Below are positions 1-64,000 of a stretch of DNA of 64,000 nt, piece by piece. Location: assembly GCA_001298575.1 (NCBI GenBank), contig LJCV01000044.1:124001-188000 (forward strand). The letters are read 5' to 3'. The stretch comes from Actinobacteria bacterium OK074. GTDB lineage: Bacteria; Actinomycetota; Actinomycetes; Streptomycetales; Streptomycetaceae. The notes beneath the pieces are model-generated. The model was given only the letters and a program-made list of their open reading frames with translations, was not told where the DNA came from and searched no databases. Made by a program: the position numbers and the translations under genes. Position 1 is the first letter of the stretch; every line of letters begins with the position of its first letter.

Positions 1-1030
1 CGATGACCTCGAAGGCGACCTGGTTGACGACCTCGGGGATCACCGGGTTGACCTTGCCGGGCATGATGCTCGAACCGGCCTGCACCGGCGGCAGGTTGAT
101 CTCGTTCAGCCCGGCGCGCGGCCCCGAGGACAGCAGCCGCAGGTCGTTGCAGCTCTTGGAGAGCTTGACCGCGATCCGCTTGAGCACGCCGGACATCTGC
201 ACGAACGCGCCGCAGTCCTGGGTGGCTTCGACCAGGTTCGCGGCGGTCACCAGCGGCAGCCCGGTGATGTCGGCGAGGTGGCGGCGGGCCGACTCGGCGT
301 ATCCGGCGGGGGCGTTGAGGCCGGTGCCGATGGCGGTGGCGCCCAGGTTGATCTCGTGGATCAGCTCGACCGCCTCGGCGAGCCGGCTGCGGTCCTCCTC
401 GATCATCACGGCGTACGCGGAGAACTCCTGCCCCAGCGTCATCGGTACGGCGTCCTGGAGCTGGGTGCGGCCCATCTTCAGCACGTCACGGAACTCGACC
501 GCCTTGGCGGCGAAGGCGTCCTGGAGGACGGCCATGGCCTTGAGCAGACCGCGCACCGCGAAGACGGTGGCGACCTTCACGGCCGTCGGGTAGACGTCGT
601 TGGTGGACTGGCCGAGGTTGACGTCCTCGTTCGGGTGCAGGAACTCGTACTGCCCCTTGGCGTGTCCGAGCAGTTCCAGCGCCCGGTTGGCGACGACCTC
701 GTTGGCGTTCATGTTGGTGGAGGTGCCGGCGCCGCCCTGGATGACGTCCACGACGAACTGGTCGTGGAACTGACCGGCCCGGATCTCGTGGCACGCCTCG
801 ACGATCGCGGCGGCCTTCTTCGGGTCGAGGAGCCCGAGTTCCTCGTTGGCGAGGGCGGCGGCCTCCTTGACGGCGGCGAGGGCGTCGATCAGGTGCGGGT
901 AGGCGGAGATGGTCATCCCGGTGATGGGGAAGTTCTCCTGGGCGCGCAGGGTGTGCACGCCCCAGTAGGCGTCGGCGGGGACGTCCCGGTCGCCGAGCAG
1001 GTCGTGTTCACTTCGGGTGGCTGTCGTCAT
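1..1030 (-). CDS. aspA: Aspartate ammonia-lyase (aspartase), 3' end cut by window edge
   Basis: Converts L-aspartate to fumarate and ammonia in the cytoplasm. About 343 N-terminal residues are present; the C-terminal part lies beyond position 1. Fumarase/aspartase superfamily hallmarks are visible: the early QENFPITG block, [11 protein letters not shown] near residue 95, and the [11 protein letters not shown] signature loop near residue 320, which carries the catalytic serine in this superfamily. The ATG at 1030 is preceded by a purine-rich AGAGGAA. It is the last gene of an asparagine/aspartate operon and follows the asparaginase gene after 142 bp, so it would take the aspartate that enzyme releases. 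The [10 protein letters not shown] block with asparaginase next door favours aspartase over fumarase, but the class is inferred. Confidence 0.93.
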
Positions 1031-1172
1031 GGCGGGGCGGTTCCTCTTTCGGCGGCGTTGGCGGAAGCGGGGGCGCGGGGGGGTGGGGCGAGAGTGACTG
1101 AAGAAACGTTTCTTTCGTGCGTCTCGACGGCGTCGAAGGCGGCCGTACGGCGGTTGCCGCGACCCCGGCCGC

Positions 1173-2189
1173 TTACGAGAGCGGGTCCAGGGCCCGCACC
1201 GGCCGTACGCTGCCCACCGGTTCGCCGCCGCCCAGCAGCGGCTCCCCCGCGAAGTCGGTCAGCGTCCTCGGGTCGACCCCGGCGAGGGCGAGCGCGGCTG
1301 CCGCCACCGGGACGCGCGCCCGGTTGGCGCCGTCGGAGATCTTCACGGCGACGGCGCGGCCGTCCGGCAGCGCCGCCACCTCCACGCCCTCGAAGCCGTC
1401 CTTGGCGAGCAGTCCGGGCACGGCCCGCATCAGGGCGGCCACGTCCCGGCCGGAGCCGGAGGCCATCTCGGCGTGCGCGCGCATCGCGCCGGCCACCCGC
1501 GCCTCCGGCGTGCCGGCGGGCGCGGTGGTGATGCGGGCGACGGCGCGCGCGAGGCCGTGCAGCGAGACGGAGAACAGGGGCGCGCCGCAGCCGTCGACGG
1601 TCACCCGGGCGATGCCCTGCCCGGTGAGGTCCTCGACGATCTCGGCGATGGCCTGCTGGAGCGGGTGCGCCGGGTCGAGGTAGTCCTTCAGGGACCAGCC
1701 GTTGAGGCGGCAGGTGTAGAGCATCGCCGCGTGCTTGCCGGAGCAGTTCTGGGCGAGCCGGGAGGGCGCCCGGCCCTCCCGGATCCAGGTGTCGCGCTCG
1801 GCCGCGCCGAACGGCAGGTCGGGCACGTTGCGCAGGTCGTCCTCGGTGAGTCCGGCCAGTTCCAGGATCCGGCGGGCGCCGGCGAGGTGGCGTTCCTCGC
1901 CGGAGTGGCTGGCCGCCGCGAGCGAGAGCAGTTCGCCCTCCAGCGGCAGCCCGGCCCGCACCATGGCCACGGCCTGGACGGGCTTGAGGGCCGAGCGCGG
2001 GTAGAACGCGGCCTCGATGTCGCCGAGCTGGAACGCCACCGCCCCGTCGGCGTCGAGGACGACGACGGAGCCGTAGTGGATGCCTTCCACCATCCCGCCG
2101 CGCACGAGGTGCGCGACGGGGGCGTGCAGCGGTTCGCGTACGACGGGGGCGTCGGACACACAACTGCCGTGCGGTACTGCGTGGTTCAC
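1173..2189 (-). CDS. L-asparaginase II family protein
   Basis: A 338-residue asparaginase of the actinobacterial/rhizobial type II family (PF06089-like), which hydrolyses asparagine to aspartate and ammonia and is unrelated to E. coli AnsA/AnsB. Family blocks visible are the N-terminal [19 protein letters not shown], the [12 protein letters not shown] segment, the [10 protein letters not shown] motif and [14 protein letters not shown] chose the GTG at 2189 because it overlaps the TGA of the upstream permease (GTGA), the usual arrangement for translational coupling; a later GTG at the CVSDAP segment would also keep the whole domain. No signal peptide is seen, so it should be cytoplasmic. The neighbours (AnsP-type permease and aspartase) support asparagine catabolism. 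Confidence 0.9.
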
Positions 2190-3625
2190 TTGTCGGCTCC
2201 AGCGGCGGTGCGGGCGACTCTGCCCCGTACCCCGTACCAGCCCGCCACCAGGGCGGCGACGATGAGCGGCAGGCACAGCACGGTGGTGCGGGCGGCGCCG
2301 CCGTCGGCGTACATGAGGACGAAGACGGAGAGGAGGAAGGCGAGGGTGACGAGTTCGGTCCACGGGGAGCCCGGGAGGCGGTAGCTCGGACGGGACAGCT
2401 CGCCCCGCTGCGTCTTCCGCCAGAACATCAGGTGGCAGACCATGATCATGCCCCAGGTGGAGATGATGCCGATGGCCGCGAAGTTGAGCACGATCTCGAA
2501 CGCGTCGGCGGGGACCACGAAGTTGAGGCCGACGCCGAGGACGCAGATGCCGCTGGTGAGCAGGATGCCGCCGTAGGGGACCTGGCTGCGGCTCATCACC
2601 GAGGTGAACTTGGGGGCCGAGCCGGACATCGCCATCGAGCGCAGGATGCGGCCGGTGGAGTAGAGGCCGGAGTTGAGCGAGGACATGGCCGCGGTGAGCA
2701 CGACCAGGTTCATGACGCCGCCGGCCGCGGGGATGCCGATGTTGGACAGGACGGTCACGAAGGGGCTCTGGCCGGCCGAGTACTTGTTCCAGGGCAGCAG
2801 CATCGACAGCAGGACGACCGAGCCGACGTAGAACAGGCCCACCCGCCACATGATCGAGTTGATCGCCTTCGGCATGATCTTCTCGGGGTTCTCGGTCTCG
2901 CCCGCGGCCACGCCGACCAGTTCGACGGAGGCGTAGGCGAAGACGACGCCCTGGATGATCAGCAGCATCGGCAGCATGCCGTTGGGGAAGATGCCGCCGT
3001 GGTCGGTGATCAGCGACGGGCCGGGGGTGGTGTCGTCCACCTGGTGCTGGGTGACCAGCAGGAAGATGCCGATACACATGAAGATCACCAGGGCGCTGAC
3101 CTTGATGATCGCGAACCAGAACTCCAGCTCGCCGAAGAACTTCACGGAGATCAGGTTGACCGTGAGCACCACGGCGAGCGCGATGAGCGCGATCACCCAC
3201 TGCGGGATGTCGGAGAACATGCCCCAGTAGTGGGTGTAGGTGGCCACCGCGGTGATGTCGGCGATGCCGGTGGTGGCCCAGTTCAGGAAGTACATCCAGC
3301 CCGCGGTGTAGGCGCCCTTCTCGCCGAGGAACTCCCGGGCGTAGGACACGAAGGCGCCGGACGAGGGCCGGTACAGGACGAGTTCGCCCAGCGCGCGCAC
3401 GACGAGGAAGGCGAAGACGCCGCAGACCGCGTACGCGATGAACAGGGAGGGTCCGGCGTCGGCGAGGCGGCCGCCGGCGCCGAGGAAGAGGCCGGTGCCG
3501 ATGGCGCCGCCGATGGCGATCATGTTGACGTGCCGGGACTTCAGCGACTTGCTGTAGCCGGCGTCTCCGGCGTCGACGTGCGCGGACGGTTTCCTGGTGG
3601 CCTCTTGGAGGTGCTGCTCGCTCAC
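2186..3625 (-). CDS. ansP: AnsP-type L-asparagine permease (APC/AAT family)
   Basis: A 479-residue amino-acid transporter of the APC superfamily with about 12 hydrophobic segments. The N-terminal [20 protein letters not shown] is the substrate-binding unwound helix typical of the AAT group. Long stretches ([48 protein letters not shown]) match E. coli AnsP as I remember it, so asparagine is the likely substrate. The GTG start at 3625 overlaps the regulator stop codon (GTGA). It sits between a GntR-type regulator and an asparaginase, so uptake and breakdown are probably co-induced. A broader amino-acid range cannot be excluded from sequence alone. Confidence 0.92.
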
Positions 3626-4359
3626 GCCTCGGGTCCGCCTTCCGTGGGGGATGTCGCGTGCGCGGAACGCACGATGTCGGTGAGGGTCGTCTCGACCCGG
3701 TCGAGGTGGTGGGACATGGCCTGGACGGCGTCGTGCTCGCTGCCGTCCACGAGGGCCTCGACGATGGCGCGGTGCTCGCCGTTGGACTGCTCGCGCCGGC
3801 CGCCGAGTTCGTTCAGGAAGGCGGACTGGCGGGCCAGCGCGTCCCGGATCTCCTCGATCACCCGGCGGAAGACCGGGTTCTGGGCGGCCTGGGCCACGCC
3901 GAGGTGGAAGAGCGAGTCGAGCGCCACCCACGAGGTGGTGTCGGTCTCGTTCTCCATCCGGTCCAGCAGGTGGAGGAGGTGGTCGAGGTCCTCGGGCGTG
4001 CGGCGCAGGGCCGCGTAGCCCGCCACCGGGATCTCGACGTGGCGGCGTACTTCGAGCAGGTCGCTGGCCGCGTAGTCGCCGAAGGTGGGGTCCTCGACGG
4101 TACTGGCGACCACGAAGGTGCCCTTGCCGGTCTTCGACACGGTCAGGCCCATGGTCTGCAGGGCCCGCAGCGCCTCGCGCAGTACGGGACGGCTGACTTC
4201 CAGGGCGCGGCACAGCTCCGCCTCGGAAGGGAGCTTGTCCCCCACGGCGTAGTCACCGCGCTCGATGGCGCCGCGCAGATGGCCGAGAACCGCCTCCATG
4301 GCGCTGACGCGCCGGGGGCTGCCGCCCGGTCCACCTGTCTGGCTGTCTGACAGGTTCAC
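3622..4359 (-). CDS. GntR/FadR-subfamily transcriptional regulator of the asparagine operon
   Basis: A 245-residue regulator with an N-terminal winged helix (residues about 20-85, including [18 protein letters not shown] and KTGKGTFV) and an all-helical FCD ligand domain (about 95-235) with the expected His/Asp-rich metal/ligand positions (for example HLDRVE near the end). FCD regulators usually sense small carboxylates; an acid such as aspartate would fit but is inferred. It is the first gene of the operon and probably autoregulatory. The GTG at 4359 lies about 7 nt downstream of a -10 element, so the mRNA is probably leaderless. A later in-frame ATG (MEAVLG) exists but would remove little of the DNA-binding domain. 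Confidence 0.9.
4333..4355. promoter_or_regulatory. Operator-like palindrome in the first codons of the FadR-type gene
   Basis: ACCTGTC, nine bases, then GACAGGT form perfect 7-bp arms centred near 4344. The palindrome covers codons 2 to 9 of the regulator and lies just downstream of the predicted transcription start. GntR-family proteins bind such palindromes, and a site at about +5 to +27 would block elongation or initiation. Binding by this regulator is inferred. Confidence 0.6.
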
Positions 4360-4396
4360 GGGGGTGATCCTGCGGGTGACGGGCAGGCAGTGTCAA
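4360..4396 (-). promoter_or_regulatory. Promoter of the asparagine operon (leaderless)
   Basis: On the minus strand TTGACA (4396-4391) is followed after 18 bp by CAGGAT (4372-4367), close to the Streptomyces housekeeping sigma consensus TTGAC(a)/TAg(g)aT. The GTG start begins 7 nt beyond the -10 element, so transcription should begin at or next to the start codon and give a leaderless mRNA. Confidence 0.65.
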
Positions 4397-4416
4397 GAGG
4401 GGTGAATGGCAATTTT

Positions 4417-4455
4417 CAGGGGGTGGAAAGCCTGTATGCGGCTTTCCACCCCCTG
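4417..4455 (-). terminator. Strong hairpin terminator downstream of uppP
   Basis: CAGGGGGTGGAAAGC and GCTTTCCACCCCCTG form a perfect 15-bp stem with a 9-nt loop, 21 bp after the uppP stop codon and upstream of the asparagine-operon promoter. There is no clear U-tract, which is common for Streptomyces terminators. Confidence 0.75.
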
Positions 4456-4475
4456 GGGGCCGGGTGCTCGTCCGG

Positions 4476-5312
4476 TCAGCTGTCGAGCACGCCCGCCGAG
4501 AGCAGGCCGATCAGGGTCACGCCGATCACGATCCGGTAGATCACGAACGCGTTGAAGGAGTGCTTGGCGACGAACTTCAGCAGCCAGGCGATGGAGGCGT
4601 ACGCGACCACGAACGACACCACGGTGCCGACGGCCAGCGGGGCCGCGCCCACACCCGAGCCGAGGGCGTCCTTCAGCTCGTAGATGCCGGCGCCGGTCAG
4701 CGCCGGGATGCCGAGGAAGAAGGAGAGCCGGGTGGCCGCGACCCGGTCCAGGTCGAGGATCAGCGCGGTCGACATGGTGGCGCCGGAGCGGGAGAAGCCC
4801 GGGAAGAGCAGCGCGAGGATCTGCGAACTGCCCACCAGCATCGCGTCCTTGAAGGTGGTGTCGTCCTCACCGCGCTTGTGCCGGCCCATCTGGTCCGCGC
4901 ACCACATCACGGCACTGCCGAAGATCAGCGAGCCCGCGACCACCCACAGCGAGGCCAGCGGTCCGTCGATCAGCGGCTTGGCGGCCAGACCCACGGCCAC
5001 GATCGGAATCGTGGCGTAGATGACCCACCAGGCGAACTTGTAGTCGTGGTGGTAGCGCTCGTCCTTGTTGGCCAGGCCGCGCCCCCACGCCGAGACGATC
5101 CGCTTGATGTCCTTGAAGAAGTACAGGAGTACGGCGGCGATGGCGCCGACCTGGATGACGGCCGAGAACCCGACGACGGCCGGGTCGTCGACGGGGATCT
5201 TCATGAGCCCCTCGGTGATCTTCAGGTGGCCCGTCGAGGAGACGGGAAGGAACTCGGTCACCCCCTCGACGACTCCGAGGACGGCGGCCTGCCCGACGCT
5301 GATGACGCTCAT
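4476..5312 (-). CDS. uppP: Undecaprenyl-diphosphatase UppP (BacA family)
   Basis: A 278-residue polytopic membrane enzyme that removes one phosphate from undecaprenyl pyrophosphate to recycle the lipid carrier for cell-wall synthesis; overexpression gives bacitracin resistance in other bacteria. The two family motifs are present: the N-terminal GVVEGVTEFLPVSSTGHL with its catalytic glutamates, and LLFPGFSRSGATMSTAL, the PGxSRSG loop. Length is normal (about 270-280). It is monocistronic, with a hairpin terminator directly downstream and 129 bp separating it from the crcB cluster. Confidence 0.96.
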   Translation of the reverse strand: MSVISVGQAAVLGVVEGVTEFLPVSSTGHLKITEGLMKIPVDDPAVVGFSAVIQVGAIAAVLLYFFKDIKRIVSAWGRGLANKDERYHHDYKFAWWVIYATIPIVAVGLAAKPLIDGPLASLWVVAGSLIFGSAVMWCADQMGRHKRGEDDTTFKDAMLVGSSQILALLFPGFSRSGATMSTALILDLDRVAATRLSFFLGIPALTGAGIYELKDALGSGVGAAPLAVGTVVSFVVAYASIAWLLKFVAKHSFNAFVIYRIVIGVTLIGLLSAGVLDS

Positions 5313-5441
5313 GGGATCCAGTTCTGCTCAAAGAAGGGCTCAAAGAAAGACTTCAGACAACGAACTGCGGGAAATACGCGCGCCGATGGAAGAGTTCGGT
5401 GCGGCGGGACAGTCTTACTACACCCGGGTCGGGGTCCGTGT

Positions 5442-5816
5442 TCAGCCCCAGAGGGCTTCGGCCACCGCGACCCCGACGAACACCGCCCCCAGCCCCGCGA
5501 CCAGGCTCGCCACCACGTTGACGGCGGCGTAGAACCGGGCCCCGTCCTCGGCCAGCCGGAACGTCTCGTACGAGAACGTCGAGTACGTGGTCAGCGCCCC
5601 GCACAGCCCCGTGCCCAGCAGCAGTTGGAGATGCGAGCCCGCGGCCCCGGCGGTGGCGGCGCCGGTGAGCGTGCCGAGGACCAGGCAGCCGACGACGTTC
5701 ACGGTGAAGGTGCCCCAGGGGAACACGGTGTCGTGCCGGGACTGCACCGTGCGGTCGGTGAGGTAGCGCAGCGGGGCACCGACCATGCCGCCGACGATCA
5801 CAAGCAGCCAGTTCAC
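5442..5816 (-). CDS. crcB: CrcB/FluC-type fluoride channel subunit (second of two)
   Basis: A 124-residue protein with four hydrophobic helices that matches the FluC fluoride-channel family. Family marks are [14 protein letters not shown] at the N-terminus, [13 protein letters not shown], and [15 protein letters not shown], which supplies the conserved Thr/Ser/Phe pore residues. The GTG start at 5816 overlaps the stop of the DUF190 gene (GTGA). Two crcB copies in one operon is the classical heterodimer arrangement in Gram-positives, so this copy probably pairs with the product of 6190-6672. Confidence 0.93.
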
Positions 5817-6193
5817 AAGGTTTTCTTACCTTCCCCGGCCGATTTGCCGGATTCCTGGGCCGGGCCCGCGGTGCCGACCACTTCGCAGCGGTCGAGGGTG
5901 ACGAGCCCGTCGGTGACCAGGGCGTCGAGCTGGGGCAGGAACGCGCGCACGGTGTCCTCGGCGTCCACGATCACCACGGCGACCGGGAGGTCCTCGCTCA
6001 GGGACAGCAGCCGCGAGGTGTGCACCACGGCGGAGGCGCCGAAGCCCTCGACGCCCCGGAACACGCTCGCGCCCGCGAGCCCGGCGGCGTGCGCGCGGTG
6101 CACGATCTCGCTGTACAGCGGCCGGTGGTGCCAGGTGTCGCCCTCGCCGACGAGGACGGTCAGACGCAGTGCCGGGCCGGTCGGTGGTGTCAT
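5813..6193 (-). CDS. DUF190 domain protein between two crcB genes
   Basis: A 126-residue soluble alpha/beta protein of the DUF190 family, which has a ferredoxin-like fold related to PII proteins. Typical stretches are [35 protein letters not shown] and [22 protein letters not shown], given here only in part by their key residues. The ATG at 6193 overlaps the end of the upstream crcB (ATGA). DUF190 genes often sit beside crcB; a regulatory or sensor role for the channel is plausible but unproven. Confidence 0.88.
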
Positions 6194-6672
6194 GATCGCC
6201 TCCGTACGAGGGCGTAACGGGCCGCGGTGACCGCGAGCGTGACCGCCGCGAGGGCCGCGAGCAGGGTCGCGGCGAGGTAGGCGAGCGCGGTGCGCGGATG
6301 GCCCGCGTCGACCAGTTTCTGCACATCCACGGCGTATGTCGAGAAGGTGGTGAAGCCGCCGAGGACCCCGGTGCCGAAGAAGGGCCGCACCAGGCGGTGG
6401 GCGGACCGCACGTCGGTGATGACGACCATGAGGACGCCGATCACGGCGCAGCCGGTCACGTTCACCCAGAACGTGGTCCAGGGGAAGCCGCCGGCCTCGG
6501 CGGGCCACAGCCGGGCGGCGTCGTACCGCAGGGTCGCGCCGATGCCGCCGCCGAGCGCGACCACCGCGACGACCGCTCCCTGGCCCTGCCAGGGGGACGG
6601 CCGCCGTGCGGGGACACGGGCGGCGGCACCGGCCGGGGTCGTGTCGACGCGTTCTGGGTGCGGAACGGTCAT
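6190..6672 (-). CDS. crcB: CrcB/FluC-type fluoride channel subunit (first of two)
   Basis: A 160-residue FluC-family protein with an approximately 35-residue polar N-terminal extension before the first helix ([15 protein letters not shown]). Conserved blocks [13 protein letters not shown] and [15 protein letters not shown] carry the pore residues. I chose the ATG at 6672 because GGAGAGG lies about 8 nt upstream; an in-frame ATG 17 codons earlier lacks a site of that quality. It is first in the crcB-DUF190-crcB operon. The upstream region was read for a crcB/fluoride riboswitch and none was recognised. Confidence 0.92.
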
Positions 6673-6868
6673 GGACGTACCTCTCCTACTCGCGGGGCCC
6701 GGTGTGGGCACGCCGATGCGCAAGTAGGGACCGTTGGCGGCCGGTCAGCCACGGTTCGGGTACGGCGGGCCCCACCGCCGCGCCGCGAGACATGATCGCG
6801 GCCGGAAACCAGGATAACCCCGGGCGGGGGGGGCGGGCGCGCGGGTCCGGCCCGTACGGAGACGCCGA

Positions 6869-6896
6869 GGGCCCGGCCGTCGGTACGGCCGGGCCC
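6869..6896 (-). terminator. Hairpin terminator after the galactanase gene
   Basis: GGGCCCGGCCGT, a CGGT loop and ACGGCCGGGCCC form a perfect 12-bp stem located 15 bp beyond the galactanase stop codon at 6912. It is strong enough to act in both directions. Confidence 0.8.
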
Positions 6897-6911
6897 CAGG
6901 TCATGGGCGGG

Positions 6912-8474
6912 TCAGCGGTGGCTGAACCAGCTCATGGAGGAGAGCGCCTTGTCGTCGTAGCCGAACAGGGCCTGGTTCTCCCAGCCGTTGCCGGAGGTGG
7001 CGTCGGTGGGGTCCCAGCCGTTGCCGGAGACGGCGGTCCAGGTGGCCTCCCAGTAGAAGAGACCGAGACCGCGGCCGTTGGGGACGGCCTGCACGATGTT
7101 CGCGACGGCGTTCATCCACGCGGTCTGCCCGGCCACGGTCGCCGGGTAGCCGGTGACCAGTTCGTCGGTGGTGTCGATCTGGTTCTCCAGCGAGTCGTCC
7201 TGGGCCAGCGTGAACGGGTACGCCGTCTCCGCGACGAACACCGGCTTGCCGTAGCGGGAGGCCGCGTCGTCCAGGGTGGCCTGGAAGTCGGAGAGCGGAC
7301 CGTGCCAGTAGCCGTAGTACGACAGGCCGATGGCGTCGAACTTGACGCCGTTGGAGACCGCGTTGTCGAACCACGTCTCCGTGCCCGCCTTGTCACCGCC
7401 CTTGGCCAGGTGCAGCGCGACGACAGTGGAGGAGGAGACCGCCTTGGCCGCGTCGTAGCCGGAGTTGAGCAGTCCGGCCAGCTGGGACCAGTTGGACGTG
7501 GAGCCCTCGGACCACAGCATGCCGCCGTTGATCTCGTTGCCGATCTGCACCATGTCGGCCGTGGTGCCCTGCGCCTTCAGCGCGTTGAGGACGTCGTAGG
7601 TGTGGTTGTAGACGTCCGTCTTCAGCTGGCTGTACGAGTCGTTGGCCCACGCGGCGGGCTTGGTCTGGGCGCCCGGGTCGGCCCAGGTGTCCGAGTAGTG
7701 GAAGTCGACCAGCAGCTTCATGCCGGCCGCCTTGATCCGCTTGGCCACGGCCAGGACATGGGTCTTGTCGTTGTAGCCGTCGGCCGGGTTGACCCAGACC
7801 TTCAGGCGCGCGTAGTTCATCCCGGCATTCTTGAGGATGGTGACCGCGTCCCCGGTGGTGCCCGAACTGGTCTTGTAGACACCGCCCTTGGCCTCGCTCT
7901 TGGCGAGGGAGGAGATGTCGGCGCCCTTGATCGCGAGCCCCGCGGTGGTGGTCGCGGTGAAGCTCAGGTCGTCGACGTTGATCCAGTTGCCCGCGTTGGC
8001 ATCGGAGTTGATGCTGATCGTGCACTGGTTGTTGGTCACGTCGATGGGCGTGACGATGCGGATCCAGCCGCTGGTGGACACCGGCAGGTCGGTGCGCTGT
8101 TCCGAACTGCCGCAGTTCTTCAGCGATATGTACGCGGAGTTCTGGCCGCCGCCGGAGCGGACCCAGGCGGTCAGCGTGTAGTTGCCGTTGGTCAGCCCGG
8201 ACAGGTACTGGTAGGTCTCCACCTTGTAGGCGGAGGCGGAGTACTGGGTGAGGCGGTAACTGCCGCTGTGGCCACCGGCTTCGGTGTACGCGGCGCCGGT
8301 GTCGCCGTACTCGGACCAGCCGGTGGGCGCGGCGACGGCCGCGCCGTCCGACTCGAAGCCGGCGTTGGTGAGGGTGCTGGCGGCCGAGGCGGTCTGTGCG
8401 GGCAGCGCGATGAGCGCGAGTCCGGCGACCAGGGGCAGCAGCAGGGCCTTGAGAGTGCGTCTGGGATGGAACAT
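6912..8474 (-). CDS. Secreted arabinogalactan endo-beta-1,4-galactanase (GH53) with N-terminal carbohydrate-binding region
   Basis: A 520-residue exported enzyme predicted to cut the beta-1,4-galactan side chains of type I arabinogalactan. Residues 1-32 are a signal peptide (RR, a hydrophobic core, then an AQTASA-type cleavage site). Residues about 33-175 are a beta-rich jelly-roll-like binding domain that ends in ...INVDDLSF, and about 178-520 form the GH53 barrel. Catalytic glutamates are visible in IGNEINGG (Glu314, acid/base) and VAETAYPF (Glu416, nucleophile). The ATG at 8474 has AAGGGACG upstream. It lies downstream of the GH42 beta-galactosidase, which would process the galacto-oligosaccharides that are released and imported. 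Confidence 0.93.
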   Translation of the reverse strand: MFHPRRTLKALLLPLVAGLALIALPAQTASAASTLTNAGFESDGAAVAAPTGWSEYGDTGAAYTEAGGHSGSYRLTQYSASAYKVETYQYLSGLTNGNYTLTAWVRSGGGQNSAYISLKNCGSSEQRTDLPVSTSGWIRIVTPIDVTNNQCTISINSDANAGNWINVDDLSFTATTTAGLAIKGADISSLAKSEAKGGVYKTSSGTTGDAVTILKNAGMNYARLKVWVNPADGYNDKTHVLAVAKRIKAAGMKLLVDFHYSDTWADPGAQTKPAAWANDSYSQLKTDVYNHTYDVLNALKAQGTTADMVQIGNEINGGMLWSEGSTSNWSQLAGLLNSGYDAAKAVSSSTVVALHLAKGGDKAGTETWFDNAVSNGVKFDAIGLSYYGYWHGPLSDFQATLDDAASRYGKPVFVAETAYPFTLAQDDSLENQIDTTDELVTGYPATVAGQTAWMNAVANIVQAVPNGRGLGLFYWEATWTAVSGNGWDPTDATSGNGWENQALFGYDDKALSSMSWFSHR

Positions 8475-8799
8475 CGTCGTCCGTCGTCCCTTCGACGTGT
8501 CGGGTTGGGGGGTGCTCCCGGAGGGTCCCGGGGGCGGGGCCCCTCCACCCGCGGCACGGGTGGCTCGCGCGGGCGGAGGGGGGTCGGCTCGGCCGTGGGG
8601 TTCGACAGGGTCCGCGGCCAGGGGTGGGGCGGGCGGTGCGCCGGCGGGGGCCGCCAACCGCCCTTCGGCTCAAGGGTGTCGGCACATGTGGTCGCCGACT
8701 GCCTTGGGTGACCGGGCTGTTGACCCTCGTGGGACCAACGGCCCGGCCGGGCCCCGGTCGTGGCGCCCTCCGGCGAGCGTCACGACCGGGGGGCTCGGG
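8475..8799. other. 325-bp intergenic region between beta-galactosidase and galactanase
   Basis: This gap holds the beta-galactosidase terminator (8752-8791) and a G/C-rich stretch leading to the galactanase ribosome-binding site. I looked for a lac-like operator (TGTGAnCGnTCACA type) here and did not find a good copy, so the galactanase promoter and its control are not identified. Confidence 0.5.
8752..8791 (-). terminator. Hairpin terminator after the beta-galactosidase gene
   Basis: CCCCGGTCGTG and CACGACCGGGG form an 11-bp perfect stem around an 18-nt G/C-rich loop, starting about 10 bp after the beta-galactosidase stop at 8800. It suggests that the galactanase downstream has its own promoter. 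Confidence 0.7.
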
Positions 8800-10821
8800 T
8801 CAGCCGTCGAGTCGTACGACCCGGACGGCTCCGGCGGGCACACCGAGGTGGCCTGCCGCGCGTTCTCCGGTGAGCAGTTCGGTGCCGTGGGCCTCCAGGG
8901 GGACCTTGGCATCGAGCGCGGAGTGGTTGATGGCGAAGAGGTAGCTGCCCGACTCCCCTGCCCGGCGCACGACTTCGACGTCGTGGGGCAGGTCGGTGCG
9001 GGGCGCGATGCGGGCGTCCTCGGCGGCGAGGCCGAGCACGGCGTCCAGTCCGGCCGCGTCCAGGCGGGTCGACACGTACCAGGCGGTGCCCTCGCCCAGG
9101 CGATGCCGGGTGACGGCGGGGTGCCCGGCGGTGAGGCCGTCGGCGTAGGTCCACACGGTCTCGGCGCCGCGCGGCACGACGAACTCGGTCCACACGTCGG
9201 CGGCCAGCTCCGCGCCGTCCGGTCCCGCCACGCGCACCCGCTGGTCCGCGAGCAGCGGCGAGAACTCCTCGACGGTCAGGCCCAGCACGTCCCGCAGGGC
9301 GCCCGGGTAGGGACCGTCGTGCACGGCGTCGTGCTCGTCGACGATGCCGGAGAAGTACGACACGACGAGGGTGCCGCCGCCCTCGACGTAGCGGCGGAGG
9401 TGGGCCCCGGCCGCCTCGGTGGCCAGGTACAGCGCGGGCACGACGACCAGCGGGTAGGCCGACAGGTCGGCCTCCGGGTGGGCGAAGTCGACCGTCAGGT
9501 GGCGGTCGAACAGGGCCTCGTAGTAGGCGTCGGCGCGCTCGCGCGGGTCGTGGTCCTCGCTGGGGCGCCACTGGAGGTTCTGCGCCCACCAGGACTGCCA
9601 GTCCCAGACGACGGCGACGTCGGCCTGCGTTCGGGTGCCGCGCACCGGGGTCAACGCCTCGACGGACGCGCCGAGTTCGACGACCTCGCGCCACACCCGG
9701 GTGTCCGTGCCGCCGTGCGGGAGCATCGAGGAGTGGAACTTCTCGGCGCCGCGCCGGGACTGCCGCCACTGGAAGAACATCGCGCCGTCGGAGCCGCGGG
9801 CCACGTGGCCGAGCGAGTTGCGGGCCATCTGGCCGGGCGCCTTGGCGGGGTTGCGGGGCTGCCAGTTGACGCCCGAGGTGGAGTGTTCGAGCAGCAGCCA
9901 GGGGGCGCCGCCCGCGACCGAGCGGGTGAGGTCGGCGGCCATCGCGAGGTTGACGTGGGTGCGGCGGCCGTCGGTGATCAGGTAGTGGTCGTTGGTGACG
10001 ATGTCGACCTCGCGGCCCCAGGCCCAGTAGTCGACGGAGTCGCACTGGCTGAGCGCGGTCATGAAGTTGGTGGTCACCGGGATGCCGGGCGCGAGGCGGT
10101 GCAGGATGTCCCGCTCCGCCGTGAAGTTCTCCCGCATGGTGGCGTCGGCGAACCGCTTGTAGTCCAGCGCCTGGCCGGGGTTGACGGCGGTGGGCGTGGC
10201 ACGTGGCGGGTTGATCTGCCCGAAGTCGGCGTAGCGCTGGCCCCAGAAGGCGGTGCCCCAGGCGTCGTTGACGGCGTCGACGGTGCCGTAGGTACCGGCC
10301 AGCCAGCGGCGGAAGTGGGCGGCGCAGCTGTCGCAGTAGCAGGCCGAGACGGGCACGCCGTACTCGTTGTGGACGTGCCACATCGCCACCGCGGGGTGGC
10401 TGCCGTAGCGCTCGGCGAGCCTGGTGGTGATGGCGGCGGCGGCCTCGCGGTAGTGCGCGTTGCTGTGGCAGATCGCCGCGCGGGAGCCGAACTCGTAGCG
10501 CACGCCCTCGGGGGTCACCGGCAGGGCCTCGGGGTGGGCGCGGTAGAACCAGGCGGGCGGGGCGACCGTGGGGGTGCCGAGGTCGACGCGGATGCCGTTG
10601 TCGTGCAGCAGGGCGAGCAGGCGGTCGAGCCAGCCGAAGTCGTGGACCCCGGGTGCGGGCTCCAAGAGCGCCCAGGAGAAGATCCCGACACTCACCATCG
10701 TCACACCGGCCTCGCGCATCAGCCGGATGTCCTCGGGCCAGACGGTTTCCGGCCACTGCTCGGGGTTGTAGTCCCCACCGAAGGCGAGCCTGGTGAGGCC
10801 CGTGGGGGTGGTCTCCGGCAT
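8800..10821 (-). CDS. GH42 beta-galactosidase
   Basis: A 673-residue cytoplasmic GH42 enzyme without a signal peptide. Domains: TIM barrel (about 10-385), trimerisation domain (about 395-600) and a small C-terminal beta domain. The acid/base Glu153 is in WHVHNEYG and the nucleophile Glu312 in WLLLEHSTSG. A CYCDSC cysteine cluster (Cys161, 163, 166) matches the structural zinc site of the family. It is divergent from the sugar ABC operon across a 185-bp region with lac-like operators. GH42 enzymes act on beta-1,4-galacto-oligosaccharides, which fits a galactan pathway with the galactanase at 6912-8474. Confidence 0.94.
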   Translation of the reverse strand: MPETTPTGLTRLAFGGDYNPEQWPETVWPEDIRLMREAGVTMVSVGIFSWALLEPAPGVHDFGWLDRLLALLHDNGIRVDLGTPTVAPPAWFYRAHPEALPVTPEGVRYEFGSRAAICHSNAHYREAAAAITTRLAERYGSHPAVAMWHVHNEYGVPVSACYCDSCAAHFRRWLAGTYGTVDAVNDAWGTAFWGQRYADFGQINPPRATPTAVNPGQALDYKRFADATMRENFTAERDILHRLAPGIPVTTNFMTALSQCDSVDYWAWGREVDIVTNDHYLITDGRRTHVNLAMAADLTRSVAGGAPWLLLEHSTSGVNWQPRNPAKAPGQMARNSLGHVARGSDGAMFFQWRQSRRGAEKFHSSMLPHGGTDTRVWREVVELGASVEALTPVRGTRTQADVAVVWDWQSWWAQNLQWRPSEDHDPRERADAYYEALFDRHLTVDFAHPEADLSAYPLVVVPALYLATEAAGAHLRRYVEGGGTLVVSYFSGIVDEHDAVHDGPYPGALRDVLGLTVEEFSPLLADQRVRVAGPDGAELAADVWTEFVVPRGAETVWTYADGLTAGHPAVTRHRLGEGTAWYVSTRLDAAGLDAVLGLAAEDARIAPRTDLPHDVEVVRRAGESGSYLFAINHSALDAKVPLEAHGTELLTGERAAGHLGVPAGAVRVVRLDG

Positions 10822-10847
10822 GGATTTCTCCCGTTGGATCGATCATT

Positions 10848-10861
10848 TGGGAACGTGCACA
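10848..10861. promoter_or_regulatory. Candidate LacI-type operator on the beta-galactosidase side
   Basis: TGGGAACGTGCACA agrees with the better site at 10937-10950 in 11 of 14 positions and lies 27 bp upstream of the beta-galactosidase start codon. Two sites about 89 bp apart would let one LacI-family regulator control both divergent units. Confidence 0.45.
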
Positions 10862-10908
10862 GACATCGTTGCCGACGTGAGCCCAACATAACCGCACAGC
10901 AACAACCA

Positions 10909-10939
10909 TTGACAAGTGTCCTGGATGTTTCTCTACTGT
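10909..10939 (+). promoter_or_regulatory. Promoter of the galactan ABC operon
   Basis: TTGACA (10909-10914) and TACTGT (10934-10939) are separated by 19 bp. The -10 element overlaps the operator at 10937-10950, so a bound repressor would exclude RNA polymerase. Confidence 0.5.
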
Positions 10940-10950
10940 GAACGCTCACA
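10937..10950. promoter_or_regulatory. LacI-type operator of the galactan operon
   Basis: TGTGAACGCTCACA differs at one position from the core of the E. coli lac operator (TGTGAGCGCTCACA), with symmetric TGTGA/TCACA half-sites and a central CG as expected for LacI/GalR-family proteins. The LacI-type product of 14148-15179 is the obvious ligand-responsive repressor; this pairing is inferred from context. Confidence 0.75.
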
Positions 10951-11006
10951 GAAGCATGACAGGCCCCCGCATCAGGGCGGTGGCCCAGGTCAGGGGAGAA
11001 TCGTTC

Positions 11007-12323
11007 ATGCCCATCACGAAGCACCGCCGCTTTGTGGCCACCGCCATCACCGTCGCCCTCGGCGCCACCACGCTGGCCGCCTGCGGCTCGTCCGACGACA
11101 GCGACGCCCAGTCCGGGCCCGTATCGCTGACGTACTGGAGCTGGACCCCGGGCATGGACGCGGTCGTGGACCTGTGGAACAAGGGTCCCGGCAAGAAGGA
11201 CCAGATCAAGGTCACGGTGAAGAAGCAGGCGTCCGGCGACACGCTGGTCACCAAGATCCTCACCGCGCACAAGGCGAAGAAGGCCCCGGACCTGGTCCAG
11301 GCCGAGTACCAGGCGCTGCCGACGCTGGTCAGCAACGGCGCCCTCGCCGACATCTCCAAGGCGGCCGGGGACGCGAAGAGCGACTTCAGCGCGGGTGTCT
11401 GGCAGCAGACCACGCTCGGCTCGGACGCCGTCTACGCGATCCCGCAGGACATCGCGCCGCTGATGTTCTACTACCGCCAGGACCTCTTCAAGAAGTACGG
11501 CCTGACGGTGCCCACCACCTGGGAGCAGTTCGCCGAGACCGCCCGCGCGCTGAAGAAGAAGTCGCCGGACAAGGACCTCACCACGTTCTCCGCCAACGAC
11601 TCCGGCCTGTTCGCGGGGCTGGCCCAGCAGGCGGGCGCCAAGTGGTGGACCACCTCCGGCGACAAGTGGAAGGTCGCCATCAACGACTCGGCCACCAAGA
11701 AGGTCGCCGACTTCTGGGGCGGCCTGGTCAAGGAGGGCGCCATCGACAACCAGCCGATGTACACGCCGTCCTGGAACAAGGCGCTGAACACCGGCCAGCA
11801 GATCGCCTGGGTGAGCGCGGTGTGGGCGCCGGGCACGCTGGCCACGGCCGCGCCCGACACCAAGGGCAAGTGGGCGATGGCGCCGCTGCCGCAGTGGTCC
11901 AAGAGCGATGACGCCACCGGCAGTTGGGGCGGTTCGTCGACCGCGGTCACCACCGACTCCGGCCACCAGGCGGCCGCCGCGAAGTTCGCCACCTGGCTGA
12001 ACACCGACCCGAAGGCGCTGACCGCGCTGGCCAAGGAGGGCGGCATCTACCCGGCGGCCACCACCGCGCAGACCAGCGACGCCTTCCAGGAGCCGCCGGC
12101 CTACTTCTCCAACCAGAGCGACTTCTACCCGAAGGCCGCCGAGATCGCGAAGACCACCGTGGCCTCCGCATGGGGCCCGAACGTGAACGTCGCCTACACC
12201 ACGTTCAACGACGCGTTCGGCGCCGCCGCCAAGAACAAGTCGGACTTCGGCGCCGCCCTGAACACCATGCAGGACGCCACGGTCGCCGACCTCAAGAAGC
12301 AGGGCTTCGGAGTCACTCAGTGA
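11007..12323 (+). CDS. Sugar ABC transporter substrate-binding lipoprotein (galacto-oligosaccharide type)
   Basis: A 438-residue family-1 extracellular solute-binding protein. The N-terminus is a lipoprotein signal with positive KHRR, a hydrophobic core and lipobox LAAC (Cys26). The mature part starts VSLTYWSWTPGMD, typical of carbohydrate-binding proteins. I chose the ATG at 11007 because GGGGAGA is about 8 nt upstream; earlier in-frame ATGs lie in the operator region. It is first in a four-gene operon with two permeases and a LacI regulator. No ATPase gene is present, so a shared MsiK-type ATPase encoded elsewhere probably powers the system. Confidence 0.92.
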   Translation: MPITKHRRFVATAITVALGATTLAACGSSDDSDAQSGPVSLTYWSWTPGMDAVVDLWNKGPGKKDQIKVTVKKQASGDTLVTKILTAHKAKKAPDLVQAEYQALPTLVSNGALADISKAAGDAKSDFSAGVWQQTTLGSDAVYAIPQDIAPLMFYYRQDLFKKYGLTVPTTWEQFAETARALKKKSPDKDLTTFSANDSGLFAGLAQQAGAKWWTTSGDKWKVAINDSATKKVADFWGGLVKEGAIDNQPMYTPSWNKALNTGQQIAWVSAVWAPGTLATAAPDTKGKWAMAPLPQWSKSDDATGSWGGSSTAVTTDSGHQAAAAKFATWLNTDPKALTALAKEGGIYPAATTAQTSDAFQEPPAYFSNQSDFYPKAAEIAKTTVASAWGPNVNVAYTTFNDAFGAAAKNKSDFGAALNTMQDATVADLKKQGFGVTQ

Positions 12324-13246
12324 GCACCACCGCACGCCGGAGGTCGTACGGGGTCAAGGGCGCCCCGTACGCCTTCCTCATCCCCGCCACGATCCTGTTC
12401 GCCCTGTTCTTCGCGCTGCCCATCGGCTACGCGCTCTGGCTCAGCCTGCACAAGGTGCGCGTCTCCGGCCTCGGCCTCGGAGTCGGAGCCCGGAAAGAGG
12501 TCTGGGCCGGCTTCGAGAACTACACGGGCGCGTTCACCGACTCCGAACTCATCGACGGCGCACTGCGCGTGCTCGGCTACGGCTGCATCGTCGTCCCGGT
12601 GATGCTGGGCCTCGCCCTGGTGTTCGCGCTGATGCTGGACACCGACCGGGTCCGGCTGGCGCCCTTCTCGCGGCTCGCGATCTTCCTGCCGTACGCGGTT
12701 CCCGGTGTCGTGGCCGCGATGATGTGGGGCTTCCTGTACCTGCCGGACGTCAGCCCCTTCTACTTCCTGCTCGACAAGTTCGGGCTGCCGCAGCCGGACC
12801 TGCTGGACGGCGGCGGGCTGTACCTGGCACTGTCCAACATCGCGGTGTGGGGCGGCACCGGCTTCAACATGATCGTCATCTACACGTCGTTGCAGGCCAT
12901 CCCGGCCGAGGTGTACGAGGCGGCCAGGCTCGACGGGGCCACCCCGCTCCAGACCGCGCTGCGGATCAAGATCCCGATGGTGGCGTCCTCGCTGGTGCTC
13001 ACCTTCTTCTTCTCGATCATCGCGACGCTCCAGGTGTTCGCGGAGCCCACCACCCTCAAGCCCCTCACCAACTCCGTCTCCACGACGTGGAGTCCGCTGA
13101 TGAAGGTGTACCAGGACGCGTTCGGCAAGGGCGACATCTACTCCGCCGCCGCGGAGGCCGTGCTCATCGCCGTCGTCACCCTGGTCCTGTCCTTCGGCTT
13201 CCTGCGCGCCGCGAACTCCCGTACCAAGCAGGAGGAAGCCCGATGA
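12320..13246 (+). CDS. Sugar ABC transporter permease (MalF-like)
   Basis: A 308-residue inner-membrane component with six predicted helices and the cytoplasmic EAA loop (EVYEAARLDGATPLQTALRI) that docks the ATPase. The GTG at 12320 overlaps the stop of the binding-protein gene (GTGA). The first helix is FLIPATILFALFFALPIGYA. It forms the channel with the next gene product; the substrate is inferred from the flanking GH42 and GH53 genes to be galacto-oligosaccharide. Confidence 0.93.
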   Translation: MSTTARRRSYGVKGAPYAFLIPATILFALFFALPIGYALWLSLHKVRVSGLGLGVGARKEVWAGFENYTGAFTDSELIDGALRVLGYGCIVVPVMLGLALVFALMLDTDRVRLAPFSRLAIFLPYAVPGVVAAMMWGFLYLPDVSPFYFLLDKFGLPQPDLLDGGGLYLALSNIAVWGGTGFNMIVIYTSLQAIPAEVYEAARLDGATPLQTALRIKIPMVASSLVLTFFFSIIATLQVFAEPTTLKPLTNSVSTTWSPLMKVYQDAFGKGDIYSAAAEAVLIAVVTLVLSFGFLRAANSRTKQEEAR

Positions 13247-14151
13247 GCAGCTCCATCGCCGTCCGCAAGTCCGCACCGGCCGCGGGGACCACGCCCGGCA
13301 CCGCGCAGGGCCCGCCGCTGCGCCGCCGTCTCTCCCTGGTCCCGACGGTCACGCTCCTGCTGGGCGCGGTCTACTGTCTGCTGCCGGTGGCGTGGATCCT
13401 GGTCGCGTCCACCAAGTCGGGCACGGAACTGTTCTCCACGTTCACGTTCCTGCCGGGGTCCGGCTTCACCGACAACATCAGGCAGCTCAGCGCCTACCGC
13501 GACGGCATCTACTGGAAGTGGATGGGCAATTCGGCCCTCTACGCCGGTCTGGGCGCCCTGCTGTCGACGTGCGTGTCGGCGGTCAGCGGCTACGCGCTCG
13601 CGATCTACCGCTTCCGGGGCCGCGAGACGATGTTCAACATCCTGCTCGCGGGCGTCCTGATGCCACCGATCATCCTGGCCATCCCGCAGTACCTGCTACT
13701 GGCCAAGGCGGACCTCACCGACTCGTACCTGTCGGTGCTGCTGCCGCAGATCCTCTCGCCGTACGGCGTCTACCTCGCCCGGATCTACGCCACCGCGGCC
13801 GTGCCCGTCGACGTGGTCGAGGCGGGGCGGATGGACGGGGCCGGGGAGCTGCGGCTCTTCACCCGGATCGCGCTGCCGATGATGCTGCCGGGCCTGGTGA
13901 CGGTGTTCCTGTTCCAGTTCGTGGCCGTGTGGAACAACTTCCTGCTGCCGTACATCATGCTGAGCGACGACGAGAAGTTCCCGATCACACTCGGGTTGCA
14001 GACGCTGCTGGAACAGGGCTCGAACACGCCCGCGCTCTACACCCTGGTGATCACAGGGGCACTGCTGGCCGTGATCCCCTTGATCGCGCTGTTCTTGGTC
14101 ATTCAGCGGTTCTGGAGCCTTGACCTTCTGTCCGGGGCCGTAAAGTCGTGA
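13243..14151 (+). CDS. Sugar ABC transporter permease (MalG-like)
   Basis: A 302-residue partner permease with six predicted helices and an EAA loop (VDVVEAGRMDGAGELRLFTRI). The ATG at 13243 overlaps the stop of the MalF-like gene (ATGA), so the two subunits are translationally coupled. The N-terminal 25 residues are disordered and basic, followed by TVTLLLGAVYCLLPVAWI. Length and layout are normal for the family. Confidence 0.93.
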   Translation: MSSSIAVRKSAPAAGTTPGTAQGPPLRRRLSLVPTVTLLLGAVYCLLPVAWILVASTKSGTELFSTFTFLPGSGFTDNIRQLSAYRDGIYWKWMGNSALYAGLGALLSTCVSAVSGYALAIYRFRGRETMFNILLAGVLMPPIILAIPQYLLLAKADLTDSYLSVLLPQILSPYGVYLARIYATAAVPVDVVEAGRMDGAGELRLFTRIALPMMLPGLVTVFLFQFVAVWNNFLLPYIMLSDDEKFPITLGLQTLLEQGSNTPALYTLVITGALLAVIPLIALFLVIQRFWSLDLLSGAVKS

Positions 14152-15179
14152 CCATGAGCAACTCGGGGGGCCGGCGCAGGCCGCCGACGATCCATGACGT
14201 GGCACGGGAGGCCGGAGTCTCGCGCGGCACGGTGTCACGGGTTCTGAACGGCGGACACTACGTCAGCCCCACGGCCCAGGAAGCCGTCAACGCCGCGATC
14301 CGCAGGACGGGTTACGTCGTCAACCGGCACGCCCGCTCACTGATCACCGGACGGTCGGACTCGGTCGGCTTCCTGCTGACGGAGCCCCAGGAGAGGTTCT
14401 TCGAGGACCCCAACTTCAATGTCCTGCTGAGCGGTTGCACCCAGGCGCTGGCCGCGCACGACATCCCGCTGCTGCTGATGCTGGCGGGCACGCAGGACGA
14501 ACGGCGGCGCATCACGCGGTACATCACGGCGGGTCACGTCGACGGCGTACTGCTGGTCTCCAGCCACTCGGGCGACCCGGTGGCGGAGGAACTGCGCGAG
14601 GCGGGCGTCCCGCTGGTGGCCTGCGGCAAGCCCATCGGCCTTGGTTCCAAGGTGAGTTACGTGGCCGCGGACGACCGCGACGGCGCCCGCGACATGGTCC
14701 GTCACCTGCTGTCGACGGGCCGCCGCCGGATCGGCGTGGTGACCGGCCCACTGGACACCCCGGGCGGGGTGGAACGCCTCGCGGGCTACCGCGAGGTACT
14801 GGCGGAGGCGGCCATCGAGTACGACGAACGCCTCGTCGTCCCCGGCGACTACAGCCGGGCCAGCGGCGAGGCGGGCGCGACCCAACTCCTGGACCGCGCA
14901 CCGGACATGGACGCCGTGTTCGTCGCCTCCGACCTGATGGCCCAGGGCGTCCTCGCGGTGCTGGAGCGGACCGGCCGCCGGGTCCCGCAGGACGTCGCGG
15001 TCGGCGGCTTCGACGACTCCCCCGCGGCGACGGCCTCCTCCCCCGCCCTCACCACGATCCGCCAGCCGTGGGACCGCATCAGCAACGAGATGGTGCGGGT
15101 CCTGCTGGCCCAGATCGGCGGCGAGGACCCGGCGGCGGTGATCCTGCCGACGGAGTTCGTGCGGCGGGAGTCGGCGTAG
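14148..15179 (+). CDS. LacI-family repressor of the galactan cluster (GanR-like)
   Basis: A 343-residue regulator with a LacI helix-turn-helix (PPTIHDVAREAGVSRGTVSR, residues about 12-31), the hinge helix region (NRHARSLITGRSD) and a periplasmic-binding-like sensor domain (about 65-340). The GTG at 14148 overlaps the permease stop (GTGA); an ATG two codons later at 14154 is an equally plausible start. Its position at the end of the ABC operon and the lac-type operators in the divergent promoter region point to local repression relieved by a galacto-oligosaccharide. The inducer is inferred. Confidence 0.92.
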   Translation: MTMSNSGGRRRPPTIHDVAREAGVSRGTVSRVLNGGHYVSPTAQEAVNAAIRRTGYVVNRHARSLITGRSDSVGFLLTEPQERFFEDPNFNVLLSGCTQALAAHDIPLLLMLAGTQDERRRITRYITAGHVDGVLLVSSHSGDPVAEELREAGVPLVACGKPIGLGSKVSYVAADDRDGARDMVRHLLSTGRRRIGVVTGPLDTPGGVERLAGYREVLAEAAIEYDERLVVPGDYSRASGEAGATQLLDRAPDMDAVFVASDLMAQGVLAVLERTGRRVPQDVAVGGFDDSPAATASSPALTTIRQPWDRISNEMVRVLLAQIGGEDPAAVILPTEFVRRESA

Positions 15180-15197
15180 GGGGACGGGACTCGGGAC

Positions 15198-15264
15198 CAC
15201 GGGACGGCTTCTCGAATCCCGACCGGTCAGGGTTACCGGTCAGGATTCGAGAAGCCGTCCCGTG
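15198..15264. terminator. Very long hairpin terminator after the LacI gene
   Basis: The arms 15198-15219 (beginning CACGGGACGGCTTC) and 15243-15264 (ending GAAGCCGTCCCGTG) are perfect 22-bp complements around a 23-nt loop that itself contains ACCGGTCA twice. It starts 19 bp after the LacI stop and ends 66 bp before the next start codon, so it probably insulates the galactan operon. Confidence 0.8.
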
Positions 15265-15330
15265 CCCTGTGGGCCTAGCGTGAAAGGGCCGGCGAAAGCC
15301 GCCGGCCCGCACGCCGCCCAGGAGGCCGCC

Positions 15331-15681
15331 ATGACCGCCGGAGTCAGGACGATCATCTATCCCGTCAAGGACCTCGACCGGGCGAAGGCCCTGTTCAGCG
15401 CCCTGCTCGGGGTGGAGCCCTACGCCGACCAGCCCTACTACGTCGGCTTCAAGGACGCCGGGCAGGACATCGGGCTCGACCCGAACGGCCACGCCAAGGG
15501 GATGACCGGTGCGGTGCCGTTCTGGCACGTGGACGACATCCGGGGCACGCTCACGGCGCTCCTCGAAGCCGGGGCCCGCCCCCTCCAGGACGTCCAGGAC
15601 GTCGGCGGCGGCCGGCTGATCGCCTCCGTGCAGGACCCGGACGGGAACCTCGTCGGGCTGTTGCAGGATCCGGCGGCGTAG
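15331..15681 (+). CDS. VOC-superfamily (glyoxalase/bleomycin-resistance type) protein
   Basis: A 116-residue protein with the beta-alpha-beta-beta-beta repeats of the vicinal oxygen chelate fold: TIIYPVKDLDRAKALFSALLG at the N-terminus and DPDGNLVGLLQ at the C-terminus, which usually carries a metal-binding acidic residue. The ATG at 15331 follows CAGGAGG at good spacing; a longer in-frame reading begins inside the upstream terminator and is rejected. The substrate is unknown. It may belong with the MarR gene that follows 128 bp later. Confidence 0.85.
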   Translation: MTAGVRTIIYPVKDLDRAKALFSALLGVEPYADQPYYVGFKDAGQDIGLDPNGHAKGMTGAVPFWHVDDIRGTLTALLEAGARPLQDVQDVGGGRLIASVQDPDGNLVGLLQDPAA

Positions 15682-15751
15682 CCGTCGCACCGGTCCGGAG
15701 GGGCGGGCCGGTGTCGGCCTGATGCGCCCGGCCCGGACGGCCCGGCCATGC

Positions 15752-15778
15752 TTGCACGGGCACTAATTGCGCGGGCAT
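15752..15778. promoter_or_regulatory. Tandem TTGCnnnnGCA sites upstream of the MarR gene
   Basis: TTGCACGGGCA (15752-15762) and TTGCGCGGGCA (15767-15777) repeat with a 15-bp period, about 33-58 bp before the MarR start. Each is a half-palindromic TTGC-N4-GCA unit of the kind MarR-family proteins bind. Autoregulation is inferred only. Confidence 0.35.
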
Positions 15779-15809
15779 CGACCGGCCGGTTCTCTGTTAC
15801 CGTGCGGGC

Positions 15810-16199
15810 ATGGCAGCGAACACGGCCGGTGCCCGGCTCGAGGAGCGGTGGCGGGACATCCTGTCGGTGCACGCGCGCACCATGTGCGAGATCGACCGCG
15901 CGCTTCACCCGCACGGCCTCGGTGCCAGTGACTTCGAGGTGCTCGACATCCTCGCCACCGAGTCGCCCGCCGAGGGCGACCAGTGCCGGGTGCAGAACAT
16001 CGTGGGCCGCGTCCACCTCAGCCAGAGCGCGCTCTCCCGGCTCATCGGCCGTCTGGAGAAGGACGGCCTGGTGGCCCGCTCGGTCTGTGAGGAGGACCGC
16101 CGCGGCGTCTGGGTCGCCCTCACCCGCAAGGGCCGCGACCTGCACGCGGAGGTACTGCCGCTCCAACGCGCGGTACTGGAACGCCTGTTGACCGCCTGA
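15810..16199 (+). CDS. MarR-family transcriptional regulator
   Basis: A 129-residue winged-helix regulator. Helix alpha-1 (RLEERWRDILSVHARTM) is the dimerisation helix; the DNA-binding helices lie in VHLSQSALSRLIGRLEKDGLVARS, and the wing is EEDRRGVWVALTRKGRDL. The ATG at 15810 is supported by family length. Targets are unknown; the TTGC repeats upstream suggest autoregulation. Short MarR proteins like this often respond to phenolic ligands or oxidants, but no specific ligand can be assigned. Confidence 0.88.
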   Translation: MAANTAGARLEERWRDILSVHARTMCEIDRALHPHGLGASDFEVLDILATESPAEGDQCRVQNIVGRVHLSQSALSRLIGRLEKDGLVARSVCEEDRRGVWVALTRKGRDLHAEVLPLQRAVLERLLTA

Positions 16200-16205
16200 G
16201 CGGCT

Positions 16206-17054
16206 TCAGCGCAGCAGGTCCCGTACGGCGTCGAAGGCCGCTGTGACCGTGGCCGGGTCCGCGCCCGGCCGGGCCAGCGCGCTCATCGGGATCGGGGTGA
16301 CCGGCGGCAGCCCGTCGTAGGGAGTCAGCCCGTCCGGCGCCGGGCCGACCGCCGCGAGCAGGGCGACGCCCTGGCCGGTGCGGGCGATGTCGAGGACGCC
16401 CGCGAGATACCCGGCGTCGCCGACGACCGCGGCCGGTACGCCGTTCGCGGCGAGGGTCGCGATGGCCCGGCGGCGGATCGCGCACGGGTCCTCGATGGCC
16501 ACCAGCGGCACCGGCGCGGGGGCCGCGGGCGGCGCCCAGCCGGGGGTGGCGTGCCAGGTCAGCGGCAGTCCGCCGACCGGTGTGCCCTCGGTCGCGGCGG
16601 CCTCGGTGACGTACACGGCGACGTCGACGCTGCCGCGTTCCACGGCCTCGACCAGCCGCGCCGAGCGGTCGATGCGGAAGCGGACCCGGCAGCCGGCCCG
16701 CATCTCCTGCACGGCCGCGGTCAGCCGGGGCAGGAACTGGTCGGCCGCGTGTTCGGTGGAGCCGATGGTGACGGTGTCGCCGCCGACGTCCAGGAGCGCG
16801 CGCACGGCCTCGTCGTGCACGGCGAGGATCCGGCGGGCCTGCTCGACCAGCAGCCGTCCGCGCGGGGTGAACCGCATGCCGCGGCCCTCCCGTTCGACGA
16901 CCGGGGTGCCGACGGTCTTCTCCAGCTTGCGCACGTGCTGACTGACCGCGGACTGGCTCAGCGCGAGGGCGCGGGCGGCCCGGTGGAAGCCACCGCAGTC
17001 GGCTATCGCGATCAGACTGCGCAGGGCCACGATGTCGAGCACGGGTTGGGACAT
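16206..17054 (-). CDS. LysR-family transcriptional regulator
   Basis: A 282-residue LysR-type regulator. The helix-turn-helix spans residues about 5-62 (LRSLIAIADCGGFHRAARALALSQSAVSQHVRKLE, quoted by its key HTH residues AARAL and SQSAVSQHV), followed by a ligand-binding domain from about 90 (DTVTIGSTEHAADQFLPRL). I chose the ATG at 17054 (MSQPVLDIV) over an upstream ATG that would add a basic tail with no counterpart in the family. It is divergent from the sulfonate operon leader peptide across 108 bp, so it may control sulfur-source use as CysB/Cbl do elsewhere; that role is inferred. Confidence 0.88.
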   Translation of the reverse strand: MSQPVLDIVALRSLIAIADCGGFHRAARALALSQSAVSQHVRKLEKTVGTPVVEREGRGMRFTPRGRLLVEQARRILAVHDEAVRALLDVGGDTVTIGSTEHAADQFLPRLTAAVQEMRAGCRVRFRIDRSARLVEAVERGSVDVAVYVTEAAATEGTPVGGLPLTWHATPGWAPPAAPAPVPLVAIEDPCAIRRRAIATLAANGVPAAVVGDAGYLAGVLDIARTGQGVALLAAVGPAPDGLTPYDGLPPVTPIPMSALARPGADPATVTAAFDAVRDLLR

Positions 17055-17125
17055 ACGGCGACCGTAGCAAGAGCCGGGGCCTGGATCGATCGCGCCTGCT
17101 GATCGGTTTCGATGCGGAATCGTCG

Positions 17126-17156
17126 TTGGACGCCGTCCGCCGTCTGCGGTCATGAT
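17126..17156 (+). promoter_or_regulatory. Promoter for the cysteine leader peptide and sulfonate operon
   Basis: TTGGAC (17126-17131) and CATGAT (17151-17156) are spaced 19 bp. The leader-peptide ATG lies 7 nt after the -10, so transcription would start on the start codon and the leader would be translated from a leaderless mRNA. Confidence 0.45.
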
Positions 17157-17162
17157 GGGCGC

Positions 17163-17249
17163 ATGCTGCACACGACCGCTTCCGCTGCCTTTCTGACGCA
17201 GCGCCGAGTCATTGACTTCGGCGTGGCGTGCAGCGCGCGCTGTCGCTGA
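17163..17249 (+). CDS. Putative cysteine-containing leader peptide of the sulfonate operon
   Basis: A 28-codon ORF encoding a peptide that starts MLHTTASAAFLTQRRVIDF and ends CSARCR, with two cysteines near the C-terminus. Small peptides of this shape (RR followed by an (I/V)DL-like stretch, then cysteines before the stop) precede sulfur-assimilation genes in many actinobacteria, and cysteine-dependent attenuation by such uORFs has been described in mycobacteria. It is the first ORF after the predicted promoter and 170 nt upstream of the first structural gene. The intervening 17250-17419 contains a GGCCCGGCCGGGCC palindrome (17268-17281) that could act in an attenuator. The function is inferred from position and shape. 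Confidence 0.7.
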   Translation: MLHTTASAAFLTQRRVIDFGVACSARCR

Positions 17250-17419
17250 TCACCAGCACTCTCCGACGGCCCGGCCGGGCCTGCGCCCCCGCGCCCGTCG
17301 CTCCCTCCTGATCACGGTCGCTCCTCCGACTGCCCTGAGCTGACTCATGTCGGCGGGTACCCCCTGCCCTCCTCTCCCCCTCGCTGTCCACCGCTGCCCC
17401 GAACGGGAGTTGTTCCCCC

Positions 17420-18124
17420 ATGCCCTCTTCCTCCTCCTGGGACGAACCCGAAGGTCTCGCCGCCCGCGGCACCCTGATCGTGCTCGCCGGCCGGGGTGAA
17501 CACGGCGGTGTGTACGAGCGGTTCGGCCGCCGTCTCGCCTTCGACGCCTACCGGGTCCGGGCGTTGGGCGACCCGTCGGCCGATCCGGCGGTCCTCGACG
17601 AGGCGGCGAAGCTGCTCGCCGACGAGTCGCTGCCGGGCCCCAAGGTGCTCGTCGGCTCCGACACGGGCGCCCGGTACGCCGCCCACCTGGCCGCCGAGCA
17701 GACGGCGGGCGTCGACGCGCTGATCCTCGTCGGGCTGCCGGGCGGGTCCTGGACACCGGAGAGTTGGGAGTCCGAGCAGGAGGCCCGTACGGCCTGCCCG
17801 ACGCACCAGGGGCGGCTGACGAACGACCCGGACTTCCGGCGCGGCGCCCTCGCCGCCGACCCGGACCTGCCCGGACTGCGCCTGGACCTGGTCGGGGTGC
17901 CGGTGCTGGCCCTGCACGGCGCCGACGACACCGTCAGCCCGCTCGCCGACGCGCTCGCCGCGTACGAGGGCCACGAGCGGGTGCGGACGGTCACCTTCAA
18001 CGGCGGCCGGCACGACGTCCTCAACGACGCGCTGCACCGCACCGCCGCCGCGACGGTCGTGCTGTTCCTGGAGCGGCTGCGGCTGTCCGCCGAACTCCCC
18101 GTGATCGCCGAGGAGTCGGCATGA
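17420..18124 (+). CDS. Alpha/beta-hydrolase with aspartate at the nucleophile elbow
   Basis: A 234-residue alpha/beta-hydrolase fold protein that resembles small lysophospholipase-like hydrolases (GRGEHGGVYERFGRRL near the N-terminus). The nucleophile elbow reads VGSDTGARY, so the G-x-Nuc-x-G position is Asp81 rather than serine. Candidate partners are an Asp in LHGADDTVSPL (about 173) and a His in GGRHDVLND (about 196). An aspartate nucleophile is known from dehalogenases and epoxide hydrolases. It is the first structural gene of the sulfonate operon and overlaps the next gene (ATGA). The substrate is unknown; hydrolysis of an organosulfur ester or intermediate would fit the context. Confidence 0.85.
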   Translation: MPSSSSWDEPEGLAARGTLIVLAGRGEHGGVYERFGRRLAFDAYRVRALGDPSADPAVLDEAAKLLADESLPGPKVLVGSDTGARYAAHLAAEQTAGVDALILVGLPGGSWTPESWESEQEARTACPTHQGRLTNDPDFRRGALAADPDLPGLRLDLVGVPVLALHGADDTVSPLADALAAYEGHERVRTVTFNGGRHDVLNDALHRTAAATVVLFLERLRLSAELPVIAEESA

Positions 18125-18975
18125 GCGAGCGGGTGACGACGAGCGTCGCCGAACTGGACGCCCTGCTGCGCTCCGACCGGCCGCCCCTGCTGCTGGACGT
18201 CCGCTGGGCACTGGGCGACCCGCACGGCCGGGACCACTACGTCGACGGGCACATCCCGGGCGCGGTCTACGTCGACCTGGACACCGAACTGGCCGCGCCC
18301 GCGAGCCCCGAGGGCGGCCGCCACCCGCTGCCGGACCTCGGCGAACTGGAGACCGCGGCCCGCGCCTGGGGTCTGACGGAGGGTCAACAGGTCGTGGTCT
18401 ACGACGACTTGGGCAATACGGCCGCCGCCCGCGCCTGGTGGCTGCTGCGGTACGCCGGGGTCGCCGAAGTGACGCTGCTGGACGGGGCGTTGGGCGCCTG
18501 GCGGGCGGCGGGGCTGCCGCTGGAGTCGGGCCTGCCGGAGGATCCGGCGCCGGGCGACGTCGTCCTCAAGGGCGGCGGGCTTCCGGTCACGGACGCGGAC
18601 GGTGCCGTCGAACTCGCCGCGCACGGACTGCTGTTGGACGCGCGGGCGGGCGAGCGGTACCGGGGCGAGGTGGAGCCGGTCGATCCGCGGGCCGGGCACA
18701 TCCCGGGTGCCGTGTCCGCGCCCACCGGGGAGAACCTGGCGGCCGACGGGACGTTCCTGCCGCCGGAGGCGCTGCGCGAGCGGTTCGTGAAGCTCGGTGC
18801 CGCCTCCCCCGAGGGCGGCCCGATCGGCGTGTACTGCGGCTCCGGCGTCACCGCCGCGCACCAGGTCGCCGCTCTGCACCTGGCCGGTTTCGAGGCGACG
18901 CTCTTCGCCGGTTCCTGGTCCGCCTGGTCCGCCGATCCCGCGCGCCCCGCCGCCACCGGCCCGCTGCCGTCCTGA
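18121..18975 (+). CDS. Sulfurtransferase (thiosulfate/3-mercaptopyruvate type, two rhodanese domains)
   Basis: A 284-residue protein with tandem rhodanese domains: an inactive N-terminal one (about 5-130, with DVRWALGDPHGRDHYVDGHIPGA features) and a catalytic C-terminal one (about 160-280). The active loop VYCGSGVTAAH carries the persulfide-forming Cys239; CG(S/T)GVT is the loop usually seen in mercaptopyruvate/thiosulfate sulfurtransferases. It is translationally coupled to the upstream hydrolase (ATGA). In this operon it probably handles sulfane sulfur or thiosulfate produced from organosulfur breakdown. Confidence 0.93.
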   Translation: MSERVTTSVAELDALLRSDRPPLLLDVRWALGDPHGRDHYVDGHIPGAVYVDLDTELAAPASPEGGRHPLPDLGELETAARAWGLTEGQQVVVYDDLGNTAAARAWWLLRYAGVAEVTLLDGALGAWRAAGLPLESGLPEDPAPGDVVLKGGGLPVTDADGAVELAAHGLLLDARAGERYRGEVEPVDPRAGHIPGAVSAPTGENLAADGTFLPPEALRERFVKLGAASPEGGPIGVYCGSGVTAAHQVAALHLAGFEATLFAGSWSAWSADPARPAATGPLPS

Positions 18976-19009
18976 GCGACGCGAGAGGAATCGAGAGGAA
19001 TCCCCCGCC

Positions 19010-19876
19010 ATGACGACGAAACCGCTGGACGCGCCCCCGCTTCCCGCCACCGAAGCGGCACCGAGGTCCCGTGTCACCATCCGCGGCACCGTCAAGTCGG
19101 CCCGCAGGCCGAGCATTCCGCGTTCCGTGCGCCGGGCCGCCGGACCCGTGGGCCTGGTCCTGCTGTGGTTCCTGACCTCGGCGACCGGTGTCCTGCCCGA
19201 GTCCGTGCTGGCCTCCCCCATGGACGTGCTGAAGCAGGCCGTGGACCTGACCAAGGACGGTGAACTGCCCAGCGCCATCGCCGCGTCGGGGCGCCGGGCC
19301 GCCATCGGGTTCCTCATCGGGGCCGCGGTCGCCCTGACGCTGTCCCTGCTCGCCGGGCTCTTCCGGCTCGGCGAGGACGTCATCGACTCCTCGATGGGCA
19401 TGTTCCGGGCGATCCCCTGGGTGGGCCTGATCCCGCTGTTCATCGTCTGGTTCGGCATCGAGGAGACCCCGAAGATCGCCCTGGTCGCGCTGGGCGTGAC
19501 GTATCCGCTGTACTTCAACATCTACGGCGGCATCCGCTCCACCGACGCCCAACTCGTCGAGGCCGCGCGGATGATGGGGCTCGGCCGGATCGGGCTGATC
19601 AAGTACGTCATCCTGCCGAGCGCGCTGCCCGGGGCGCTGGTGGGCCTGCGGTACGCCCTGTCCACGGCCTGGCTGGCGCTGGTCTTCGCCGAGCAGGTCA
19701 ACGCCGACAAGGGCCTCGGCTATCTGATGAGCAACGCCCAGCAGTACTTCCGCACGGACATCATCGTGCTCTGCCTGGTGGTGTACGCACTGCTCGGCCT
19801 CGCCTGCGACTTCGCCGTACGGATCCTCTCGCGCCGCCTGCTGACGTGGCGCGCCAACTTCGAGGGTGACGCCTGA
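19010..19876 (+). CDS. ssuC: Sulfonate/nitrate-type ABC transporter permease (SsuC-like)
   Basis: A 288-residue membrane protein of the SsuC/TauC/NrtB group. A 40-residue basic N-terminal tail precedes about six helices; the cytoplasmic coupling loop reads AQLVEAARMMGLGRIGLIKYV. The ATG at 19010 follows two GAGAGGAA repeats. Its 3' end overlaps the ATPase gene by one base (TGATG). With the neighbouring SsuB- and SsuA-like genes it forms a complete importer for organic sulfonates; an exact substrate cannot be read from the sequence. Confidence 0.9.
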   Translation: MTTKPLDAPPLPATEAAPRSRVTIRGTVKSARRPSIPRSVRRAAGPVGLVLLWFLTSATGVLPESVLASPMDVLKQAVDLTKDGELPSAIAASGRRAAIGFLIGAAVALTLSLLAGLFRLGEDVIDSSMGMFRAIPWVGLIPLFIVWFGIEETPKIALVALGVTYPLYFNIYGGIRSTDAQLVEAARMMGLGRIGLIKYVILPSALPGALVGLRYALSTAWLALVFAEQVNADKGLGYLMSNAQQYFRTDIIVLCLVVYALLGLACDFAVRILSRRLLTWRANFEGDA

Positions 19877-20601
19877 TGACGCCGATTCCCAACTCCGTGG
19901 AGATCCGCGGGCTTTCGCGGGCCTTCGACGGCAACACCGTCCTGCACGACCTCGATCTCGACATCCGTGAGGGCGAGTTCACCGCCCTGCTCGGGCACAG
20001 CGGCTGCGGCAAGTCGACGCTGCTGCGGATCCTGGCCGGGCTCGACGACGAGATCGGCGGCGAGGTGACCGTGCCCGCGCGGCGCAGCGCGGCCTTCCAG
20101 TCCCCGCGGCTGCTGCCCTGGCTGAAGGTGTGGCGCAACATCGTCCTCGGGCTGCCCGGCCGCCCCGACCGGGCGCTCGCCGAGAAGGCCCTGGACGAGG
20201 TGGGCATCGCCGACCGCGCGACCGTGTGGCCCAAGACCCTCTCCGGCGGTCAGGCGCAGCGGGTGTCGCTGGCCCGCGCCCTGGTCCGCGAGCCCGAACT
20301 TCTGCTCCTGGACGAGCCGTTCGGCGCCCTGGACGCGCTGACCCGCGGCAAGGTGCAGCAGTTGGTCGCCGAGCTGTGGCAGCGGCACGGCTGCGCGATC
20401 CTCCTGGTCACCCACGACGTGGAGGAGGCGCTGTTGCTGGCCGACCGGATCCTCGTGATGGACGGCGGCCGGATCGCGCACGACCTGACCGTGGACCTGC
20501 CGCGCCCCCGCGACCTGACCGCCCCCGAGTTCGTCACCCTGCGGGCCCGCCTCCTCGGCTGGCTCGGTGTCACCCGCACCCTGGAAGGGACCCCCTCGTG
20601 A
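19876..20601 (+). CDS. ssuB: Sulfonate ABC transporter ATPase (SsuB-like)
   Basis: A 241-residue ABC ATPase. Walker A GHSGCGKST spans residues 40-48, the Q-loop lies in AAFQSPRLLPW, the signature is LSGGQAQRVSLARAL, Walker B is ELLLLDEPFGALDAL and the H-loop is LLVTHDVEEAL. The FQSPRLLPWLKV segment is characteristic of the SsuB/TauB/NrtD group. It is tightly packed between permease and binding-protein genes with overlapping codons on both sides. Confidence 0.94.
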   Translation: MTPIPNSVEIRGLSRAFDGNTVLHDLDLDIREGEFTALLGHSGCGKSTLLRILAGLDDEIGGEVTVPARRSAAFQSPRLLPWLKVWRNIVLGLPGRPDRALAEKALDEVGIADRATVWPKTLSGGQAQRVSLARALVREPELLLLDEPFGALDALTRGKVQQLVAELWQRHGCAILLVTHDVEEALLLADRILVMDGGRIAHDLTVDLPRPRDLTAPEFVTLRARLLGWLGVTRTLEGTPS

Positions 20602-21569
20602 TACGCAGACTCGCCACCGCCGCGCTGAGCGCCACCGCCCTGCTGGCGCTGACCGCCTGCGGCGCGGACTCCTCGGCCGACACCTCCGCCGGCGGCGGGC
20701 AGACCACCCTGACCATCGGCGACCAGGCCAAGACGCTCCAGACGATCATCGCGGCCTCGGACGCCCTCAAGGGCGCCAAGTACAAGGTGAAGTGGGCCGA
20801 GTTCGAGGGCGCGGCCCCGCTCTACCAGGCCGTGCAGGCGGGTGCCGCCGACACCGGCTACTCGGCCGACCTGCCGGCGCTCCAGGCGCTCAGCGGCGGT
20901 GTGAAGATCAAGAACATCGCCGCCCTGAAGAACGACGGCACGCACGTCGGCATCGTCGTCCGCAAGGACTCCGGCATCGACAGCGTCAAGGATCTCAAGG
21001 GCCAGAAGGTCGTGGTGTCCTCGGCCAAGGGCAGCATCTCGGAGTACCTGCTCGCCAACGTCCTGAAACAGAACGGCCTCAGCTACAAGGACGTGCACGT
21101 CCAGTACCTGCTGCCGACGGACGCGCAGGCCGCGTTCGCCTCCGGGAAGATCAAGGTCTGGGCGACCTTCGGCGTCTACCAGGCCGTCGGGCTGGAGCAG
21201 GGCGGCCGGCTGCTCGTCGACGGCGCGGACGACCGAGTCAGCGGCATCGGCTTCATCAACGCCTCGGACGGCGCGCTCGCGAACTCCGCGAAGCCGCTCG
21301 CCCTCGCCGACTTCCTGAAGCGGCTGAGCACGGCGCTGAAGTGGACCAGCACCCACCAGGCCGCGTACGCGAAGGCCATCGAGGAGCGCAACGGCGCCGA
21401 CGCCACGGTCGCCAAGACCCTCGCTTCGGCGGCCTACAGCCAGGTGCTGCCGATCACCTCGGACGTCAACACGACCGTCCAGGGCGTCGCCGACCTGATG
21501 AACAGCATCGGGGTGCTCGACCCGAACGTCGACGTGGCGAAGTCCTCGGACGCGTCCCTCTTCAAGTAG
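20598..21569 (+). CDS. ssuA: Sulfonate ABC transporter substrate-binding lipoprotein (SsuA-like)
   Basis: A 323-residue lipoprotein: short signal peptide with lipobox LTAC (Cys21), then an NMT1/SsuA-type periplasmic-binding fold (TTLTIGDQAKTLQTIIAAS, DLKGQKVVVSSAKGSISEYLL). GTG start at 20598 in a GTGA overlap with ssuB, with GGAAGGGA upstream. It captures a sulfonate-like anion for the SsuBC importer. A second, clearly different binding protein (22770-23777) sits in the same operon, so the transporter may accept two substrate ranges. Confidence 0.92.
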   Translation: MIRRLATAALSATALLALTACGADSSADTSAGGGQTTLTIGDQAKTLQTIIAASDALKGAKYKVKWAEFEGAAPLYQAVQAGAADTGYSADLPALQALSGGVKIKNIAALKNDGTHVGIVVRKDSGIDSVKDLKGQKVVVSSAKGSISEYLLANVLKQNGLSYKDVHVQYLLPTDAQAAFASGKIKVWATFGVYQAVGLEQGGRLLVDGADDRVSGIGFINASDGALANSAKPLALADFLKRLSTALKWTSTHQAAYAKAIEERNGADATVAKTLASAAYSQVLPITSDVNTTVQGVADLMNSIGVLDPNVDVAKSSDASLFK

Positions 21570-21615
21570 CCGCGCGCCTTCCTGCTCAAGTGACCCTTTT
21601 TTCTTAGGAGTTGTC

Positions 21616-22716
21616 ATGCCCGTCGAGTTCATCAGCGCCGTCCACACCGATTCCGGCGCCTCCGGTCCCGCAGCCGCCGGCCGTACCGGCTTCGACGTCG
21701 GTCATCTGCGCAAGTACGCCCGCGCGTTGGACGACGGCGGCTTCGACCACACCCTGGTCGCCTACCACTCGGCCTCGCCGGACGCCTTCCAGGTCGCCCA
21801 GTTCGTGGCCACGCACACCGAGCGGATCCGCCCGATCCTCGCGCACCGGCCGGGCGTCATCTTCCCCACGCACGCGGCCCGTGCACTGGCCACGCTGGAC
21901 CAAATCAGCGACGGGCGGCTGACCGTGCACATCATCTCCGGCGGCAGTGACGAGGAGCAGCACCGCGAGGGCGACTACCTCGACAAGGAGCAGCGGTACG
22001 AGCGTTCGGACGAGTACATCCAGATCCTGCGCAAGGTGTGGGAGGCCGACGGGCCCGTCTCGCACGAGGGCAAGTACTTCACGTTCGAGGGCTACTACTC
22101 CGACGTGAAGCCGGTGCACGGCCTCGTCCCGATCTCGGTCGGCGGCTCCTCCCAGGACGCGTACCGGGTGGGCGGTCAGCAGGGCGACATCTTCGGGCTG
22201 TGGGGCGAGCCGCTCAAGGAAACGGCGGAGCAGATCGCCGCCGTCAACGCGGTCGCGGAGGCCGCCGGGCGCCCGCATCCCCGTATCTGGGTGTCGTTCC
22301 GGCCGATCATCGCGCCCACCGAGGAGTTGGCCTGGGAGAAGGCGCACCGCACCCTCGGCGCCCTCAAGGACCAGGCGAAGAACACCGAGTTGCTCCGCCA
22401 CTACCGCACCACCGGCCGCCCGGCGAACGTCGGCTCGCAGCGCCTCCTCGACATCGCCGAGCGCGGCGAGGTCCAGGACCGCTGCCTGTGGACCGCACCC
22501 GCCGTCGCCACGAATGCCGCCGGCGCGTCAACGGCCCTTGTGGGTACGCCCGAGACGGTCGCCCAGGCGCTGCTGGACTACGTCGACATCGGCTGCGACC
22601 TGCTGTCGATCCGCGGCTACGACCCGCTCAACGACGCGATCGACTACGCCCGTCACGTCGTGCCCCTGGTCCGCCAGGAACTGGCCCACCGGGCGGCCAC
22701 CGCGAAGGCCGCCTGA
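21616..22716 (+). CDS. SsuD/MsuD-like FMNH2-dependent alkanesulfonate monooxygenase (luciferase-like)
   Basis: A 366-residue luciferase-like monooxygenase. Stretches such as SGGSDEEQHREGDYLDKEQR, YERSDEYIQILRKVW, EGKYFTFEG and VGGSSQDAYRVGGQQGDIF correspond to the SsuD family, which uses reduced flavin and O2 to cleave the C-S bond of sulfonates and release sulfite. No flavin reductase is encoded in this operon, so FMNH2 would come from elsewhere. It lies 46 bp after ssuA with the start ATG behind TTAGGAG. The exact alkanesulfonate is unknown. Confidence 0.88.
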   Translation: MPVEFISAVHTDSGASGPAAAGRTGFDVGHLRKYARALDDGGFDHTLVAYHSASPDAFQVAQFVATHTERIRPILAHRPGVIFPTHAARALATLDQISDGRLTVHIISGGSDEEQHREGDYLDKEQRYERSDEYIQILRKVWEADGPVSHEGKYFTFEGYYSDVKPVHGLVPISVGGSSQDAYRVGGQQGDIFGLWGEPLKETAEQIAAVNAVAEAAGRPHPRIWVSFRPIIAPTEELAWEKAHRTLGALKDQAKNTELLRHYRTTGRPANVGSQRLLDIAERGEVQDRCLWTAPAVATNAAGASTALVGTPETVAQALLDYVDIGCDLLSIRGYDPLNDAIDYARHVVPLVRQELAHRAATAKAA

Positions 22717-22769
22717 TCCCAACCCCCTTGTCCGACACACCCGTTAGAGACATACCCCATGGAGATCGC

Positions 22770-23777
22770 GTGTTCCGCCGTACCCCGCGCACGTCCGCCG
22801 CCGTCCTCGCCCTCCTGCTGCTGCCGCTGGCCGCGGCCTGCGGCAACGAGGCGAAGGCCGAGTCGTCGTCCGACGTCTCCGCCGTCACCCTCAGAGTCGG
22901 CGCCACCGGCTGGAAGGTCGAGGAGGCCGTCCTGAAGTACGCCCATCTCGACGACACCCCGTACAAACTGAAGTGGAATCTTTTCCAGGGCGGTGACCTA
23001 CAACTCCAGGCCGTCCGCGCCGGGGCCCTGGACCTGGCCTCCTCCAGCGAGATCCCGCCGGTGTTCTCGGCCGCGGACAACAAACCCAACTTCAAGGTCG
23101 TCGCCGTGGAGCGCGCCTCGACGCTCAACCAGGAGGTCGTCGCCCCCAAGGGCTCGAAGATCACCGACATCGCGGGGCTGAAGGGCAAGACCGTCGGCTA
23201 CGTCAAGAACACCACCGCCCACTACTTCCTCTACGAACTGCTGCGGCAGGCGGGCCTGAAGTGGTCGGACATCGACGCCAAGCCGCTGCTCCCCAACGAC
23301 GGTCTCGCCGCCCTCAACGGCGGCAGCATCGACGCCTTCGCCTCCTACGGCACCTCGATCATCACCGCGCACGCGCAGGGCGCCCACACGATCGGCTCCG
23401 GCAAGGACATCCTGTCCGGCAACTTCCTCTGGACGGCGCGGAACAGCGTGCTCGCGAGCCCCGCCCAGCGGGCCGCGGCGGCCGACCTGATCGCCCGCAT
23501 CGGCAAGGCGTACGCCTACGTCCGCGACGGCCACCTGGACGGCTTCGCGAAGGTCACCGCCGCGACCACGCACCAGACCGTGGCGCAGGCGAAGCAGGAC
23601 CTCGTCGACGCGCAGACCCAACGGCCCACGAAGGTACTGCCCGTGGACGACACGGCCGTGGCCTCCGAGCAGAAGGTCGCCGACGCGTTCACCGAACTCG
23701 GCTCGCTGAAGGGGCACTTGGACGTGAGTTCGTTCTGGACCACCCGGCTCAACGCCGACCTGAAGAAGGCCCTGTGA
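22770..23777 (+). CDS. Second ABC substrate-binding lipoprotein of the sulfonate operon
   Basis: A 335-residue lipoprotein with lipobox AAAC (Cys24) after a hydrophobic leader, then an SsuA/TauA-like binding domain (VTLRVGATGWKVEEAVLKYA, GLKGKTVGYVKNTTAHYFLY). GTG start at 22770 with GGAGA about 5 nt upstream. It differs strongly from the first binding protein at 20598-21569, especially in the ligand-binding loops, so it probably recognises a different organosulfur compound and feeds the same SsuBC core. Its stop overlaps the next start (GTGA). Confidence 0.9.
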   Translation: MFRRTPRTSAAVLALLLLPLAAACGNEAKAESSSDVSAVTLRVGATGWKVEEAVLKYAHLDDTPYKLKWNLFQGGDLQLQAVRAGALDLASSSEIPPVFSAADNKPNFKVVAVERASTLNQEVVAPKGSKITDIAGLKGKTVGYVKNTTAHYFLYELLRQAGLKWSDIDAKPLLPNDGLAALNGGSIDAFASYGTSIITAHAQGAHTIGSGKDILSGNFLWTARNSVLASPAQRAAAADLIARIGKAYAYVRDGHLDGFAKVTAATTHQTVAQAKQDLVDAQTQRPTKVLPVDDTAVASEQKVADAFTELGSLKGHLDVSSFWTTRLNADLKKAL

Positions 23778-24934
23778 CCACGCAGACCACGCAGACCGCG
23801 CCGGCCGCGCCGGTGAACACGGCGGACACCGTCGCGCAGCTCGCCGAACTCGCCCCCGTCCACGACCGGTTGGGCACCTTCCCCGCCGAGTCCCTGCGGG
23901 CCGTGCACGCGGCCGGGCTGCTCACCGCGACGGTCGGCGAGCGGTACGGCGGCCCGGGCGCGGGCGTCGAGGAGACCGCCCGGATCCTGCACACGCTCGG
24001 GCAGGGCGACCCGTCCGTCGCCCTGATCGCGGCGATGACCCTGGCCACGCACGCCCGGCAGGCCGCCCAGCCGCACTGGCCGGAAGCGCTGTACGCGCGC
24101 GTGCTGGAGGAGTCGCGGGAGCGGCCCGTGCTGATCAACCACGCGCGCGTGGAGCCCGAGTTGGGCTCCCCCGCCCGGGGCGGCCTGCCCGCCACCGTCG
24201 CCCGGCGGACCGCCGACGGCTGGGCGATCGGCGGACGCAAACGGTTCGTGACCGGCGCGGAGGGCCTGGACTGGTTCCTGGTGTGGGCCACCACTGACGA
24301 GCCCGAGCCGCGCGTGGGCACCTTCCTGGTGTCAGGTGCCTCCCCGGGCATCGAAATCGCCGACCGCTGGGACCAGTTGGGGCTGCGCGCGAGCGGCAGC
24401 CACGACGTCGTGTTCCGGGATGTGGTGGTGCCGTACGAGCACGTCGTCGGCCTGACGCCGCACGGGCGCGGTGCCGAGCAGGACAACCGGGCCGGCGCCT
24501 CGCTCCAGCTGCCGCTCGCTGCCCTGTACTTGGGGGTGGCGCGGGCCGCGCAGGCGTTCTTCCACCGGTTCGCGCACGAGCGGGTGCCCGCCAACCTGGG
24601 GCACCCGGTGGCCCGTACCGAACGGTTCCGCCGTACCGCCGGGGAGATCGAGGTGCTGCTCGCGGCGGCCGAGCAGCTGGTGTTCGGCGGCGCCGCCCGG
24701 GTCGACTCCGGCGACACCGCGTACACCCCCGAACAGGCCCTGGGCGCCCGCGTGTTGGCCGACCGGCACGGCGTTCGGGCGGTGGAGCTGGCCGTCCGGC
24801 TGCTCGGGAACCCGGGGCTGGCCCGCGCCAACCCCCTGGAGCGGCACTTCCGCGACATCCAGTGCGCCCCGGTGCACGCGCCCCAGGAGGACATCGCCCT
24901 GCTCGCGATCGGGACGACGGCACTGCGGCCGTGA
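23774..24934 (+). CDS. Acyl-CoA dehydrogenase-fold flavoprotein (SfnB/DszC-like)
   Basis: A 386-residue flavoprotein of the acyl-CoA dehydrogenase superfamily with N-terminal helical domain (about 15-120), beta domain (about 125-225) and C-terminal helical bundle. Members in sulfur operons (SfnB, DszC type) are flavin monooxygenases or oxidoreductases of organosulfur compounds rather than CoA enzymes. The usual catalytic glutamate of true acyl-CoA dehydrogenases is not evident near the C-terminus (ARANPLERHFRDIQCAPVHA), which supports the monooxygenase-like class. GTG start at 23774 overlaps the previous gene (GTGA). Confidence 0.85.
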   Translation: MTTQTTQTAPAAPVNTADTVAQLAELAPVHDRLGTFPAESLRAVHAAGLLTATVGERYGGPGAGVEETARILHTLGQGDPSVALIAAMTLATHARQAAQPHWPEALYARVLEESRERPVLINHARVEPELGSPARGGLPATVARRTADGWAIGGRKRFVTGAEGLDWFLVWATTDEPEPRVGTFLVSGASPGIEIADRWDQLGLRASGSHDVVFRDVVVPYEHVVGLTPHGRGAEQDNRAGASLQLPLAALYLGVARAAQAFFHRFAHERVPANLGHPVARTERFRRTAGEIEVLLAAAEQLVFGGAARVDSGDTAYTPEQALGARVLADRHGVRAVELAVRLLGNPGLARANPLERHFRDIQCAPVHAPQEDIALLAIGTTALRP

Positions 24935-24992
24935 CGCCGCTCCCCCGCACCGCCGTCCCCTCCCCCACCACCGCATCGGAGGCACGAACCCC

Positions 24993-26366
24993 GTGACCGC
25001 TCCCCCCACCACCGCGTCCGCCCAGCTCCTGGGCCTGCTCGCGCGCGACCTGGCGCCCGCCCGGCTCACCACCGAGCCGGGACCGGTGGCCGCGTACGCC
25101 ACCGACCGCTCCGGCACCCGCCCAGACGGTGAGCCGCTGGCCGTGGTGCACGCCCGGCGGACCGAGGACGTGACGGTCGTGCTCCGGCACGCGCACGAGC
25201 TGCGCGTGCCGGTGGTGCCGCGCGGGGCGGGCTCGGGGCTCTCGGGGGGCGCGACGGCGGGCGAGGGGGTGCTGGTCCTGGACCTGTCCGGGATGGACCG
25301 CATCCTGGAGGTGTCCGTCGACGACCAGCTCGCGGTCGTCGAACCCGGCGTGATCACCGCCGAGTTGGACCGTGCGGCGGCGGCGCACGGGCTGCGGTAC
25401 GCGCCCGATCCGGCGAGCGCGGCCCTGTCCACGATCGGCGGGAACATCGCCACCAACGCGGGCGGGCTGCGCTGCGCCAAGTACGGCGTCACCCGCGACA
25501 GCGTGCTCGGCCTGGAGGCGGTGCTCGCGGACGGCACGGTGGTGCGCACCGGCCGCCGTACCGTCAAGGGCGTCACCGGCTACGACCTGACCGCGCTGCT
25601 CACCGGCTCGGAGGGCACCCTCGCGGTGATCACGTCGGCGACGCTGCGGCTGCGGCCGGTCCCGGTGGCGACGGCGACGCTGGCCGCGTACTTCGACTCG
25701 TTCGAGACGGCGGCCGAGGCGTCGTACGCGATCGGCCGGGCCGGGGTCGTACCGGCGCTGGCCGAGCTGGTCGACGGGCCGGTGCTGCACGCCATCGACC
25801 CGGCGCTGCGCGAGCGCGGGGCCGCCCTGCTAGTGGTGCAGTGCGACGGGGCGGGTGCGGCGGCCGAGGCGGCGGCGGTCGCCCGGGTGCTCGCGCCGCT
25901 CGCGGTCACCGTCGAGCGGACCGAGGACCCGGCCGAGGCGGAGGCGCTGCTCGCGGCCCGCCGCCTGGCCCTGCCCGCGCTGGAGAAGCTGGGGCGGCCG
26001 CTGATCGAGGACATCGCCGTGCCCCGGTCCCGGCTGGCCGAGGCGGCGGCCGAGATCCGGGCGATCTCCGCCCGGCACGAGGTGCCCGTCTTCACCGTCG
26101 CGCACGCGGCGGACGGGAACCTGCACCCGATCATCGTCGTGGACCCGTCCCTGCCGGTGCTGCCGGACGCGGCCTGGGAGGCGGCGGGCGAGATCTTCGC
26201 GCTGGCCCTGCGCCTGGGCGGCACGCTGACCGGCGAGCACGGCGTGGGCGTCCTGAAACGGCAGTGGGTGGCCGACGAACTGGGGCCCGCCGCCCACGCG
26301 TTGCAGCGCAGGATCAAGGACGCGTTCGATCCCCGGGGCATCCTCAACCCCGGCAAGAGTCTCTGA
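24993..26366 (+). CDS. FAD-linked oxidase (GlcD/D-lactate dehydrogenase type)
   Basis: A 457-residue flavoprotein with an N-terminal PCMH-type FAD domain (about 35-215; VPRGAGSGLSGGATAG and STIGGNIATNAGGLRCAKYG bind the cofactor) and a C-terminal FAD-oxidase domain (about 220-455) containing HAADGNLHP and the terminal GEHGVGVLKR and FDPRGILNPGK motifs of 2-hydroxyacid dehydrogenases. GTG start at 24993 follows GGAGG. It ends the sulfonate operon. Glycolate, lactate or a sulfo-hydroxyacid such as sulfolactate are candidate substrates; the last would fit the context but is inference. Confidence 0.87.
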   Translation: MTAPPTTASAQLLGLLARDLAPARLTTEPGPVAAYATDRSGTRPDGEPLAVVHARRTEDVTVVLRHAHELRVPVVPRGAGSGLSGGATAGEGVLVLDLSGMDRILEVSVDDQLAVVEPGVITAELDRAAAAHGLRYAPDPASAALSTIGGNIATNAGGLRCAKYGVTRDSVLGLEAVLADGTVVRTGRRTVKGVTGYDLTALLTGSEGTLAVITSATLRLRPVPVATATLAAYFDSFETAAEASYAIGRAGVVPALAELVDGPVLHAIDPALRERGAALLVVQCDGAGAAAEAAAVARVLAPLAVTVERTEDPAEAEALLAARRLALPALEKLGRPLIEDIAVPRSRLAEAAAEIRAISARHEVPVFTVAHAADGNLHPIIVVDPSLPVLPDAAWEAAGEIFALALRLGGTLTGEHGVGVLKRQWVADELGPAAHALQRRIKDAFDPRGILNPGKSL

Positions 26367-26373
26367 GTGCTCC

Positions 26374-26775
26374 CTACGGCCGGGCGAGCAGCGTGCGGAC
26401 GCCCTCCGAGTCGAGCGTCAGGCCGTGGGGCGAACTGGCGTCGATGGTGAGCGAGAGATCGCCGGTCGGCCACTGGGCGGCGAGCACGCCGAGCGGCACC
26501 AGGCGGTAGCGCGAGACGAACGGCAGCAGGTCGGCCAGGGCCGGTTCGGAGGTGAAGACGGGCACGGTCGGCGCACCGCCCGGCTGTTCGAGCACGGGCA
26601 GTGCCAGCAGGGTGGGGTCGGCGACGTCCTCGTCGGGGACGTCGTCGGGCACGGGCACCAGCACCTCGGCGCCGGCGAGGGTGTCCAGGGCCTGCGCGTC
26701 GGCGGTGTGTACGGCGAGGGTGGTGAGCGCCTCCTGGACTGGAGTGGGACGGTCGTCGTTCTGGGCTGTGTCCAT
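26374..26775 (-). CDS. SseB-family protein
   Basis: A 133-residue protein with SseB N-terminal domain features: repeated hydrophobic strands (AEVLVPVPDDV, LLALPVLEQP, VPVFTSEPALADL) and a C-terminal ALTIDASSPHGL-like segment (here LSLTIDASSPHGLTL). In Streptomyces such proteins are widespread and of unknown function; no catalytic residues are recognised. Start ATG at 26775. It faces the end of the sulfonate operon with 7 bp between the stops. Confidence 0.75.
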   Translation of the reverse strand: MDTAQNDDRPTPVQEALTTLAVHTADAQALDTLAGAEVLVPVPDDVPDEDVADPTLLALPVLEQPGGAPTVPVFTSEPALADLLPFVSRYRLVPLGVLAAQWPTGDLSLTIDASSPHGLTLDSEGVRTLLARP

Positions 26776-26889
26776 GGCGGATTCCCGGTGGTGGCGGACG
26801 GCTGGGCGCCCGGAGCGGGATCACAGCGGGCGCGTTCGGGTCGCGTACCCGGTCGCCGACGCCGTATGCCGCCCCGTGCCCGGCGTTCG

Positions 26890-27369
26890 TCAGCCGAGGT
26901 GCGGCGGCTCGAACCAGGCGGGCTCGTCGGACAGCGCCAGTTTGATGCGGTGGAGGCTGTACTCGTCGAGTTTCGGCAGGGAGTCCGCCTCGAACCAGGC
27001 GACATCGAGCGACTCGTCGTCGTTGACGGCCGCCTCGCCGCCGACGGCCCGGCAGCGGAAGCAGGTGTCCATGTACTGGCAGGTGTCGCCGTTGGCGTAC
27101 GTCACCGGGCGCAGCGCCTGGACCAGCAGCACCTTCTCGACGACGATCTCCACGGCCGTCTCCTCGTGCACCTCCCGCACGGCGCACTCCGCGGGCTGCT
27201 CGCCGGGCTCCGGGATGCCGCCGATCAGCGACCAGCGACCGGTGTCGGCGCGCCGCCCGAGCAGGATCCGGCCCGCCTCGTCGAGGACGACGGCGCTGAC
27301 GCCGGGGAGCCAGAGCAGCTGGTGACCGGCCGAGGCACGGAGGGTGCGGATGAAGTCGGGAGTAGCCAT
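26890..27369 (-). CDS. Nudix hydrolase
   Basis: A 159-residue Nudix protein. The Nudix box runs from GGIPEPGE to REVHEETA (residues about 50-72) with all catalytic glutamates; the usual final glycine is replaced by alanine (EETAVEI). Nudix enzymes hydrolyse nucleoside diphosphate derivatives with Mg2+. The substrate is unknown. The ATG at 27369 is well placed, 69 bp downstream of the lnt gene on the same strand. Confidence 0.9.
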   Translation of the reverse strand: MATPDFIRTLRASAGHQLLWLPGVSAVVLDEAGRILLGRRADTGRWSLIGGIPEPGEQPAECAVREVHEETAVEIVVEKVLLVQALRPVTYANGDTCQYMDTCFRCRAVGGEAAVNDDESLDVAWFEADSLPKLDEYSLHRIKLALSDEPAWFEPPHLG

Positions 27370-27438
27370 GGGCCGACCCTAACCGGCCGGTCGGAACCGG
27401 CGGGCGAGATTGTCCGGAAACATACGATCCGGCCGGAA

Positions 27439-29070
27439 TCACGCCGTCTCGGCGGGAGCGGTCCCCGTCGCGCGCTTCTTGCGGAAGGCGCCGACGGCGA
27501 CCCAGCCGAGTCCGCCCGCGGCGACCAGCACGAGCAGCAGTTCCGGCAGTGTGCCCAGGCGGGTGGCCGGGGTCTCGGAGGAGCGCAGCGGCACCTTCTG
27601 GACGAGGTGGGCCGCGACGAACATGCCGGTCTTCTGCGTGATCCTCCCGTCCGGCATGATGATCGCGCTGACCCCGCTGGTGACCGGCACGGTGACGGTA
27701 CGGCTGGTCTCCACGGCCCGGACCCGGGACATGGCCAGCTGCTGGTAGGTCATCTCGCTGCGGTCGAAGGTCGCGTTGTTGCTGGGCACGGAGATCAGCT
27801 GGGCGCCGTCGGTGACGGTGCTGCGCACGGTCCAGTCGAACGCGGCCTCGTAGCAGGTGACCAGGCCCACCTTGGCGCCCGCCATGTCGAACACGCCCGG
27901 CTTGTGGCCCCGGCTGAAGTCCTGGCGGACCATCGTGGTCCAGTTCTTGTTGATGTGCGCGAGCAGCGACCGCATCGGCAGGTACTCGCCGAAGGGCTGC
28001 ACCTGGCGCTTGTCGTAGGTGTCCTCGGGGCCCTTCTCCGGGTCCCACAGGATCTGCTCGTTGTAGAGCTTGCCGTCCCGCTCGACGACCCCGCCGACCG
28101 AGATGGGCACGCCGATCGCCTTGGCCGCGGCGTCGATCACGGCGTACGCGTCGGGGTTGGCGAAGGGGTCGACGTCGGAGGAGTTCTCCGGCCACAGCAC
28201 GAAGTCCGGCTTGGCGGTCTTCCCGGCCTTGACCTCGGCGGCCAGCCGTTCGGTTTCACGCGCGTGGTAGTCGAGGACCGCGCGCCGCTGGGCGTTGAAC
28301 TCCAGGCCCTCGCGCGGCACGTTGCCCTGGATGACGGCGACGGTCGCGTAGCCGTTCTCCGCCTTGTCGCTGACCAGGGTGCGCGCGGCGAGCGCGGCCA
28401 CCACGGGCACGACCAGGCTCAGCAGCGCGGCCACGGCGGCCGAGCGCCGCACGGTGCGGGTGCGCCGCCCCTCGACGGCCAGGCGTACGCCCTCGTAGAG
28501 GCCGAACCCGCACAGCACCACGCCGAAGCCGAGCACGGGGGTGCCGCCGACCGCGGCGAGGGGCAGGAAGACGCCGTCCGCCTGGCCGAAGGCGACCTTG
28601 CCCCAGGGAAAGCCGCCGAACGGCACACGCGCGCGGAGGGCCTCGCCCGCGGTCCACAGGGCGGCGGCCCACAGCGGGAAGGCGGGCAGCCGGGACACCA
28701 GGGTGATGCCCGCGCCGACGAGGGCGAGGAAGACGGCCTCCGCGGCGACCAGCGCCAGCCAGGGCACGGAGCCGACCTCGACGCCGGTCCACACCAGCAG
28801 CGGCAGCAGGAAGCCGAGCCCGAACAGGTAGCCGAGGCCGAGCCCCGCCTTCCAGCTGCGACCGCGCAGCACCCACCCGAAGGCGGCGAACGCGGGCAGG
28901 GCCAGCCACCACAGGGTGCGGGGCGGGAAGCTGACGTACAGCAGCACCCCGGAGAGCGCCGCGACGGCGGCGGCGCCCACGCGCCGGGCCCACCGGACGG
29001 CCCGCGAGTCGGGCACGGGCCCCGAATCGAGCTGGTCCGGGCCTTCTACGGAGGTTGCGGTGACGGTCAC
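27439..29070 (-). CDS. lnt: Apolipoprotein N-acyltransferase
   Basis: A 543-residue membrane enzyme that transfers a third acyl chain to the N-terminal cysteine of lipoproteins. About eight hydrophobic helices (residues 25-245) precede a nitrilase-like domain (about 255-490) with catalytic residues visible in VLWPENSSDVDPF (Glu), DKRQVQPFGEYLP (Lys) and LVTCYEAAFD (Cys). C-terminal helix LLLVLVAAGGLGWVAVGAF, then a basic tail. GTG start at 29070. Consistent with the several lipoproteins in this window. Confidence 0.92.
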   Translation of the reverse strand: MTVTATSVEGPDQLDSGPVPDSRAVRWARRVGAAAVAALSGVLLYVSFPPRTLWWLALPAFAAFGWVLRGRSWKAGLGLGYLFGLGFLLPLLVWTGVEVGSVPWLALVAAEAVFLALVGAGITLVSRLPAFPLWAAALWTAGEALRARVPFGGFPWGKVAFGQADGVFLPLAAVGGTPVLGFGVVLCGFGLYEGVRLAVEGRRTRTVRRSAAVAALLSLVVPVVAALAARTLVSDKAENGYATVAVIQGNVPREGLEFNAQRRAVLDYHARETERLAAEVKAGKTAKPDFVLWPENSSDVDPFANPDAYAVIDAAAKAIGVPISVGGVVERDGKLYNEQILWDPEKGPEDTYDKRQVQPFGEYLPMRSLLAHINKNWTTMVRQDFSRGHKPGVFDMAGAKVGLVTCYEAAFDWTVRSTVTDGAQLISVPSNNATFDRSEMTYQQLAMSRVRAVETSRTVTVPVTSGVSAIIMPDGRITQKTGMFVAAHLVQKVPLRSSETPATRLGTLPELLLVLVAAGGLGWVAVGAFRKKRATGTAPAETA

Positions 29071-29144
29071 CCGGGGAGTGTACGGCGCGTGTCCATGAGG
29101 CCGTCGAGGGCCCGGGTCGCGCCGCGGGGGCCGCGCCCGGCCGG

Positions 29145-29705
29145 TCAGCGCGCGGAGCCCGCCACCGGCGGGTCCAGCCGGTCGCGGATGATCCGTACGG
29201 CGGCCTCGGCATTGTCCACGGTGATCGTGAACGTGTGCCCGTCCCACAGCCGCAGGACCAGCCCCTCGCCCCGGCGTACGACGACGGCGGTGCCCTTCTC
29301 GGGCCGCCAGCGGTAGCCCCAGCCGCCCCACTGGCGCGGAGTGACGCGGGGCGCGAAGTCGGCGCCCGCGACCTGGTCGAGGGGGATGCGGCGGCGGGGC
29401 AGGCCGATGTGGCCGCAGCGCACTTCCAGGCAGTCCCGGTCGACCTTCACGGCCACGTGCACGAACGCGAGGGTGCCGAAGAGCACGAGCAGTCCGGCGG
29501 CGATGCAGCCCACCACGGACATGGCGAGGGGGGCGGTGCCGGTCGTCCACGCGGAGTCGACGGCCAGTTCGATGCCGAGGGCCAGGCAGGCGGCGCCGGC
29601 CAGCGCGAGCACCCACTGGACGCGGTTGGTCGCGCGGCCGGTCCAGATCTCGGGCTGCCAGGGCTCGGACTGGGGGGCGTGTTCGCCGGGGGGCTGGTCC
29701 CTCAT
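29145..29705 (-). CDS. Small membrane protein with a PH-like C-terminal domain, function unknown
   Basis: A 186-residue protein with two hydrophobic helices (about residues 28-48 and 58-82) followed by a beta-rich segment (VDRDCLEVRCGHIGLPRRR, IPLDQVAGADF) that looks like a bacterial PH-like domain. I do not recognise the exact family. I chose the ATG at 29705 because it starts directly before the polar N-terminus; a longer in-frame start would add an unlikely tail. It lies between a racemase and lnt, all on the minus strand. Confidence 0.7.
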   Translation of the reverse strand: MRDQPPGEHAPQSEPWQPEIWTGRATNRVQWVLALAGAACLALGIELAVDSAWTTGTAPLAMSVVGCIAAGLLVLFGTLAFVHVAVKVDRDCLEVRCGHIGLPRRRIPLDQVAGADFAPRVTPRQWGGWGYRWRPEKGTAVVVRRGEGLVLRLWDGHTFTITVDNAEAAVRIIRDRLDPPVAGSAR

Positions 29706-29799
29706 GCCTATGAGAATACGCAGGTTTCGCGGCGCGGGGACCGGGTCGTGGACAGCCGCTGCTCCGGGTGGGCGCACCCGTCCACCGGGGCGCCGTGGG

Positions 29800-30585
29800 T
29801 CAGCGGGCGGGGCTGGTGGACCGCAGGACGCGCCCCTCGGCGTAGGCCAGCGCCGGTGCGGGCAGGCCGCCCTCGCGACCGCTGAGAATCACCGTCACGC
29901 CGCCGGTGGCTGCCGCCTCCGGGTCCGGCTGCGCGCCGATGCGGCGCAGTGCCTGGGCGGCGACCGCACCGGCCGAGGCGTGCAGGACCAGCGGCGGACG
30001 GCCGGGCCGCTGCACCACCGTACGGATGCGTTCGGCGACGAGTTCGTAATGGGTGCAGCCCAGGACGACGGTCGTTACCCCGGCGGGGGTCAGCTCGGCG
30101 GCGGCGGCCACGGCGGCGGTGATCGCCGTCTCGTCGGCGTGCTCCACGGCCTCGGCCAGACCCCAGCAGGGCACCTCGGTGACGTCGGCGTCGGCGGCGA
30201 ACTCCTCGATGAGGCCGCACTGGTAGGGGCTGCCGGTGGTGGCGGGCGTGGCCCAGATCGCGATCCGGCCGCCGCCGGCCGCGGCCGGCTTGATCGCGGG
30301 GACCGTGCCGATGACCGGGATGCCCGGTTCGAGCAGGCCCCGCAGGGCGGGCAGCGAGTGGACGCTCGCGGTGTTGCAGCCGACGATCAGGGCGTCGGGC
30401 CGGTGCGCGGCGGCGGCCTCGGCGACGGCCAGGGCGCGCCGGGTGAGGTCCTCGGGGGTGCGCGGGCCCCAGGGCATGCCGTCGGGGTCCAGGGAGAGCA
30501 CGAGATCCGCGTCGGGCCGCAGCCGGCGGACCGCGGCGGTGGCGGGAAGCAGGCCGATTCCGGAGTCCATGAGCGCGATCTTCAC
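29800..30585 (-). CDS. Aspartate/glutamate racemase family protein
   Basis: A 261-residue Asp/Glu racemase superfamily protein. The two catalytic cysteines are present in VGCNTASVHSL and VVLGCTHYELV, and the N-terminal MDSGIGLLPATAAV replaces the MurI motif DSGVGGLTV. It is therefore more divergent than housekeeping MurI and may be a paralogue that supplies D-glutamate or acts on another amino acid. GTG start at 30585, divergent from the HpnB-like gene across 57 bp. Confidence 0.85.
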   Translation of the reverse strand: MKIALMDSGIGLLPATAAVRRLRPDADLVLSLDPDGMPWGPRTPEDLTRRALAVAEAAAAHRPDALIVGCNTASVHSLPALRGLLEPGIPVIGTVPAIKPAAAGGGRIAIWATPATTGSPYQCGLIEEFAADADVTEVPCWGLAEAVEHADETAITAAVAAAAELTPAGVTTVVLGCTHYELVAERIRTVVQRPGRPPLVLHASAGAVAAQALRRIGAQPDPEAAATGGVTVILSGREGGLPAPALAYAEGRVLRSTSPAR

Positions 30586-30642
30586 CCGGTCACCATAGAG
30601 GATGCGTCCCGCCGGGCCGCCCCCGTGGGGGACACTGCGCGG

Positions 30643-31872
30643 GTGAGCGCTGTCGCCTGGATCACCGCCGCTTCACTCGCCGCCTGGCTGTGGCTGCTGC
30701 TCTGCCAGGGCTTCTTCTGGCGTACGGACGTCAGGCTGCCGCCGCGCGCCGAGCCGGACGTGTGGCCGTCCGTCGCCGTCGTCGTCCCCGCGCGCGACGA
30801 GGCCGCGGTGCTGCCGGAGAGCCTGCCCTCACTGCTCGCTCAGGACTATCCGGGCCGGGCCGAGGTCTTCCTCGTCGACGACGGCAGCACCGACGGCACC
30901 GGGGAGCTGGCCCGCGAACTGGCGCGACGGCACGGCGGGCTGCCGCTGACCGTGGGTTCGCCCGGCGAGCCGCCTGCGGGCTGGACGGGCAAGCTGTGGG
31001 CGGTGCGGCACGGCATCGCTCTCGCACACGCGCGTGAGCCCGATTTCCTCCTCCTTACGGATGCCGACATCGCGCACGCCCCGGACAGCCTGCGGAGCCT
31101 GGTGGCCGCGGCGCACACCAGTGGCTTCGACCTGGTCTCGCAGATGGCCCGGCTGCGCGTGGAGAGCGTCTGGGAGCGGCTGGTGGTACCGGCGTTCGTC
31201 TACTTCTTCGCCCAGCTGTACCCGTTCCGCCGGATCGCCGTCCCCGCCTCCCGCACGGCCGCCGCCGCGGGTGGCTGTGTGCTGCTGCGCACCGAGACCG
31301 CCGTACGGGCCCGGATCCCGGACGCCGTCCGGCAGGCCGTCATCGACGACGTGGCGCTCGCCCGGGCCGTCAAGGGCAGCGGCGGCCGTGTCTGGCTGGG
31401 CCTGGCGGAGCGGGTCGACAGCGTGCGCCCGTACCCGCGGCTGCACGACCTGTGGCGCATGATCTCGCGCAGTGCCTACGCCCAGCTGCGCCACAACCCG
31501 CTGCTCCTGCTGGGCACGGTCCTGGGCCTGGCCCTGGTGTACCTGGTGCCGCCGGTCGCGCTCGTCGCGGGGCTCGCAGGCGCAGGCAGGGCCGTGGCGG
31601 TGCTCGGCGGGGCGGCGTGGCTGGTGATGACGGCGACGTACGTACCGATGCTGCGCTACTACCGCCAGCCGCTGTGGCTCGCCCCGCTGCTGCCGGTGAC
31701 CGCGTTCCTGTACCTCCTCATGACGGTCGACTCGGCGGTGCAGCACTACCGGGGGCGCGGAGCCGCCTGGAAGGGGCGCACGTATGCGCGCCCCGACCCG
31801 GCCCTGGACGCGCGCTCCGGCGCGGACGGGCGGGCCGCCGTCGACGAACGCGCCGTGGCCGACGAGCCGTGA
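30643..31872 (+). CDS. Family 2 glycosyltransferase (HpnB-like)
   Basis: A 409-residue membrane-anchored GT2. An N-terminal helix is followed by the GT-A domain: SVAVVVPARDEAAVLPESL, VFLVDDGSTDGTGELAREL with nucleotide-binding DD, and LLLTDADIAHAPDSL with the DxD. The GEPPAGWTGKLWAVRHGI segment and C-terminal helices (about residues 280-370) match what I remember of hopanoid-associated HpnB. No other hopanoid gene is in the window. The C-terminal 30 residues are Asp/Ala-rich and probably disordered. GTG start at 30643. Confidence 0.8.
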   Translation: MSAVAWITAASLAAWLWLLLCQGFFWRTDVRLPPRAEPDVWPSVAVVVPARDEAAVLPESLPSLLAQDYPGRAEVFLVDDGSTDGTGELARELARRHGGLPLTVGSPGEPPAGWTGKLWAVRHGIALAHAREPDFLLLTDADIAHAPDSLRSLVAAAHTSGFDLVSQMARLRVESVWERLVVPAFVYFFAQLYPFRRIAVPASRTAAAAGGCVLLRTETAVRARIPDAVRQAVIDDVALARAVKGSGGRVWLGLAERVDSVRPYPRLHDLWRMISRSAYAQLRHNPLLLLGTVLGLALVYLVPPVALVAGLAGAGRAVAVLGGAAWLVMTATYVPMLRYYRQPLWLAPLLPVTAFLYLLMTVDSAVQHYRGRGAAWKGRTYARPDPALDARSGADGRAAVDERAVADEP

Positions 31873-31909
31873 GCCGTGCGCCGTCCCGCGCTCCCGTGCG
31901 CCCCGGGCG

Positions 31910-33202
31910 TCATTTGCGCCCCGGGGTCCAGTTCATGCCCCAGCCGTAGGCGCGGTCGACGGTGCGCTGCGGGCTGACTCCGCGCTCGGCGACCAGGTAG
32001 CGGGCCTCCCGGCGGACCTCCAGGTCGCCGCCGGTGTTGGTGAGCAGGGCGAGCGCGCACACGGTGGAGGGGACCGTGCACTCGTCGAGCGAGAAGTCGA
32101 CCGGGGCGCCGTGCTGCGGCCGCAGGGTGACCGTGCCGTGCACGTCGGCGAAGGAGCGGGCGCCCTCGTAGATGGTCACGAAGACGAGGATGCGGCGGAA
32201 GTCGCGCGCGTGGTCGAGGCTGACGGTGAGGTTCTCGCCGCTCGCGAGGGCCCCGGTGCGGTCGTCGCCGTCCAGGTGGATGTACGGCGGCCGGTTGAGG
32301 GACCCGAACGCGTTGCCCAGCGCCTGGACGACGCCCTTGCGGCCGTCGGACAGCTCGTACAGGGCGCACAGGTCCAGGTCCAGGCGCGGGGGCCCCGCCA
32401 CGGCCCGGCCGAGCTTGGCGCCCCAGCCGGACGGCTCCTGCGCCTCCTTGCGCACCTGCTGCCAGGTGAGGTTCACGCGCAGGACGCCGGAGGTGCCGCC
32501 CTGTTTGGCGAGGGAGACCGTGGGGGCCTGTTTGGTGAGCGTGACCTTGGAGAGCCGGACCGGGGCCGCCGGAGGGGGCGGCGGGGGCGGCCTCGGCGGC
32601 GGCGACGGCGGCGTGAAGACCGGCGGGGCGGGCAGGTCGACGCGGGTCGCGGGCGCGGGCGGCGGGGGCGGCGTCTGCCGGGGTTCGTCGACGGTGATGC
32701 CGTAGTCCGTGGCGAGACCGGCGAGTCCGCTGTCGTAGCCCTGGCCGACGGCGCGGAACTTCCAGGCGCCCTGGCGGCGGTACAGCTCCCCCAGGACGAA
32801 GGCGGTCTCCACGGTCGCGGACGCGTCGAAGCGGGCGATCTCGGTGCCCCGCTCGGCGTCGAGCACACGCACGTACAGGCCCGGCACCCGGCCGAAGGTG
32901 CCGCCGTCGGCCGAGGCGGCCAGCACCACGCGCTCGATCGCGGGCTCCACGCGCGCGAGGTCGACGTAGAGCGTGTCGGTCACCCGGCCGCCCGCGCCGC
33001 GCTTGCCCTCGTGCCGCACCGCGCCGGAGGCGTGCGCCGGCTGGTTGTAGAAGACGAAGTCGCCGTCGGAGCGGACCCGGTCGGCGACCAGCAGCAGCGC
33101 CGAGGCGTCCGCGTCGGGCACTCCGGGTCCGGAAGTCCACCCCAATTCGACGCGCAGAGCGGCCGTCGGCACCGCGACGTTCGATCCTTTGGCCATTGAC
33201 AT
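31910..33202 (-). CDS. Double TerD-domain protein with proline-rich linker
   Basis: A 430-residue protein with an N-terminal TerD domain (about 3-175: [58 protein letters not shown] in part), a linker of about 45 residues rich in proline (PPPPPPAAP), and a second TerD-like domain (about 225-430). TerD proteins bind calcium and are linked to tellurite and stress responses; Streptomyces has many. The ATG at 33202 has GGGGG upstream; an ATG two codons later is also possible. The C-terminal domain is the more divergent. Confidence 0.9.
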
Positions 33203-33625
33203 GGCGGCCCCCAATCTCACGTACTCACGTGTCACCGCACCGCACGCGGGCCCGCACCCCGCGCGGTCCGTTCGGATCCGTTCCGGTCAACTTATTCCTC
33301 CGCGGCTGTGAACTCGCCATGAGTTGCGCCGCAAGAGGGTCATCAGCCGGATCCCGGAACCCGCGCGAACAGGGCAGAAGTCCGGGCGATCCAGGCGATA
33401 CGGCGGTCCGGAATCCGCCCGAACGGCCCTCCGCGGAGCCCGAGGAAGCGGTTTCCGGCCAACGGTAACCATGCCGGAACTCGCCTTTTACACGATCAGA
33501 ACGCAGTTTGCCGCCCTTTTTTGCCGAGTTCGCTCGCATTGGGGATCCCGGCCCCCTGCCGACACGGGAAACAACCCTCTGATCGGTCTCCCCAACCAGC
33601 ACATCGTGGGCTTAACTTAGGTGCC
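33203..33625. other. 423-bp intergenic region between divergent TerD and DUF6643-like genes
   Basis: The first part is G/C-rich without clear structure apart from a TCACGTACTCACGTG-type repeat at about 33217-33233. The part from about 33485 to 33545 is noticeably A/T-richer (for example CTTTTTTGCC) than its surroundings and probably carries promoter elements for the gene at 33626. I could not assign -35/-10 boxes with confidence and see no coding ORF. Confidence 0.4.
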
Positions 33626-34072
33626 ATGACCTCCCCCCGCTCCAGCTATGGCGGCGGCTACTACTCCGCGTCGCCTTTCCCGGACACTCCGATCTACGAC
33701 TCGCTCGTGGCCGAGCGGGGCACCCCGCAGATCGCCCCGATCCGGGTCCCTCTGGCGTACGAGTCGAGCAGTAACCTGCCCGCGCTCCCCTCGGCGCTGC
33801 CCGCGCTGCCGCCCGGACCCTCGCAGCAGCAGGGGTACGGCTACCAGCAGATGCCGCAGCCCACTCCGCTCCAGCAGGCGCCCACCGCGTACATCCCGCA
33901 GCAGGCCGCCGCCCCGCGCGGATACCCCGGCCCGCAGCAGCAGCAACAGCAGCCGCGCCCGGCGATGCCCGGCACGGGGTACGAGGCGATGCGCCCGGCG
34001 GCGCCCCGTCCGGCCCCGCCGCAGCAGTACCAGGATCCGTACAACAACGGTCAGCAGTACCGGGGTTACTGA
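33626..34072 (+). CDS. Pro/Gln-rich low-complexity protein (DUF6643-like)
   Basis: A 148-residue protein that starts MTSPRSSYGGGYYSASPFPD followed by TPIYDSLVAERGTPQIAPI, a conserved N-terminal block I associate with the Streptomyces family DUF6643, then a long Pro/Gln/Tyr-rich tail with Gln runs (QQQQQQ near residue 113). No membrane segment or signal is seen. The function is unknown; the tail should be disordered. The ATG at 33626 has only a weak ribosome-binding site (TTAGGTG). Confidence 0.8.
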   Translation: MTSPRSSYGGGYYSASPFPDTPIYDSLVAERGTPQIAPIRVPLAYESSSNLPALPSALPALPPGPSQQQGYGYQQMPQPTPLQQAPTAYIPQQAAAPRGYPGPQQQQQQPRPAMPGTGYEAMRPAAPRPAPPQQYQDPYNNGQQYRGY

Positions 34073-34159
34073 CCGGGAGGCCGGCACCGGGGTCGTCGGC
34101 ACGCGGCCGTCGCACAGAGGCGACGGGAGGTTGTCGGTGCCGACTGGCACCATGGCCTC

Positions 34160-35038
34160 ATGACGGTCGCGGTACTGCACTCCATCCATGTCCACCCGGT
34201 GAAGTCGCTGCGGGGCCGGGCGCCCGGCACAGCCGTGGTGGAGCCGTGGGGGCTGGCGGGGGACCGGCGCTGGGCCCTGATCGACGCGGTGGGCAAGGTC
34301 GTCACGCAACGCCGGCAGCCGCGGCTGGCACTGGCCGCCGCCGCGCCCCTGGCCGGCGGCGGCATCACGTTGTCCGCGCCCGGGCTTGAGCCGGTCGACG
34401 TGGCGGTGCCCGCGCCGGGGCCCACCATCACCGCGCGGTTTCCCCGCGACAAGGTCGAGACCGTGGCCGCCGATGCGGCGGCGAGCCGCTGGCTGAGCGC
34501 GTTCCTGGGCAGCGACGTCGTCCTTGTCCACCTCGACGATCCGGCCACGCGCCGCCCGGTCGACGACCCGCCGTACGGGCTCCCGGGAGAGGTCGTGAGC
34601 CTCGCCGACGGCTATCCGCTGCTGCTGACCGCGCTCGCCTCCCTGGACGACCTCAACTCCCTGATCGCGCGCGGCGATCACCCCGACGAGGGCCCGCTGC
34701 CCATGAACCGCTTCCGGCCGAACCTCGTCGTCACGGGCACCGCCCCGTGGGCCGAGGACGGCTGGGGCCGGATCGCCGTGGGCGAGGTCGTCTTCCGCGT
34801 CGCCAAGCCGTGCGGGCGCTGCGTGGTGACCACCACCGACCAGGCCACCGCCGCCCGCGGCAGGGAGCCCCTGCGCACCCTGGGCCGCCACCGCCGCTTC
34901 GGCGACAAGCTGGTCTTCGGCCAGAACCTGGTCCCGGAGACGACGGGCACGGTACGGGTGGGGGACGCGGTCGAGATCCTCGACCAGGACGCGCGCGTGC
35001 CGGGCGGTGGCGCCCCTCCGGCCGCCCCGCTCCCCTGA
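34160..35038 (+). CDS. MOSC-domain protein with MOSC N-terminal beta-barrel
   Basis: A 292-residue protein. The N-terminal MOSC_N domain (VLHSIHVHPVKSLRG, GDRRWALIDAVGKVVTQRR) is followed by the MOSC domain (about 130-275) with MNRFRPNLVV and the key cysteine in AKPCGRCVVTTTD. This is the mARC/YcbX layout, which binds molybdenum cofactor and reduces N-hydroxylated compounds, with Cys as the Mo ligand. The cellular electron partner is not encoded next to it. ATG start at 34160. Confidence 0.9.
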   Translation: MTVAVLHSIHVHPVKSLRGRAPGTAVVEPWGLAGDRRWALIDAVGKVVTQRRQPRLALAAAAPLAGGGITLSAPGLEPVDVAVPAPGPTITARFPRDKVETVAADAAASRWLSAFLGSDVVLVHLDDPATRRPVDDPPYGLPGEVVSLADGYPLLLTALASLDDLNSLIARGDHPDEGPLPMNRFRPNLVVTGTAPWAEDGWGRIAVGEVVFRVAKPCGRCVVTTTDQATAARGREPLRTLGRHRRFGDKLVFGQNLVPETTGTVRVGDAVEILDQDARVPGGGAPPAAPLP

Positions 35039-35224
35039 CCTCCGAACTCGCGTCCCCGGCGGGAACCCGCGCCGCCCGCACGATCGTTGAGACGGCGTGA
35101 GGGGTTCATGAGGGAACCGTGTGCCGGCTGAGAGGTGATTTCACTCTCTTTTGCCACGGCTCGTGCGTCGTTGGCCCGAGTCGGGGTTATCACGGAAGGA
35201 ATGGGCGGAAAGGGGTGCGGGACG

Positions 35225-35830
35225 GTGCGGGCGATCCGCGGACTCTGGCGCTGGCGGCACAATCCGCTGCGCCGTACGACCGACCTCGTCGAGGCATGGG
35301 TGGCGCTCGCCGCGCTCCTGCTGATCCTCGCGGCGGCCCCGCTGGTCGGTTCGCTCGTCGCCTCGGCCACCCGGCACACCCTCCAGGACGCCGTACGCAG
35401 TCAACAGCGCACCCGCCACGAGGTGGTGGCCACCGTGGTCAAGAAGCTCGACCGCAGCCCGGTGGAGGTGGACCCCGACGCGACGACGGCCCGGGACACC
35501 CGCAGCCGGGTCGTCGCCGACTGGCCGGGCCCGGACGGCACGGCGCGGCGCGGCACCGTCCTGGCCCTGCTGGAAAACCCGCACCGGGGCGACCACTTCG
35601 GCGTCTGGACCGACGCCGACGGCCGCATAGTGGCCCGCCCGCTGGACGCCGCCACCGCGACGACGCACGCCGTGCTGGCGGGAGTCGGCGCGGGCGTCCT
35701 GACGGCGGGGCTCCTGGAGGGCGGCCGGAGGTTCGCCGTCTGGCACATGGTCAGGCGCCGGTACGCGCGTCTGGACCAGGCATGGGACAAGGCGGGCCCG
35801 GACTGGGGCAGGACGGGCACCGGCAGCTGA
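35225..35830 (+). CDS. Rv1733c-like two-helix membrane protein
   Basis: A 201-residue protein that starts MRAIRGLWRWRHNPLRR (GTG start), a basic N-terminus I associate with the actinobacterial Rv1733c family, then a helix (WVALAALLLILAAAPLVGSLV), an extracytoplasmic domain of about 100 residues (VVATVVKKLDRSP, FGVWTDADGRIVARPLD) and a second helix (AVLAGVGAGVLTAGLL). The GTG at 35225 is preferred because AAAGGGG is about 9 nt upstream; an ATG at 35201 in frame is possible. Function unknown. Confidence 0.75.
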   Translation: MRAIRGLWRWRHNPLRRTTDLVEAWVALAALLLILAAAPLVGSLVASATRHTLQDAVRSQQRTRHEVVATVVKKLDRSPVEVDPDATTARDTRSRVVADWPGPDGTARRGTVLALLENPHRGDHFGVWTDADGRIVARPLDAATATTHAVLAGVGAGVLTAGLLEGGRRFAVWHMVRRRYARLDQAWDKAGPDWGRTGTGS

Positions 35831-35938
35831 CGGCATGGCGGCTCCGGTCAACCCGCCGTCCCGGATCACGCTACGGTGGACGCGCCGAACCACATTCGGC
35901 TCAACCCGCGTTCAACTAGGTGGGGGCACAGCTACGCC

Positions 35939-38380
35939 ATGGCACAGGGCACGGTCCAGGTGATGCACACCGGTACTTCGCGGTGGCGGCGCCGCACAGG
36001 TGAGTACGCGTCGCTCGCCGCCGCCCTGGAGGCCGCGGCCGACGGTGACGTCCTCACCGTCGCCCCCGGCACCTACCGGGAGAACCTCGTCGTCCAGCGG
36101 GCGGTGACCTTGCGGGGGCCCGAGGGCTCCCCCGGGTCCGTGCGCATCGCGCCCGTGGACGGCGTGCCGCTGACCGTGCGCGCCTCCGCCGTCGTCCAGG
36201 ACCTGCACGTCGAGGGCCAGGACGCGGCGGCGCCCGCGGTGCTCGTCGAGGAGGGCACGCCGGAGCTGGTGGATCTGCGCGTCATGACCCGGTCCGCGGC
36301 CGGGATCGAGGTGCGCGACGGCGCCCGCCCGACGGTGCGGCGCTGCACGGTCGACAACCCGGCCGGCGTGGGCATCGCCGTACTGGACGGCGCCGGCGCG
36401 GCGGCCGAGGAGTGCGAGGTCGTGGCGGCCGGCCAGTCCGGGGTCGCGGTCCGCGGCGGCGGACGGCCCCGGCTGGAGCGCTGCCGGGTGCACCACGCCT
36501 CGGGCGTCGGGCTGTCGGTCACCGGGGAGAACTCCTCGCTGGAGGCGGTCGGTTGCGAGGTGTACGAGGTGCGCGGCTCCGGGGTGCAGGTGACCTCGCG
36601 GGCCACCGCCCATCTCACCGACTGCGACGTGCACCGTACGACGGCCGACGGCGTCACCCTGGACACCGACGCGGTACTGACCCTCGCCGACTGCCGTATC
36701 CACGACGTGCCGGAGAACGCGGTGGACCTGCGTTCGCGTTCGGTGCTCACGCTGACCCGTACGACGGTGCGTCAGTTCGGCCGCAACGGCCTGTCCGTGT
36801 GGGACCCGGGCACCCGCGTGGACGCCAACCAGTGCGAGATCTTCGACAGCACCGGCGACTACCCGGCGGTGTGGGTCAGCGACGGCGCCACGGTGGTCCT
36901 GGAGTCGTGCCGGGTGCACGACGTGCCGGACGCCCTGTTCGTGCTCGACCGCGGTTCGCGCGCCGACGTCGTCGACAGCGACCTCACCCAGGTGCGCAAC
37001 ACGGCGGTGTCGGTCAGCGACGGCGCCACCGCGCAGCTCGACGACTGCCGCATCAAGGACGCGGCGACGGGCGCCTGGTTCCGCGACCACGGCAGCGGCG
37101 GCACACTCAACGGCTGCACGGTGGACGGCACCCAGACCGGTGTGATCGTCACCAAGGGCGCCGACCCCACCATCGAGCGCTGCACGGTGACCTCCCCCAC
37201 CGAGGCCGGCTTCTACGTCTCCGCGGGCGCCCGCGGCACCTTCCACAACTGCCGGGTGACGGGCAGCGAGGGCTACGGCTTCCACGTCATCGACGGCTGC
37301 CGGACGACCCTGCGCAAGTGCCGCACCGAGCGCTGCGCGCGCGGCGGTTACGAGTTCGCGGACGGCGGTCCGAGCGCGCCCGGCGGAGGTGCGGCGACCG
37401 TCGAGGACTGCACCAGTGACGAGAGCGCGAGCCTGAAGACCGCGGCGCCGGAACCCGCCGTGCAGACGGCGACGGTCGCCTCTCCCGGGCTGCTGGGGTC
37501 GATCCCGGGGCAGCGCGCGGCGGATCAGGGCGCCGCCGCGGCCACCGGAGCGGAGCCGGAGAAGCCGGCGCGCACCTCGCAGGCCGTGCTCGGCGAACTG
37601 GACGCGCTGGTCGGCCTGGACAGCGTCAAGCGCGAGGTCCGGCAGCTCACGGACATGATCGAGGTCGGCCGCCGCCGCCAGCAGGCGGGGCTCAAGGCGG
37701 CGTCGGCCCGGCGCCACCTGGTCTTCACCGGCTCCCCCGGCACCGGCAAGACGACGGTCGCCCGGCTCTACGGCGAGATCCTGGCCTCGCTCGGCGTGCT
37801 GGAGAAGGGGCACCTGGTCGAGGTCTCCCGGGTCGACCTGGTCGGCGAGCACATCGGTTCGACGGCGATCCGCACCCAGGAGGCGTTCGACCGGGCGCGC
37901 GGCGGGGTCCTGTTCATCGACGAGGCGTACGCGCTCTCGCCGGAGGACTCCGGGCGGGACTTCGGGCGGGAGGCCATCGACACGCTGGTGAAGCTGATGG
38001 AGGACCACCGGGAGGCGGTCGTGGTGATCGTCGCGGGCTACACGGCCGAGATGGAGCGCTTCCTGTCGGTCAACCCCGGTGTGGCGTCCCGTTTCTCACG
38101 GACCATCACCTTCGGCGACTACGGCTCGGACGAACTGCTGCGGATCGTGGAGCAGCAGGCGGAGGAGCACGAGTACCGGCTGGGGCCGGGCGCGGCGGAG
38201 GAGCTGCGCACGTACTTCACGGACCTGCCGAAGGGCCCGACGTTCGGCAACGGCCGCACGGCCCGGCAGACGTTCGAGGCGATGGTGGAGCGGCACGCGA
38301 GCCGGGTCGCCCAGCTGGCGGAGCCGAGCACGGACGACTTGACGCTGCTGTACGCGGAGGACTTGCCGACGTTGCCGTGA
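35939..38380 (+). CDS. Right-handed beta-helix protein fused to a CbxX/CfxQ-type AAA+ ATPase
   Basis: An 813-residue fusion. Residues about 20-480 are parallel beta-helix repeats (about 23-residue units such as GVGIAVLDGAGAAAEECEV, GVQVTSRATAHLTDCDVHRT), following the carbohydrate-binding/sugar-hydrolase type. Residues about 545-813 are an AAA+ module of the CbxX/EccA class: LDSVKREVRQL, Walker A GSPGTGKTT (about 597-605), Walker B GVLFIDEAYAL (about 655), arginine-finger region SRFSRTITFGDY. No signal peptide or membrane helix is seen, so both halves should be cytoplasmic. The ATG at 35939 is chosen because the domain begins at once; a longer in-frame start is possible. Function unknown. Confidence 0.88.
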   Translation: MAQGTVQVMHTGTSRWRRRTGEYASLAAALEAAADGDVLTVAPGTYRENLVVQRAVTLRGPEGSPGSVRIAPVDGVPLTVRASAVVQDLHVEGQDAAAPAVLVEEGTPELVDLRVMTRSAAGIEVRDGARPTVRRCTVDNPAGVGIAVLDGAGAAAEECEVVAAGQSGVAVRGGGRPRLERCRVHHASGVGLSVTGENSSLEAVGCEVYEVRGSGVQVTSRATAHLTDCDVHRTTADGVTLDTDAVLTLADCRIHDVPENAVDLRSRSVLTLTRTTVRQFGRNGLSVWDPGTRVDANQCEIFDSTGDYPAVWVSDGATVVLESCRVHDVPDALFVLDRGSRADVVDSDLTQVRNTAVSVSDGATAQLDDCRIKDAATGAWFRDHGSGGTLNGCTVDGTQTGVIVTKGADPTIERCTVTSPTEAGFYVSAGARGTFHNCRVTGSEGYGFHVIDGCRTTLRKCRTERCARGGYEFADGGPSAPGGGAATVEDCTSDESASLKTAAPEPAVQTATVASPGLLGSIPGQRAADQGAAAATGAEPEKPARTSQAVLGELDALVGLDSVKREVRQLTDMIEVGRRRQQAGLKAASARRHLVFTGSPGTGKTTVARLYGEILASLGVLEKGHLVEVSRVDLVGEHIGSTAIRTQEAFDRARGGVLFIDEAYALSPEDSGRDFGREAIDTLVKLMEDHREAVVVIVAGYTAEMERFLSVNPGVASRFSRTITFGDYGSDELLRIVEQQAEEHEYRLGPGAAEELRTYFTDLPKGPTFGNGRTARQTFEAMVERHASRVAQLAEPSTDDLTLLYAEDLPTLP

Positions 38381-38406
38381 GTGGCGGTCGCGGATTGCAG
38401 GTGGGT

Positions 38407-38446
38407 GGCGAGGGCTCGGTCTCCTGGAGGGGGCCGGGCCCTCGCC
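38407..38446. terminator. Hairpin between the converging AAA and hydrolase genes
   Basis: GGCGAGGGC and GCCCTCGCC form a 9-bp stem around a 22-nt loop, located between the two stop codons at 38380 and 38466. It can serve as a bidirectional terminator. Confidence 0.6.
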
Positions 38447-38465
38447 CTTGCCGCCGCCGTCTGCT

Positions 38466-40958
38466 TCAGGGGCCGTCCGCGGGTGGGGGTTCGTCGTTGC
38501 CGGGGCGGTCGGGTGCGATACGGCCGCCGTTCTGGTGGCGCCCGTTCAGCCTGCCGCCCGGCTGCTGCGGCTGGGCGGGCCCCTCCGCGGACCCCTCCCC
38601 TGCGCGCGGCCCCGGCAGTTCGGGTTCCGGTACCGGTCGCAGCCGTTTCAGCAGGCCCGCGCGTTCCTTCGCGAAGGCCGGGTCCGCCTGGTAGTCGCTG
38701 TGGCCGAGGATCGGGGCCGGGAGCGGGTGGGCGCCGGTGCGGCCGTAGGCGAGGGGGTCCTTGAGCGGGGCCCGGTCGACCTCGGGGCCGCAGTCGACGG
38801 ACAGGCGGATCGGGCCGCCGATGGGGTCGGTGCGGCGGTACAGGTTGCGCCAGCAGGCGACCTCGCGGTGCAGGGCGACCAGCGCGGCGGGCCCGAAGTG
38901 GGCGGGGAACCAGCGGCCGTAGAGGCGTTCCAGCGGTGAGCCGTACGTCAGGACCGCGACCCGGTTGCGGACCGGGGGCGACAGTTGCCAGGCGGCCGCG
39001 GCGGCCAGGACGCTGCCCTGGGAGTGGCCGGACAGGACGAGGCGTCCGTGGGTGCGGGCGGTCCAGGTGGCCATCCGCCAGGTCAGGTCGGGGACCGCGC
39101 GCTCGGCGTAGCAGGGCGGGGCGAAGGGGTGGGCGGCGCGCGGCCAGAACGTGCCGACGTCCCAGAGGATGCCGATGGTGCGCCGGGCGGAGGCGTCCTT
39201 GTAGGCGCGCCGGCCCCAGGTGACGAAGAGGATGAAGCCGAGTCCTATCAGCCAGGAGCCGAGCGCCTGCGCGCTCTCCGCGGCGCCCCGCAGCACGGGC
39301 GGCGTGTCCTGGGCGGCCACCCCCGGCACCCGGGCGGTCGTCGCGGCGCCCACCAGGGCGCCCGCGCCCAGGAGCAGGGTCACCGCGGCCACCACGCCGA
39401 CGACGAGGGGCGCCTGGTCGGTGAGGGTGGCCAGGGCGCGCGCGGAGGCGATCTTGCGGGTGCGGGCGGAGTCCGCGGTCGCGTGCGGGTAGTCGGCGTC
39501 GACGACGTGGGTCTCGGCGCGCCGCAGCCGTGCGGCCCGCAGGGCCAGGGCGGCGAAGACGGCGAGCAGGACGACGAGCAGGGGCGGGATCACGGATGCC
39601 TGCCAGGTGAGCAGGACGGGCGGTCCCGGCACCGCGTGGCCGGTGCCGTCCAGCCAGTCGGCGACGCGCTGGGCCACGCCGCCGGACATCACCCCGCCCA
39701 GGGCGCAGGCCAGCATGGCGACGGCGGGTCCGGCCAGGCCGTGCAGCGCGGCGCGCGGGTCGGGGTCCGTGCGGTAGAGGAGGGTGGCGACCCCGGCCAG
39801 GACCACCACGAGGAGCCCTTGCAGGAGGGTGATCCCGCCGAACGCGGTGTCGCCCTGCAGCCGCCCGAACGACTTCCAGCCGGGCCGGGCCCAGCCGGCG
39901 TAGACCAGGGCGAGGGCGAGCACGGCCAGCGCGGACGCGGGCAGCAGGTGCACCAGGTGCCGGTCCAGCTCACCGTCGAGCCGGTTCTCGGTACGGCCGC
40001 GCCGGCACACCACCCACACGAGGACGACGGTGCCGGCGCCGACGGCCGCGGCCAGGAGCAGGCCCAGCAGGGCGAGGACGCCGGGGCCGCCAGGACCGCG
40101 GTCGTGGCGCAGGGCCGGGGCGGTGAGGGCGGCGGCGATGGTCAGGAATCCGGCGGCGGTGTGGGCGGCGCGCAGCCGGGCCACCAGGCGGCGCCCGTAC
40201 CAGAAGCCGGGGCGGCCGAGCCCGGTGTGTTCGCCGTCGGAGCCGTAGCTGCCGTCGTCGTCGGGTTCGCCGGGTTCGTCGCGGCGGGACATGGGCTGCT
40301 GGGACTCGTAGGCGCTCCAGGTGCGCAGGGAGAGGTACCAGAGCAGGCCGGTGAGGGCGGCCGGGACCAGTGCGGCCAGGCCGAGGCGGCGGCCGGGCTC
40401 GCTCCACCAGCCGCCGTGCGACACGGTGGGCGAGAGGAAGCCGAGCCAGGAGTGGTGGGCGGCGCAGGCGGGCCTGCCCGCGCACTGCCAGGCGGCGAGG
40501 TCCAGGGCGACCTCGCAGGCGGCGGCGACCAGCAGCACGGTGAGGGTCAGCCCGACGAGGCGGACGACGACCCCGTACAGGCGGACCGTGCGGGCGCGGT
40601 CGCGGGCCGTGGGGCGCATCCAGTGCGCGAGGTTGACGACCATGAAGGGCAGCAGCAGGAGCCACAGGGCTCGGGAGCCGTTGCCGGAGGTCAGGTTGCA
40701 CCAGACGTACGCCTCGGGCACGGGTTCGGTCCGTGCCGGGCCGGGTTTCCGCTCCGCGTCGACGTCCTCGGCGCGGCGGAAGACGGCGGCCGTGTCGTCG
40801 CCGGTGACGCGGACGGTCCGCGGGTCGTCGAGCATCGCCTCGGGTGTGGCGCCGCCGACTCCGTGCACCAGGAGTTCCAGGGCCGCGTCGCTCTGTTCGG
40901 GCGGTTGCGGGGAGCCGCGGTGCTCCCCCCTCGGGATGTCTTCCCGTGCGTGTTCCAC
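38466..40958 (-). CDS. Large multi-pass membrane protein with a split alpha/beta-hydrolase (lipase-like) fold
   Basis: An 830-residue protein. Near residue 28 is ALELLVHGVGGATPEAML, which looks like the first strand and oxyanion loop (HG) of an alpha/beta-hydrolase. Residues about 75-560 then contain roughly a dozen hydrophobic helices. The hydrolase resumes at about 600 (WRMATWTARTHGRLVLSG) with the nucleophile elbow GHSQGSV near 643 and a possible catalytic His in the LGHSDYQADP segment near 770. I know similar proteins only as uncharacterised integral membrane proteins. GTG start at 40958 with GGGGGAAG upstream. The C-terminal 60 residues are Pro/Gly-rich. Confidence 0.82.
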   Translation of the reverse strand: MEHAREDIPRGEHRGSPQPPEQSDAALELLVHGVGGATPEAMLDDPRTVRVTGDDTAAVFRRAEDVDAERKPGPARTEPVPEAYVWCNLTSGNGSRALWLLLLPFMVVNLAHWMRPTARDRARTVRLYGVVVRLVGLTLTVLLVAAACEVALDLAAWQCAGRPACAAHHSWLGFLSPTVSHGGWWSEPGRRLGLAALVPAALTGLLWYLSLRTWSAYESQQPMSRRDEPGEPDDDGSYGSDGEHTGLGRPGFWYGRRLVARLRAAHTAAGFLTIAAALTAPALRHDRGPGGPGVLALLGLLLAAAVGAGTVVLVWVVCRRGRTENRLDGELDRHLVHLLPASALAVLALALVYAGWARPGWKSFGRLQGDTAFGGITLLQGLLVVVLAGVATLLYRTDPDPRAALHGLAGPAVAMLACALGGVMSGGVAQRVADWLDGTGHAVPGPPVLLTWQASVIPPLLVVLLAVFAALALRAARLRRAETHVVDADYPHATADSARTRKIASARALATLTDQAPLVVGVVAAVTLLLGAGALVGAATTARVPGVAAQDTPPVLRGAAESAQALGSWLIGLGFILFVTWGRRAYKDASARRTIGILWDVGTFWPRAAHPFAPPCYAERAVPDLTWRMATWTARTHGRLVLSGHSQGSVLAAAAAWQLSPPVRNRVAVLTYGSPLERLYGRWFPAHFGPAALVALHREVACWRNLYRRTDPIGGPIRLSVDCGPEVDRAPLKDPLAYGRTGAHPLPAPILGHSDYQADPAFAKERAGLLKRLRPVPEPELPGPRAGEGSAEGPAQPQQPGGRLNGRHQNGGRIAPDRPGNDEPPPADGP

Positions 40959-41204
40959 TGTTCTGCACTTCCCCCGTGTTGCGCGTCTGCTGTGTGGCCG
41001 TGCGCAGCGTTGGGATCCCCGGTGGGGGACATCACCACACACGCGGCCACGGAATCTCCCCGATACGAGTGACACCGGCGCGGTACGGGCCACGATGTGA
41101 AGACCCTGGGCAGGGTCCCGACCGGCCGCTCGACGTGCGAGGATGGGGCGCTGCGCGGACGACGGGCCGCGCGGTGGGCCGAGACGAAGGGAACCGGAGC
41201 GGAC

Positions 41205-42038
41205 GTGAGCGAGAATCAGAACCTCCTCGCGGAGCAGCGCCGCGCCCTGATCCTCGACGAGGTACGACGGCGCGGCGGCGTCCGCGTCAACGAGCTGACC
41301 CGCAGGCTCGGCGTGTCCGACATGACGGTCCGGCGCGACCTGGACTCGCTGGCCCGCCAGGGCGTCCTGGAGAAGGTGCACGGCGGCGCGGTGCCCGTCG
41401 TGGAGGCCAGCACGCACGAGCCGGGCTTCGAGGCCAAGTCGAGCCTGGAGCTGACCGCCAAGGAGGACATCGCGCGCGCGGCGGCCACCCTGGTCGCGCC
41501 GGGCACGGCGATCGCGCTCTCCGGCGGTACGACGACGTACGCCCTGGCCCAACTGCTGCTCGACGTACCGGACTTGACCGTCGTCACCAACTCGGTGCGG
41601 GTCGCGGACGTCTTCCACTCCGCGCAGCGCACCGCCGGGCAGCGGCAGGGTGCGGCGACGGTCGTCCTGACCGGCGGGGTGCGCACGCCCTCCGACTCGC
41701 TGGTGGGCCCGGTCGCGGACCAGGCGATCGGCGCGCTCCACTTCGACCTGCTGTTCCTGGGCGTGCACGGCATATCCGTCGAGGCGGGCCTGTCGACCCC
41801 GAACCTGGCGGAGGCGGAGACCAACCGGCGCCTGGTGCACTCGGCCCGCCGTGTCGTCGTGGTCGCGGACCACACCAAGTGGGGTGTCGTGGGCCTGAGT
41901 TCGTTCGCCGAGCTGGAACAGGTGCACACCCTGGTGACGGACGCCGGGCTGCCCCGGGAGGCGCGCACGGAGGTCGCGGAACACCTGCGGCTGGTGGTGG
42001 CGGGCGAGCCGGACGCGGACACGGCCGCAGACATCTGA
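41205..42038 (+). CDS. DeoR/GlpR-family transcriptional regulator
   Basis: A 277-residue regulator: DeoR winged helix (residues about 9-65, RRALILDEVRRRGGVRVNEL, VSDMTVRRDLDSLARQGVLE) and a sugar-phosphate isomerase-like sensor domain (about 80-260; LSGGTTTYALAQLLL, DLLFLGVHGISVEAGLSTPN, VVVADHTKWG). Proteins of this class sense phosphorylated sugars and usually repress a neighbouring carbohydrate operon, but no such operon is adjacent. GTG start at 41205 behind CGGAGC. It is divergent from the large membrane hydrolase across 246 bp. Confidence 0.9.
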   Translation: MSENQNLLAEQRRALILDEVRRRGGVRVNELTRRLGVSDMTVRRDLDSLARQGVLEKVHGGAVPVVEASTHEPGFEAKSSLELTAKEDIARAAATLVAPGTAIALSGGTTTYALAQLLLDVPDLTVVTNSVRVADVFHSAQRTAGQRQGAATVVLTGGVRTPSDSLVGPVADQAIGALHFDLLFLGVHGISVEAGLSTPNLAEAETNRRLVHSARRVVVVADHTKWGVVGLSSFAELEQVHTLVTDAGLPREARTEVAEHLRLVVAGEPDADTAADI

Positions 42039-42091
42039 CGGGGTGCCGCCTAGGGTGTGACGCGGGGGTTCCCACCAGGAGGTTGGTACCA

Positions 42092-42574
42092 ATGGCCCGT
42101 CAACTGCGCCCGGAAGGGCTCGACTTCGTGCGCACGACGCCCGTGCGGTTCAGTTTCGCGCGGGAGATCTCCGCCGCTCCGGGCGCGGTGTTCCACGCGC
42201 TCGCCGAGGACGTGCCGGGCTGGGCCGCGTGGTTCTCGGCGATCACGTCCGCCCGCTCGACCGACGACGGCGCGGGCCGCGAGATCCGCCTGCGGGGCGG
42301 CGTCCACGCCTCGGAGACCGTCCTCGCCTCGAAGGAACCCGACGTGTACGCCTACCGCGTGGACGTGATGAACGCTCCGGGCGTCCGCGCCATGGTCGAG
42401 GAGTGGCGCCTCACTCCGGCGGGCACGGGCACGCGCGTGCGGTGGACGGTGGCCGCCGACGGTCCGGCGGCGTTCCGGCTGTTGCTGCGGGTGGCCCGGC
42501 CGGGGATGGGGCAGGCGTTTCGCAACGCGGTGACGGCACTTGAGCGGAGGCTGGCCGCCCAGGGCCGTTCGTAG
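42092..42574 (+). CDS. SRPBCC (polyketide cyclase/START-like) protein
   Basis: A 160-residue protein with the SRPBCC fold: N-terminal strand VRFSFAREISAAPGAVFHAL with the VPGWAAWFSAITSA helix, central strands REIRLRGGVHASETVLASKE and the long C-terminal helix (QAFRNAVTALERRLAA). The START-like cavity binds hydrophobic ligands; no specific ligand is evident. The ATG at 42092 is preceded by CAGGAGG. It lies 53 bp after the DeoR gene and may be co-transcribed. Confidence 0.9.
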   Translation: MARQLRPEGLDFVRTTPVRFSFAREISAAPGAVFHALAEDVPGWAAWFSAITSARSTDDGAGREIRLRGGVHASETVLASKEPDVYAYRVDVMNAPGVRAMVEEWRLTPAGTGTRVRWTVAADGPAAFRLLLRVARPGMGQAFRNAVTALERRLAAQGRS

Positions 42575-42617
42575 GCCCGACGGTCGCCGCCCGCACGTCC
42601 ACTCCGGCGCTCCGCCG

Positions 42618-42812
42618 TCACCGGCGGGCGAGACGGCCGAGCCGCGGCCGGACCTGGCCCGTCGTCCTCGTCCACTGGCGCCCGAGTACGGCGTCCCGCT
42701 GTTCCGGGGACATCGGTGTGATGATCCGGCTCTGGATGCCCTGCCGGGCCAGGGCCGTCGTGAGTCCAGCCGGGTCCGCTCCGACGATCAGCACGGGTAC
42801 CTGGTCGTCCAC
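42618..42812 (-). pseudogene. Fragment of an FAD-dependent aromatic monooxygenase
   Basis: A 64-codon remnant. It begins VPVLIVGADPAGLTTALARQ, the Rossmann FAD-binding start of PheA/TfdB-type hydroxylases, but the motif is damaged (GADPAG instead of GAGPAG) and two residues of the following helix are missing. After about 40 residues the similarity ends and the reading frame stops. Full-length enzymes have about 500-600 residues. With the intradiol dioxygenase nearby it suggests a decayed aromatic-degradation locus. Confidence 0.7.
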
Positions 42813-42839
42813 CGGCCGCTTCTTCGCGCTCGGCGTACA

Positions 42840-44554
42840 TCACAACCTGCGGCACCCGGACGGAGGCGCGGACGTTCCGGCGGCCGGAACAGTGGGGCGA
42901 GCGGGCCGGGACGGTCCGTGGTCACGCGCCGCTCGCGCGGCGGTGGACGGCGGAGTGGGGACCAGCACCTGCCCCGTCCCCTCCGCACGCCGTGCCGGGA
43001 GGACGAGACGGAATGTGCAGCCGGCACCGGGCCGGGTGTCCAGCTCCAGCCGCCCGCCGTGTCCGTGGGCAATCGCGGCGGCGATGGCGAGCCCGAGTCC
43101 GCTGCCGCCCTGACTGCGGGAGCGGGAGCGGTCGACACGGTAGAAACGCTCGAAGACACGCTGGGCGTCCTCGGCGTCCAGGCCCGGCCCTTCGTCGGCG
43201 ATCTCCACCACGCAGATGGCGGTCCCGTACGGCAGGGGCGACGAGGAACTCGCCCGGCCGGGCCGGTCGACCCCGCCGGTCCCGCCGCCCGCCCGGGCCG
43301 TACCGACGCGGACGTGGACGGGCGTGGCCGCCGGGGTGTGCCGCTGGGCGTTCGACAGGAGGTTGTCGACGACCTGCCGCAGCCGATGCGGGTCGCCCAC
43401 GGTCTCCACCAGCTCCAGTTCGTCGTCCTGCCTGTCGCCCTCCTGCCGGATTCCGGCCGGCGACGGGAGCGGATCGAGCCGGACCGGACGGCCGGGCCAG
43501 TTGAGGGCGGCGGTGCTGATGGCATCGGCGGCCAACGACAGCAGGTCGACGGATTCCGCGCGGTAGGAGGGTTCCTGGTCCAGCCGGGTGAGGAGTTGCA
43601 GGTCGTCGACAAGGAGGCTCAGGCGCTCGGCGTTCTGCGCGATGAGCCGGTTGGCCTCGCGCCGGCTCGTGGCGGACTGTTCCTCGTGGCGCAGCGCGAG
43701 TTGGGCGAACCCCTGGACCGCGGTGAGGGGGGTGCGCAGTTCGTGACCGGCGTCGTCGAGGAAGCGGCGCAGTCTGGCCTCGGACCTCTCGTGTGCGCGC
43801 AGGGCGCTCTGGAGCCGGTCGAGCATGGTGTTCAGGACCCGGCTCAGCCGCCCGGTCTCGGTGCACTCGTCGGTATCGGGAAGGCGCAGGTCGGGGTCTC
43901 CGGTGGTGATGTCCTGCGCGGCGCGCTCCATGCGGGTCAGCGGCAGCAGACCGAGCCGCACGACCCAGCGGGCACCGTAGAGGACACCCACGACGATGAG
44001 GGCCAGGAGCACACCGTCGATCAGCAGAATCGTGGAGAGGGTGTCGTCCACGGTGTCCAGCGGCAGCGCGACGACGGCCTTCATACCGTCCGGTCCGGAC
44101 CGTACGACGGCCCTCCAGTGGCCGTGTCCCGAGGCGGCGGGCAGTGACGTCGGCTCTGTCGCGCTGAGGCCGAGGTCGTCGAGGCCGTCGACGTCGGCGG
44201 GAAGGGCCGGCCCGGACGGCTTGCCCTGGCCGGAGGGGTCACCCAGGATGCGGCCTTCGGTGCCGTAGAAGGAGACTGGAAGAACGGGGGAAGGATCCCG
44301 GGGGAGTTGAGATAAGAGGGGAACCCGGGCTTGTCGGCGGCGTCCCGGTATGCCGAGTCGGGCAGCCGGAGGGTGGTGACCACCTCGTCCATGCGGTGCA
44401 GCAGCCAGTACCGCATCCCCACGAAGGTGATGATCTCGGCGGCCAGGACCGCCACCGTGACCAGGACGGTGACGCCCCTGGTCAGACGGCAGCGCAGCGA
44501 GGCAGGGCGGCGGATGCGGCTCGACGGCACGGGCCACGGGCGGGTGCGTGTCAT
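42840..44554 (-). pseudogene. Sensor histidine kinase with a one-base frameshift
   Basis: The N-terminal part (MTRTRPWPVPSSRIRRP, then a helix near residue 30) is read in one frame to about 44290 and the rest in another; 1715 bp is one base short of a whole frame. The break lies at a G5 run (44286-44290) where one more G would restore it. After the break there are a membrane helix (LLIDGVLLALIVVGVLYGA), HAMP, the H-box (DDAGHELRTPLTAVQ), N-box (NLLSNAQRHTP) and G boxes (DEGPGL, GSGLGLAIA). About 571 residues if repaired. The ATGA overlap with the response regulator shows they are partners. A sequencing error cannot be excluded. Confidence 0.8.
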
Positions 44555-45324
44555 CGGTCCGCGGTCCCGAAGCTCGCGGGCCTGCCGTCGCCGGTCTCCT
44601 CGTAGTCACGCGGCAGGCGCAGGCAGTAGCCGATCCCGCGGACGGTGTGGATCAGCGGCGGGTCGAAGCGGTCGATCTTCTTGCGCAGGTACTTCACATA
44701 CGTCTCGATGATCCGGGTGTCACCGGCGAAGTCGTAGTGCCAGACGTGGTCGACGATCTGGGCCCTGCTCAGCACCCGGCCCGCGTTGGCCATCAGGTAG
44801 GCGAGCAGGTTGAACTCGGTCGGGGCGAGCGGAACGTACTGGCCCGCCCGGTGCACCTCGTGCCTGCGCTCGTCGAGCCGGAGGTCGGCGAAGAGGAGGA
44901 CGTGCTCGCCGACGCCGTCGTCCGACGGCTCCTCGTGCCCGCTGGTGCGCCGCAGGATCGCCTGGATCCGCAGGAGTACTTCCTCGATGTCGAACGGTTT
45001 GGTGACGTAGTCGTCTCCGCCGGCTCGCAGACCGACGACGGAGTCGGACGTGCGCGCGGTCAGGAAGAGCACCGGGGTGCGGTTACCCACGGCGCGCATG
45101 ATCCGGGTGACCTCGAAGCCGTCGAGGTCCGGCAGCATGACGTCGAGCAGCACCAGGTCGGGCGCGAACCGCTCGATCTCCAGCAGCGCGGACTGGCCGG
45201 TGTCCACGCTGGTCACCTCGTATCCGGTGAGCCTGAGTGCGGACTCCAGCAAGGTGCGGATGCTTGCCTCGTCCTCCACGACGAGAAGCCTGTGTAACGC
45301 GTTGGTCGCAAGGTGTTCGGGCAT
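44551..45324 (-). CDS. OmpR/PhoB-family response regulator
   Basis: A 257-residue regulator. Receiver domain (about 12-125) with the phospho-acceptor Asp in LVLLDVMLPDLDG, the Thr of FLTART and the Lys of VTKPF; winged-helix output domain (about 150-245) with ETYVKYLRKKID and VRGIGYCLRLP. It is paired with the sensor kinase (ATGA overlap at 44551-44554). OmpR-type proteins bind direct repeats; a matching 11-bp array lies 1.1 kb away at 46470-46524, upstream of the dioxygenase gene. Confidence 0.94.
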   Translation of the reverse strand: MPEHLATNALHRLLVVEDEASIRTLLESALRLTGYEVTSVDTGQSALLEIERFAPDLVLLDVMLPDLDGFEVTRIMRAVGNRTPVLFLTARTSDSVVGLRAGGDDYVTKPFDIEEVLLRIQAILRRTSGHEEPSDDGVGEHVLLFADLRLDERRHEVHRAGQYVPLAPTEFNLLAYLMANAGRVLSRAQIVDHVWHYDFAGDTRIIETYVKYLRKKIDRFDPPLIHTVRGIGYCLRLPRDYEETGDGRPASFGTADR

Positions 45325-45492
45325 GGCGCCGACCCTAACCTTCTGTTGCCCGGTTTCTTCGGGGAGATCGTCTCCGGCGGCACGGCCGACAGCCACGCGC
45401 GCGACAGGCCCCGGACCCCCCGTCGGAGAGGTCCGGGGACCTGGCTTTCCCCGGTCGGAGTCGGGCGGGAGCGCCGAGGAACCGGGGCGGAA

Positions 45493-45519
45493 CAGGAGGT
45501 TCAGGAGGTTCAGGAGGTT
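45493..45519. repeat. Three tandem 9-bp repeats at the end of the dioxygenase gene
   Basis: CAGGAGGTT occurs three times in a row (45493-45501, 45502-45510, 45511-45519), followed by a partial copy. On the minus strand, the sense of the dioxygenase mRNA, each unit reads AACCTCCTG, so the 3' UTR carries repeated CCUCC and several in-frame stops. Confidence 0.85.
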
Positions 45520-46442
45520 CAGGAAGAGGGCGACGCGGTGGGGATGCGGATGCCGGTGTGGCCCAGGTTCTCCACGTCCGGCTCGATCGCCATCCTGATG
45601 GACGCCTTCATGGGCCTGGCGGCGTCGTCCTTGTCCCACTTGATCGTGAGCATGCCGTCCACGGTCTTGGTGCCGGTCATGATGGTGTCGACGGCGTTGG
45701 TGGTCAGCTCGTTGGTGTTGTCGGTGTACACCTTGGTGATCGCGTAGATGAGGTCCTGGGGGAAGTAGAGCTGACCGGTGTGCGCGGTGGTGCCGTCGGC
45801 GTACGCCCCGTCCCGGAACACGCCCAGGGTGTGCACCTTGGCGTGGATGTGCGGGGTCCGGCCGGTGTACCAGCCGGGAACGATGGTCCTGAACCTGACC
45901 CAGCCGTCGTCGTCGGTCATCTGGAAGCCGCGCAGATAGGTGGTCTTGCTGTCCGGCGGCAGGTGCAGGCCCCCGACGGTCTTGTAGGTGTCGCCGGGCT
46001 CCCTGGTGACGAACGGAAGGCCCGGGTAGTCGCCGGCGTTCAGCGAGTGCTCCGCCGAGGTCTTCTCGTAACCGGAGTAGATGCCCAGCGCGTCGCACTG
46101 CCAGACGTCGACGGCCGCGCCGCTCACCGGCTTGCCGTCCTGCGCGTTGCGCACCTGGATGCGCAGGTCCAGCGGAGTGCCCTTCTTGCCCTCGGTGATG
46201 TCGACACGGTCCTTGTCGTAGTCGATGTAGTACGGGCCCTCGGTGGCCTCCTTGGTGAGGGGCAGCACATCGTCCGAGGCGGACAACGAGGGGGAAACGG
46301 CTGCCACCGAGTCCGAAGTACCGGCCTCGCTCTCGTTGGCGTTGATGAGGTGGGTACCGCCCAGACCTACGGCCGCGATACCCGCGCCACCGGCCAGCAG
46401 GACCTTGCGGCGGCTCATGGGGGGAAGTTTCTGATCTGCCAT
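45519..46442 (-). CDS. Intradiol ring-cleavage dioxygenase, Tat-exported
   Basis: A 307-residue protein of the intradiol dioxygenase family (catechol/protocatechuate type, Fe3+). Residues 8-30 hold a Tat signal (MSRRKVLLAGGAGIAAVGLG), so it should act outside the membrane. Family marks are TEGPYYIDYDKDR (a common N-terminal block) and the iron-ligand segment PGWYTGRTPHIHAKV, which supplies Tyr and two His. Exported members are known in Streptomyces but their substrates are mostly unknown. The ATG at 46442 is used. Direct repeats upstream suggest control by the adjacent response regulator. Confidence 0.9.
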   Translation of the reverse strand: MADQKLPPMSRRKVLLAGGAGIAAVGLGGTHLINANESEAGTSDSVAAVSPSLSASDDVLPLTKEATEGPYYIDYDKDRVDITEGKKGTPLDLRIQVRNAQDGKPVSGAAVDVWQCDALGIYSGYEKTSAEHSLNAGDYPGLPFVTREPGDTYKTVGGLHLPPDSKTTYLRGFQMTDDDGWVRFRTIVPGWYTGRTPHIHAKVHTLGVFRDGAYADGTTAHTGQLYFPQDLIYAITKVYTDNTNELTTNAVDTIMTGTKTVDGMLTIKWDKDDAARPMKASIRMAIEPDVENLGHTGIRIPTASPSS

Positions 46443-46469
46443 GTCCGGCACGCTAGGAACCCGGTGTGG

Positions 46470-46524
46470 GAAACCGCGGGGAGAAAGCTGGGAGAAGGCC
46501 GAGAGAAAGCTGGGACGCAGCTGG
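46470..46524. promoter_or_regulatory. Array of 11-bp direct repeats upstream of the dioxygenase
   Basis: Four consecutive 11-mers (GAGAAAGCTGG, GAGAAGGCCGA, GAGAAAGCTGG, GACGCAGCTGG) run from 46481 to 46524, with a weaker fifth copy at 46470-46480. An 11-bp period puts units on one face of the helix, the classic arrangement for OmpR/PhoB-type regulators. The array is 28-82 bp upstream of the dioxygenase start. Confidence 0.75.
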
Positions 46525-46739
46525 GCGACCCGTGAGCGTCCGGCGCCCGGCCTCCGCCTGGCTCCGTACCGGCCCACGACGCGGTGGCGGTCCGGCCGGG
46601 ACGGCCCAGGAGGTCGCGCCGGGGTGCGGGGACAGCGGATGGCTCCGGGACGGGCTCTGCGGTTCCCCACCACCGTGAGAAGCCGACCGGTGCGGTACGC
46701 GGCGCGCCGGAGTGACGGCGGGTCGCGCCGGAGCGGAGG

Positions 46740-47075
46740 CAGAGGCAGCGGCGGACGAGGACGGCGATCGCCAAGGCCGCCCCCGTCGAACCGCCCGCCA
46801 CGATCGGCACGGCGATGCAGGCGAGCCCCGTCCGCGTTTCCTCCCTGTCGACCGCGAAGCCACGCGTGCGAGTGAGCGCGAGTTCGCGGGCGAGGACGAG
46901 CCGGTCGGGGGCGTTCCGCCCGGCCCCGGGGCCGCCGGGCGCCCGCGGCGGTCACGTCCTGGGCCGGCAGGGCTTTCCGACCGCGGCGCGGTGGGCCGGC
47001 ACCGACCACCGCCGGTGTGGGAATCGCCAGTTGGGTCCGCGGCTTCTCGATGTGGACGATGTCCGGACCGCGCAA
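46740..47075 (-). pseudogene. Degraded IclR-family regulator
   Basis: The minus strand carries IclR effector-domain remnants in two frames: RGPDIVHIEKPRTQLAIPTP followed by RKALPAQDV in one frame (about 47075-46950), and LARELALTRTRGFAVDREET then RTGLACIAVPI in another (about 46905-46780). These match the usual IclR order (VYLERV..., GKALLA, RRRGYAVDDEE, GVRCVAAPV). The N-terminal helix-turn-helix is missing, there is at least one frameshift and one internal deletion, so it cannot be functional. IclR proteins often control protocatechuate/beta-ketoadipate genes. Boundaries are approximate. Confidence 0.7.
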
Positions 47076-47111
47076 GGTGGCATCACCGCGCCTGGGCGCG
47101 CCGTACGGCTT

Positions 47112-47774
47112 CTACTCGGCGAAGACGTACTGCTCGACGATCAGCCCCTTGTCCCGCCTCATGAAGGTGACCGTCCGGCTGCCCAGGGCGGAGCCGTGGA
47201 TGACGCAGCTCCAGCCCGGGTACACGCCTGCGGCGCGTCTGAGGTCCTCGTCGTCGGGGTTGGTGAGGGTGAGCGTGGGGCGCGCGGTCGGCCGGGGTGC
47301 CTCCTCGGCGGGCAGCTCCCGCATGAAGAGGATCTCGCGGACGATCTGACCGTCGAGCCACTGCGCGACGGTCGCCATCCGGACCCCCAGGGCGGGGATG
47401 CCGCCGATGGTGGCCGTCCAGTCGCCCCGCGCCACATTGGGCTGGTGGGTGACGACGAGGGCGTCGGGGGACGCCACCTGGAACTGGTGCATGGCGGCGA
47501 TGTGCGGCTCGACGCCCTCGGTGCGTACACCGCCCCACTCCACGACGACGTCGGCGGCGTGGTAGTGCCGCTGCATGTCCATGTCCTTGTTGTTCCAGGC
47601 GACGAAGTCCGCGATGTGGAAGTCCTTCGTGTTCTCCAGTTCCTGCCGGAACCCTCTCCCGCGCCGCCACGACGAGGCGGTCGCCGCGGCCGGTGCGGCG
47701 AGTGCCGGGACCGCCACCAACGGGACACCGGCCGCCGCGGCCCCGAGCAACCCCCTGCGGGTGAGATCTGCCAT
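47112..47774 (-). CDS. Tat-exported SnoaL-like/ester cyclase family protein
   Basis: A 220-residue protein with a twin-arginine signal (MADLTRRGLLGAAAAG, about residues 1-32) and an NTF2-like/SnoaL domain (about 45-215) with FVAWNNKDMDMQRHYHAADV and VAQWLDGQIVREILFMREL. Members are polyketide cyclases, ester cyclases or proteins without known activity. The ATG at 47774 is behind a Tat-like start. It is divergent from a MarR gene across a region with three TTCAAATTTGAA-type sites, so it is probably the MarR target. Confidence 0.85.
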   Translation of the reverse strand: MADLTRRGLLGAAAAGVPLVAVPALAAPAAATASSWRRGRGFRQELENTKDFHIADFVAWNNKDMDMQRHYHAADVVVEWGGVRTEGVEPHIAAMHQFQVASPDALVVTHQPNVARGDWTATIGGIPALGVRMATVAQWLDGQIVREILFMRELPAEEAPRPTARPTLTLTNPDDEDLRRAAGVYPGWSCVIHGSALGSRTVTFMRRDKGLIVEQYVFAE

Positions 47775-47802
47775 GTCTTCCTCCAGTGACCCAAAAGGCT
47801 GG

Positions 47803-47885
47803 TTCAAATTTGAATCGGTAAGCGGCGACCGTAGCTCACGTTTCAAATTTGAACAACAACAGACCGGGCCCGGTTTGAATTTGAA
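47803..47885. promoter_or_regulatory. Three TTCAAATTTGAA-type operators in a divergent promoter region
   Basis: Perfect palindromes TTCAAATTTGAA occur at 47803-47814 and 47842-47853; a degenerate copy TTTGAATTTGAA is at 47874-47885. Centres are 39 and 32 bp apart. They fill the space between the SnoaL-like gene (start 47774) and the MarR gene (start 47908) and are much more A/T-rich than the surroundings. Regulation of both genes by the MarR protein is the simplest reading. Confidence 0.8.
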
Positions 47886-47907
47886 TCGCGCGCTGTACTG
47901 TGGGGAC

Positions 47908-48387
47908 ATGGCCCAACCCCAGTGGCTGAACGAGGAAGAGTCGCGCGCCTGGTACGCGTTCGTGGGCGCCGGGGCGCTCATCAACCGGCGCCTGGACCAG
48001 CAGCTCAAGGAGGACGCGGGGATCACGCACCTCCAGTACGAGATCCTCGTCCGCCTCGACAACGCACCGGACCGCGAGATGCGCATGAGCGGCCTCGCCG
48101 ACGCGCTGTACAACTCCAAGAGCGGCCTGACGTACCAGATCACCCAGATGGAGAAGGCCGGGCTGGTGCGCCGCCGCTGCTGCCCCGTCGACGTACGCGC
48201 GGTTTACGCGGTCATCACCGACGCCGGCCGGCGCATGCTGGAGGGAGCGGCGCCGGACCACGTCGCGCTCGTCCGCGAGCTGCTCATCGACGTGCTCACC
48301 CCGCAGCAGCTCACGGCCATCGCCGACGGCCTGGGCGAGGTCAACCGCCGCGTACAGGACCAGGAACCCGCCTCCCCCGGGCGATAG
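47908..48387 (+). CDS. MarR-family transcriptional regulator
   Basis: A 159-residue regulator: dimerisation helix (SRAWYAFVGAGALINRRLDQ), winged helix with LADALYNSKSGLTYQITQME and wing CCPVDVRAVYAVITDAGRRM. The ATG at 47908 gives normal family length; the long upstream reading is spurious. It probably represses itself and the divergent Tat-exported SnoaL-like gene through the palindromes at 47803-47885. The two cysteines RRCCPVD in the wing could allow redox sensing, which is inference. Confidence 0.9.
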   Translation: MAQPQWLNEEESRAWYAFVGAGALINRRLDQQLKEDAGITHLQYEILVRLDNAPDREMRMSGLADALYNSKSGLTYQITQMEKAGLVRRRCCPVDVRAVYAVITDAGRRMLEGAAPDHVALVRELLIDVLTPQQLTAIADGLGEVNRRVQDQEPASPGR

Positions 48388-48580
48388 TCCGCCGGGGCCG
48401 AGCCCTCGGGCACGGCGGCGGGCGGCCGTTCGGCGCCGGGGCGCGGCACGCTCCGCGGGGGCGCACGTCACCCTTACGGCGGTCGGCGCGGGCCGCGGGC
48501 GGCCCCCCGTGGTTGCCTGATCGCAAGTGAGAACGTGCGATCCGTCCGCCACTTCCGCCCCCCCTTGGAGGACCGAGCCG

Positions 48581-48889
48581 ATGACAGCCGACCCCGAAGC
48601 CGTCTCCGAGACCTTCGCCTTCGCCTGCGGTGACTGCGGTGAGACCTGGGAGCGGACCTTCACGGTCCTGTTCTTCACCGACGCCACCGGGCTGGGCGCG
48701 CAGGAGTACGTCGACGAGGACGGCGCGGCCATGCGCACGCCCCTGGCGGACGCGGTCTGCCCCAAGTGCGAGGGCCGGAAGGTTCATGTGATGGCGCCCG
48801 GGCCCGGCGCACGGCCGCGGGCCGCCGAGCACGAGGACCACCCGCACCACCTTCACTTTCCGCACCGCCACAAGAAGGAGAGCGCGTAG
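48581..48889 (+). CDS. Small zinc-ribbon protein
   Basis: A 102-residue protein with two CxxC pairs (ACGDCGETW near residue 17 and VCPKCEGRK near 60) that form a zinc ribbon, and a histidine-rich C-terminus (HEDHPHHLHFPHRHKK). No other domain is recognised. The ATG at 48581 has TTGGAGGA about 10 nt upstream. Function unknown; the His-rich tail could bind metal. It converges with the KimA-like gene, with 25 bp between stops. Confidence 0.8.
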   Translation: MTADPEAVSETFAFACGDCGETWERTFTVLFFTDATGLGAQEYVDEDGAAMRTPLADAVCPKCEGRKVHVMAPGPGARPRAAEHEDHPHHLHFPHRHKKESA

Positions 48890-48914
48890 GCGGGTCGGCC
48901 GGGCAGCCGCTCGG

Positions 48915-50918
48915 CTACGGCGTGCTCGGGCGGCGTTCCGGGCCGCCGCCCGCGATGCCGTAGGGCAGGATCGTGACCACCACGGACGGCAGTTCGTCCA
49001 GCGCGCGGACGATCCGTTCGGCGGTGCCGCCGTGCAGCAGCCGGCCGAGGATGGTGCCGTAGGTGCGGCGGGCGATGAGCAGGGTCAGGGCGGTGTGGCC
49101 GTCGGCGGTCTCGCGGACGGCGAGTTCGGTCAGGGCCCGCTCCAGGCGGCGGTCCGGGCAGTCGACGCTCTCCAGCGGGACGTCGGTGTTGCGTGCCGCC
49201 TCCCAGCGCGCGGCCAGCCGCTGGGCGCGGACGGCGTCGACCGCGACGTGCACGGCCCGCACCTCGTCGGGCCGCAACTCGTGCGCGTAGCGCAGTGCGT
49301 GGAAGACGGCCGGGTCGAAGGAGTCGACCAGGACGCAGACGACGTGCCGCCGCCGGCGCGGCCGGTCGCTCTCCCCGGCGGGCGGCAGCGCCTCCACCTC
49401 GGCCGCCTCCGCGCGGTACTCGCGGTTGATGCGGATCAGCGCCCACACCCCGAGCGGGAAGACCACCACGACCAGCCACGCGCCCTCGGTGAACTTGGTG
49501 ACCGCGAAGATCAGCACCACCGCCGCCGAGACGACCGCCGCCGTCGCGTTGACCGCGATCCTCCAGCCGCGGCCGGGTTCACGGCGGCGTACGTGGTAGG
49601 TGGCCAGCCCGGCTCCCGCCATGGTGAACGCGGTGAACACGCCGATCGCGTACAGCGCGACGAGCCGGTCGACGTTGGCGTCGGTCACCAGCAGCAGCGC
49701 GAGCGCTACCACGGCGAGCGTGATGATGCCGCCCGAGAAGGCGAGCCGGTGTCCGCGCCGGGTCAACTGCCGTGGCAGGAACCGGTCTTCGGCGACGAAG
49801 CTGGCCAGGTACGGAAAGCCGGTGAAGGGCGTGTTGGCGCCGGTGTAGAGGATCAGCGCGGTGGCGAGCTGCACCAGCACCAGCCCCGCCGTGCCCAGCG
49901 GGCCGCCGCCGAAGACGAGCCGGGCCTCCTGCGCGATCACGGTCGGGGTGCCGTCGGTGTACGGGACGGCGTGGGTGAGGTGGGCCAGGCCCGAGACGCC
50001 GAGCACCAGGACGCCCAGGACGCAGCTCATGGTGATCAGCGTGCTCCGGGCGTTGCGCCCCTGCGGTTCGCGGAACACGGAGATGCCGTTGGAGATCGCC
50101 TCCAGGCCGGTCAGCGAGGAGCCGCCGTTCGCGAACGCGCGCAGCACCATGAACAGCGACGCCCCGTACAGCCAGCCGTCCCCCGCCGTGCCGAGCGGCA
50201 CGACACCGCTCGCGTGGAGGTCGGCGTGCGGCAGATCCCCGAACGCCCACCGGGCCAGCCCCACCACGAGCATCAGGGCGACCGCGGCCATGAACAGATA
50301 CGCGGGCACCGCGAACACCCGCCCGGCCTCGCGCAGGCCGCGCAGGTTCCCGTACACCAGGATCAGCACCACCCCCACGCTGACCGGCAGTTGGAGATGG
50401 TCGACGCCGGTCCAGCCGTTCCCGACGAGGTGGGCGAGCGAGATGAGCGCGTTCGTGCCCGCGGAGACCTGCACGGCGACCGTCACGACGTAGTCGACGA
50501 GCAGCGCGACGGCGGCGACCTGCGCGACGTCGGGCCCGAAGTTCTCCCGGGCCACGACGTACGAGCCGCCGGCCCGCGTGTAGATCGTGACGACATCGCG
50601 GTAGCAGAGCGTCAGCAGGACCAGGACGAGGACGATCACCCCGGTCACCGGCATGAGCAGGCTGAAGGCCGCGGCCCCGACGACGGGCACCAGGACGCGC
50701 AGAATCTCCTCACTGCCGTACGCCGACGAGCTGACGCAGTCCGACGCGAGTACCCCCAGCGCCGTCCGGTTGTCCAGTTTCTCCTGCTGGATCCGCCCGG
50801 TGACCAGCGGCGGACCGAGCAGACGGCGCTTGAGGCGGTAGGAGAGCGGCTCGGGGACGGACTGGGCGAGGGAGTCCTCGGACGGCGGTTCGGGTGCGGG
50901 CACGGCGGGGGCGGTCAT
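48915..50918 (-). CDS. APC-family permease, KimA-like potassium importer
   Basis: A 667-residue protein with about 12 membrane helices (residues 45-480) and a C-terminal cytoplasmic domain of about 150 residues with a USP-like fold (VCVLVDSFDPAVFHALRYA). The N-terminal LDNRTALGVLASDCVSSSAY is the substrate-site segment I associate with Bacillus KimA (YdaO), a K+/H+ symporter. The TGANTPFTGFPYLASFVAED stretch also fits. In Bacillus the gene is under a c-di-AMP riboswitch; the 103-bp gap upstream here is too short and has no such element. ATG start at 50918. Amino-acid transport remains possible. Confidence 0.82.
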   Translation of the reverse strand: MTAPAVPAPEPPSEDSLAQSVPEPLSYRLKRRLLGPPLVTGRIQQEKLDNRTALGVLASDCVSSSAYGSEEILRVLVPVVGAAAFSLLMPVTGVIVLVLVLLTLCYRDVVTIYTRAGGSYVVARENFGPDVAQVAAVALLVDYVVTVAVQVSAGTNALISLAHLVGNGWTGVDHLQLPVSVGVVLILVYGNLRGLREAGRVFAVPAYLFMAAVALMLVVGLARWAFGDLPHADLHASGVVPLGTAGDGWLYGASLFMVLRAFANGGSSLTGLEAISNGISVFREPQGRNARSTLITMSCVLGVLVLGVSGLAHLTHAVPYTDGTPTVIAQEARLVFGGGPLGTAGLVLVQLATALILYTGANTPFTGFPYLASFVAEDRFLPRQLTRRGHRLAFSGGIITLAVVALALLLVTDANVDRLVALYAIGVFTAFTMAGAGLATYHVRRREPGRGWRIAVNATAAVVSAAVVLIFAVTKFTEGAWLVVVVFPLGVWALIRINREYRAEAAEVEALPPAGESDRPRRRRHVVCVLVDSFDPAVFHALRYAHELRPDEVRAVHVAVDAVRAQRLAARWEAARNTDVPLESVDCPDRRLERALTELAVRETADGHTALTLLIARRTYGTILGRLLHGGTAERIVRALDELPSVVVTILPYGIAGGGPERRPSTP

Positions 50919-51021
50919 GAGGCCATCACACCCGGACGCACGGCCCGACCCGGCGCAGGCCGCCCGCCGGGGCCGCGAACTCCACCCGGCCGGGCGGCGG
51001 ATCGACCCGCGTTCGCGTGGC

Positions 51022-51984
51022 TCATGCGCGGACCCAGCGGTGGTAGGCGTCCGGGTCGACGTTGCTGCCGCAGATGACGGTGGCCACGTGGCGGCCGGCG
51101 AAGCGGTCGCGGTTCTCCAGGACGGCCGCGACGCCGAGGGCCGCCGAGGGTTCGACGACCAGGCCCGCGCGCTCCAGGAGCATCGGCATGCCGGTGACGA
51201 TGGACGCCTCGTGGACCAGGACGGCGTCGTCGGCGACCGTGAGCAGGTCGTCCAGTACCTCGGGGATGGGGTACCGCCCGGCGACGCCGTCGGCGATGGT
51301 GTCGGTCGAGTCGGTGGTGACGACCCGGCGCCGGTGCCAGGAGCGGGTCATCGCGGGGGCACCGTGGGGCTGCACGCAGATCACCTCGACGTCCGGCGCT
51401 AGGGTCTTCAGGACGTACCCCACGCCGGTGGCCAGCGCGCCGCCGCCCAGGGCGATCAGGACGGCGTCGAAGGCGGGCGTGCCGCTCGCCAGTTCGAGGC
51501 CGATGGTCGCCGCGCCCTCGCAGGTTTCGAGGTCGAGGCTGTCCTCGACCAGCCGGACACCGCGTTCCCGCGCGATGCTCACGGCCCGTTCGCGGGCCAA
51601 CTCGAAGTCGCCGTCGACCAGTTGGAGTTCCGCGCCCAGCGCGCGGATCCGGTCGAGCTTGGCGGCCGGCGCCTTGTGCGACGCCACGACCGTCACGTCG
51701 AGGCCCCGGCGACGGCCGGACCAGGCGAGCGCCTGGCCGAGGTTGCCCGCGCTGGCGCACACCGCGGCCGTGCGGCCCTGCCCGGCCAGCAGACCGGCGA
51801 CGAGTTCGGTGCCGCGGGCCTTGAAGCTGCGCACCGGGTTCGCCGTCTCCAGTTTGATGCTCACCGTGCAGCCGAGTTCGCGGCCCAGCGCGTCGCACGG
51901 GTACAGCGGAGTGTCCAGAAAGATCGGGTCGATGTCCCGGCGGGCCGCGCGGATCCGGGCAAGATCGAGGCGCGTGGTGACCAT
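51022..51984 (-). CDS. PLP-dependent threonine/serine dehydratase-like enzyme
   Basis: A 320-residue fold-type II PLP enzyme. The Schiff-base lysine is in PVRSFKARGTELV, and the glycine-rich phosphate-binding loop is ALGGGALATGVGYVLK. SAGNLGQALAW is the substrate carboxylate-binding loop. There is no regulatory ACT domain, so it is of the catabolic type. A threonine, serine or other beta-hydroxy amino acid is the likely substrate. ATG start at 51984. Confidence 0.88.
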   Translation of the reverse strand: MVTTRLDLARIRAARRDIDPIFLDTPLYPCDALGRELGCTVSIKLETANPVRSFKARGTELVAGLLAGQGRTAAVCASAGNLGQALAWSGRRRGLDVTVVASHKAPAAKLDRIRALGAELQLVDGDFELARERAVSIARERGVRLVEDSLDLETCEGAATIGLELASGTPAFDAVLIALGGGALATGVGYVLKTLAPDVEVICVQPHGAPAMTRSWHRRRVVTTDSTDTIADGVAGRYPIPEVLDDLLTVADDAVLVHEASIVTGMPMLLERAGLVVEPSAALGVAAVLENRDRFAGRHVATVICGSNVDPDAYHRWVRA

Positions 51985-52041
51985 GCCCGGCAAGGTACCG
52001 CACCGTGGCCTGGCCGACCGCCGCCGTCGTGTCGATCGCCC

Positions 52042-52118
52042 GCTCACCGAGCCCGTCAGCAGGGTTCTGCGGCAGCACTCCGGCGCTTGCAGGGCCCCAG
52101 CTGGCGGGCTCGGTGAGC
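52042..52118. repeat. 14-bp perfect inverted repeat beside the insertion-sequence remnant
   Basis: GCTCACCGAGCCCG (52042-52055) and CGGGCTCGGTGAGC (52105-52118) are perfect complements separated by 49 bp. The inside contains further short complementary segments, so a folded RNA or cruciform is possible. It ends about 11 bp from the IS right end. I do not recognise it as a known element. Confidence 0.6.
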
Positions 52119-52128
52119 AACTTCATCG

Positions 52129-52275
52129 ATTGACTTCCTCCTCCCGCCGCGGCGGGAGGATTCCAACCCGGTAGGTTGAGGTTCACGGACGCTCGGCCAC
52201 TGGCGTCGTCCCTCCGGCAAGCCCTGCCGCGACACCCCTTCTTCAGGAGGTGGCCGGAACATACCACCGCGCCAG
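52129..52275 (-). mobile_element. Right-end remnant of an IS200/IS605-type (TnpB) element
   Basis: Read on the minus strand, the segment ends GGAATCC, a perfect 22-bp palindrome (52139-52160; arms begin TCCTCCCGCC), GAGGAAGTCAA. The GGAATCC...GGGGAGGA-GTCAA layout is what I remember as the conserved right end of actinobacterial TnpB elements, where the omega-RNA also ends. No transposase ORF or left end is present, so only the 3' part survives. It abuts the truncated MHS transporter; the outer boundary is approximate. Confidence 0.55.
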
Positions 52276-53274
52276 CGTCGGTAGGTGCTGATCGCGGTGA
52301 TCGCCCTGATGACGGGCGCCACGACGGCGATCGGCGCGCTGCCGACCTACGACACCGTCGGCGCCCTCGCGCCGTGGCTGCTCACTTTTCTGAGGGTGCT
52401 TCAGGGACTGTCCGCGGGCGGGGAGTTCGGGGGCGCGGTCTCGGCGCTCACCGAGTTCGCGCCACCCGGGCGGCGCGGCCTGTACGGGTCGTGGCAGTCG
52501 TTCACGGTGGCGCTGGGGCTGCTGGGCGGCGCGGGCGCGGCGGCCCTGCTCGCCACTCTGCTCAGCGAGGACCAACTGGGCGACTGGGGCTGGCGGTTGC
52601 CGTTCCTGCTGACGCTGCCGATGGGGCTGGGGGCGCTGTGGCTGCGGCTGCGGCTGGCGGAGACACCGGCCTTCGCGGCGGAGCGGGAGCTTCGGCGGCC
52701 TGCCGCAGGCGAGTTGGCGGCGGCCGTCGCCCTCGGTGCCGGGCGGGTCATGGGCTGGGCCGCGGCCGGTTACACCCTCCTCGTGGTCCTGCCCTCGTAC
52801 CTGCGGAGCGCCCTGGACGCGAGCTTCCAACAGGCGCTGCCGGCCACGGTCCTGGCCAACCTCGGCTTCGCCGCGACGATCCTCCCGGCGGGGCTGCTCA
52901 GCGACCGGATCGGGCGGCGGCCGGTGATGCCGGCCGGGGCGGGGCTGGTGGTCGTCCTGGCGGTGCCGCTGCTCAACCTCCTTCAGGACGGCGGCACTTC
53001 GAACGCGGCCAAGGGCGTGGCGTTGCACCCCTCCGACGAACTGGGCCTGCCCGCCGCCGCGAAGGAGGCGTACGCCTTCGCGGTCCTCGGCTTCCTCACC
53101 GCACACGGCCTCCCCGGCACCCACCCGCAGAGCACCGGGGCCCGCCATCCGAGCGTCCTCGGCTCGATCACCCCGGGCAGGACGGGCCTGCGACTGCCAC
53201 CGCCCGCGCAAGGACCGCCGGAACGGCTGGTGTTGGAGACACCCCGGCGGGGACCGACGGACCCCATTTCTTGA
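52276..53274 (+). pseudogene. Truncated MHS-family (ProP-like) MFS transporter
   Basis: The reading frame resembles E. coli ProP from helix 3 on: IGALPTYDTVGALAPWLL, VLQGLSAGGEFGGA, DWGWRLPFLLTLPMGLGALW. The first two helices (about 100 residues) are absent, replaced by the insertion-sequence remnant. After about residue 235 the similarity ends and a Pro/Arg-rich tail runs to a stop, so helices 9-12 are lost too. MHS transporters move osmolytes or organic acids; this copy should be inactive. The first recognisable codons are near 52285. Confidence 0.75.
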
Positions 53275-53290
53275 CCTTCAGGTCAAGAAA
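53267..53290. promoter_or_regulatory. TetR operator upstream of the TetR gene
   Basis: TTTCTTGACC, TTCA, GGTCAAGAAA: perfect 10-bp arms around a 4-bp centre, 19 bp before the TetR start. A close relative occurs at 53951-53972 before the SDR gene, so the TetR protein probably controls both. Confidence 0.75.
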
Positions 53291-53308
53291 GATGCTAGCG
53301 TTCCGGTC

Positions 53309-53887
53309 ATGGCAAGGCCCAAGGAGTTCGACCCGGAGATCGCCGTCGACCAGGCCATGGAGGTGTTCTGGCGGAAGGGATACGCCGCCACCACCCCGCA
53401 GGACCTGGTGGATGCCCTCGGCATCGGCAAGGGCAGTCTCTACAACGCCTTCGGCAGCAAGCACGCCCTCTTCGAGCAGGCGCTCCGGCGCTATCGCGAC
53501 AGCCAGGCGCTCGCCCTGGTGGAGATGGTCGAGGAGCCCGGACCGGTCAAGGTGCGCCTGCGCAAGGCGCTACGGTTCCTCGCCGAGATGGACCTCGCCG
53601 ACCCGGACCGCCGCGGCTGCATGGCGGTGAACGCCGCGGCGGAACTCGCGCGGGTCGACGAGACGGCGACCGAACTCGTCCGCCGCATGTTCGACCGCAC
53701 CGAGGGCGCCTTCCGGGCACTGATCGAGGAAGGGCAGCGGGCGGGAGAGATCGACACCGGGCGCGACCCCGCCGCCCTGGGAAGCCTGCTGCTGAACACC
53801 GTCGTGGGCATGCGGCTGATGGCCCGCGTCGCCGAAGGACCGGAGAGACTCACCCGAGTGATCGACGCGACGATCGACTCCTTCTGA
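53309..53887 (+). CDS. TetR-family repressor
   Basis: A 192-residue regulator. N-terminal helix-turn-helix with AMEVFWRKGYAATTPQDL and GIGKGSLYNAFGSKHALFEQ (residues about 15-50), then an all-helical ligand domain. The PKEFDPE start and YAATTPQDLVDALGIGKGS match the subgroup that controls short-chain dehydrogenases and oxidoreductases. ATG start at 53309. Operators flank it (53267-53290) and the SDR gene that follows (53951-53972), so it probably represses the SDR. Confidence 0.92.
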   Translation: MARPKEFDPEIAVDQAMEVFWRKGYAATTPQDLVDALGIGKGSLYNAFGSKHALFEQALRRYRDSQALALVEMVEEPGPVKVRLRKALRFLAEMDLADPDRRGCMAVNAAAELARVDETATELVRRMFDRTEGAFRALIEEGQRAGEIDTGRDPAALGSLLLNTVVGMRLMARVAEGPERLTRVIDATIDSF

Positions 53888-53950
53888 CCCGGACCCACCC
53901 CAACTCCCCCCAGAGCCAAGGCACTTCCCTTGGGGCTTCACCTACCCACA

Positions 53951-53972
53951 TTCTGTACCTGAAGTTCAAGAA
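53951..53972. promoter_or_regulatory. TetR operator upstream of the SDR gene
   Basis: TTCTGTACC, TGAA, GTTCAAGAA is a near match (three mismatches) to the palindrome at 53267-53290 and lies 10 bp before the SDR start codon. A repressor bound here would cover the ribosome-binding region and transcription start. Confidence 0.65.
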
Positions 53973-53982
53973 CTGGAGCATC

Positions 53983-54765
53983 GTGGACCTCGACCTCACC
54001 TCCAAGACCGCCGTCGTCACCGGCGCGAGCCGTGGCATCGGACTGGCCACCGTCCAGGCGCTGACCGCCGAGGGCGTCCGTGTCATGGGCGCCGCCCGCA
54101 CCATCACGCCCGAGTTGAAGAAGACCGGGGCGCTGACGGTGTCGGCGGACCTGAGCACCGCCGACGGCGTCGCCACCCTCATGGACAGCGCCCTCACGGA
54201 ACTCGGCGGCATCGATCTCCTGGTGAACAACGTCGGAGCCGGGGACGACGTCGAGCCCGTCGGTTTCCTCGACACCGACGACACCCGGTGGGCCCGTGTC
54301 TTCGACCTCAACCTGTTCAGCGCGGTCCGCGCCGCCCGCGCGGCGCTGCCCGGCCTGGTCGAGCGGCGGGGTGCGATCGTCAACGTCTCGTCCATCAACT
54401 CCCGGCTGCCCGCCGCCGGTCCGGTCGCCTACAGCGCGGCCAAGGCGGCTCTCGCCGCCCTCGGGAAGTCGCTGGCCGAGGAGTTCGGCCCGCGGGGGGT
54501 GCGTGTCAACACGGTCTCGCCCGGCGTCGTACGCACGTCCCTCTGGGAGGACCCCGACGGCTTCGGCGGCAAGGTGGCGGCCGGAGCCGGGGCCGAGCAC
54601 GGCGCGTTCCTCCGGCAGATACCGGAGGCTTTCGACATCACCACCGGGCGCATCACCGAACCGCGGGAGGTCGCCGCCCTGATCGTGTTCCTTCTCTCCG
54701 ACGTCGCCGGCAACATCTCCGGCGCCGATTACGTCATCGACGGCGGCACGGTCAAAACCCTCTGA
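53983..54765 (+). CDS. Short-chain dehydrogenase/reductase
   Basis: A 260-residue classical SDR: NAD(P)-binding TGASRGIG (residues 13-20), NNVGAGDD segment, catalytic Ser in VNVSSINSRL and the YxxxK motif YSAAKAALA; C-terminal GADYVIDGGTVKTL. Cofactor preference (NADP likely from ARTITPE after beta-2) is inferred. GTG start at 53983. It is controlled by the adjacent TetR, which would respond to a substrate or product. Its substrate is unknown. Confidence 0.93.
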   Translation: MDLDLTSKTAVVTGASRGIGLATVQALTAEGVRVMGAARTITPELKKTGALTVSADLSTADGVATLMDSALTELGGIDLLVNNVGAGDDVEPVGFLDTDDTRWARVFDLNLFSAVRAARAALPGLVERRGAIVNVSSINSRLPAAGPVAYSAAKAALAALGKSLAEEFGPRGVRVNTVSPGVVRTSLWEDPDGFGGKVAAGAGAEHGAFLRQIPEAFDITTGRITEPREVAALIVFLLSDVAGNISGADYVIDGGTVKTL

Positions 54766-54805
54766 ACCAGCGGGCCAACGGTCAGAGCCCTCCGAAACCA
54801 GCAGG

Positions 54806-56140
54806 TCACAGGGCACCCGAGCGTGCGGTAACCCCCGCCGGTACCGCCCACCACTGGTCCGGGCGCCCCACCACGGGGGCGTCCGGGCCGGTCTCCAGGA
54901 ACCGGCCGAGGCGCAGGAGGTAGGCCGCGATGCCCGCCGCGCCCTGCATCCACGCCGTGCCCGGGGGCAGCAGCGGTGGGTCCTGGCGGTGTTCCAGGAA
55001 GCGCCAGCGGGCGCCCGTCTCGTCCCTGATCGCCCGCTCGACCAGCGCGTCGCCCATCCTGCGCGCCGCCCGCACCAGGGGTTCCGCCCGTGCCGTCGGC
55101 CCGCAGTCCTGTGCCGCGTCCAGCAGGACGTCCCCGACGCCCGCCGTTCCGCAGCAGCGGCCGTCGTTGTCCCAGAAGCCGGGGCGCAGCCGTTCCGGCA
55201 GACCCGAGGTGAGGATCGAGGTCAGACAGCGGTGCCGCAGGTCGTCGACGCCGATGCCCGACACCTCCGCCACCCCCGCGTGCGCCAGCGCCGCGAACAG
55301 GTGCGAGGTGCCCGCCGGACCGTGGCACCACGTGTACGTCACCGGTTCCACCTCCCGCTTCGACGGCGGGATCGTATGCGGTACGACGAAGCCGCCGTCG
55401 GCCAACGAGCCCACGGACAGCACGTGTTGGGCCCCCTCGACGGCCGCTTCGACGAAGTCCGTGCGGTCCAGTGCCCTACCCGCCACCGCCAGTGCGGCGG
55501 CCACTCCGGCGGTGCCGTGCGAGTAGTTCGGCGCCCGCCACGGCGTGCTCGGCGCGATCCCCCAGTCCAGGCCCGCCTCCGTACGGTCCGCCGCGCGCAG
55601 CAGCGCCTCGCCGCCGGTCGTGGCGATGTCCGCCGCGTACTCGCCCTGCGCCCAGACCGCCGTCAGCACCACGCCCGCGGCGCCCATGATGATGTCGTTC
55701 AGGGGCGCGTCGGAGCCCGGTTCGAACTCGGTCGTGGTCTTCCAGCCGTCGGGGGTGGCCAGTTCGGCCAGTCGTCGCAGCGCGATGGACTCCCGGCCCG
55801 GGGCGAGGAGCTTCAGCGCCACGGCGTCGCCCGCGAGGCCGTCGTACAGCGACGGTTCCGTCCGGGACTCGGCCGCCGCCGACAGTCTGGTGACGATGCC
55901 GGTCGCCAAGGTCCGTTCCCGGGCGCTCAGTTCGCGGTACTGGGCGATCTCCGCGAGCACCGGGGCCAGGCCCGCGATCCCCGCGTACAGCGTGTCGCGG
56001 TCCTGCGCGGGTACCGCGTCCCGGCCGCCGTCCTCCGGCACCGTCTCGGGCAGCCAGGGCCCCTCGTCCTCGCGCACCTGGTCCAGTACCCACGACCAGG
56101 CGGCCTCGCCCGGTTCCCGATACACCTCGCTCACCACCAT
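54806..56140 (-). CDS. LanC-like cyclase family protein with a Cys-Cys-Gly zinc motif
   Basis: A 444-residue LanC-like alpha/alpha-barrel protein. Zinc-site motifs are WCHGPAG (Cys near 272) and RCCGTAG (Cys near 329-330). Canonical LanC/LanCL proteins have Cys, Cys-His; here the third ligand position is Cys, as in ProcM-type synthetases. NisC-type His near the YSHGTAGV segment (about 208) is present. No lanthipeptide precursor, LanB/LanM or transporter is nearby. It lies 28 bp behind a cysteine-synthase-family gene, on the same strand. ATG/GTG start near 56140. Confidence 0.88.
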   Translation of the reverse strand: MVVSEVYREPGEAAWSWVLDQVREDEGPWLPETVPEDGGRDAVPAQDRDTLYAGIAGLAPVLAEIAQYRELSARERTLATGIVTRLSAAAESRTEPSLYDGLAGDAVALKLLAPGRESIALRRLAELATPDGWKTTTEFEPGSDAPLNDIIMGAAGVVLTAVWAQGEYAADIATTGGEALLRAADRTEAGLDWGIAPSTPWRAPNYSHGTAGVAAALAVAGRALDRTDFVEAAVEGAQHVLSVGSLADGGFVVPHTIPPSKREVEPVTYTWCHGPAGTSHLFAALAHAGVAEVSGIGVDDLRHRCLTSILTSGLPERLRPGFWDNDGRCCGTAGVGDVLLDAAQDCGPTARAEPLVRAARRMGDALVERAIRDETGARWRFLEHRQDPPLLPPGTAWMQGAAGIAAYLLRLGRFLETGPDAPVVGRPDQWWAVPAGVTARSGAL

Positions 56141-56168
56141 CCGGTCACGCTAACGTGATCGGCGGGCG

Positions 56169-57293
56169 TCAGACAGGCCAGCCCCCGCCGCCCAGGAACG
56201 TCTCGATCGCCTCCGCGTACGGCGCGATGTCGAGCCCCTGCCCGGCGAGCCAGCCGTCGGCGTAGTACTTGTCCAGGTACCGGTCCCCCGGGTCGCACAG
56301 CAGGGTCACCACGCTCCCCCGCTCCCCGGCCGCCGCCATCTCCGCGATGATCTTCAGGGCGCTCCACAGGCCCGTACCGGTCGAGCCGCCCGCGCGGCGG
56401 CCGATGACCGATTCCAGGGCGCGGACGGCGGCGACGCTCGCCGCGTCGGGGACCTTCATCATGCGGTCGACGGCGCCGGGGACGAAGCTCGGTTCCATGC
56501 GGGGCCGTCCGATGCCCTCGATGCGGGAGCCGCTCTCGCAGGTGACGCCGGGGTCGCCGGTCGTCCAGCCCTCGAAGAAACAGGAGTTCTCCGGGTCGGC
56601 GACGCACACGCGCGTGTCGAACTGCATGTAGTGCACATAGCGCGCGATCGTCGCCGAGGTGCCGCCGGTGCCGGCCGTGGCGACGATCCACGCGGGCTCG
56701 GGGAAGCGCTCCAACTCCAGCTGGCGGAAGATCGATTCGGCGATGTTGTTGTTGCCGCGCCAGTCCGTGGCCCGTTCCGCGTAGGTGAACTGGTCCATGT
56801 AGTGGCCGCCGGTCTCCACCGCGAGGGCGGCCGACTCCTCGTACATCTTGCGCGAGTCGTCCACGAAGTGGCACTGGCCGCCGTGGAACTCGATCAGGCG
56901 GATCTTCTCGGCGCTGGTCGTGCGCGGCATGACCGCGATGAAGGGCACGCCGATCAGCTTCGCGAAGTACGCCTCCGAGACGGCCGTGGAACCGCTGGAC
57001 GCCTCGATCACCGGGCGGCCGGGGCGGATCCAGCCGTTGCACAGGCCGTACAGGAAGAGGGAGCGTGCCAGACGGTGCTTGAGGCTGCCGGTGGGGTGGG
57101 TGGACTCGTCCTTCAGGTAGAGGTCGATGCCCCACGCCTCGGGCAGCGGGAAGCGCAGCAGATGGGTGTCGGCGGAACGGTTGGCGTCGGCCTGGACCTT
57201 GCGGACGGCCTCCTTGAGCCAACCTCGGTACTCCGGGTCGGTGTGGTCGACGTCAAGGGTCACGCCGGGGCGCATCGTCGGGGTGGTGCTCAC
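56169..57293 (-). CDS. PLP-dependent cysteine-synthase-family enzyme
   Basis: A 374-residue fold-type II PLP enzyme of the OASS/CBS-like class. The Schiff-base lysine is in [15 protein letters not shown], the substrate loop is [19 protein letters not shown] and the phosphate loop [13 protein letters not shown]. It is larger than CysK (about 310) and similar in size to actinobacterial Cds1-type cysteine desulfhydrases, which make H2S from cysteine; a synthase role is also possible. GTG start at 57293 after AAGGAG. It is coupled by proximity to the LanC-like gene downstream. Confidence 0.87.
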
Positions 57294-57716
57294 GGCGGGC
57301 TCCTTGGTGGGTGTGCGCCGCCGGACGGCACGGGCGGACACCTCGATCATAGACACCTTCATCCCCCTTCTCACCTGCATAAACGCGCCTTTGGGCAACC
57401 CAAAGGCAGACCTGGGGACGGCGCGTGAGGGCGTCCGTGGCGGGTGGTGGGGGGGGGCGCGGAGGCAGTGGGGGCGCATCCGCGCGTGTGCGCCGTACGG
57501 CCGCCGCGAACCCGTCGTACGCACTGGTGCTCGACGGTGTGCGGCGGCAGACTGCACGGCACGGAACACGGCCGCCCGGTGTACGCGAACGCGGGGGGGG
57601 TCGCGCGGCCCCACCCGCGGGTGGGGCAGACACGTGATCACCGGGTGCCGCACACTGGATGGCGGACCGCGGGATCCACGGCGGTCCGAGGAACGGACGT
57701 ACGAGGGGCGGGCATC
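57294..57716. other. 423-bp divergent intergenic region with two palindromes
   Basis: It contains a 21-bp hairpin palindrome GCCTTTGGG, CAA, CCCAAAGGC (57387-57407), about 94 bp before the cysteine-synthase-like gene, and a 20-bp palindrome at 57608-57627 (arms GCCCCACCCG/CGGGTGGGGC). The first is in the right place for an operator of the 57293 operon; the second could be a regulatory hairpin for the gene at 57717. No clear -10/-35 was assigned and no coding ORF is credible. Confidence 0.5.
57387..57407. promoter_or_regulatory. Hairpin palindrome upstream of the cysteine-synthase-like/LanC operon
   Basis: GCCTTTGGG and CCCAAAGGC are perfect 9-bp arms with a CAA loop. It is the most A/T-rich and symmetric motif in the region and resembles a regulator binding site more than a terminator, since no gene ends just upstream. 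Confidence 0.55.
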
Positions 57717-58040
57717 ATGGCGGAACCGGAGTTCAATGCCACGGGCGTGCGGATCGGCAAGCGGCTGCGTTCGCTGACCCGGGCCGGTCAGGTCCGCATC
57801 AGCGACGGCAGGCTGCGGCTGCTGACCAGTTACGGCAGCGAGATCGACAGCGCCCCCGTGCAGGCGGTGCGCGCCTCCAAGCCCTGGTTCGCCCCGGAGG
57901 ACCGGGCCCTGGCGGACGTGAACGGCACCCGCTACACCCTCACCCTCGGCGAGCCCGACCCCGCCCCCGGCAAGCCGGGACCGCCCTCGGCCCGGCGGTT
58001 CATCGAAGCGGTGCGGCGGGCGGCCGGAGGCGAGCGCTGA
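57717..58040 (+). CDS. Small conserved hypothetical protein
   Basis: A 107-residue soluble protein ([40 protein letters not shown]) with a beta-rich middle ([17 protein letters not shown]) and a basic C-terminal helix ([14 protein letters not shown]). No family is recognised. The ATG at 57717 has GAGGGGCGGG about 6 nt upstream, and its codon use is typical. It may be part of a widespread Streptomyces family. Confidence 0.65.
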
Positions 58041-58345
58041 GCGGGAACCGGGCGCGCCACGGCGCCGGAGCCGCGCGCGAGTTGCGGGGTGGCACCCCCT
58101 GCGTCACGCTGGTCTCACGTCACTGAGGGTTTACCGGCGGTCACCCTGAAGAGCCGAGCGCCGGGCACGACAGCGGGCGGCCGCGCGGTGCGGACCGCCC
58201 CCCAGCGGGCGTCGCGGCACCGGTCCCGCTCCCGGGCGGACGGTCCGCGCACCGCCCCGCTGCACAGCGGGCGGCGTGCGCAGGCAGCCACCTCGCTGGA
58301 TCCGCATCTCGTCTTCTTCCGGACCTCATTCGGGGAGTCGCAGTC
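58041..58345. other. 305-bp region before the anti-sigma-type ATPase
   Basis: The region has an imperfect inverted repeat (GCGGTGCGGACCG near 58188 and CGGTCCGCGCACCGC near 58242) that could fold into a hairpin, but no clear promoter boxes. No coding ORF is credible. Confidence 0.35.
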
Positions 58346-58882
58346 GTGGTCAGCCAGCCCAACAGGCATTGCACGGTGGAGCTCCAGGCCCTGCCGGCGC
58401 GGATCGGCCAGGTCCGCAGAATCGTATCGGCGCAGTTGCGCTACTGGCGTCTCGATCCCCTGATAGATCCGGCCTCGCTCGGCGTGACGGAGCTGTTGGC
58501 GAACGTCCACCGGCATGCCGGGGCCGACAAGACCTGCACGGTGGAGATGGAAGTGCTCCTCGGCCGGCTCACGGTCTCGGTGCACGACCACGACCCCCGG
58601 CTGCCCGAGGTGCGCGACCCGGATCCGGTGGCCGCGTCGCTGGCCACCTGCGGCCGGGGCCTGGCGCTGGTGGCCGCGGTCAGCGAGAGCTGGGGCGCGC
58701 GGCCGGAGGGCGAGTCGGGGAAGGTCGTGTGGTTCACGATGCCCGCCCCGCAGCCGGTGGCGCCGCGGCCGGTGCGTCCGCCGTACGAGGACGTGGGGCG
58801 GCCGACGGCCACCCGGCGGTTCACGACGGCCGAGACGCACCGCGCCGAACGCGCCCCCGCGCGGTCCGCGGTCGTGGGCTGA
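58346..58882 (+). CDS. Anti-sigma-type ATP-binding protein (HATPase_c)
   Basis: A 178-residue GHKL-fold protein. N-box SLGVTELLANVHRHAGADK (about residues 45-62) and G2-like CGRGLALVAAVSESWG are seen, without a histidine phospho-acceptor domain. Such proteins are RsbW/SpoIIAB-like anti-sigma factors or serine kinases and are numerous in Streptomyces. GTG start at 58346 with GGGGAG upstream. The C-terminal 45 residues are Pro/Arg-rich. No sigma factor or anti-anti-sigma gene is adjacent. Confidence 0.87.
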   Translation: MVSQPNRHCTVELQALPARIGQVRRIVSAQLRYWRLDPLIDPASLGVTELLANVHRHAGADKTCTVEMEVLLGRLTVSVHDHDPRLPEVRDPDPVAASLATCGRGLALVAAVSESWGARPEGESGKVVWFTMPAPQPVAPRPVRPPYEDVGRPTATRRFTTAETHRAERAPARSAVVG

Positions 58883-58957
58883 CCGGGCGGCCGTCCGCCG
58901 TCGGGGCCCGTGGGTGAACAGGGCGCTCCCGTACGGCGGTCGAGGCCGCGTGGGGCG

Positions 58958-59242
58958 TCACGCCTCGCCCTTGCCCACGCGGCCGAAGTGCTCCTCCAGG
59001 ACGGAGAGGCGGCGCCAGTACTCGTCCTCGTCGATCTCGCCGGCGGCGAAGCGGCGGCCGAGCACGGCGATCGGCGCGTCACCGGTGGGACGGCCGCCGT
59101 CCATCGCCCGCCAGGGGCGACGACCGCGCCCGGCGGTGCGGCGCAGGACGGTCACGACGCCGAGCACCACGGCCGCCCAGACGAGCGGGAAGAACAGGAT
59201 CCAGGGGCCGGGGCCGCCGTCCCAGTTCGCCAGGGTCTGCAT
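58958..59242 (-). CDS. SHOCT-domain small membrane protein
   Basis: A 94-residue protein with one N-terminal hydrophobic helix (WILFFPLVWAAVVLGVVTVL) and a C-terminal SHOCT motif (LGRRFAAGEIDEDEYWRRL). SHOCT is a short C-terminal motif thought to mediate oligomerisation. Function unknown. ATG start at 59242. Confidence 0.88.
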   Translation of the reverse strand: MQTLANWDGGPGPWILFFPLVWAAVVLGVVTVLRRTAGRGRRPWRAMDGGRPTGDAPIAVLGRRFAAGEIDEDEYWRRLSVLEEHFGRVGKGEA

Positions 59243-59273
59243 GTCGGTTCATCTCCTCGGGTTCTTCGGGAGT

Positions 59274-59292
59274 CCGCGAAGGCCCTTCGCGG
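59274..59292. repeat. Short perfect hairpin upstream of the SHOCT gene
   Basis: CCGCGAAGG, C, CCTTCGCGG: perfect 9-bp arms, just upstream of the SHOCT gene start (59242). It could be part of its leader or an operator. Confidence 0.4.
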
Positions 59293-59488
59293 GTCTTCGG
59301 GCTCTCCGGTCGACGTGTCGCTGTCTCGATGTGTCGAGCGTCGCTCCGGGAGGGGGTTGCGGTCGTCGTACGGCCGGGGGCAGTGGGTGTACCTCGCGGG
59401 AAGTACGCGGCCGGTGGGCGGCGGCTTCCTCGGAGTCCGGTTCACCGGGAGCGGTTCGCTGGGGTCGGTTCTCCGGAGGCGTGGACTT

Positions 59489-59510
59489 CTGTAACTACTA
59501 GTATGTACAG
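59489..59510. promoter_or_regulatory. Operator overlapping the start of the second TetR gene
   Basis: CTGTA and TACAG flank a TACTAGTA core; 18 of 22 positions are symmetric. TACTAGTA-centred palindromes are common TetR-family operators. It covers an alternative ATG at 59503, so the true start is more likely the ATG at 59518. Confidence 0.65.
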
Positions 59511-59517
59511 TGCGGTC

Positions 59518-60102
59518 ATGGGCACCCCGGAACGCGCTTCGGAACGACTGGTCGAAGCCACCCGCGAGCTGCTGTGGGAGCGCGGTTACGTCGGCACCAG
59601 CCCGCGGGCGATCCTGGACCGCGCCGGGGCCGGGCAGGGCAGCATGTACCACCACTTCAAGGGCAAGCCCGATCTGGCGCTGGCCGCGATCCGCCGTACC
59701 GCCGAGGAGTTGCGGGCCGCGGTGACGGCCGTGCTGGACGCGCCGGGGACGCCGTACGAGCGGATCGAGGCGTATCTGCGGCGCGAGCGTGAGGTGTTGC
59801 GCGGCTGCCCCGTCGGGCGGCTGACCATGGACCCGGACGTGCTGGCCAGCGACGCACTGCGGGCGCCGGTCGACGAGACCCTCGGCTGGCTGCGCGGGAG
59901 GCTCGCCGCGATCGTCCAAGAGGGCCGGGAACAAGGGCAGTTCGCGCCCGAACTGGACCCCGAGGAGACCGCCGCGACCGTCCTCGCGACCCTCCAGGGC
60001 GGCTACGTCCTCGCCCGCGCCTGCGGCGATCCGGCCGCCTTCGACACGGCCGTACGCGGGCTGCTCGCGCTGCTGCGCCCCGCCCACCGACAACCGCTGT
60101 GA
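59518..60102 (+). CDS. TetR-family repressor
   Basis: A 194-residue TetR regulator. HTH: ATRELLWERGYVGTSPRAIL and AGAGQGSMYHHFKGKPDL, then a C-terminal ligand domain. The ATG at 59518 is preferred because an upstream in-frame ATG (59503) lies within the operator. It precedes a DUF4865 gene by 19 bp (co-transcribed), which is its likely target together with itself. Confidence 0.88.
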   Translation: MGTPERASERLVEATRELLWERGYVGTSPRAILDRAGAGQGSMYHHFKGKPDLALAAIRRTAEELRAAVTAVLDAPGTPYERIEAYLRREREVLRGCPVGRLTMDPDVLASDALRAPVDETLGWLRGRLAAIVQEGREQGQFAPELDPEETAATVLATLQGGYVLARACGDPAAFDTAVRGLLALLRPAHRQPL

Positions 60103-60121
60103 CACCGCCGAGGAGACCCAA

Positions 60122-60706
60122 GTGCACGCGATGCAGTACGAGTTGACACTCCCCGCCGACTACGACACCGGTATCGTCCGGGCCCGCGTGGCCCGGATCG
60201 GGCATCTGCTCGACGACTGGGCGGGGCTCGGGTTCAAGGCGTATCTGCTGCGGGAGCGCGGGGTGGACGGCTCCCCGGTGAACCAGTACGCGCCGTTCTA
60301 CCTCTGGAACACCGTCGAGGGCATGAACGCCTTCCTGTGGGGCGGCTCCTTCCAGGTCCTCTCCGACGACTTCGGGCGGCCGTCCGTACGGCAGTGGACG
60401 GGCCTGGCGTACGAGCCCGGTGTTGCCGTCGACTCCCCCGCGCTGGTCGCGGTGCGGCGCCGCCTGCCGGTGCCGGAGGGGGCGCGGCTCGCCGAGGTGA
60501 CGCGGGAGGCCGTGGAGGAGGCCGGGCGGCTCGCGGCGCTGGACGGCGCGGTGGGTGCCGCCGCCGCGATCGACCCGAGCCGCTGGGAGTCGGTGCACTT
60601 CTCGCTGTGGGCGCACGACGCGCCGAAGGCCGAGGGAGAGGTGTTCCGGGTGCTGCATCTGTCCACGCCCGGGCGGCAGTCGCTGCCCCGGGGACGCCAA
60701 TGGTGA
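60122..60706 (+). CDS. DUF4865-family protein
   Basis: A 194-residue protein that matches my recollection of DUF4865 (MQYELTLPADYDTGIVRARV, GFKAYLLRERGVDGSPVNQY, FYLWNTVEGMNAFLWGG). The fold resembles small monooxygenase-like proteins but no catalytic residues are known to me. GTG at 60122 with GAGGAG upstream; an ATG three codons later is an alternative. It is co-transcribed with the TetR gene and is probably its target. Confidence 0.8.
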   Translation: MHAMQYELTLPADYDTGIVRARVARIGHLLDDWAGLGFKAYLLRERGVDGSPVNQYAPFYLWNTVEGMNAFLWGGSFQVLSDDFGRPSVRQWTGLAYEPGVAVDSPALVAVRRRLPVPEGARLAEVTREAVEEAGRLAALDGAVGAAAAIDPSRWESVHFSLWAHDAPKAEGEVFRVLHLSTPGRQSLPRGRQW

Positions 60707-60724
60707 GCGGCCCCCGGGCAGTTG

Positions 60725-62260
60725 TCACCCGTGGGTGTCCACGGCGATGTCCACCGAGGGCCGGAGTTTCGCCGCCGCCGACAGGGCCTCGTGCACCGGG
60801 TGCGCGGTGAACGCCCCGATCAGGGCCGCGTCGGCGGGGTCCGTCGCCGCCGGGTAGGCGATCTGCTCGTAGGCCGCCTGGAAGCGCGGGCCCCAACGGC
60901 GGGCGCCCAGCCGGGCGGTGCGGGAGCAGTTGTCGACCATGAAGGCGACGTCACGGGCGTGCATGTACGGCAGCAGGGAGTCGACGGCCTCGATCACCGA
61001 CTCGTTGACGATCTCCGACCAGGCGTGGCCGCGCTCGGCGAACTCGTCGACCTGCGCGGTCATCGTCGCGACGAACACCCCGGCGGTGAACGGGTCGACG
61101 GCGAGGGCCCGTTGGGGGCGCCGGGCGTGCACCCGCGCGCTGAACGCCCACATCGGGGAGGCGCCGACCGGGCTCATCGGCCGTGCGCCGAGCCGCCGTT
61201 CGGCGAGGATCACGCTGCGCAGCTCGGTGCCGTCGGCGACCTCGTCGTAGATCTCGGCGACGATCTCGCGGGCCGGACCGTACGTGGCCGTGTACGCGCG
61301 GTCGAAGACGTCGCGTCCGGCCGGGTCCAACTCCTCGCGCACGGCGAGGAGTCCGGAGTGCGAGATGGTGCGGGCGATCGGTCCGGTGACGTTCTCGCAG
61401 GACCGCTCGTACGCGGTCACCTCGTCGTCGCCTTCGAGACGGAAGCGGGTGAACAGGCTCTCGACGATGCCGTGGACGGCGCCGAGCAGGATCGCGCGTT
61501 CGCCGACGATGTCGGAGTGGTACTCGCCGTCGAGGGTGGTGCGGAAGGTGTACGGCGAGCCGAGCGCCACCGACCAGGCGAGCGCGCGGTCGGTGGCGGT
61601 GCCGTCGGGGTCGGCGTGCACGGCGAAACTGCTGTTGATTCCGGCCCCGTTGACCTCCGCGCCCTGCTCGTACAGGCGCCGCACCGAGTCGCCCATGCCC
61701 TTGGGGCACACCGCGATCACGGCGTGGCCGGCCGGGAACTCCCCGCCGGTTTCCCGCAGATGGCCGAGGAGGAAGCCGTGCGAGAGCCCGATGGTCGCGC
61801 CCGGCCTGAGCGCGGCGAAGATCTCGCGGTGGTGGGCGGCCAGGGCGGCGTCGGCGATCAGCAGGATCACCAGGTCGCCGGCGGCGGTCACGGAGAGCAA
61901 GTCGCCCAGGGTGCCGTCCTGTTCGGTGAAGCCGTGTGCGCGGGCGTCGGCCGCCGAGGCGGAGCCCGGCCGCAGTCCGACGGCGACCGTGATGCCGGTG
62001 CCGGCCAGGGAGTCGCGCAGGTTGCGGGCCTGGGCTCGGCCCTGCGGACCCCAGCCGAGGACGCCGATGCGGCGCACGCCCGCGAGGGCCTTCGGGAGCA
62101 GCGGGAAGAGATGCCGGCCGCCGCGCAGGATCGTCTCGGTGCCGCCGGGGACGTCCATGGTGTCGAGCGGGAAGACGGCCGAGGTGTAGGTCGGGTTCGG
62201 GGCCGCCGCCGTCGTCGTCGGGTTCGGGGCGGCCGTCGTCGCGGAGTGTGAGGAGGTCAT
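60725..62260 (-). CDS. ilvC: Class II (chloroplast-like) ketol-acid reductoisomerase
   Basis: A 511-residue enzyme that converts acetolactate/acetohydroxybutyrate to dihydroxy acids in branched-chain amino acid synthesis. The NADPH site is GVLGWGPQGRAQARNLRDSL (residues 66-85), with Arg97 in GLRPGS. Metal and substrate residues: Lys187 (CPKGMG), Asp250 and Glu254 (SDIVGE), Glu420 and Glu424 (NESVIEAVDSL). Long stretches resemble plant KARI as I recall it (LSHGFLLGHL, VNGAGINSSFAVH, FMVDNCSRTARLG). Streptomyces normally use a shorter (about 330-residue) class I IlvC. The ATG at 62260 follows a -10 directly and is probably leaderless. Confidence 0.92.
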   Translation of the reverse strand: MTSSHSATTAAPNPTTTAAAPNPTYTSAVFPLDTMDVPGGTETILRGGRHLFPLLPKALAGVRRIGVLGWGPQGRAQARNLRDSLAGTGITVAVGLRPGSASAADARAHGFTEQDGTLGDLLSVTAAGDLVILLIADAALAAHHREIFAALRPGATIGLSHGFLLGHLRETGGEFPAGHAVIAVCPKGMGDSVRRLYEQGAEVNGAGINSSFAVHADPDGTATDRALAWSVALGSPYTFRTTLDGEYHSDIVGERAILLGAVHGIVESLFTRFRLEGDDEVTAYERSCENVTGPIARTISHSGLLAVREELDPAGRDVFDRAYTATYGPAREIVAEIYDEVADGTELRSVILAERRLGARPMSPVGASPMWAFSARVHARRPQRALAVDPFTAGVFVATMTAQVDEFAERGHAWSEIVNESVIEAVDSLLPYMHARDVAFMVDNCSRTARLGARRWGPRFQAAYEQIAYPAATDPADAALIGAFTAHPVHEALSAAAKLRPSVDIAVDTHG

Positions 62261-62266
62261 GGTCGA

Positions 62267-62296
62267 GTTGTAGGCTCCGGCCGGGTGTTGCGGCAA
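62267..62296 (-). promoter_or_regulatory. Promoter of the ketol-acid reductoisomerase gene
   Basis: On the minus strand TTGCCG (62296-62291) and TACAAC (62272-62267) are separated by 18 bp; the ATG lies 6 nt beyond, so the mRNA is probably leaderless. The -35 overlaps the IlvY-like operator at 62287-62303. Confidence 0.5.
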
Positions 62297-62324
62297 GCGC
62301 AACCTGTGCAGCGCCGTGTTGCAC
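62287..62324. promoter_or_regulatory. LysR-type operators between ilvC and the IlvY-like gene
   Basis: GTTGCG, GCAAG, CGCAAC (62287-62303) is a perfect TTGC/GCAA palindrome, and GTGCA, nine bases, TGCAC (62306-62324) a second one. E. coli IlvY also binds tandem TTGC/GCAA-type operators in the ilvY-ilvC intergenic region. Binding here is inferred. Confidence 0.6.
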
Positions 62325-62348
62325 GGAATGAAACACCGAGGTGAGGGT

Positions 62349-63209
62349 GTGCGGGACGACCATCGGGAGCTGCGGCTCTTCCTCCATCTGGCGCAGACCC
62401 TCAACTTCGGCCGGACGAGCCTGGATTGCCACGTCAGTCCGGCGACGCTGACCCGGACCGTGCAGCGGCTGGAGTCGGATCTCGGGCACCGGCTCTTCGA
62501 CCGGGGGCCGCGCGGGGTGTCGCTCACCGCGGAGGGGCACCGGTTTCGCGAATACGCCGTCCGTGCCCTGGAGTTGTGGCGTGCGTACCGCGACGAGCAC
62601 CCGGACCCGGCCGAACTCACCGGCGCCCTCACGGTGTTCGCCACGGTGACCGCCTGCCAGGCCCTGCTCCCGGACCTGTTGGCACCCTTCCGGGCCGCGC
62701 ACCCGCAGGTCCGGCTGGACCTGCGGACCGGGGACGCGGCGGCGGCGCTGGCCCGGCTGGACGAGGGCGAGGCCGACGTGGCGGTCGCCGGTCTGCCCGC
62801 CCGGCTGCCGGAACCGCTGGCCGGGCGTACGGTCGCCACCACCGACCTGGTCTTCGTCACCGCCCGCGACCGCCCCGACCCCGCGCTGGCGGGCCCGTTC
62901 GTGCTCCCCCACCGCGGTCTGGTCCGCGAGGCGGCCGACCGCTGGTTCCGCACCACGCCCGCCCGCACCGGCTCCGCCCCCGCGCTCGCGACCGAACCCG
63001 ACGGCCACGAAGGGCTGTTGGCGCTGGTCGCGCTCGGCTGCGGCACGGGCCTGGTCCCCCGCCTGGTCCTGGACCACAGCGCGGTGCGCGACCGGCTGAC
63101 GGTGGTCCCCGCGGATCCGCCGCCCCGCCCGCTGGAGATCGGCCTGTGCGTACGGCGGACGGATCTGCGCCGACCGCTGGTGGCGGCGCTGTGGAGTCTG
63201 GTGCCGTGA
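62349..63209 (+). CDS. IlvY-like LysR-family regulator
   Basis: A 286-residue LysR regulator. HTH: LFLHLAQTLNFGRTSLDCHV, SPATLTRTVQRLESDLGHRL. The ligand domain contains LTVFATVTACQALLPDLL and LLALVALGCGTGLVPRLVLD, which match E. coli IlvY as I recall it (HIFCSVTAAYSHLPPIL; VALGCGVALLPEVVLE). IlvY activates ilvC when acetolactate or acetohydroxybutyrate is bound. The divergent position relative to a KARI gene is the same as in E. coli. GTG start at 62349. The match makes an inducible ilvC unit likely. Confidence 0.88.
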   Translation: MRDDHRELRLFLHLAQTLNFGRTSLDCHVSPATLTRTVQRLESDLGHRLFDRGPRGVSLTAEGHRFREYAVRALELWRAYRDEHPDPAELTGALTVFATVTACQALLPDLLAPFRAAHPQVRLDLRTGDAAAALARLDEGEADVAVAGLPARLPEPLAGRTVATTDLVFVTARDRPDPALAGPFVLPHRGLVREAADRWFRTTPARTGSAPALATEPDGHEGLLALVALGCGTGLVPRLVLDHSAVRDRLTVVPADPPPRPLEIGLCVRRTDLRRPLVAALWSLVP

Positions 63210-63417
63210 CAACACCCCACGGGCGCGGCCGAATTGGGTATGGCGGAGCGCGACCGCAGCCCATACGCTCAGCTCCAGTAGCTCTGAGTAGTTTTGTGAG
63301 TGCCGCGCGTGTTTCCCGCCCCGTGGTCGCGGGGTAGGTTCCACGCCGTGGTGCACACAACCGTCCACTACCCTGGGGCCGCGCCGACCGGGCGGTTCGG
63401 GGAGCAGGGGGACCGCG

Positions 63418-63618
63418 GTGGTGCATGAGGGGCAACCCTTGTGGCGCAGGAGCAGTGCCTGTGGCAACGAACACGAGTGCGTGGAGGTGGCCATGCGCAG
63501 GGGGCACATCCTCACGCGGGACGCCAAGGCGCCCGCCGCCGCTGCCCTGCGGTTCGCCGCGCCCGTCTGGACGGACTTCCTCCGGGCAGTGACGCGAGGG
63601 GAGTTGACGTCCCGGTGA
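63418..63618 (+). CDS. DUF397-domain protein
   Basis: A 66-residue protein with DUF397 features: LWRRSSACGNEHECVEVA, HILTRDAKAPAAAALRFAAP and a C-terminal WTDFLRAVTRGEL. In actinomycetes such small proteins usually accompany a BldB/Scr1-like XRE regulator, which is not in the window on this side. GTG start at 63418 (a second GTG follows at 63421) with AGGGGG upstream. Confidence 0.83.
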   Translation: MVHEGQPLWRRSSACGNEHECVEVAMRRGHILTRDAKAPAAAALRFAAPVWTDFLRAVTRGELTSR

Positions 63619-63914
63619 CGTTCCCATCGGACCGACGGCAGGTTTCCGCGAACGACGGTCGGACACGCCACCGGCTCGCCGCCCCGCTCGCCGCCGTCTC
63701 CTACGCGCTCGTCGCGGGCGTGCTGGCCACGCTGTGCGGTGCGGTCGCCTCGCTGCTGGCCGACGACGTGGTCGTCAAGCGGGTGCTGTGGGTGGTGGTC
63801 GCCCTGGTGGTCGCGGTCGCCGCGGGCCTGTGGCGGCCGGGTGCGGCCGTCACGGCGCCTCCACGCGATCCTGATCGTCTCCGGCACGGCTCCCGGGCGG
63901 GTTCGCCGCGTTAG
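63615..63914 (+). CDS. Small two-helix membrane protein (uncertain)
   Basis: A 99-residue ORF with two hydrophobic helices (AAPLAAVSYALVAGVLATLC; VLWVVVALVVAVAAGLW) and a basic/Pro tail. GTG at 63615 overlaps the DUF397 stop (GTGA). No family is recognised. The C-terminal 20 residues overlap a possible minus-strand gene end. Confidence 0.5.
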   Translation: MTFPSDRRQVSANDGRTRHRLAAPLAAVSYALVAGVLATLCGAVASLLADDVVVKRVLWVVVALVVAVAAGLWRPGAAVTAPPRDPDRLRHGSRAGSPR

Positions 63915-64000
63915 GCCCCGGTGTCGCGTTCCCGTCCGCCCGGCGCCGCTGCCGGGCGTGCACGCCGAGGGTCACCAGCGCCGTACCGACCACGCTGGCG
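63850..64000 (-). CDS. 3' end of a minus-strand gene, possibly a membrane protein (uncertain)
   Basis: An open frame enters from the right edge and stops at 63850. The visible residues (ASVVGTALVTLGVHARQRRR and a polar tail) look like a last transmembrane helix followed by a basic cytoplasmic end. It overlaps the plus-strand ORF ending at 63914 by 65 bp, so one of the two C-termini may be spurious. The gene cannot be identified. Confidence 0.35.
   Translation of the reverse strand, partial: ASVVGTALVTLGVHARQRRRADGNATPGPNAANPPGSRAGDDQDRVEAP

Follow-up and report, generated by a model that had tools for sequence, protein, structure and literature searches.

A stand-alone, horizontally mobile LanC-like gene lies behind a Cds1-type gene in an actinobacterial genome

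Introduction

LanC enzymes are known in bacteria as the cyclases of lanthipeptide clusters and in animals as enzymes that add glutathione. Insertion sequences can carry passenger genes, and "transporter IS" is the term used for such elements. Protonation of the enolate in LanCL1 is carried out by His219, the enolate oxygen being bound by His277, and ProcM and HalM2 also have a histidine at the place of His277; the zinc ligands are given in one passage as two histidines and one cysteine, and the residues that recognise glutathione include His274, Lys317, His323 and Arg364 (PMC9934072). The prochlorosin-like cyclases of type IIa carry the label D-CCC (PMC11251773), and Cds1 (Rv3684) converts cysteine to H2S and pyruvate (PMC8389258).

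Here we describe a stand-alone LanC-like gene found in a 64,000-nucleotide stretch of DNA (hereafter, the window) from Actinobacteria bacterium OK074, which lies on contig C35 of a 10.67-Mb genome. Its product resembles LanCL1 and LanCL2 in its stand-alone LanC fold (Z 31-33), in the counterparts of His219 and His277 and in having no precursor or dehydratase partner, but it is only 14-16% identical to them in structural alignment, has CCG in place of CHG and apparently lacks some of the glutathione-binding residues; moreover, the bacterial gene is horizontally mobile, and a reaction can be proposed for its product by analogy. The protein also resembles the cyclase domains of LanL and LanM synthetases (CuvL, 8car/8cav; LicM2; CylM): its closest curated models are LanL and LanM, its profile matches CuvL and LicM2, and CuvL is its closest fold. 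Unlike these synthetases, however, the window protein has no kinase, lyase or dehydratase domain, and its gene has no precursor and lies outside any lanthipeptide cluster. With the ProcM-type cyclases it shares three cysteines at the ligand positions (D-CCC; PMC11251773), although it is not fused to a LanM dehydratase, comes from Actinomycetota rather than Cyanobacteria and has no precursor array in view. Finally, the presence of one related LanC gene inside an IS5-family element, whose LanC-less relatives are common on Streptomyces plasmids, recalls the passenger-carrying insertion sequences, but here the passenger is a LanC-like enzyme, the element is known from its sequence alone and the window copy lies outside such an element.

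Results

The LanC-like gene (positions 54806 to 56140 of the window, minus strand) starts with ATG and encodes 444 amino acids; it was assigned from its open reading frame, an AF2 model and Pfam, in which the LANC_like model scored 70.6 bits (cut-off 23.2). The adjacent gene (56169 to 57293, minus strand) starts with GTG, has AGGAG upstream and encodes a PLP enzyme of 374 amino acids that was recognised by the Pfam PALP model at 172.7 bits (cut-off 35) and by the NCBIfam model NF052478. The coordinates of both open reading frames confirmed the earlier observation that the two genes lie on one strand, separated by a gap of 28 bp (56141 to 56168, minus strand). The first-pass annotation had described the neighbour as an enzyme of the cysteine synthase family, and while its nature as a PALP-type PLP enzyme stood, the name did not: NF052478, the model for the L-cysteine desulfhydrase Cds1, matched over the full length at 597.3 bits, 2.7 bits short of its cut-off of 600 bits, whereas the second-best model, a cysteine synthase, reached 144.9 bits. 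With the Cds1 model far closer than any other, "cysteine synthase" was rejected as a name, and on these profile matches the PLP enzyme is a homologue of Cds1 (Rv3684). It is a genomic neighbour of LanC rather than a member of a conserved pair.

Nearly all genomes of the genus have Cds1 (95 of 101), and it keeps other neighbours. At 45 Cds1 loci, taken as overlapping sets from the best 30 of the genus survey and 20 from LanC-positive genomes, the genes on the 5′ side of Cds1 were conserved: a small gene of 107 amino acids without a Pfam match (57717 to 58040, plus strand) adjoined Cds1 at 43 of the 45 loci, and a gene with an ATPase domain (HATPase_c_2 in Pfam; 58346 to 58882, plus strand) was present at 44, the window's locus being included in both counts. 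LanC, in contrast, was found only at the window's locus. An empty site for the insertion in the window was not found, and the window's 3.5 kb downstream of Cds1 matched no other Cds1 locus compared.

An operon or pathway link between LanC and the cysteine-synthase-family gene had also been proposed at first pass, together with a check on conservation of the pair across actinobacterial genomes. We carried out this comparison, and the pair was not kept, an outcome that had been named at first pass as refuting the link. In a survey of 392 same-genus genomes, a LanC orthologue (at least 75% identity) was present in 21, the window's genome counted, and a further 54 had only a relative of 35-49% identity, a group that may be undercounted since four candidates were scored per genome. 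Cds1 did not lie within 1.5 kb of LanC at the DNA level at any of the 20 other orthologue loci, nor was it found at any of them among the called genes within 8 kb, contigs permitting. It was nevertheless present elsewhere in 19 of these 20 genomes, the nearest copy on a shared contig lying ~145 kb away (G094). A wider genome scan, which used the patterns CCGTAGVG and PGFWDND, returned 141 LanC relatives, of which 80 were kept; their hosts include Streptomyces, Micromonosporaceae, Sphaerisporangium, Nocardioides, Kribbella, Lentzea, Actinophytocola and an Acidimicrobiaceae MAG. None of these 80 relatives across Actinomycetota had Cds1 within 6 kb or up to the contig end. The distribution of LanC within the class is patchy, with 17 of 296 drawn genomes matching the LanC profile at an E-value of 1e-60 or better, some of them being members of a distant sister family. 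In a tree of 74 of the 80 relatives and the window copy, the proteins nearest to the window LanC were from Streptomyces, the probable genus of the host.

Within 8 kb on either side, contigs permitting, the orthologue loci of the genus had mostly unrelated, unique gene neighbours, and no neighbour gene was conserved over the whole LanC family in either the 22 orthologue loci (one of them not called) or the 80 relatives, two sets that overlap since many of the loci L040-L059 are the same places as L073-L103. These comparisons rely on a GC-frame gene caller rather than a standard program, which missed LanC at L057. Fixed neighbourhoods did occur in small Streptomyces groups and in the Nocardioides and Kribbella branches; Nocardioides had two neighbour clusters, each in 15 loci, which Pfam identified at L128 as hydantoinase A and B. 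The LanC gene is thus not mobile everywhere. A 140-bp inverted pair was seen around the LanC locus of L083 (the same as L045), and single inverted pairs at L081, L119 and L121 look like chance or repeated genes.

Seven loci (L040, L077, L080, L082, L084, L123 and the plasmid locus L198) carried LanC DNA that was 98.2-99.5% identical in different contexts. Among the first six, the pairwise alignments ended 114-138 bp upstream of LanC in 11 of 15 pairs and 1-31 bp downstream of it in all 15. Paired terminal inverted repeats, with 20 of 22 positions matching, were present at L040, L077, L080, L082, L084 and L198, and L123 had the right terminal repeat only. The bases flanking the repeats were CTA and TAG at four loci, and CCA or GCA with TAG at L080 and L084. 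Inside the repeats and upstream of LanC lay an IS4/IS5-family transposase, in which Pfam detected DUF4096 and DDE_Tnp_1 in all four cases tested. At six loci, at several sites, the repeats enclose LanC together with the transposase or its remains, as in an IS5-family element. The element of S. longwoodensis (L082) measures 2426 bp, with LanC between the transposase and the right terminal repeat. The transposase is whole in L080 and L082, altered mid-gene in L077, shortened in L084 and largely deleted in L040, while in the S. chartreusis plasmid (L198) it is interrupted, with an IS110 gene inside. That LanC was intact in all seven near-identical copies, with its three motifs, while four of the six transposases were altered, shortened, deleted or interrupted, points to selection on LanC.

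The IS5-borne form of LanC was present in only 3 of the 392 same-genus genomes, and a search with a 12-base end pattern, allowing up to 1 mismatch, detected no such terminal repeats in the window or at L061. Among plasmid records, 52 matched the element, 1 of which covered at least 80% of it, and most of the others matched the transposase part at 80-90% identity; because these matches mostly cover the transposase part alone, the simplest reading is that the element acquired LanC as a passenger. Five plasmid records held a LanC relative, two at ~81% and three under 60%, and a phage origin was rejected, since none of 50,697 phage records contained one. In pairwise comparisons of genomes G206, G062 and G318, dS was 0.006, 0.023 and 0.029 for LanC and 0.211, 0.192 and 0.247 for Cds1. 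The LanC values are 8-35 times below those of Cds1, which points to a recent horizontal spread of LanC. The LanC gene is a horizontally mobile single-gene unit, and in six loci it is an IS5 passenger.

The gap between Cds1 and LanC in the window contains a −10 box, TAGCGT (56147 to 56152, minus strand), which ends 6 nt upstream of the start codon of LanC and is a candidate leaderless-type promoter of this gene. A TANNNT box with precisely this 6-nt spacing to the LanC start was present at 20 of the 22 orthologue loci, the window included, despite their differing neighbours; the exceptions were L060, with a gap of 7 nt, and L058, without a box. The strict box was present in 49 of the 80 relatives, and 26 of the 31 misses were in L127-L152, mostly the Nocardioides/Kribbella branch. 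A positional profile of 42 loci gave 2.3-2.5 bits at −12, −11 and −7 and at most 0.25 bits everywhere upstream of −14; as these loci were preselected for the box, the profile describes its spacing and the absence of other conservation, not its frequency. When one rule was applied to all genes, the box at this spacing preceded 43 of the 81 LanC genes called and 47 of the 756 genes around them; if any first base was allowed, the counts were 56 of 81 and 125 of 756. This control drew its LanC genes from 76 loci, five being counted twice as split calls and L094, L107, L117 and L122 being omitted, and excluded genes whose start lay within 80 bases of the end of a locus. A sigma-R type promoter was rejected, since the profile has no conserved −35 element and the −10 box alone stands out. 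In S. coelicolor, TANNNT −10 motifs and ~21% leaderless mRNAs have been described (PMC4895711). Because the −10 box is kept at one spacing in unrelated contexts, the LanC gene is probably fired from its own leaderless promoter, at a predicted transcription start.

The AF2 model of the LanC-like protein had a pLDDT of 93.5. With VIA-align, the cyclase domain of CuvL was the top fold match (Z 35.0, 3.3 Å, 351 residues), and other matches included LanCL2 (Z 33.4), GCR2 (33.1), MadC (31.9), LanCL1 (31.3) and NisC (30.9); ranks 1-20 were all LanC-type structures, with mannosidases and epimerases following at Z of 21.7 or below. The alpha/alpha toroid and the LANC_like profile match together place the protein in the LanC/LanC-like family. 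The best NCBIfam matches were to the cyclase ends of LanL and LanM. A search of solved structures with the single sequence gave no match, and the same search with the LanC profile gave three, CuvL and LicM2 among them.

We compared the catalytic residues in two alignments. A1 (22 rows) came from a whole-protein search, free of pattern selection, whereas A2 comprised 63 of the 80 relatives and the window protein and was partly selected by the patterns CCGTAGVG and PGFWDND; left out of A2 were L130, L138, L141 and L143 (an internal stop from the start choice), L107 (partial), L122 (over-extended start) and the Streptomyces copies L078, L080, L082, L084, L085, L090, L096, L097, L099, L100 and L123. 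The WCHG and RCCG motifs reported at first pass were found as W271-C272-H273-G274 and R328-C329-C330-G331 and were kept in 22 of 22 A1 rows. In A2, both motifs, Asp149, His208 and the block PGFWDNDGRCCGT were invariant in all 64 rows. Asp149 (codon at 55694 to 55696, minus strand) is presumably the counterpart of NisC Asp141, and Cys272, Cys329 and Cys330 occupy what we take to be the three zinc-ligand positions, Cys329-Cys330 (55151 to 55156, minus strand) providing CCG in place of CHG. The description of a stand-alone LanC-like protein with three cysteines at zinc-ligand positions was borne out, the ligand role being assumed. By motif, His208 (55517 to 55519, minus strand) corresponds to His219, the catalytic acid in LanCL1, and His273, whose codon follows that of Cys272 (55322 to 55327 for both, minus strand), is the counterpart of the enolate-stabilising His277 (PMC9934072). 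The histidine acid, the enolate-stabilising residue and the three ligand positions that mark the LanC family were thus present in 64 of 64 rows. In the sister family (35-41% identity), CCG was present at all 13 loci inspected, with WCHG at 12 and WCNG at 1.

When positions were matched to LanCL1 by counting from the cysteines rather than by a residue-level superposition, that of His323 was Cys330, that of His274 (position 270) was T/G/N/S and that of Lys317 was Asp324. The LanC-like protein seems to lack some of the residues with which LanCL1 binds glutathione, so the donor thiol would differ from glutathione, or no free thiol would be used.

The first-pass annotation had also remarked that no dehydratase or lanthipeptide precursor lies near, and this was upheld: contig C35 had no match to LanB (PF04738), none to the LanM dehydratase (PF13575) and no further LANC_like match, and no precursor peptide was seen travelling with the LanC gene among ORFs of at least 50 amino acids. 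The host genome has three other LANC_like matches, on contigs C30, C281 and C13, and two LanBs, on C30 and C281, with no PF13575 match. Across genomes, PF13575 was present in 5 of 21 LanC-positive versus 6 of 20 LanC-negative genomes and LanB over cut-off in 11 of 21 versus 13 of 20, and 8 of the 21 LanC-positive genomes had neither over cut-off. LanB and LanM were thus not enriched in the 21 LanC-positive over the 20 LanC-negative genomes, class III/IV synthetases being outside this count. A lanthipeptide biosynthetic cluster was rejected, given no family-wide partner, no LanB or LanM on the contig and no such enrichment.

Discussion

We consider it somewhat probable that this LanC gene is an independent single-gene unit, which came to lie behind the resident cds1 in this genome merely by an accident of insertion, and that it encodes a self-sufficient LanC enzyme that would add a cellular thiol to dehydroamino acids, zinc binding, reaction, thiol and substrate all being predicted. 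Since the gene occurs in many contexts and travels alone, its product should be self-sufficient. In such an enzyme, a zinc ion on Cys272, Cys329 and Cys330 would activate the thiol, which would then add to dehydroalanine or dehydrobutyrine residues, with His273 stabilising the enolate and His208 protonating it. Thiol addition to dehydroamino acids, as first suggested, holds up as the likely chemistry in view of the LanC fold and the conserved catalytic set. Because neither a precursor gene nor a dehydratase gene travels with LanC, the reaction would most likely be intermolecular, joining mycothiol or cysteine to the dehydroamino acids of proteins or of foreign peptides, as the mammalian LanCLs do with glutathione. 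Mycothiol is the major low-molecular-weight thiol of actinomycetes (PMC5430705); for this reason, and because some glutathione-binding positions are seemingly not kept, mycothiol or cysteine may be a likelier donor than glutathione.

A more specific proposal, which we advance only tentatively, is that the gene gives bacteria a counterpart to the detoxification by LANCL proteins. It would be a mobile module of one gene, serving resistance or repair, whose product would attach mycothiol or another thiol to the dehydroalanine and dehydrobutyrine residues of foreign peptides, such as thiopeptides and lanthipeptides, or of damaged proteins. Under this proposal, LanC could be the cargo of IS5-family elements and plasmids, and roam among Streptomyces, because no partner is needed.

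It is unlikely, by comparison, that the protein is a trans-acting lanthipeptide cyclase, which would close rings in dehydrated peptides from clusters elsewhere with a relaxed specificity like that of the ProcM-type enzymes. Such a role would suit the LanL and LanM cyclase ends as best NCBIfam matches, CuvL as the closest solved fold (Z 35.0), the D-CCC label of the prochlorosin-like type IIa (PMC11251773) and the two LanBs in the genome, and the dehydrated peptides of class III/IV synthetases could feed such a cyclase. However, each of the two LanBs is already accompanied by a LANC_like protein on its contig, 8 of the 21 LanC-positive genomes lack both LanB and LanM dehydratase over cut-off with no enrichment overall, and among ORFs of at least 50 amino acids no precursor was found to accompany the gene. 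More improbable still is an activity unrelated to LanC on the alpha/alpha toroid, or a regulatory or binding role without catalysis, even though the toroid is common to glycosidases and sugar epimerases (Z about 18-22) and LANCL proteins have been proposed as abscisic-acid receptors. The invariance of the LanC catalytic set in 64 of 64 rows and the twenty top-ranking fold matches, all LanC-type, argue against it. A functional operon of Cds1 and LanC in one thiol or H2S pathway, for which the single strand, the 28-bp gap and the aminoacrylate/dehydroalanine unit involved in both chemistries would speak, is scarcely credible given that Cds1 adjoined LanC at 0 of 20 other same-genus loci and 0 of 80 relatives, that a −10 box lies within the gap and that Cds1 occurs in 95 of 101 genus genomes versus 21 of 392 for LanC.

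Plasmid records already label such genes "lanthionine synthetase LanC family protein". In a literature search limited to open-licence papers, we found no report of a LanC-like gene as an insertion-sequence passenger, nor any of mycothiol use by a LanC from bacteria. The novelty appears to lie in the combination of a stand-alone protein, three cysteines, a −10 box of leaderless type that is conserved, mobility as a single gene and the IS5 passenger state.

These findings illustrate that two genes neatly placed 28 bp apart can be neighbours by accident, the gap between them concealing a promoter-like box. A solitary bacterial LanC that is mobile, is carried by insertion sequences and probably has its own promoter must be worth its cost in a wide range of genetic contexts, and the existence of a bacterial pathway for the detoxification or repair of dehydroamino acids thereby becomes a directly testable question in Streptomyces.

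Two further genes of the window lie on the minus strand. The first encodes a second PLP-fold enzyme (PALP; 51022-51984), about 2.8 kb past the LanC-like gene, and the other a ketol-acid reductoisomerase-type protein of 511 aa with KARI_N and KARI_C domains (60725-62260).

Among the Nocardioides loci, hydantoinase A/B genes and the LanC-like gene form a fixed neighbourhood (15 loci among L127-L149). The Cys-Cys-Gly motif is also present in a sister family of LanC-like proteins (35-41% identity). In five of the 11 loci inspected (L064, L066, L070, L071 and L072, with Pfam assignments for L064 only), the gene of this family is adjoined, in convergent orientation, by an XdhC-like gene together with a xanthine-dehydrogenase-type cluster.

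At the S. longwoodensis locus L082 (4926-7351), an IS5-family element with inverted terminal repeats carries a LanC-like passenger gene, placed between the transposase and the right end; elements of this kind were also found at L040, L077, L080, L084 and the S. chartreusis plasmid locus L198. At L083 (= L045), the LanC copy is flanked by a 140-bp inverted pair beginning CTAG (at about -221 and +602 around LanC), which suggests a second insertion-sequence context, different from the IS5-family one.
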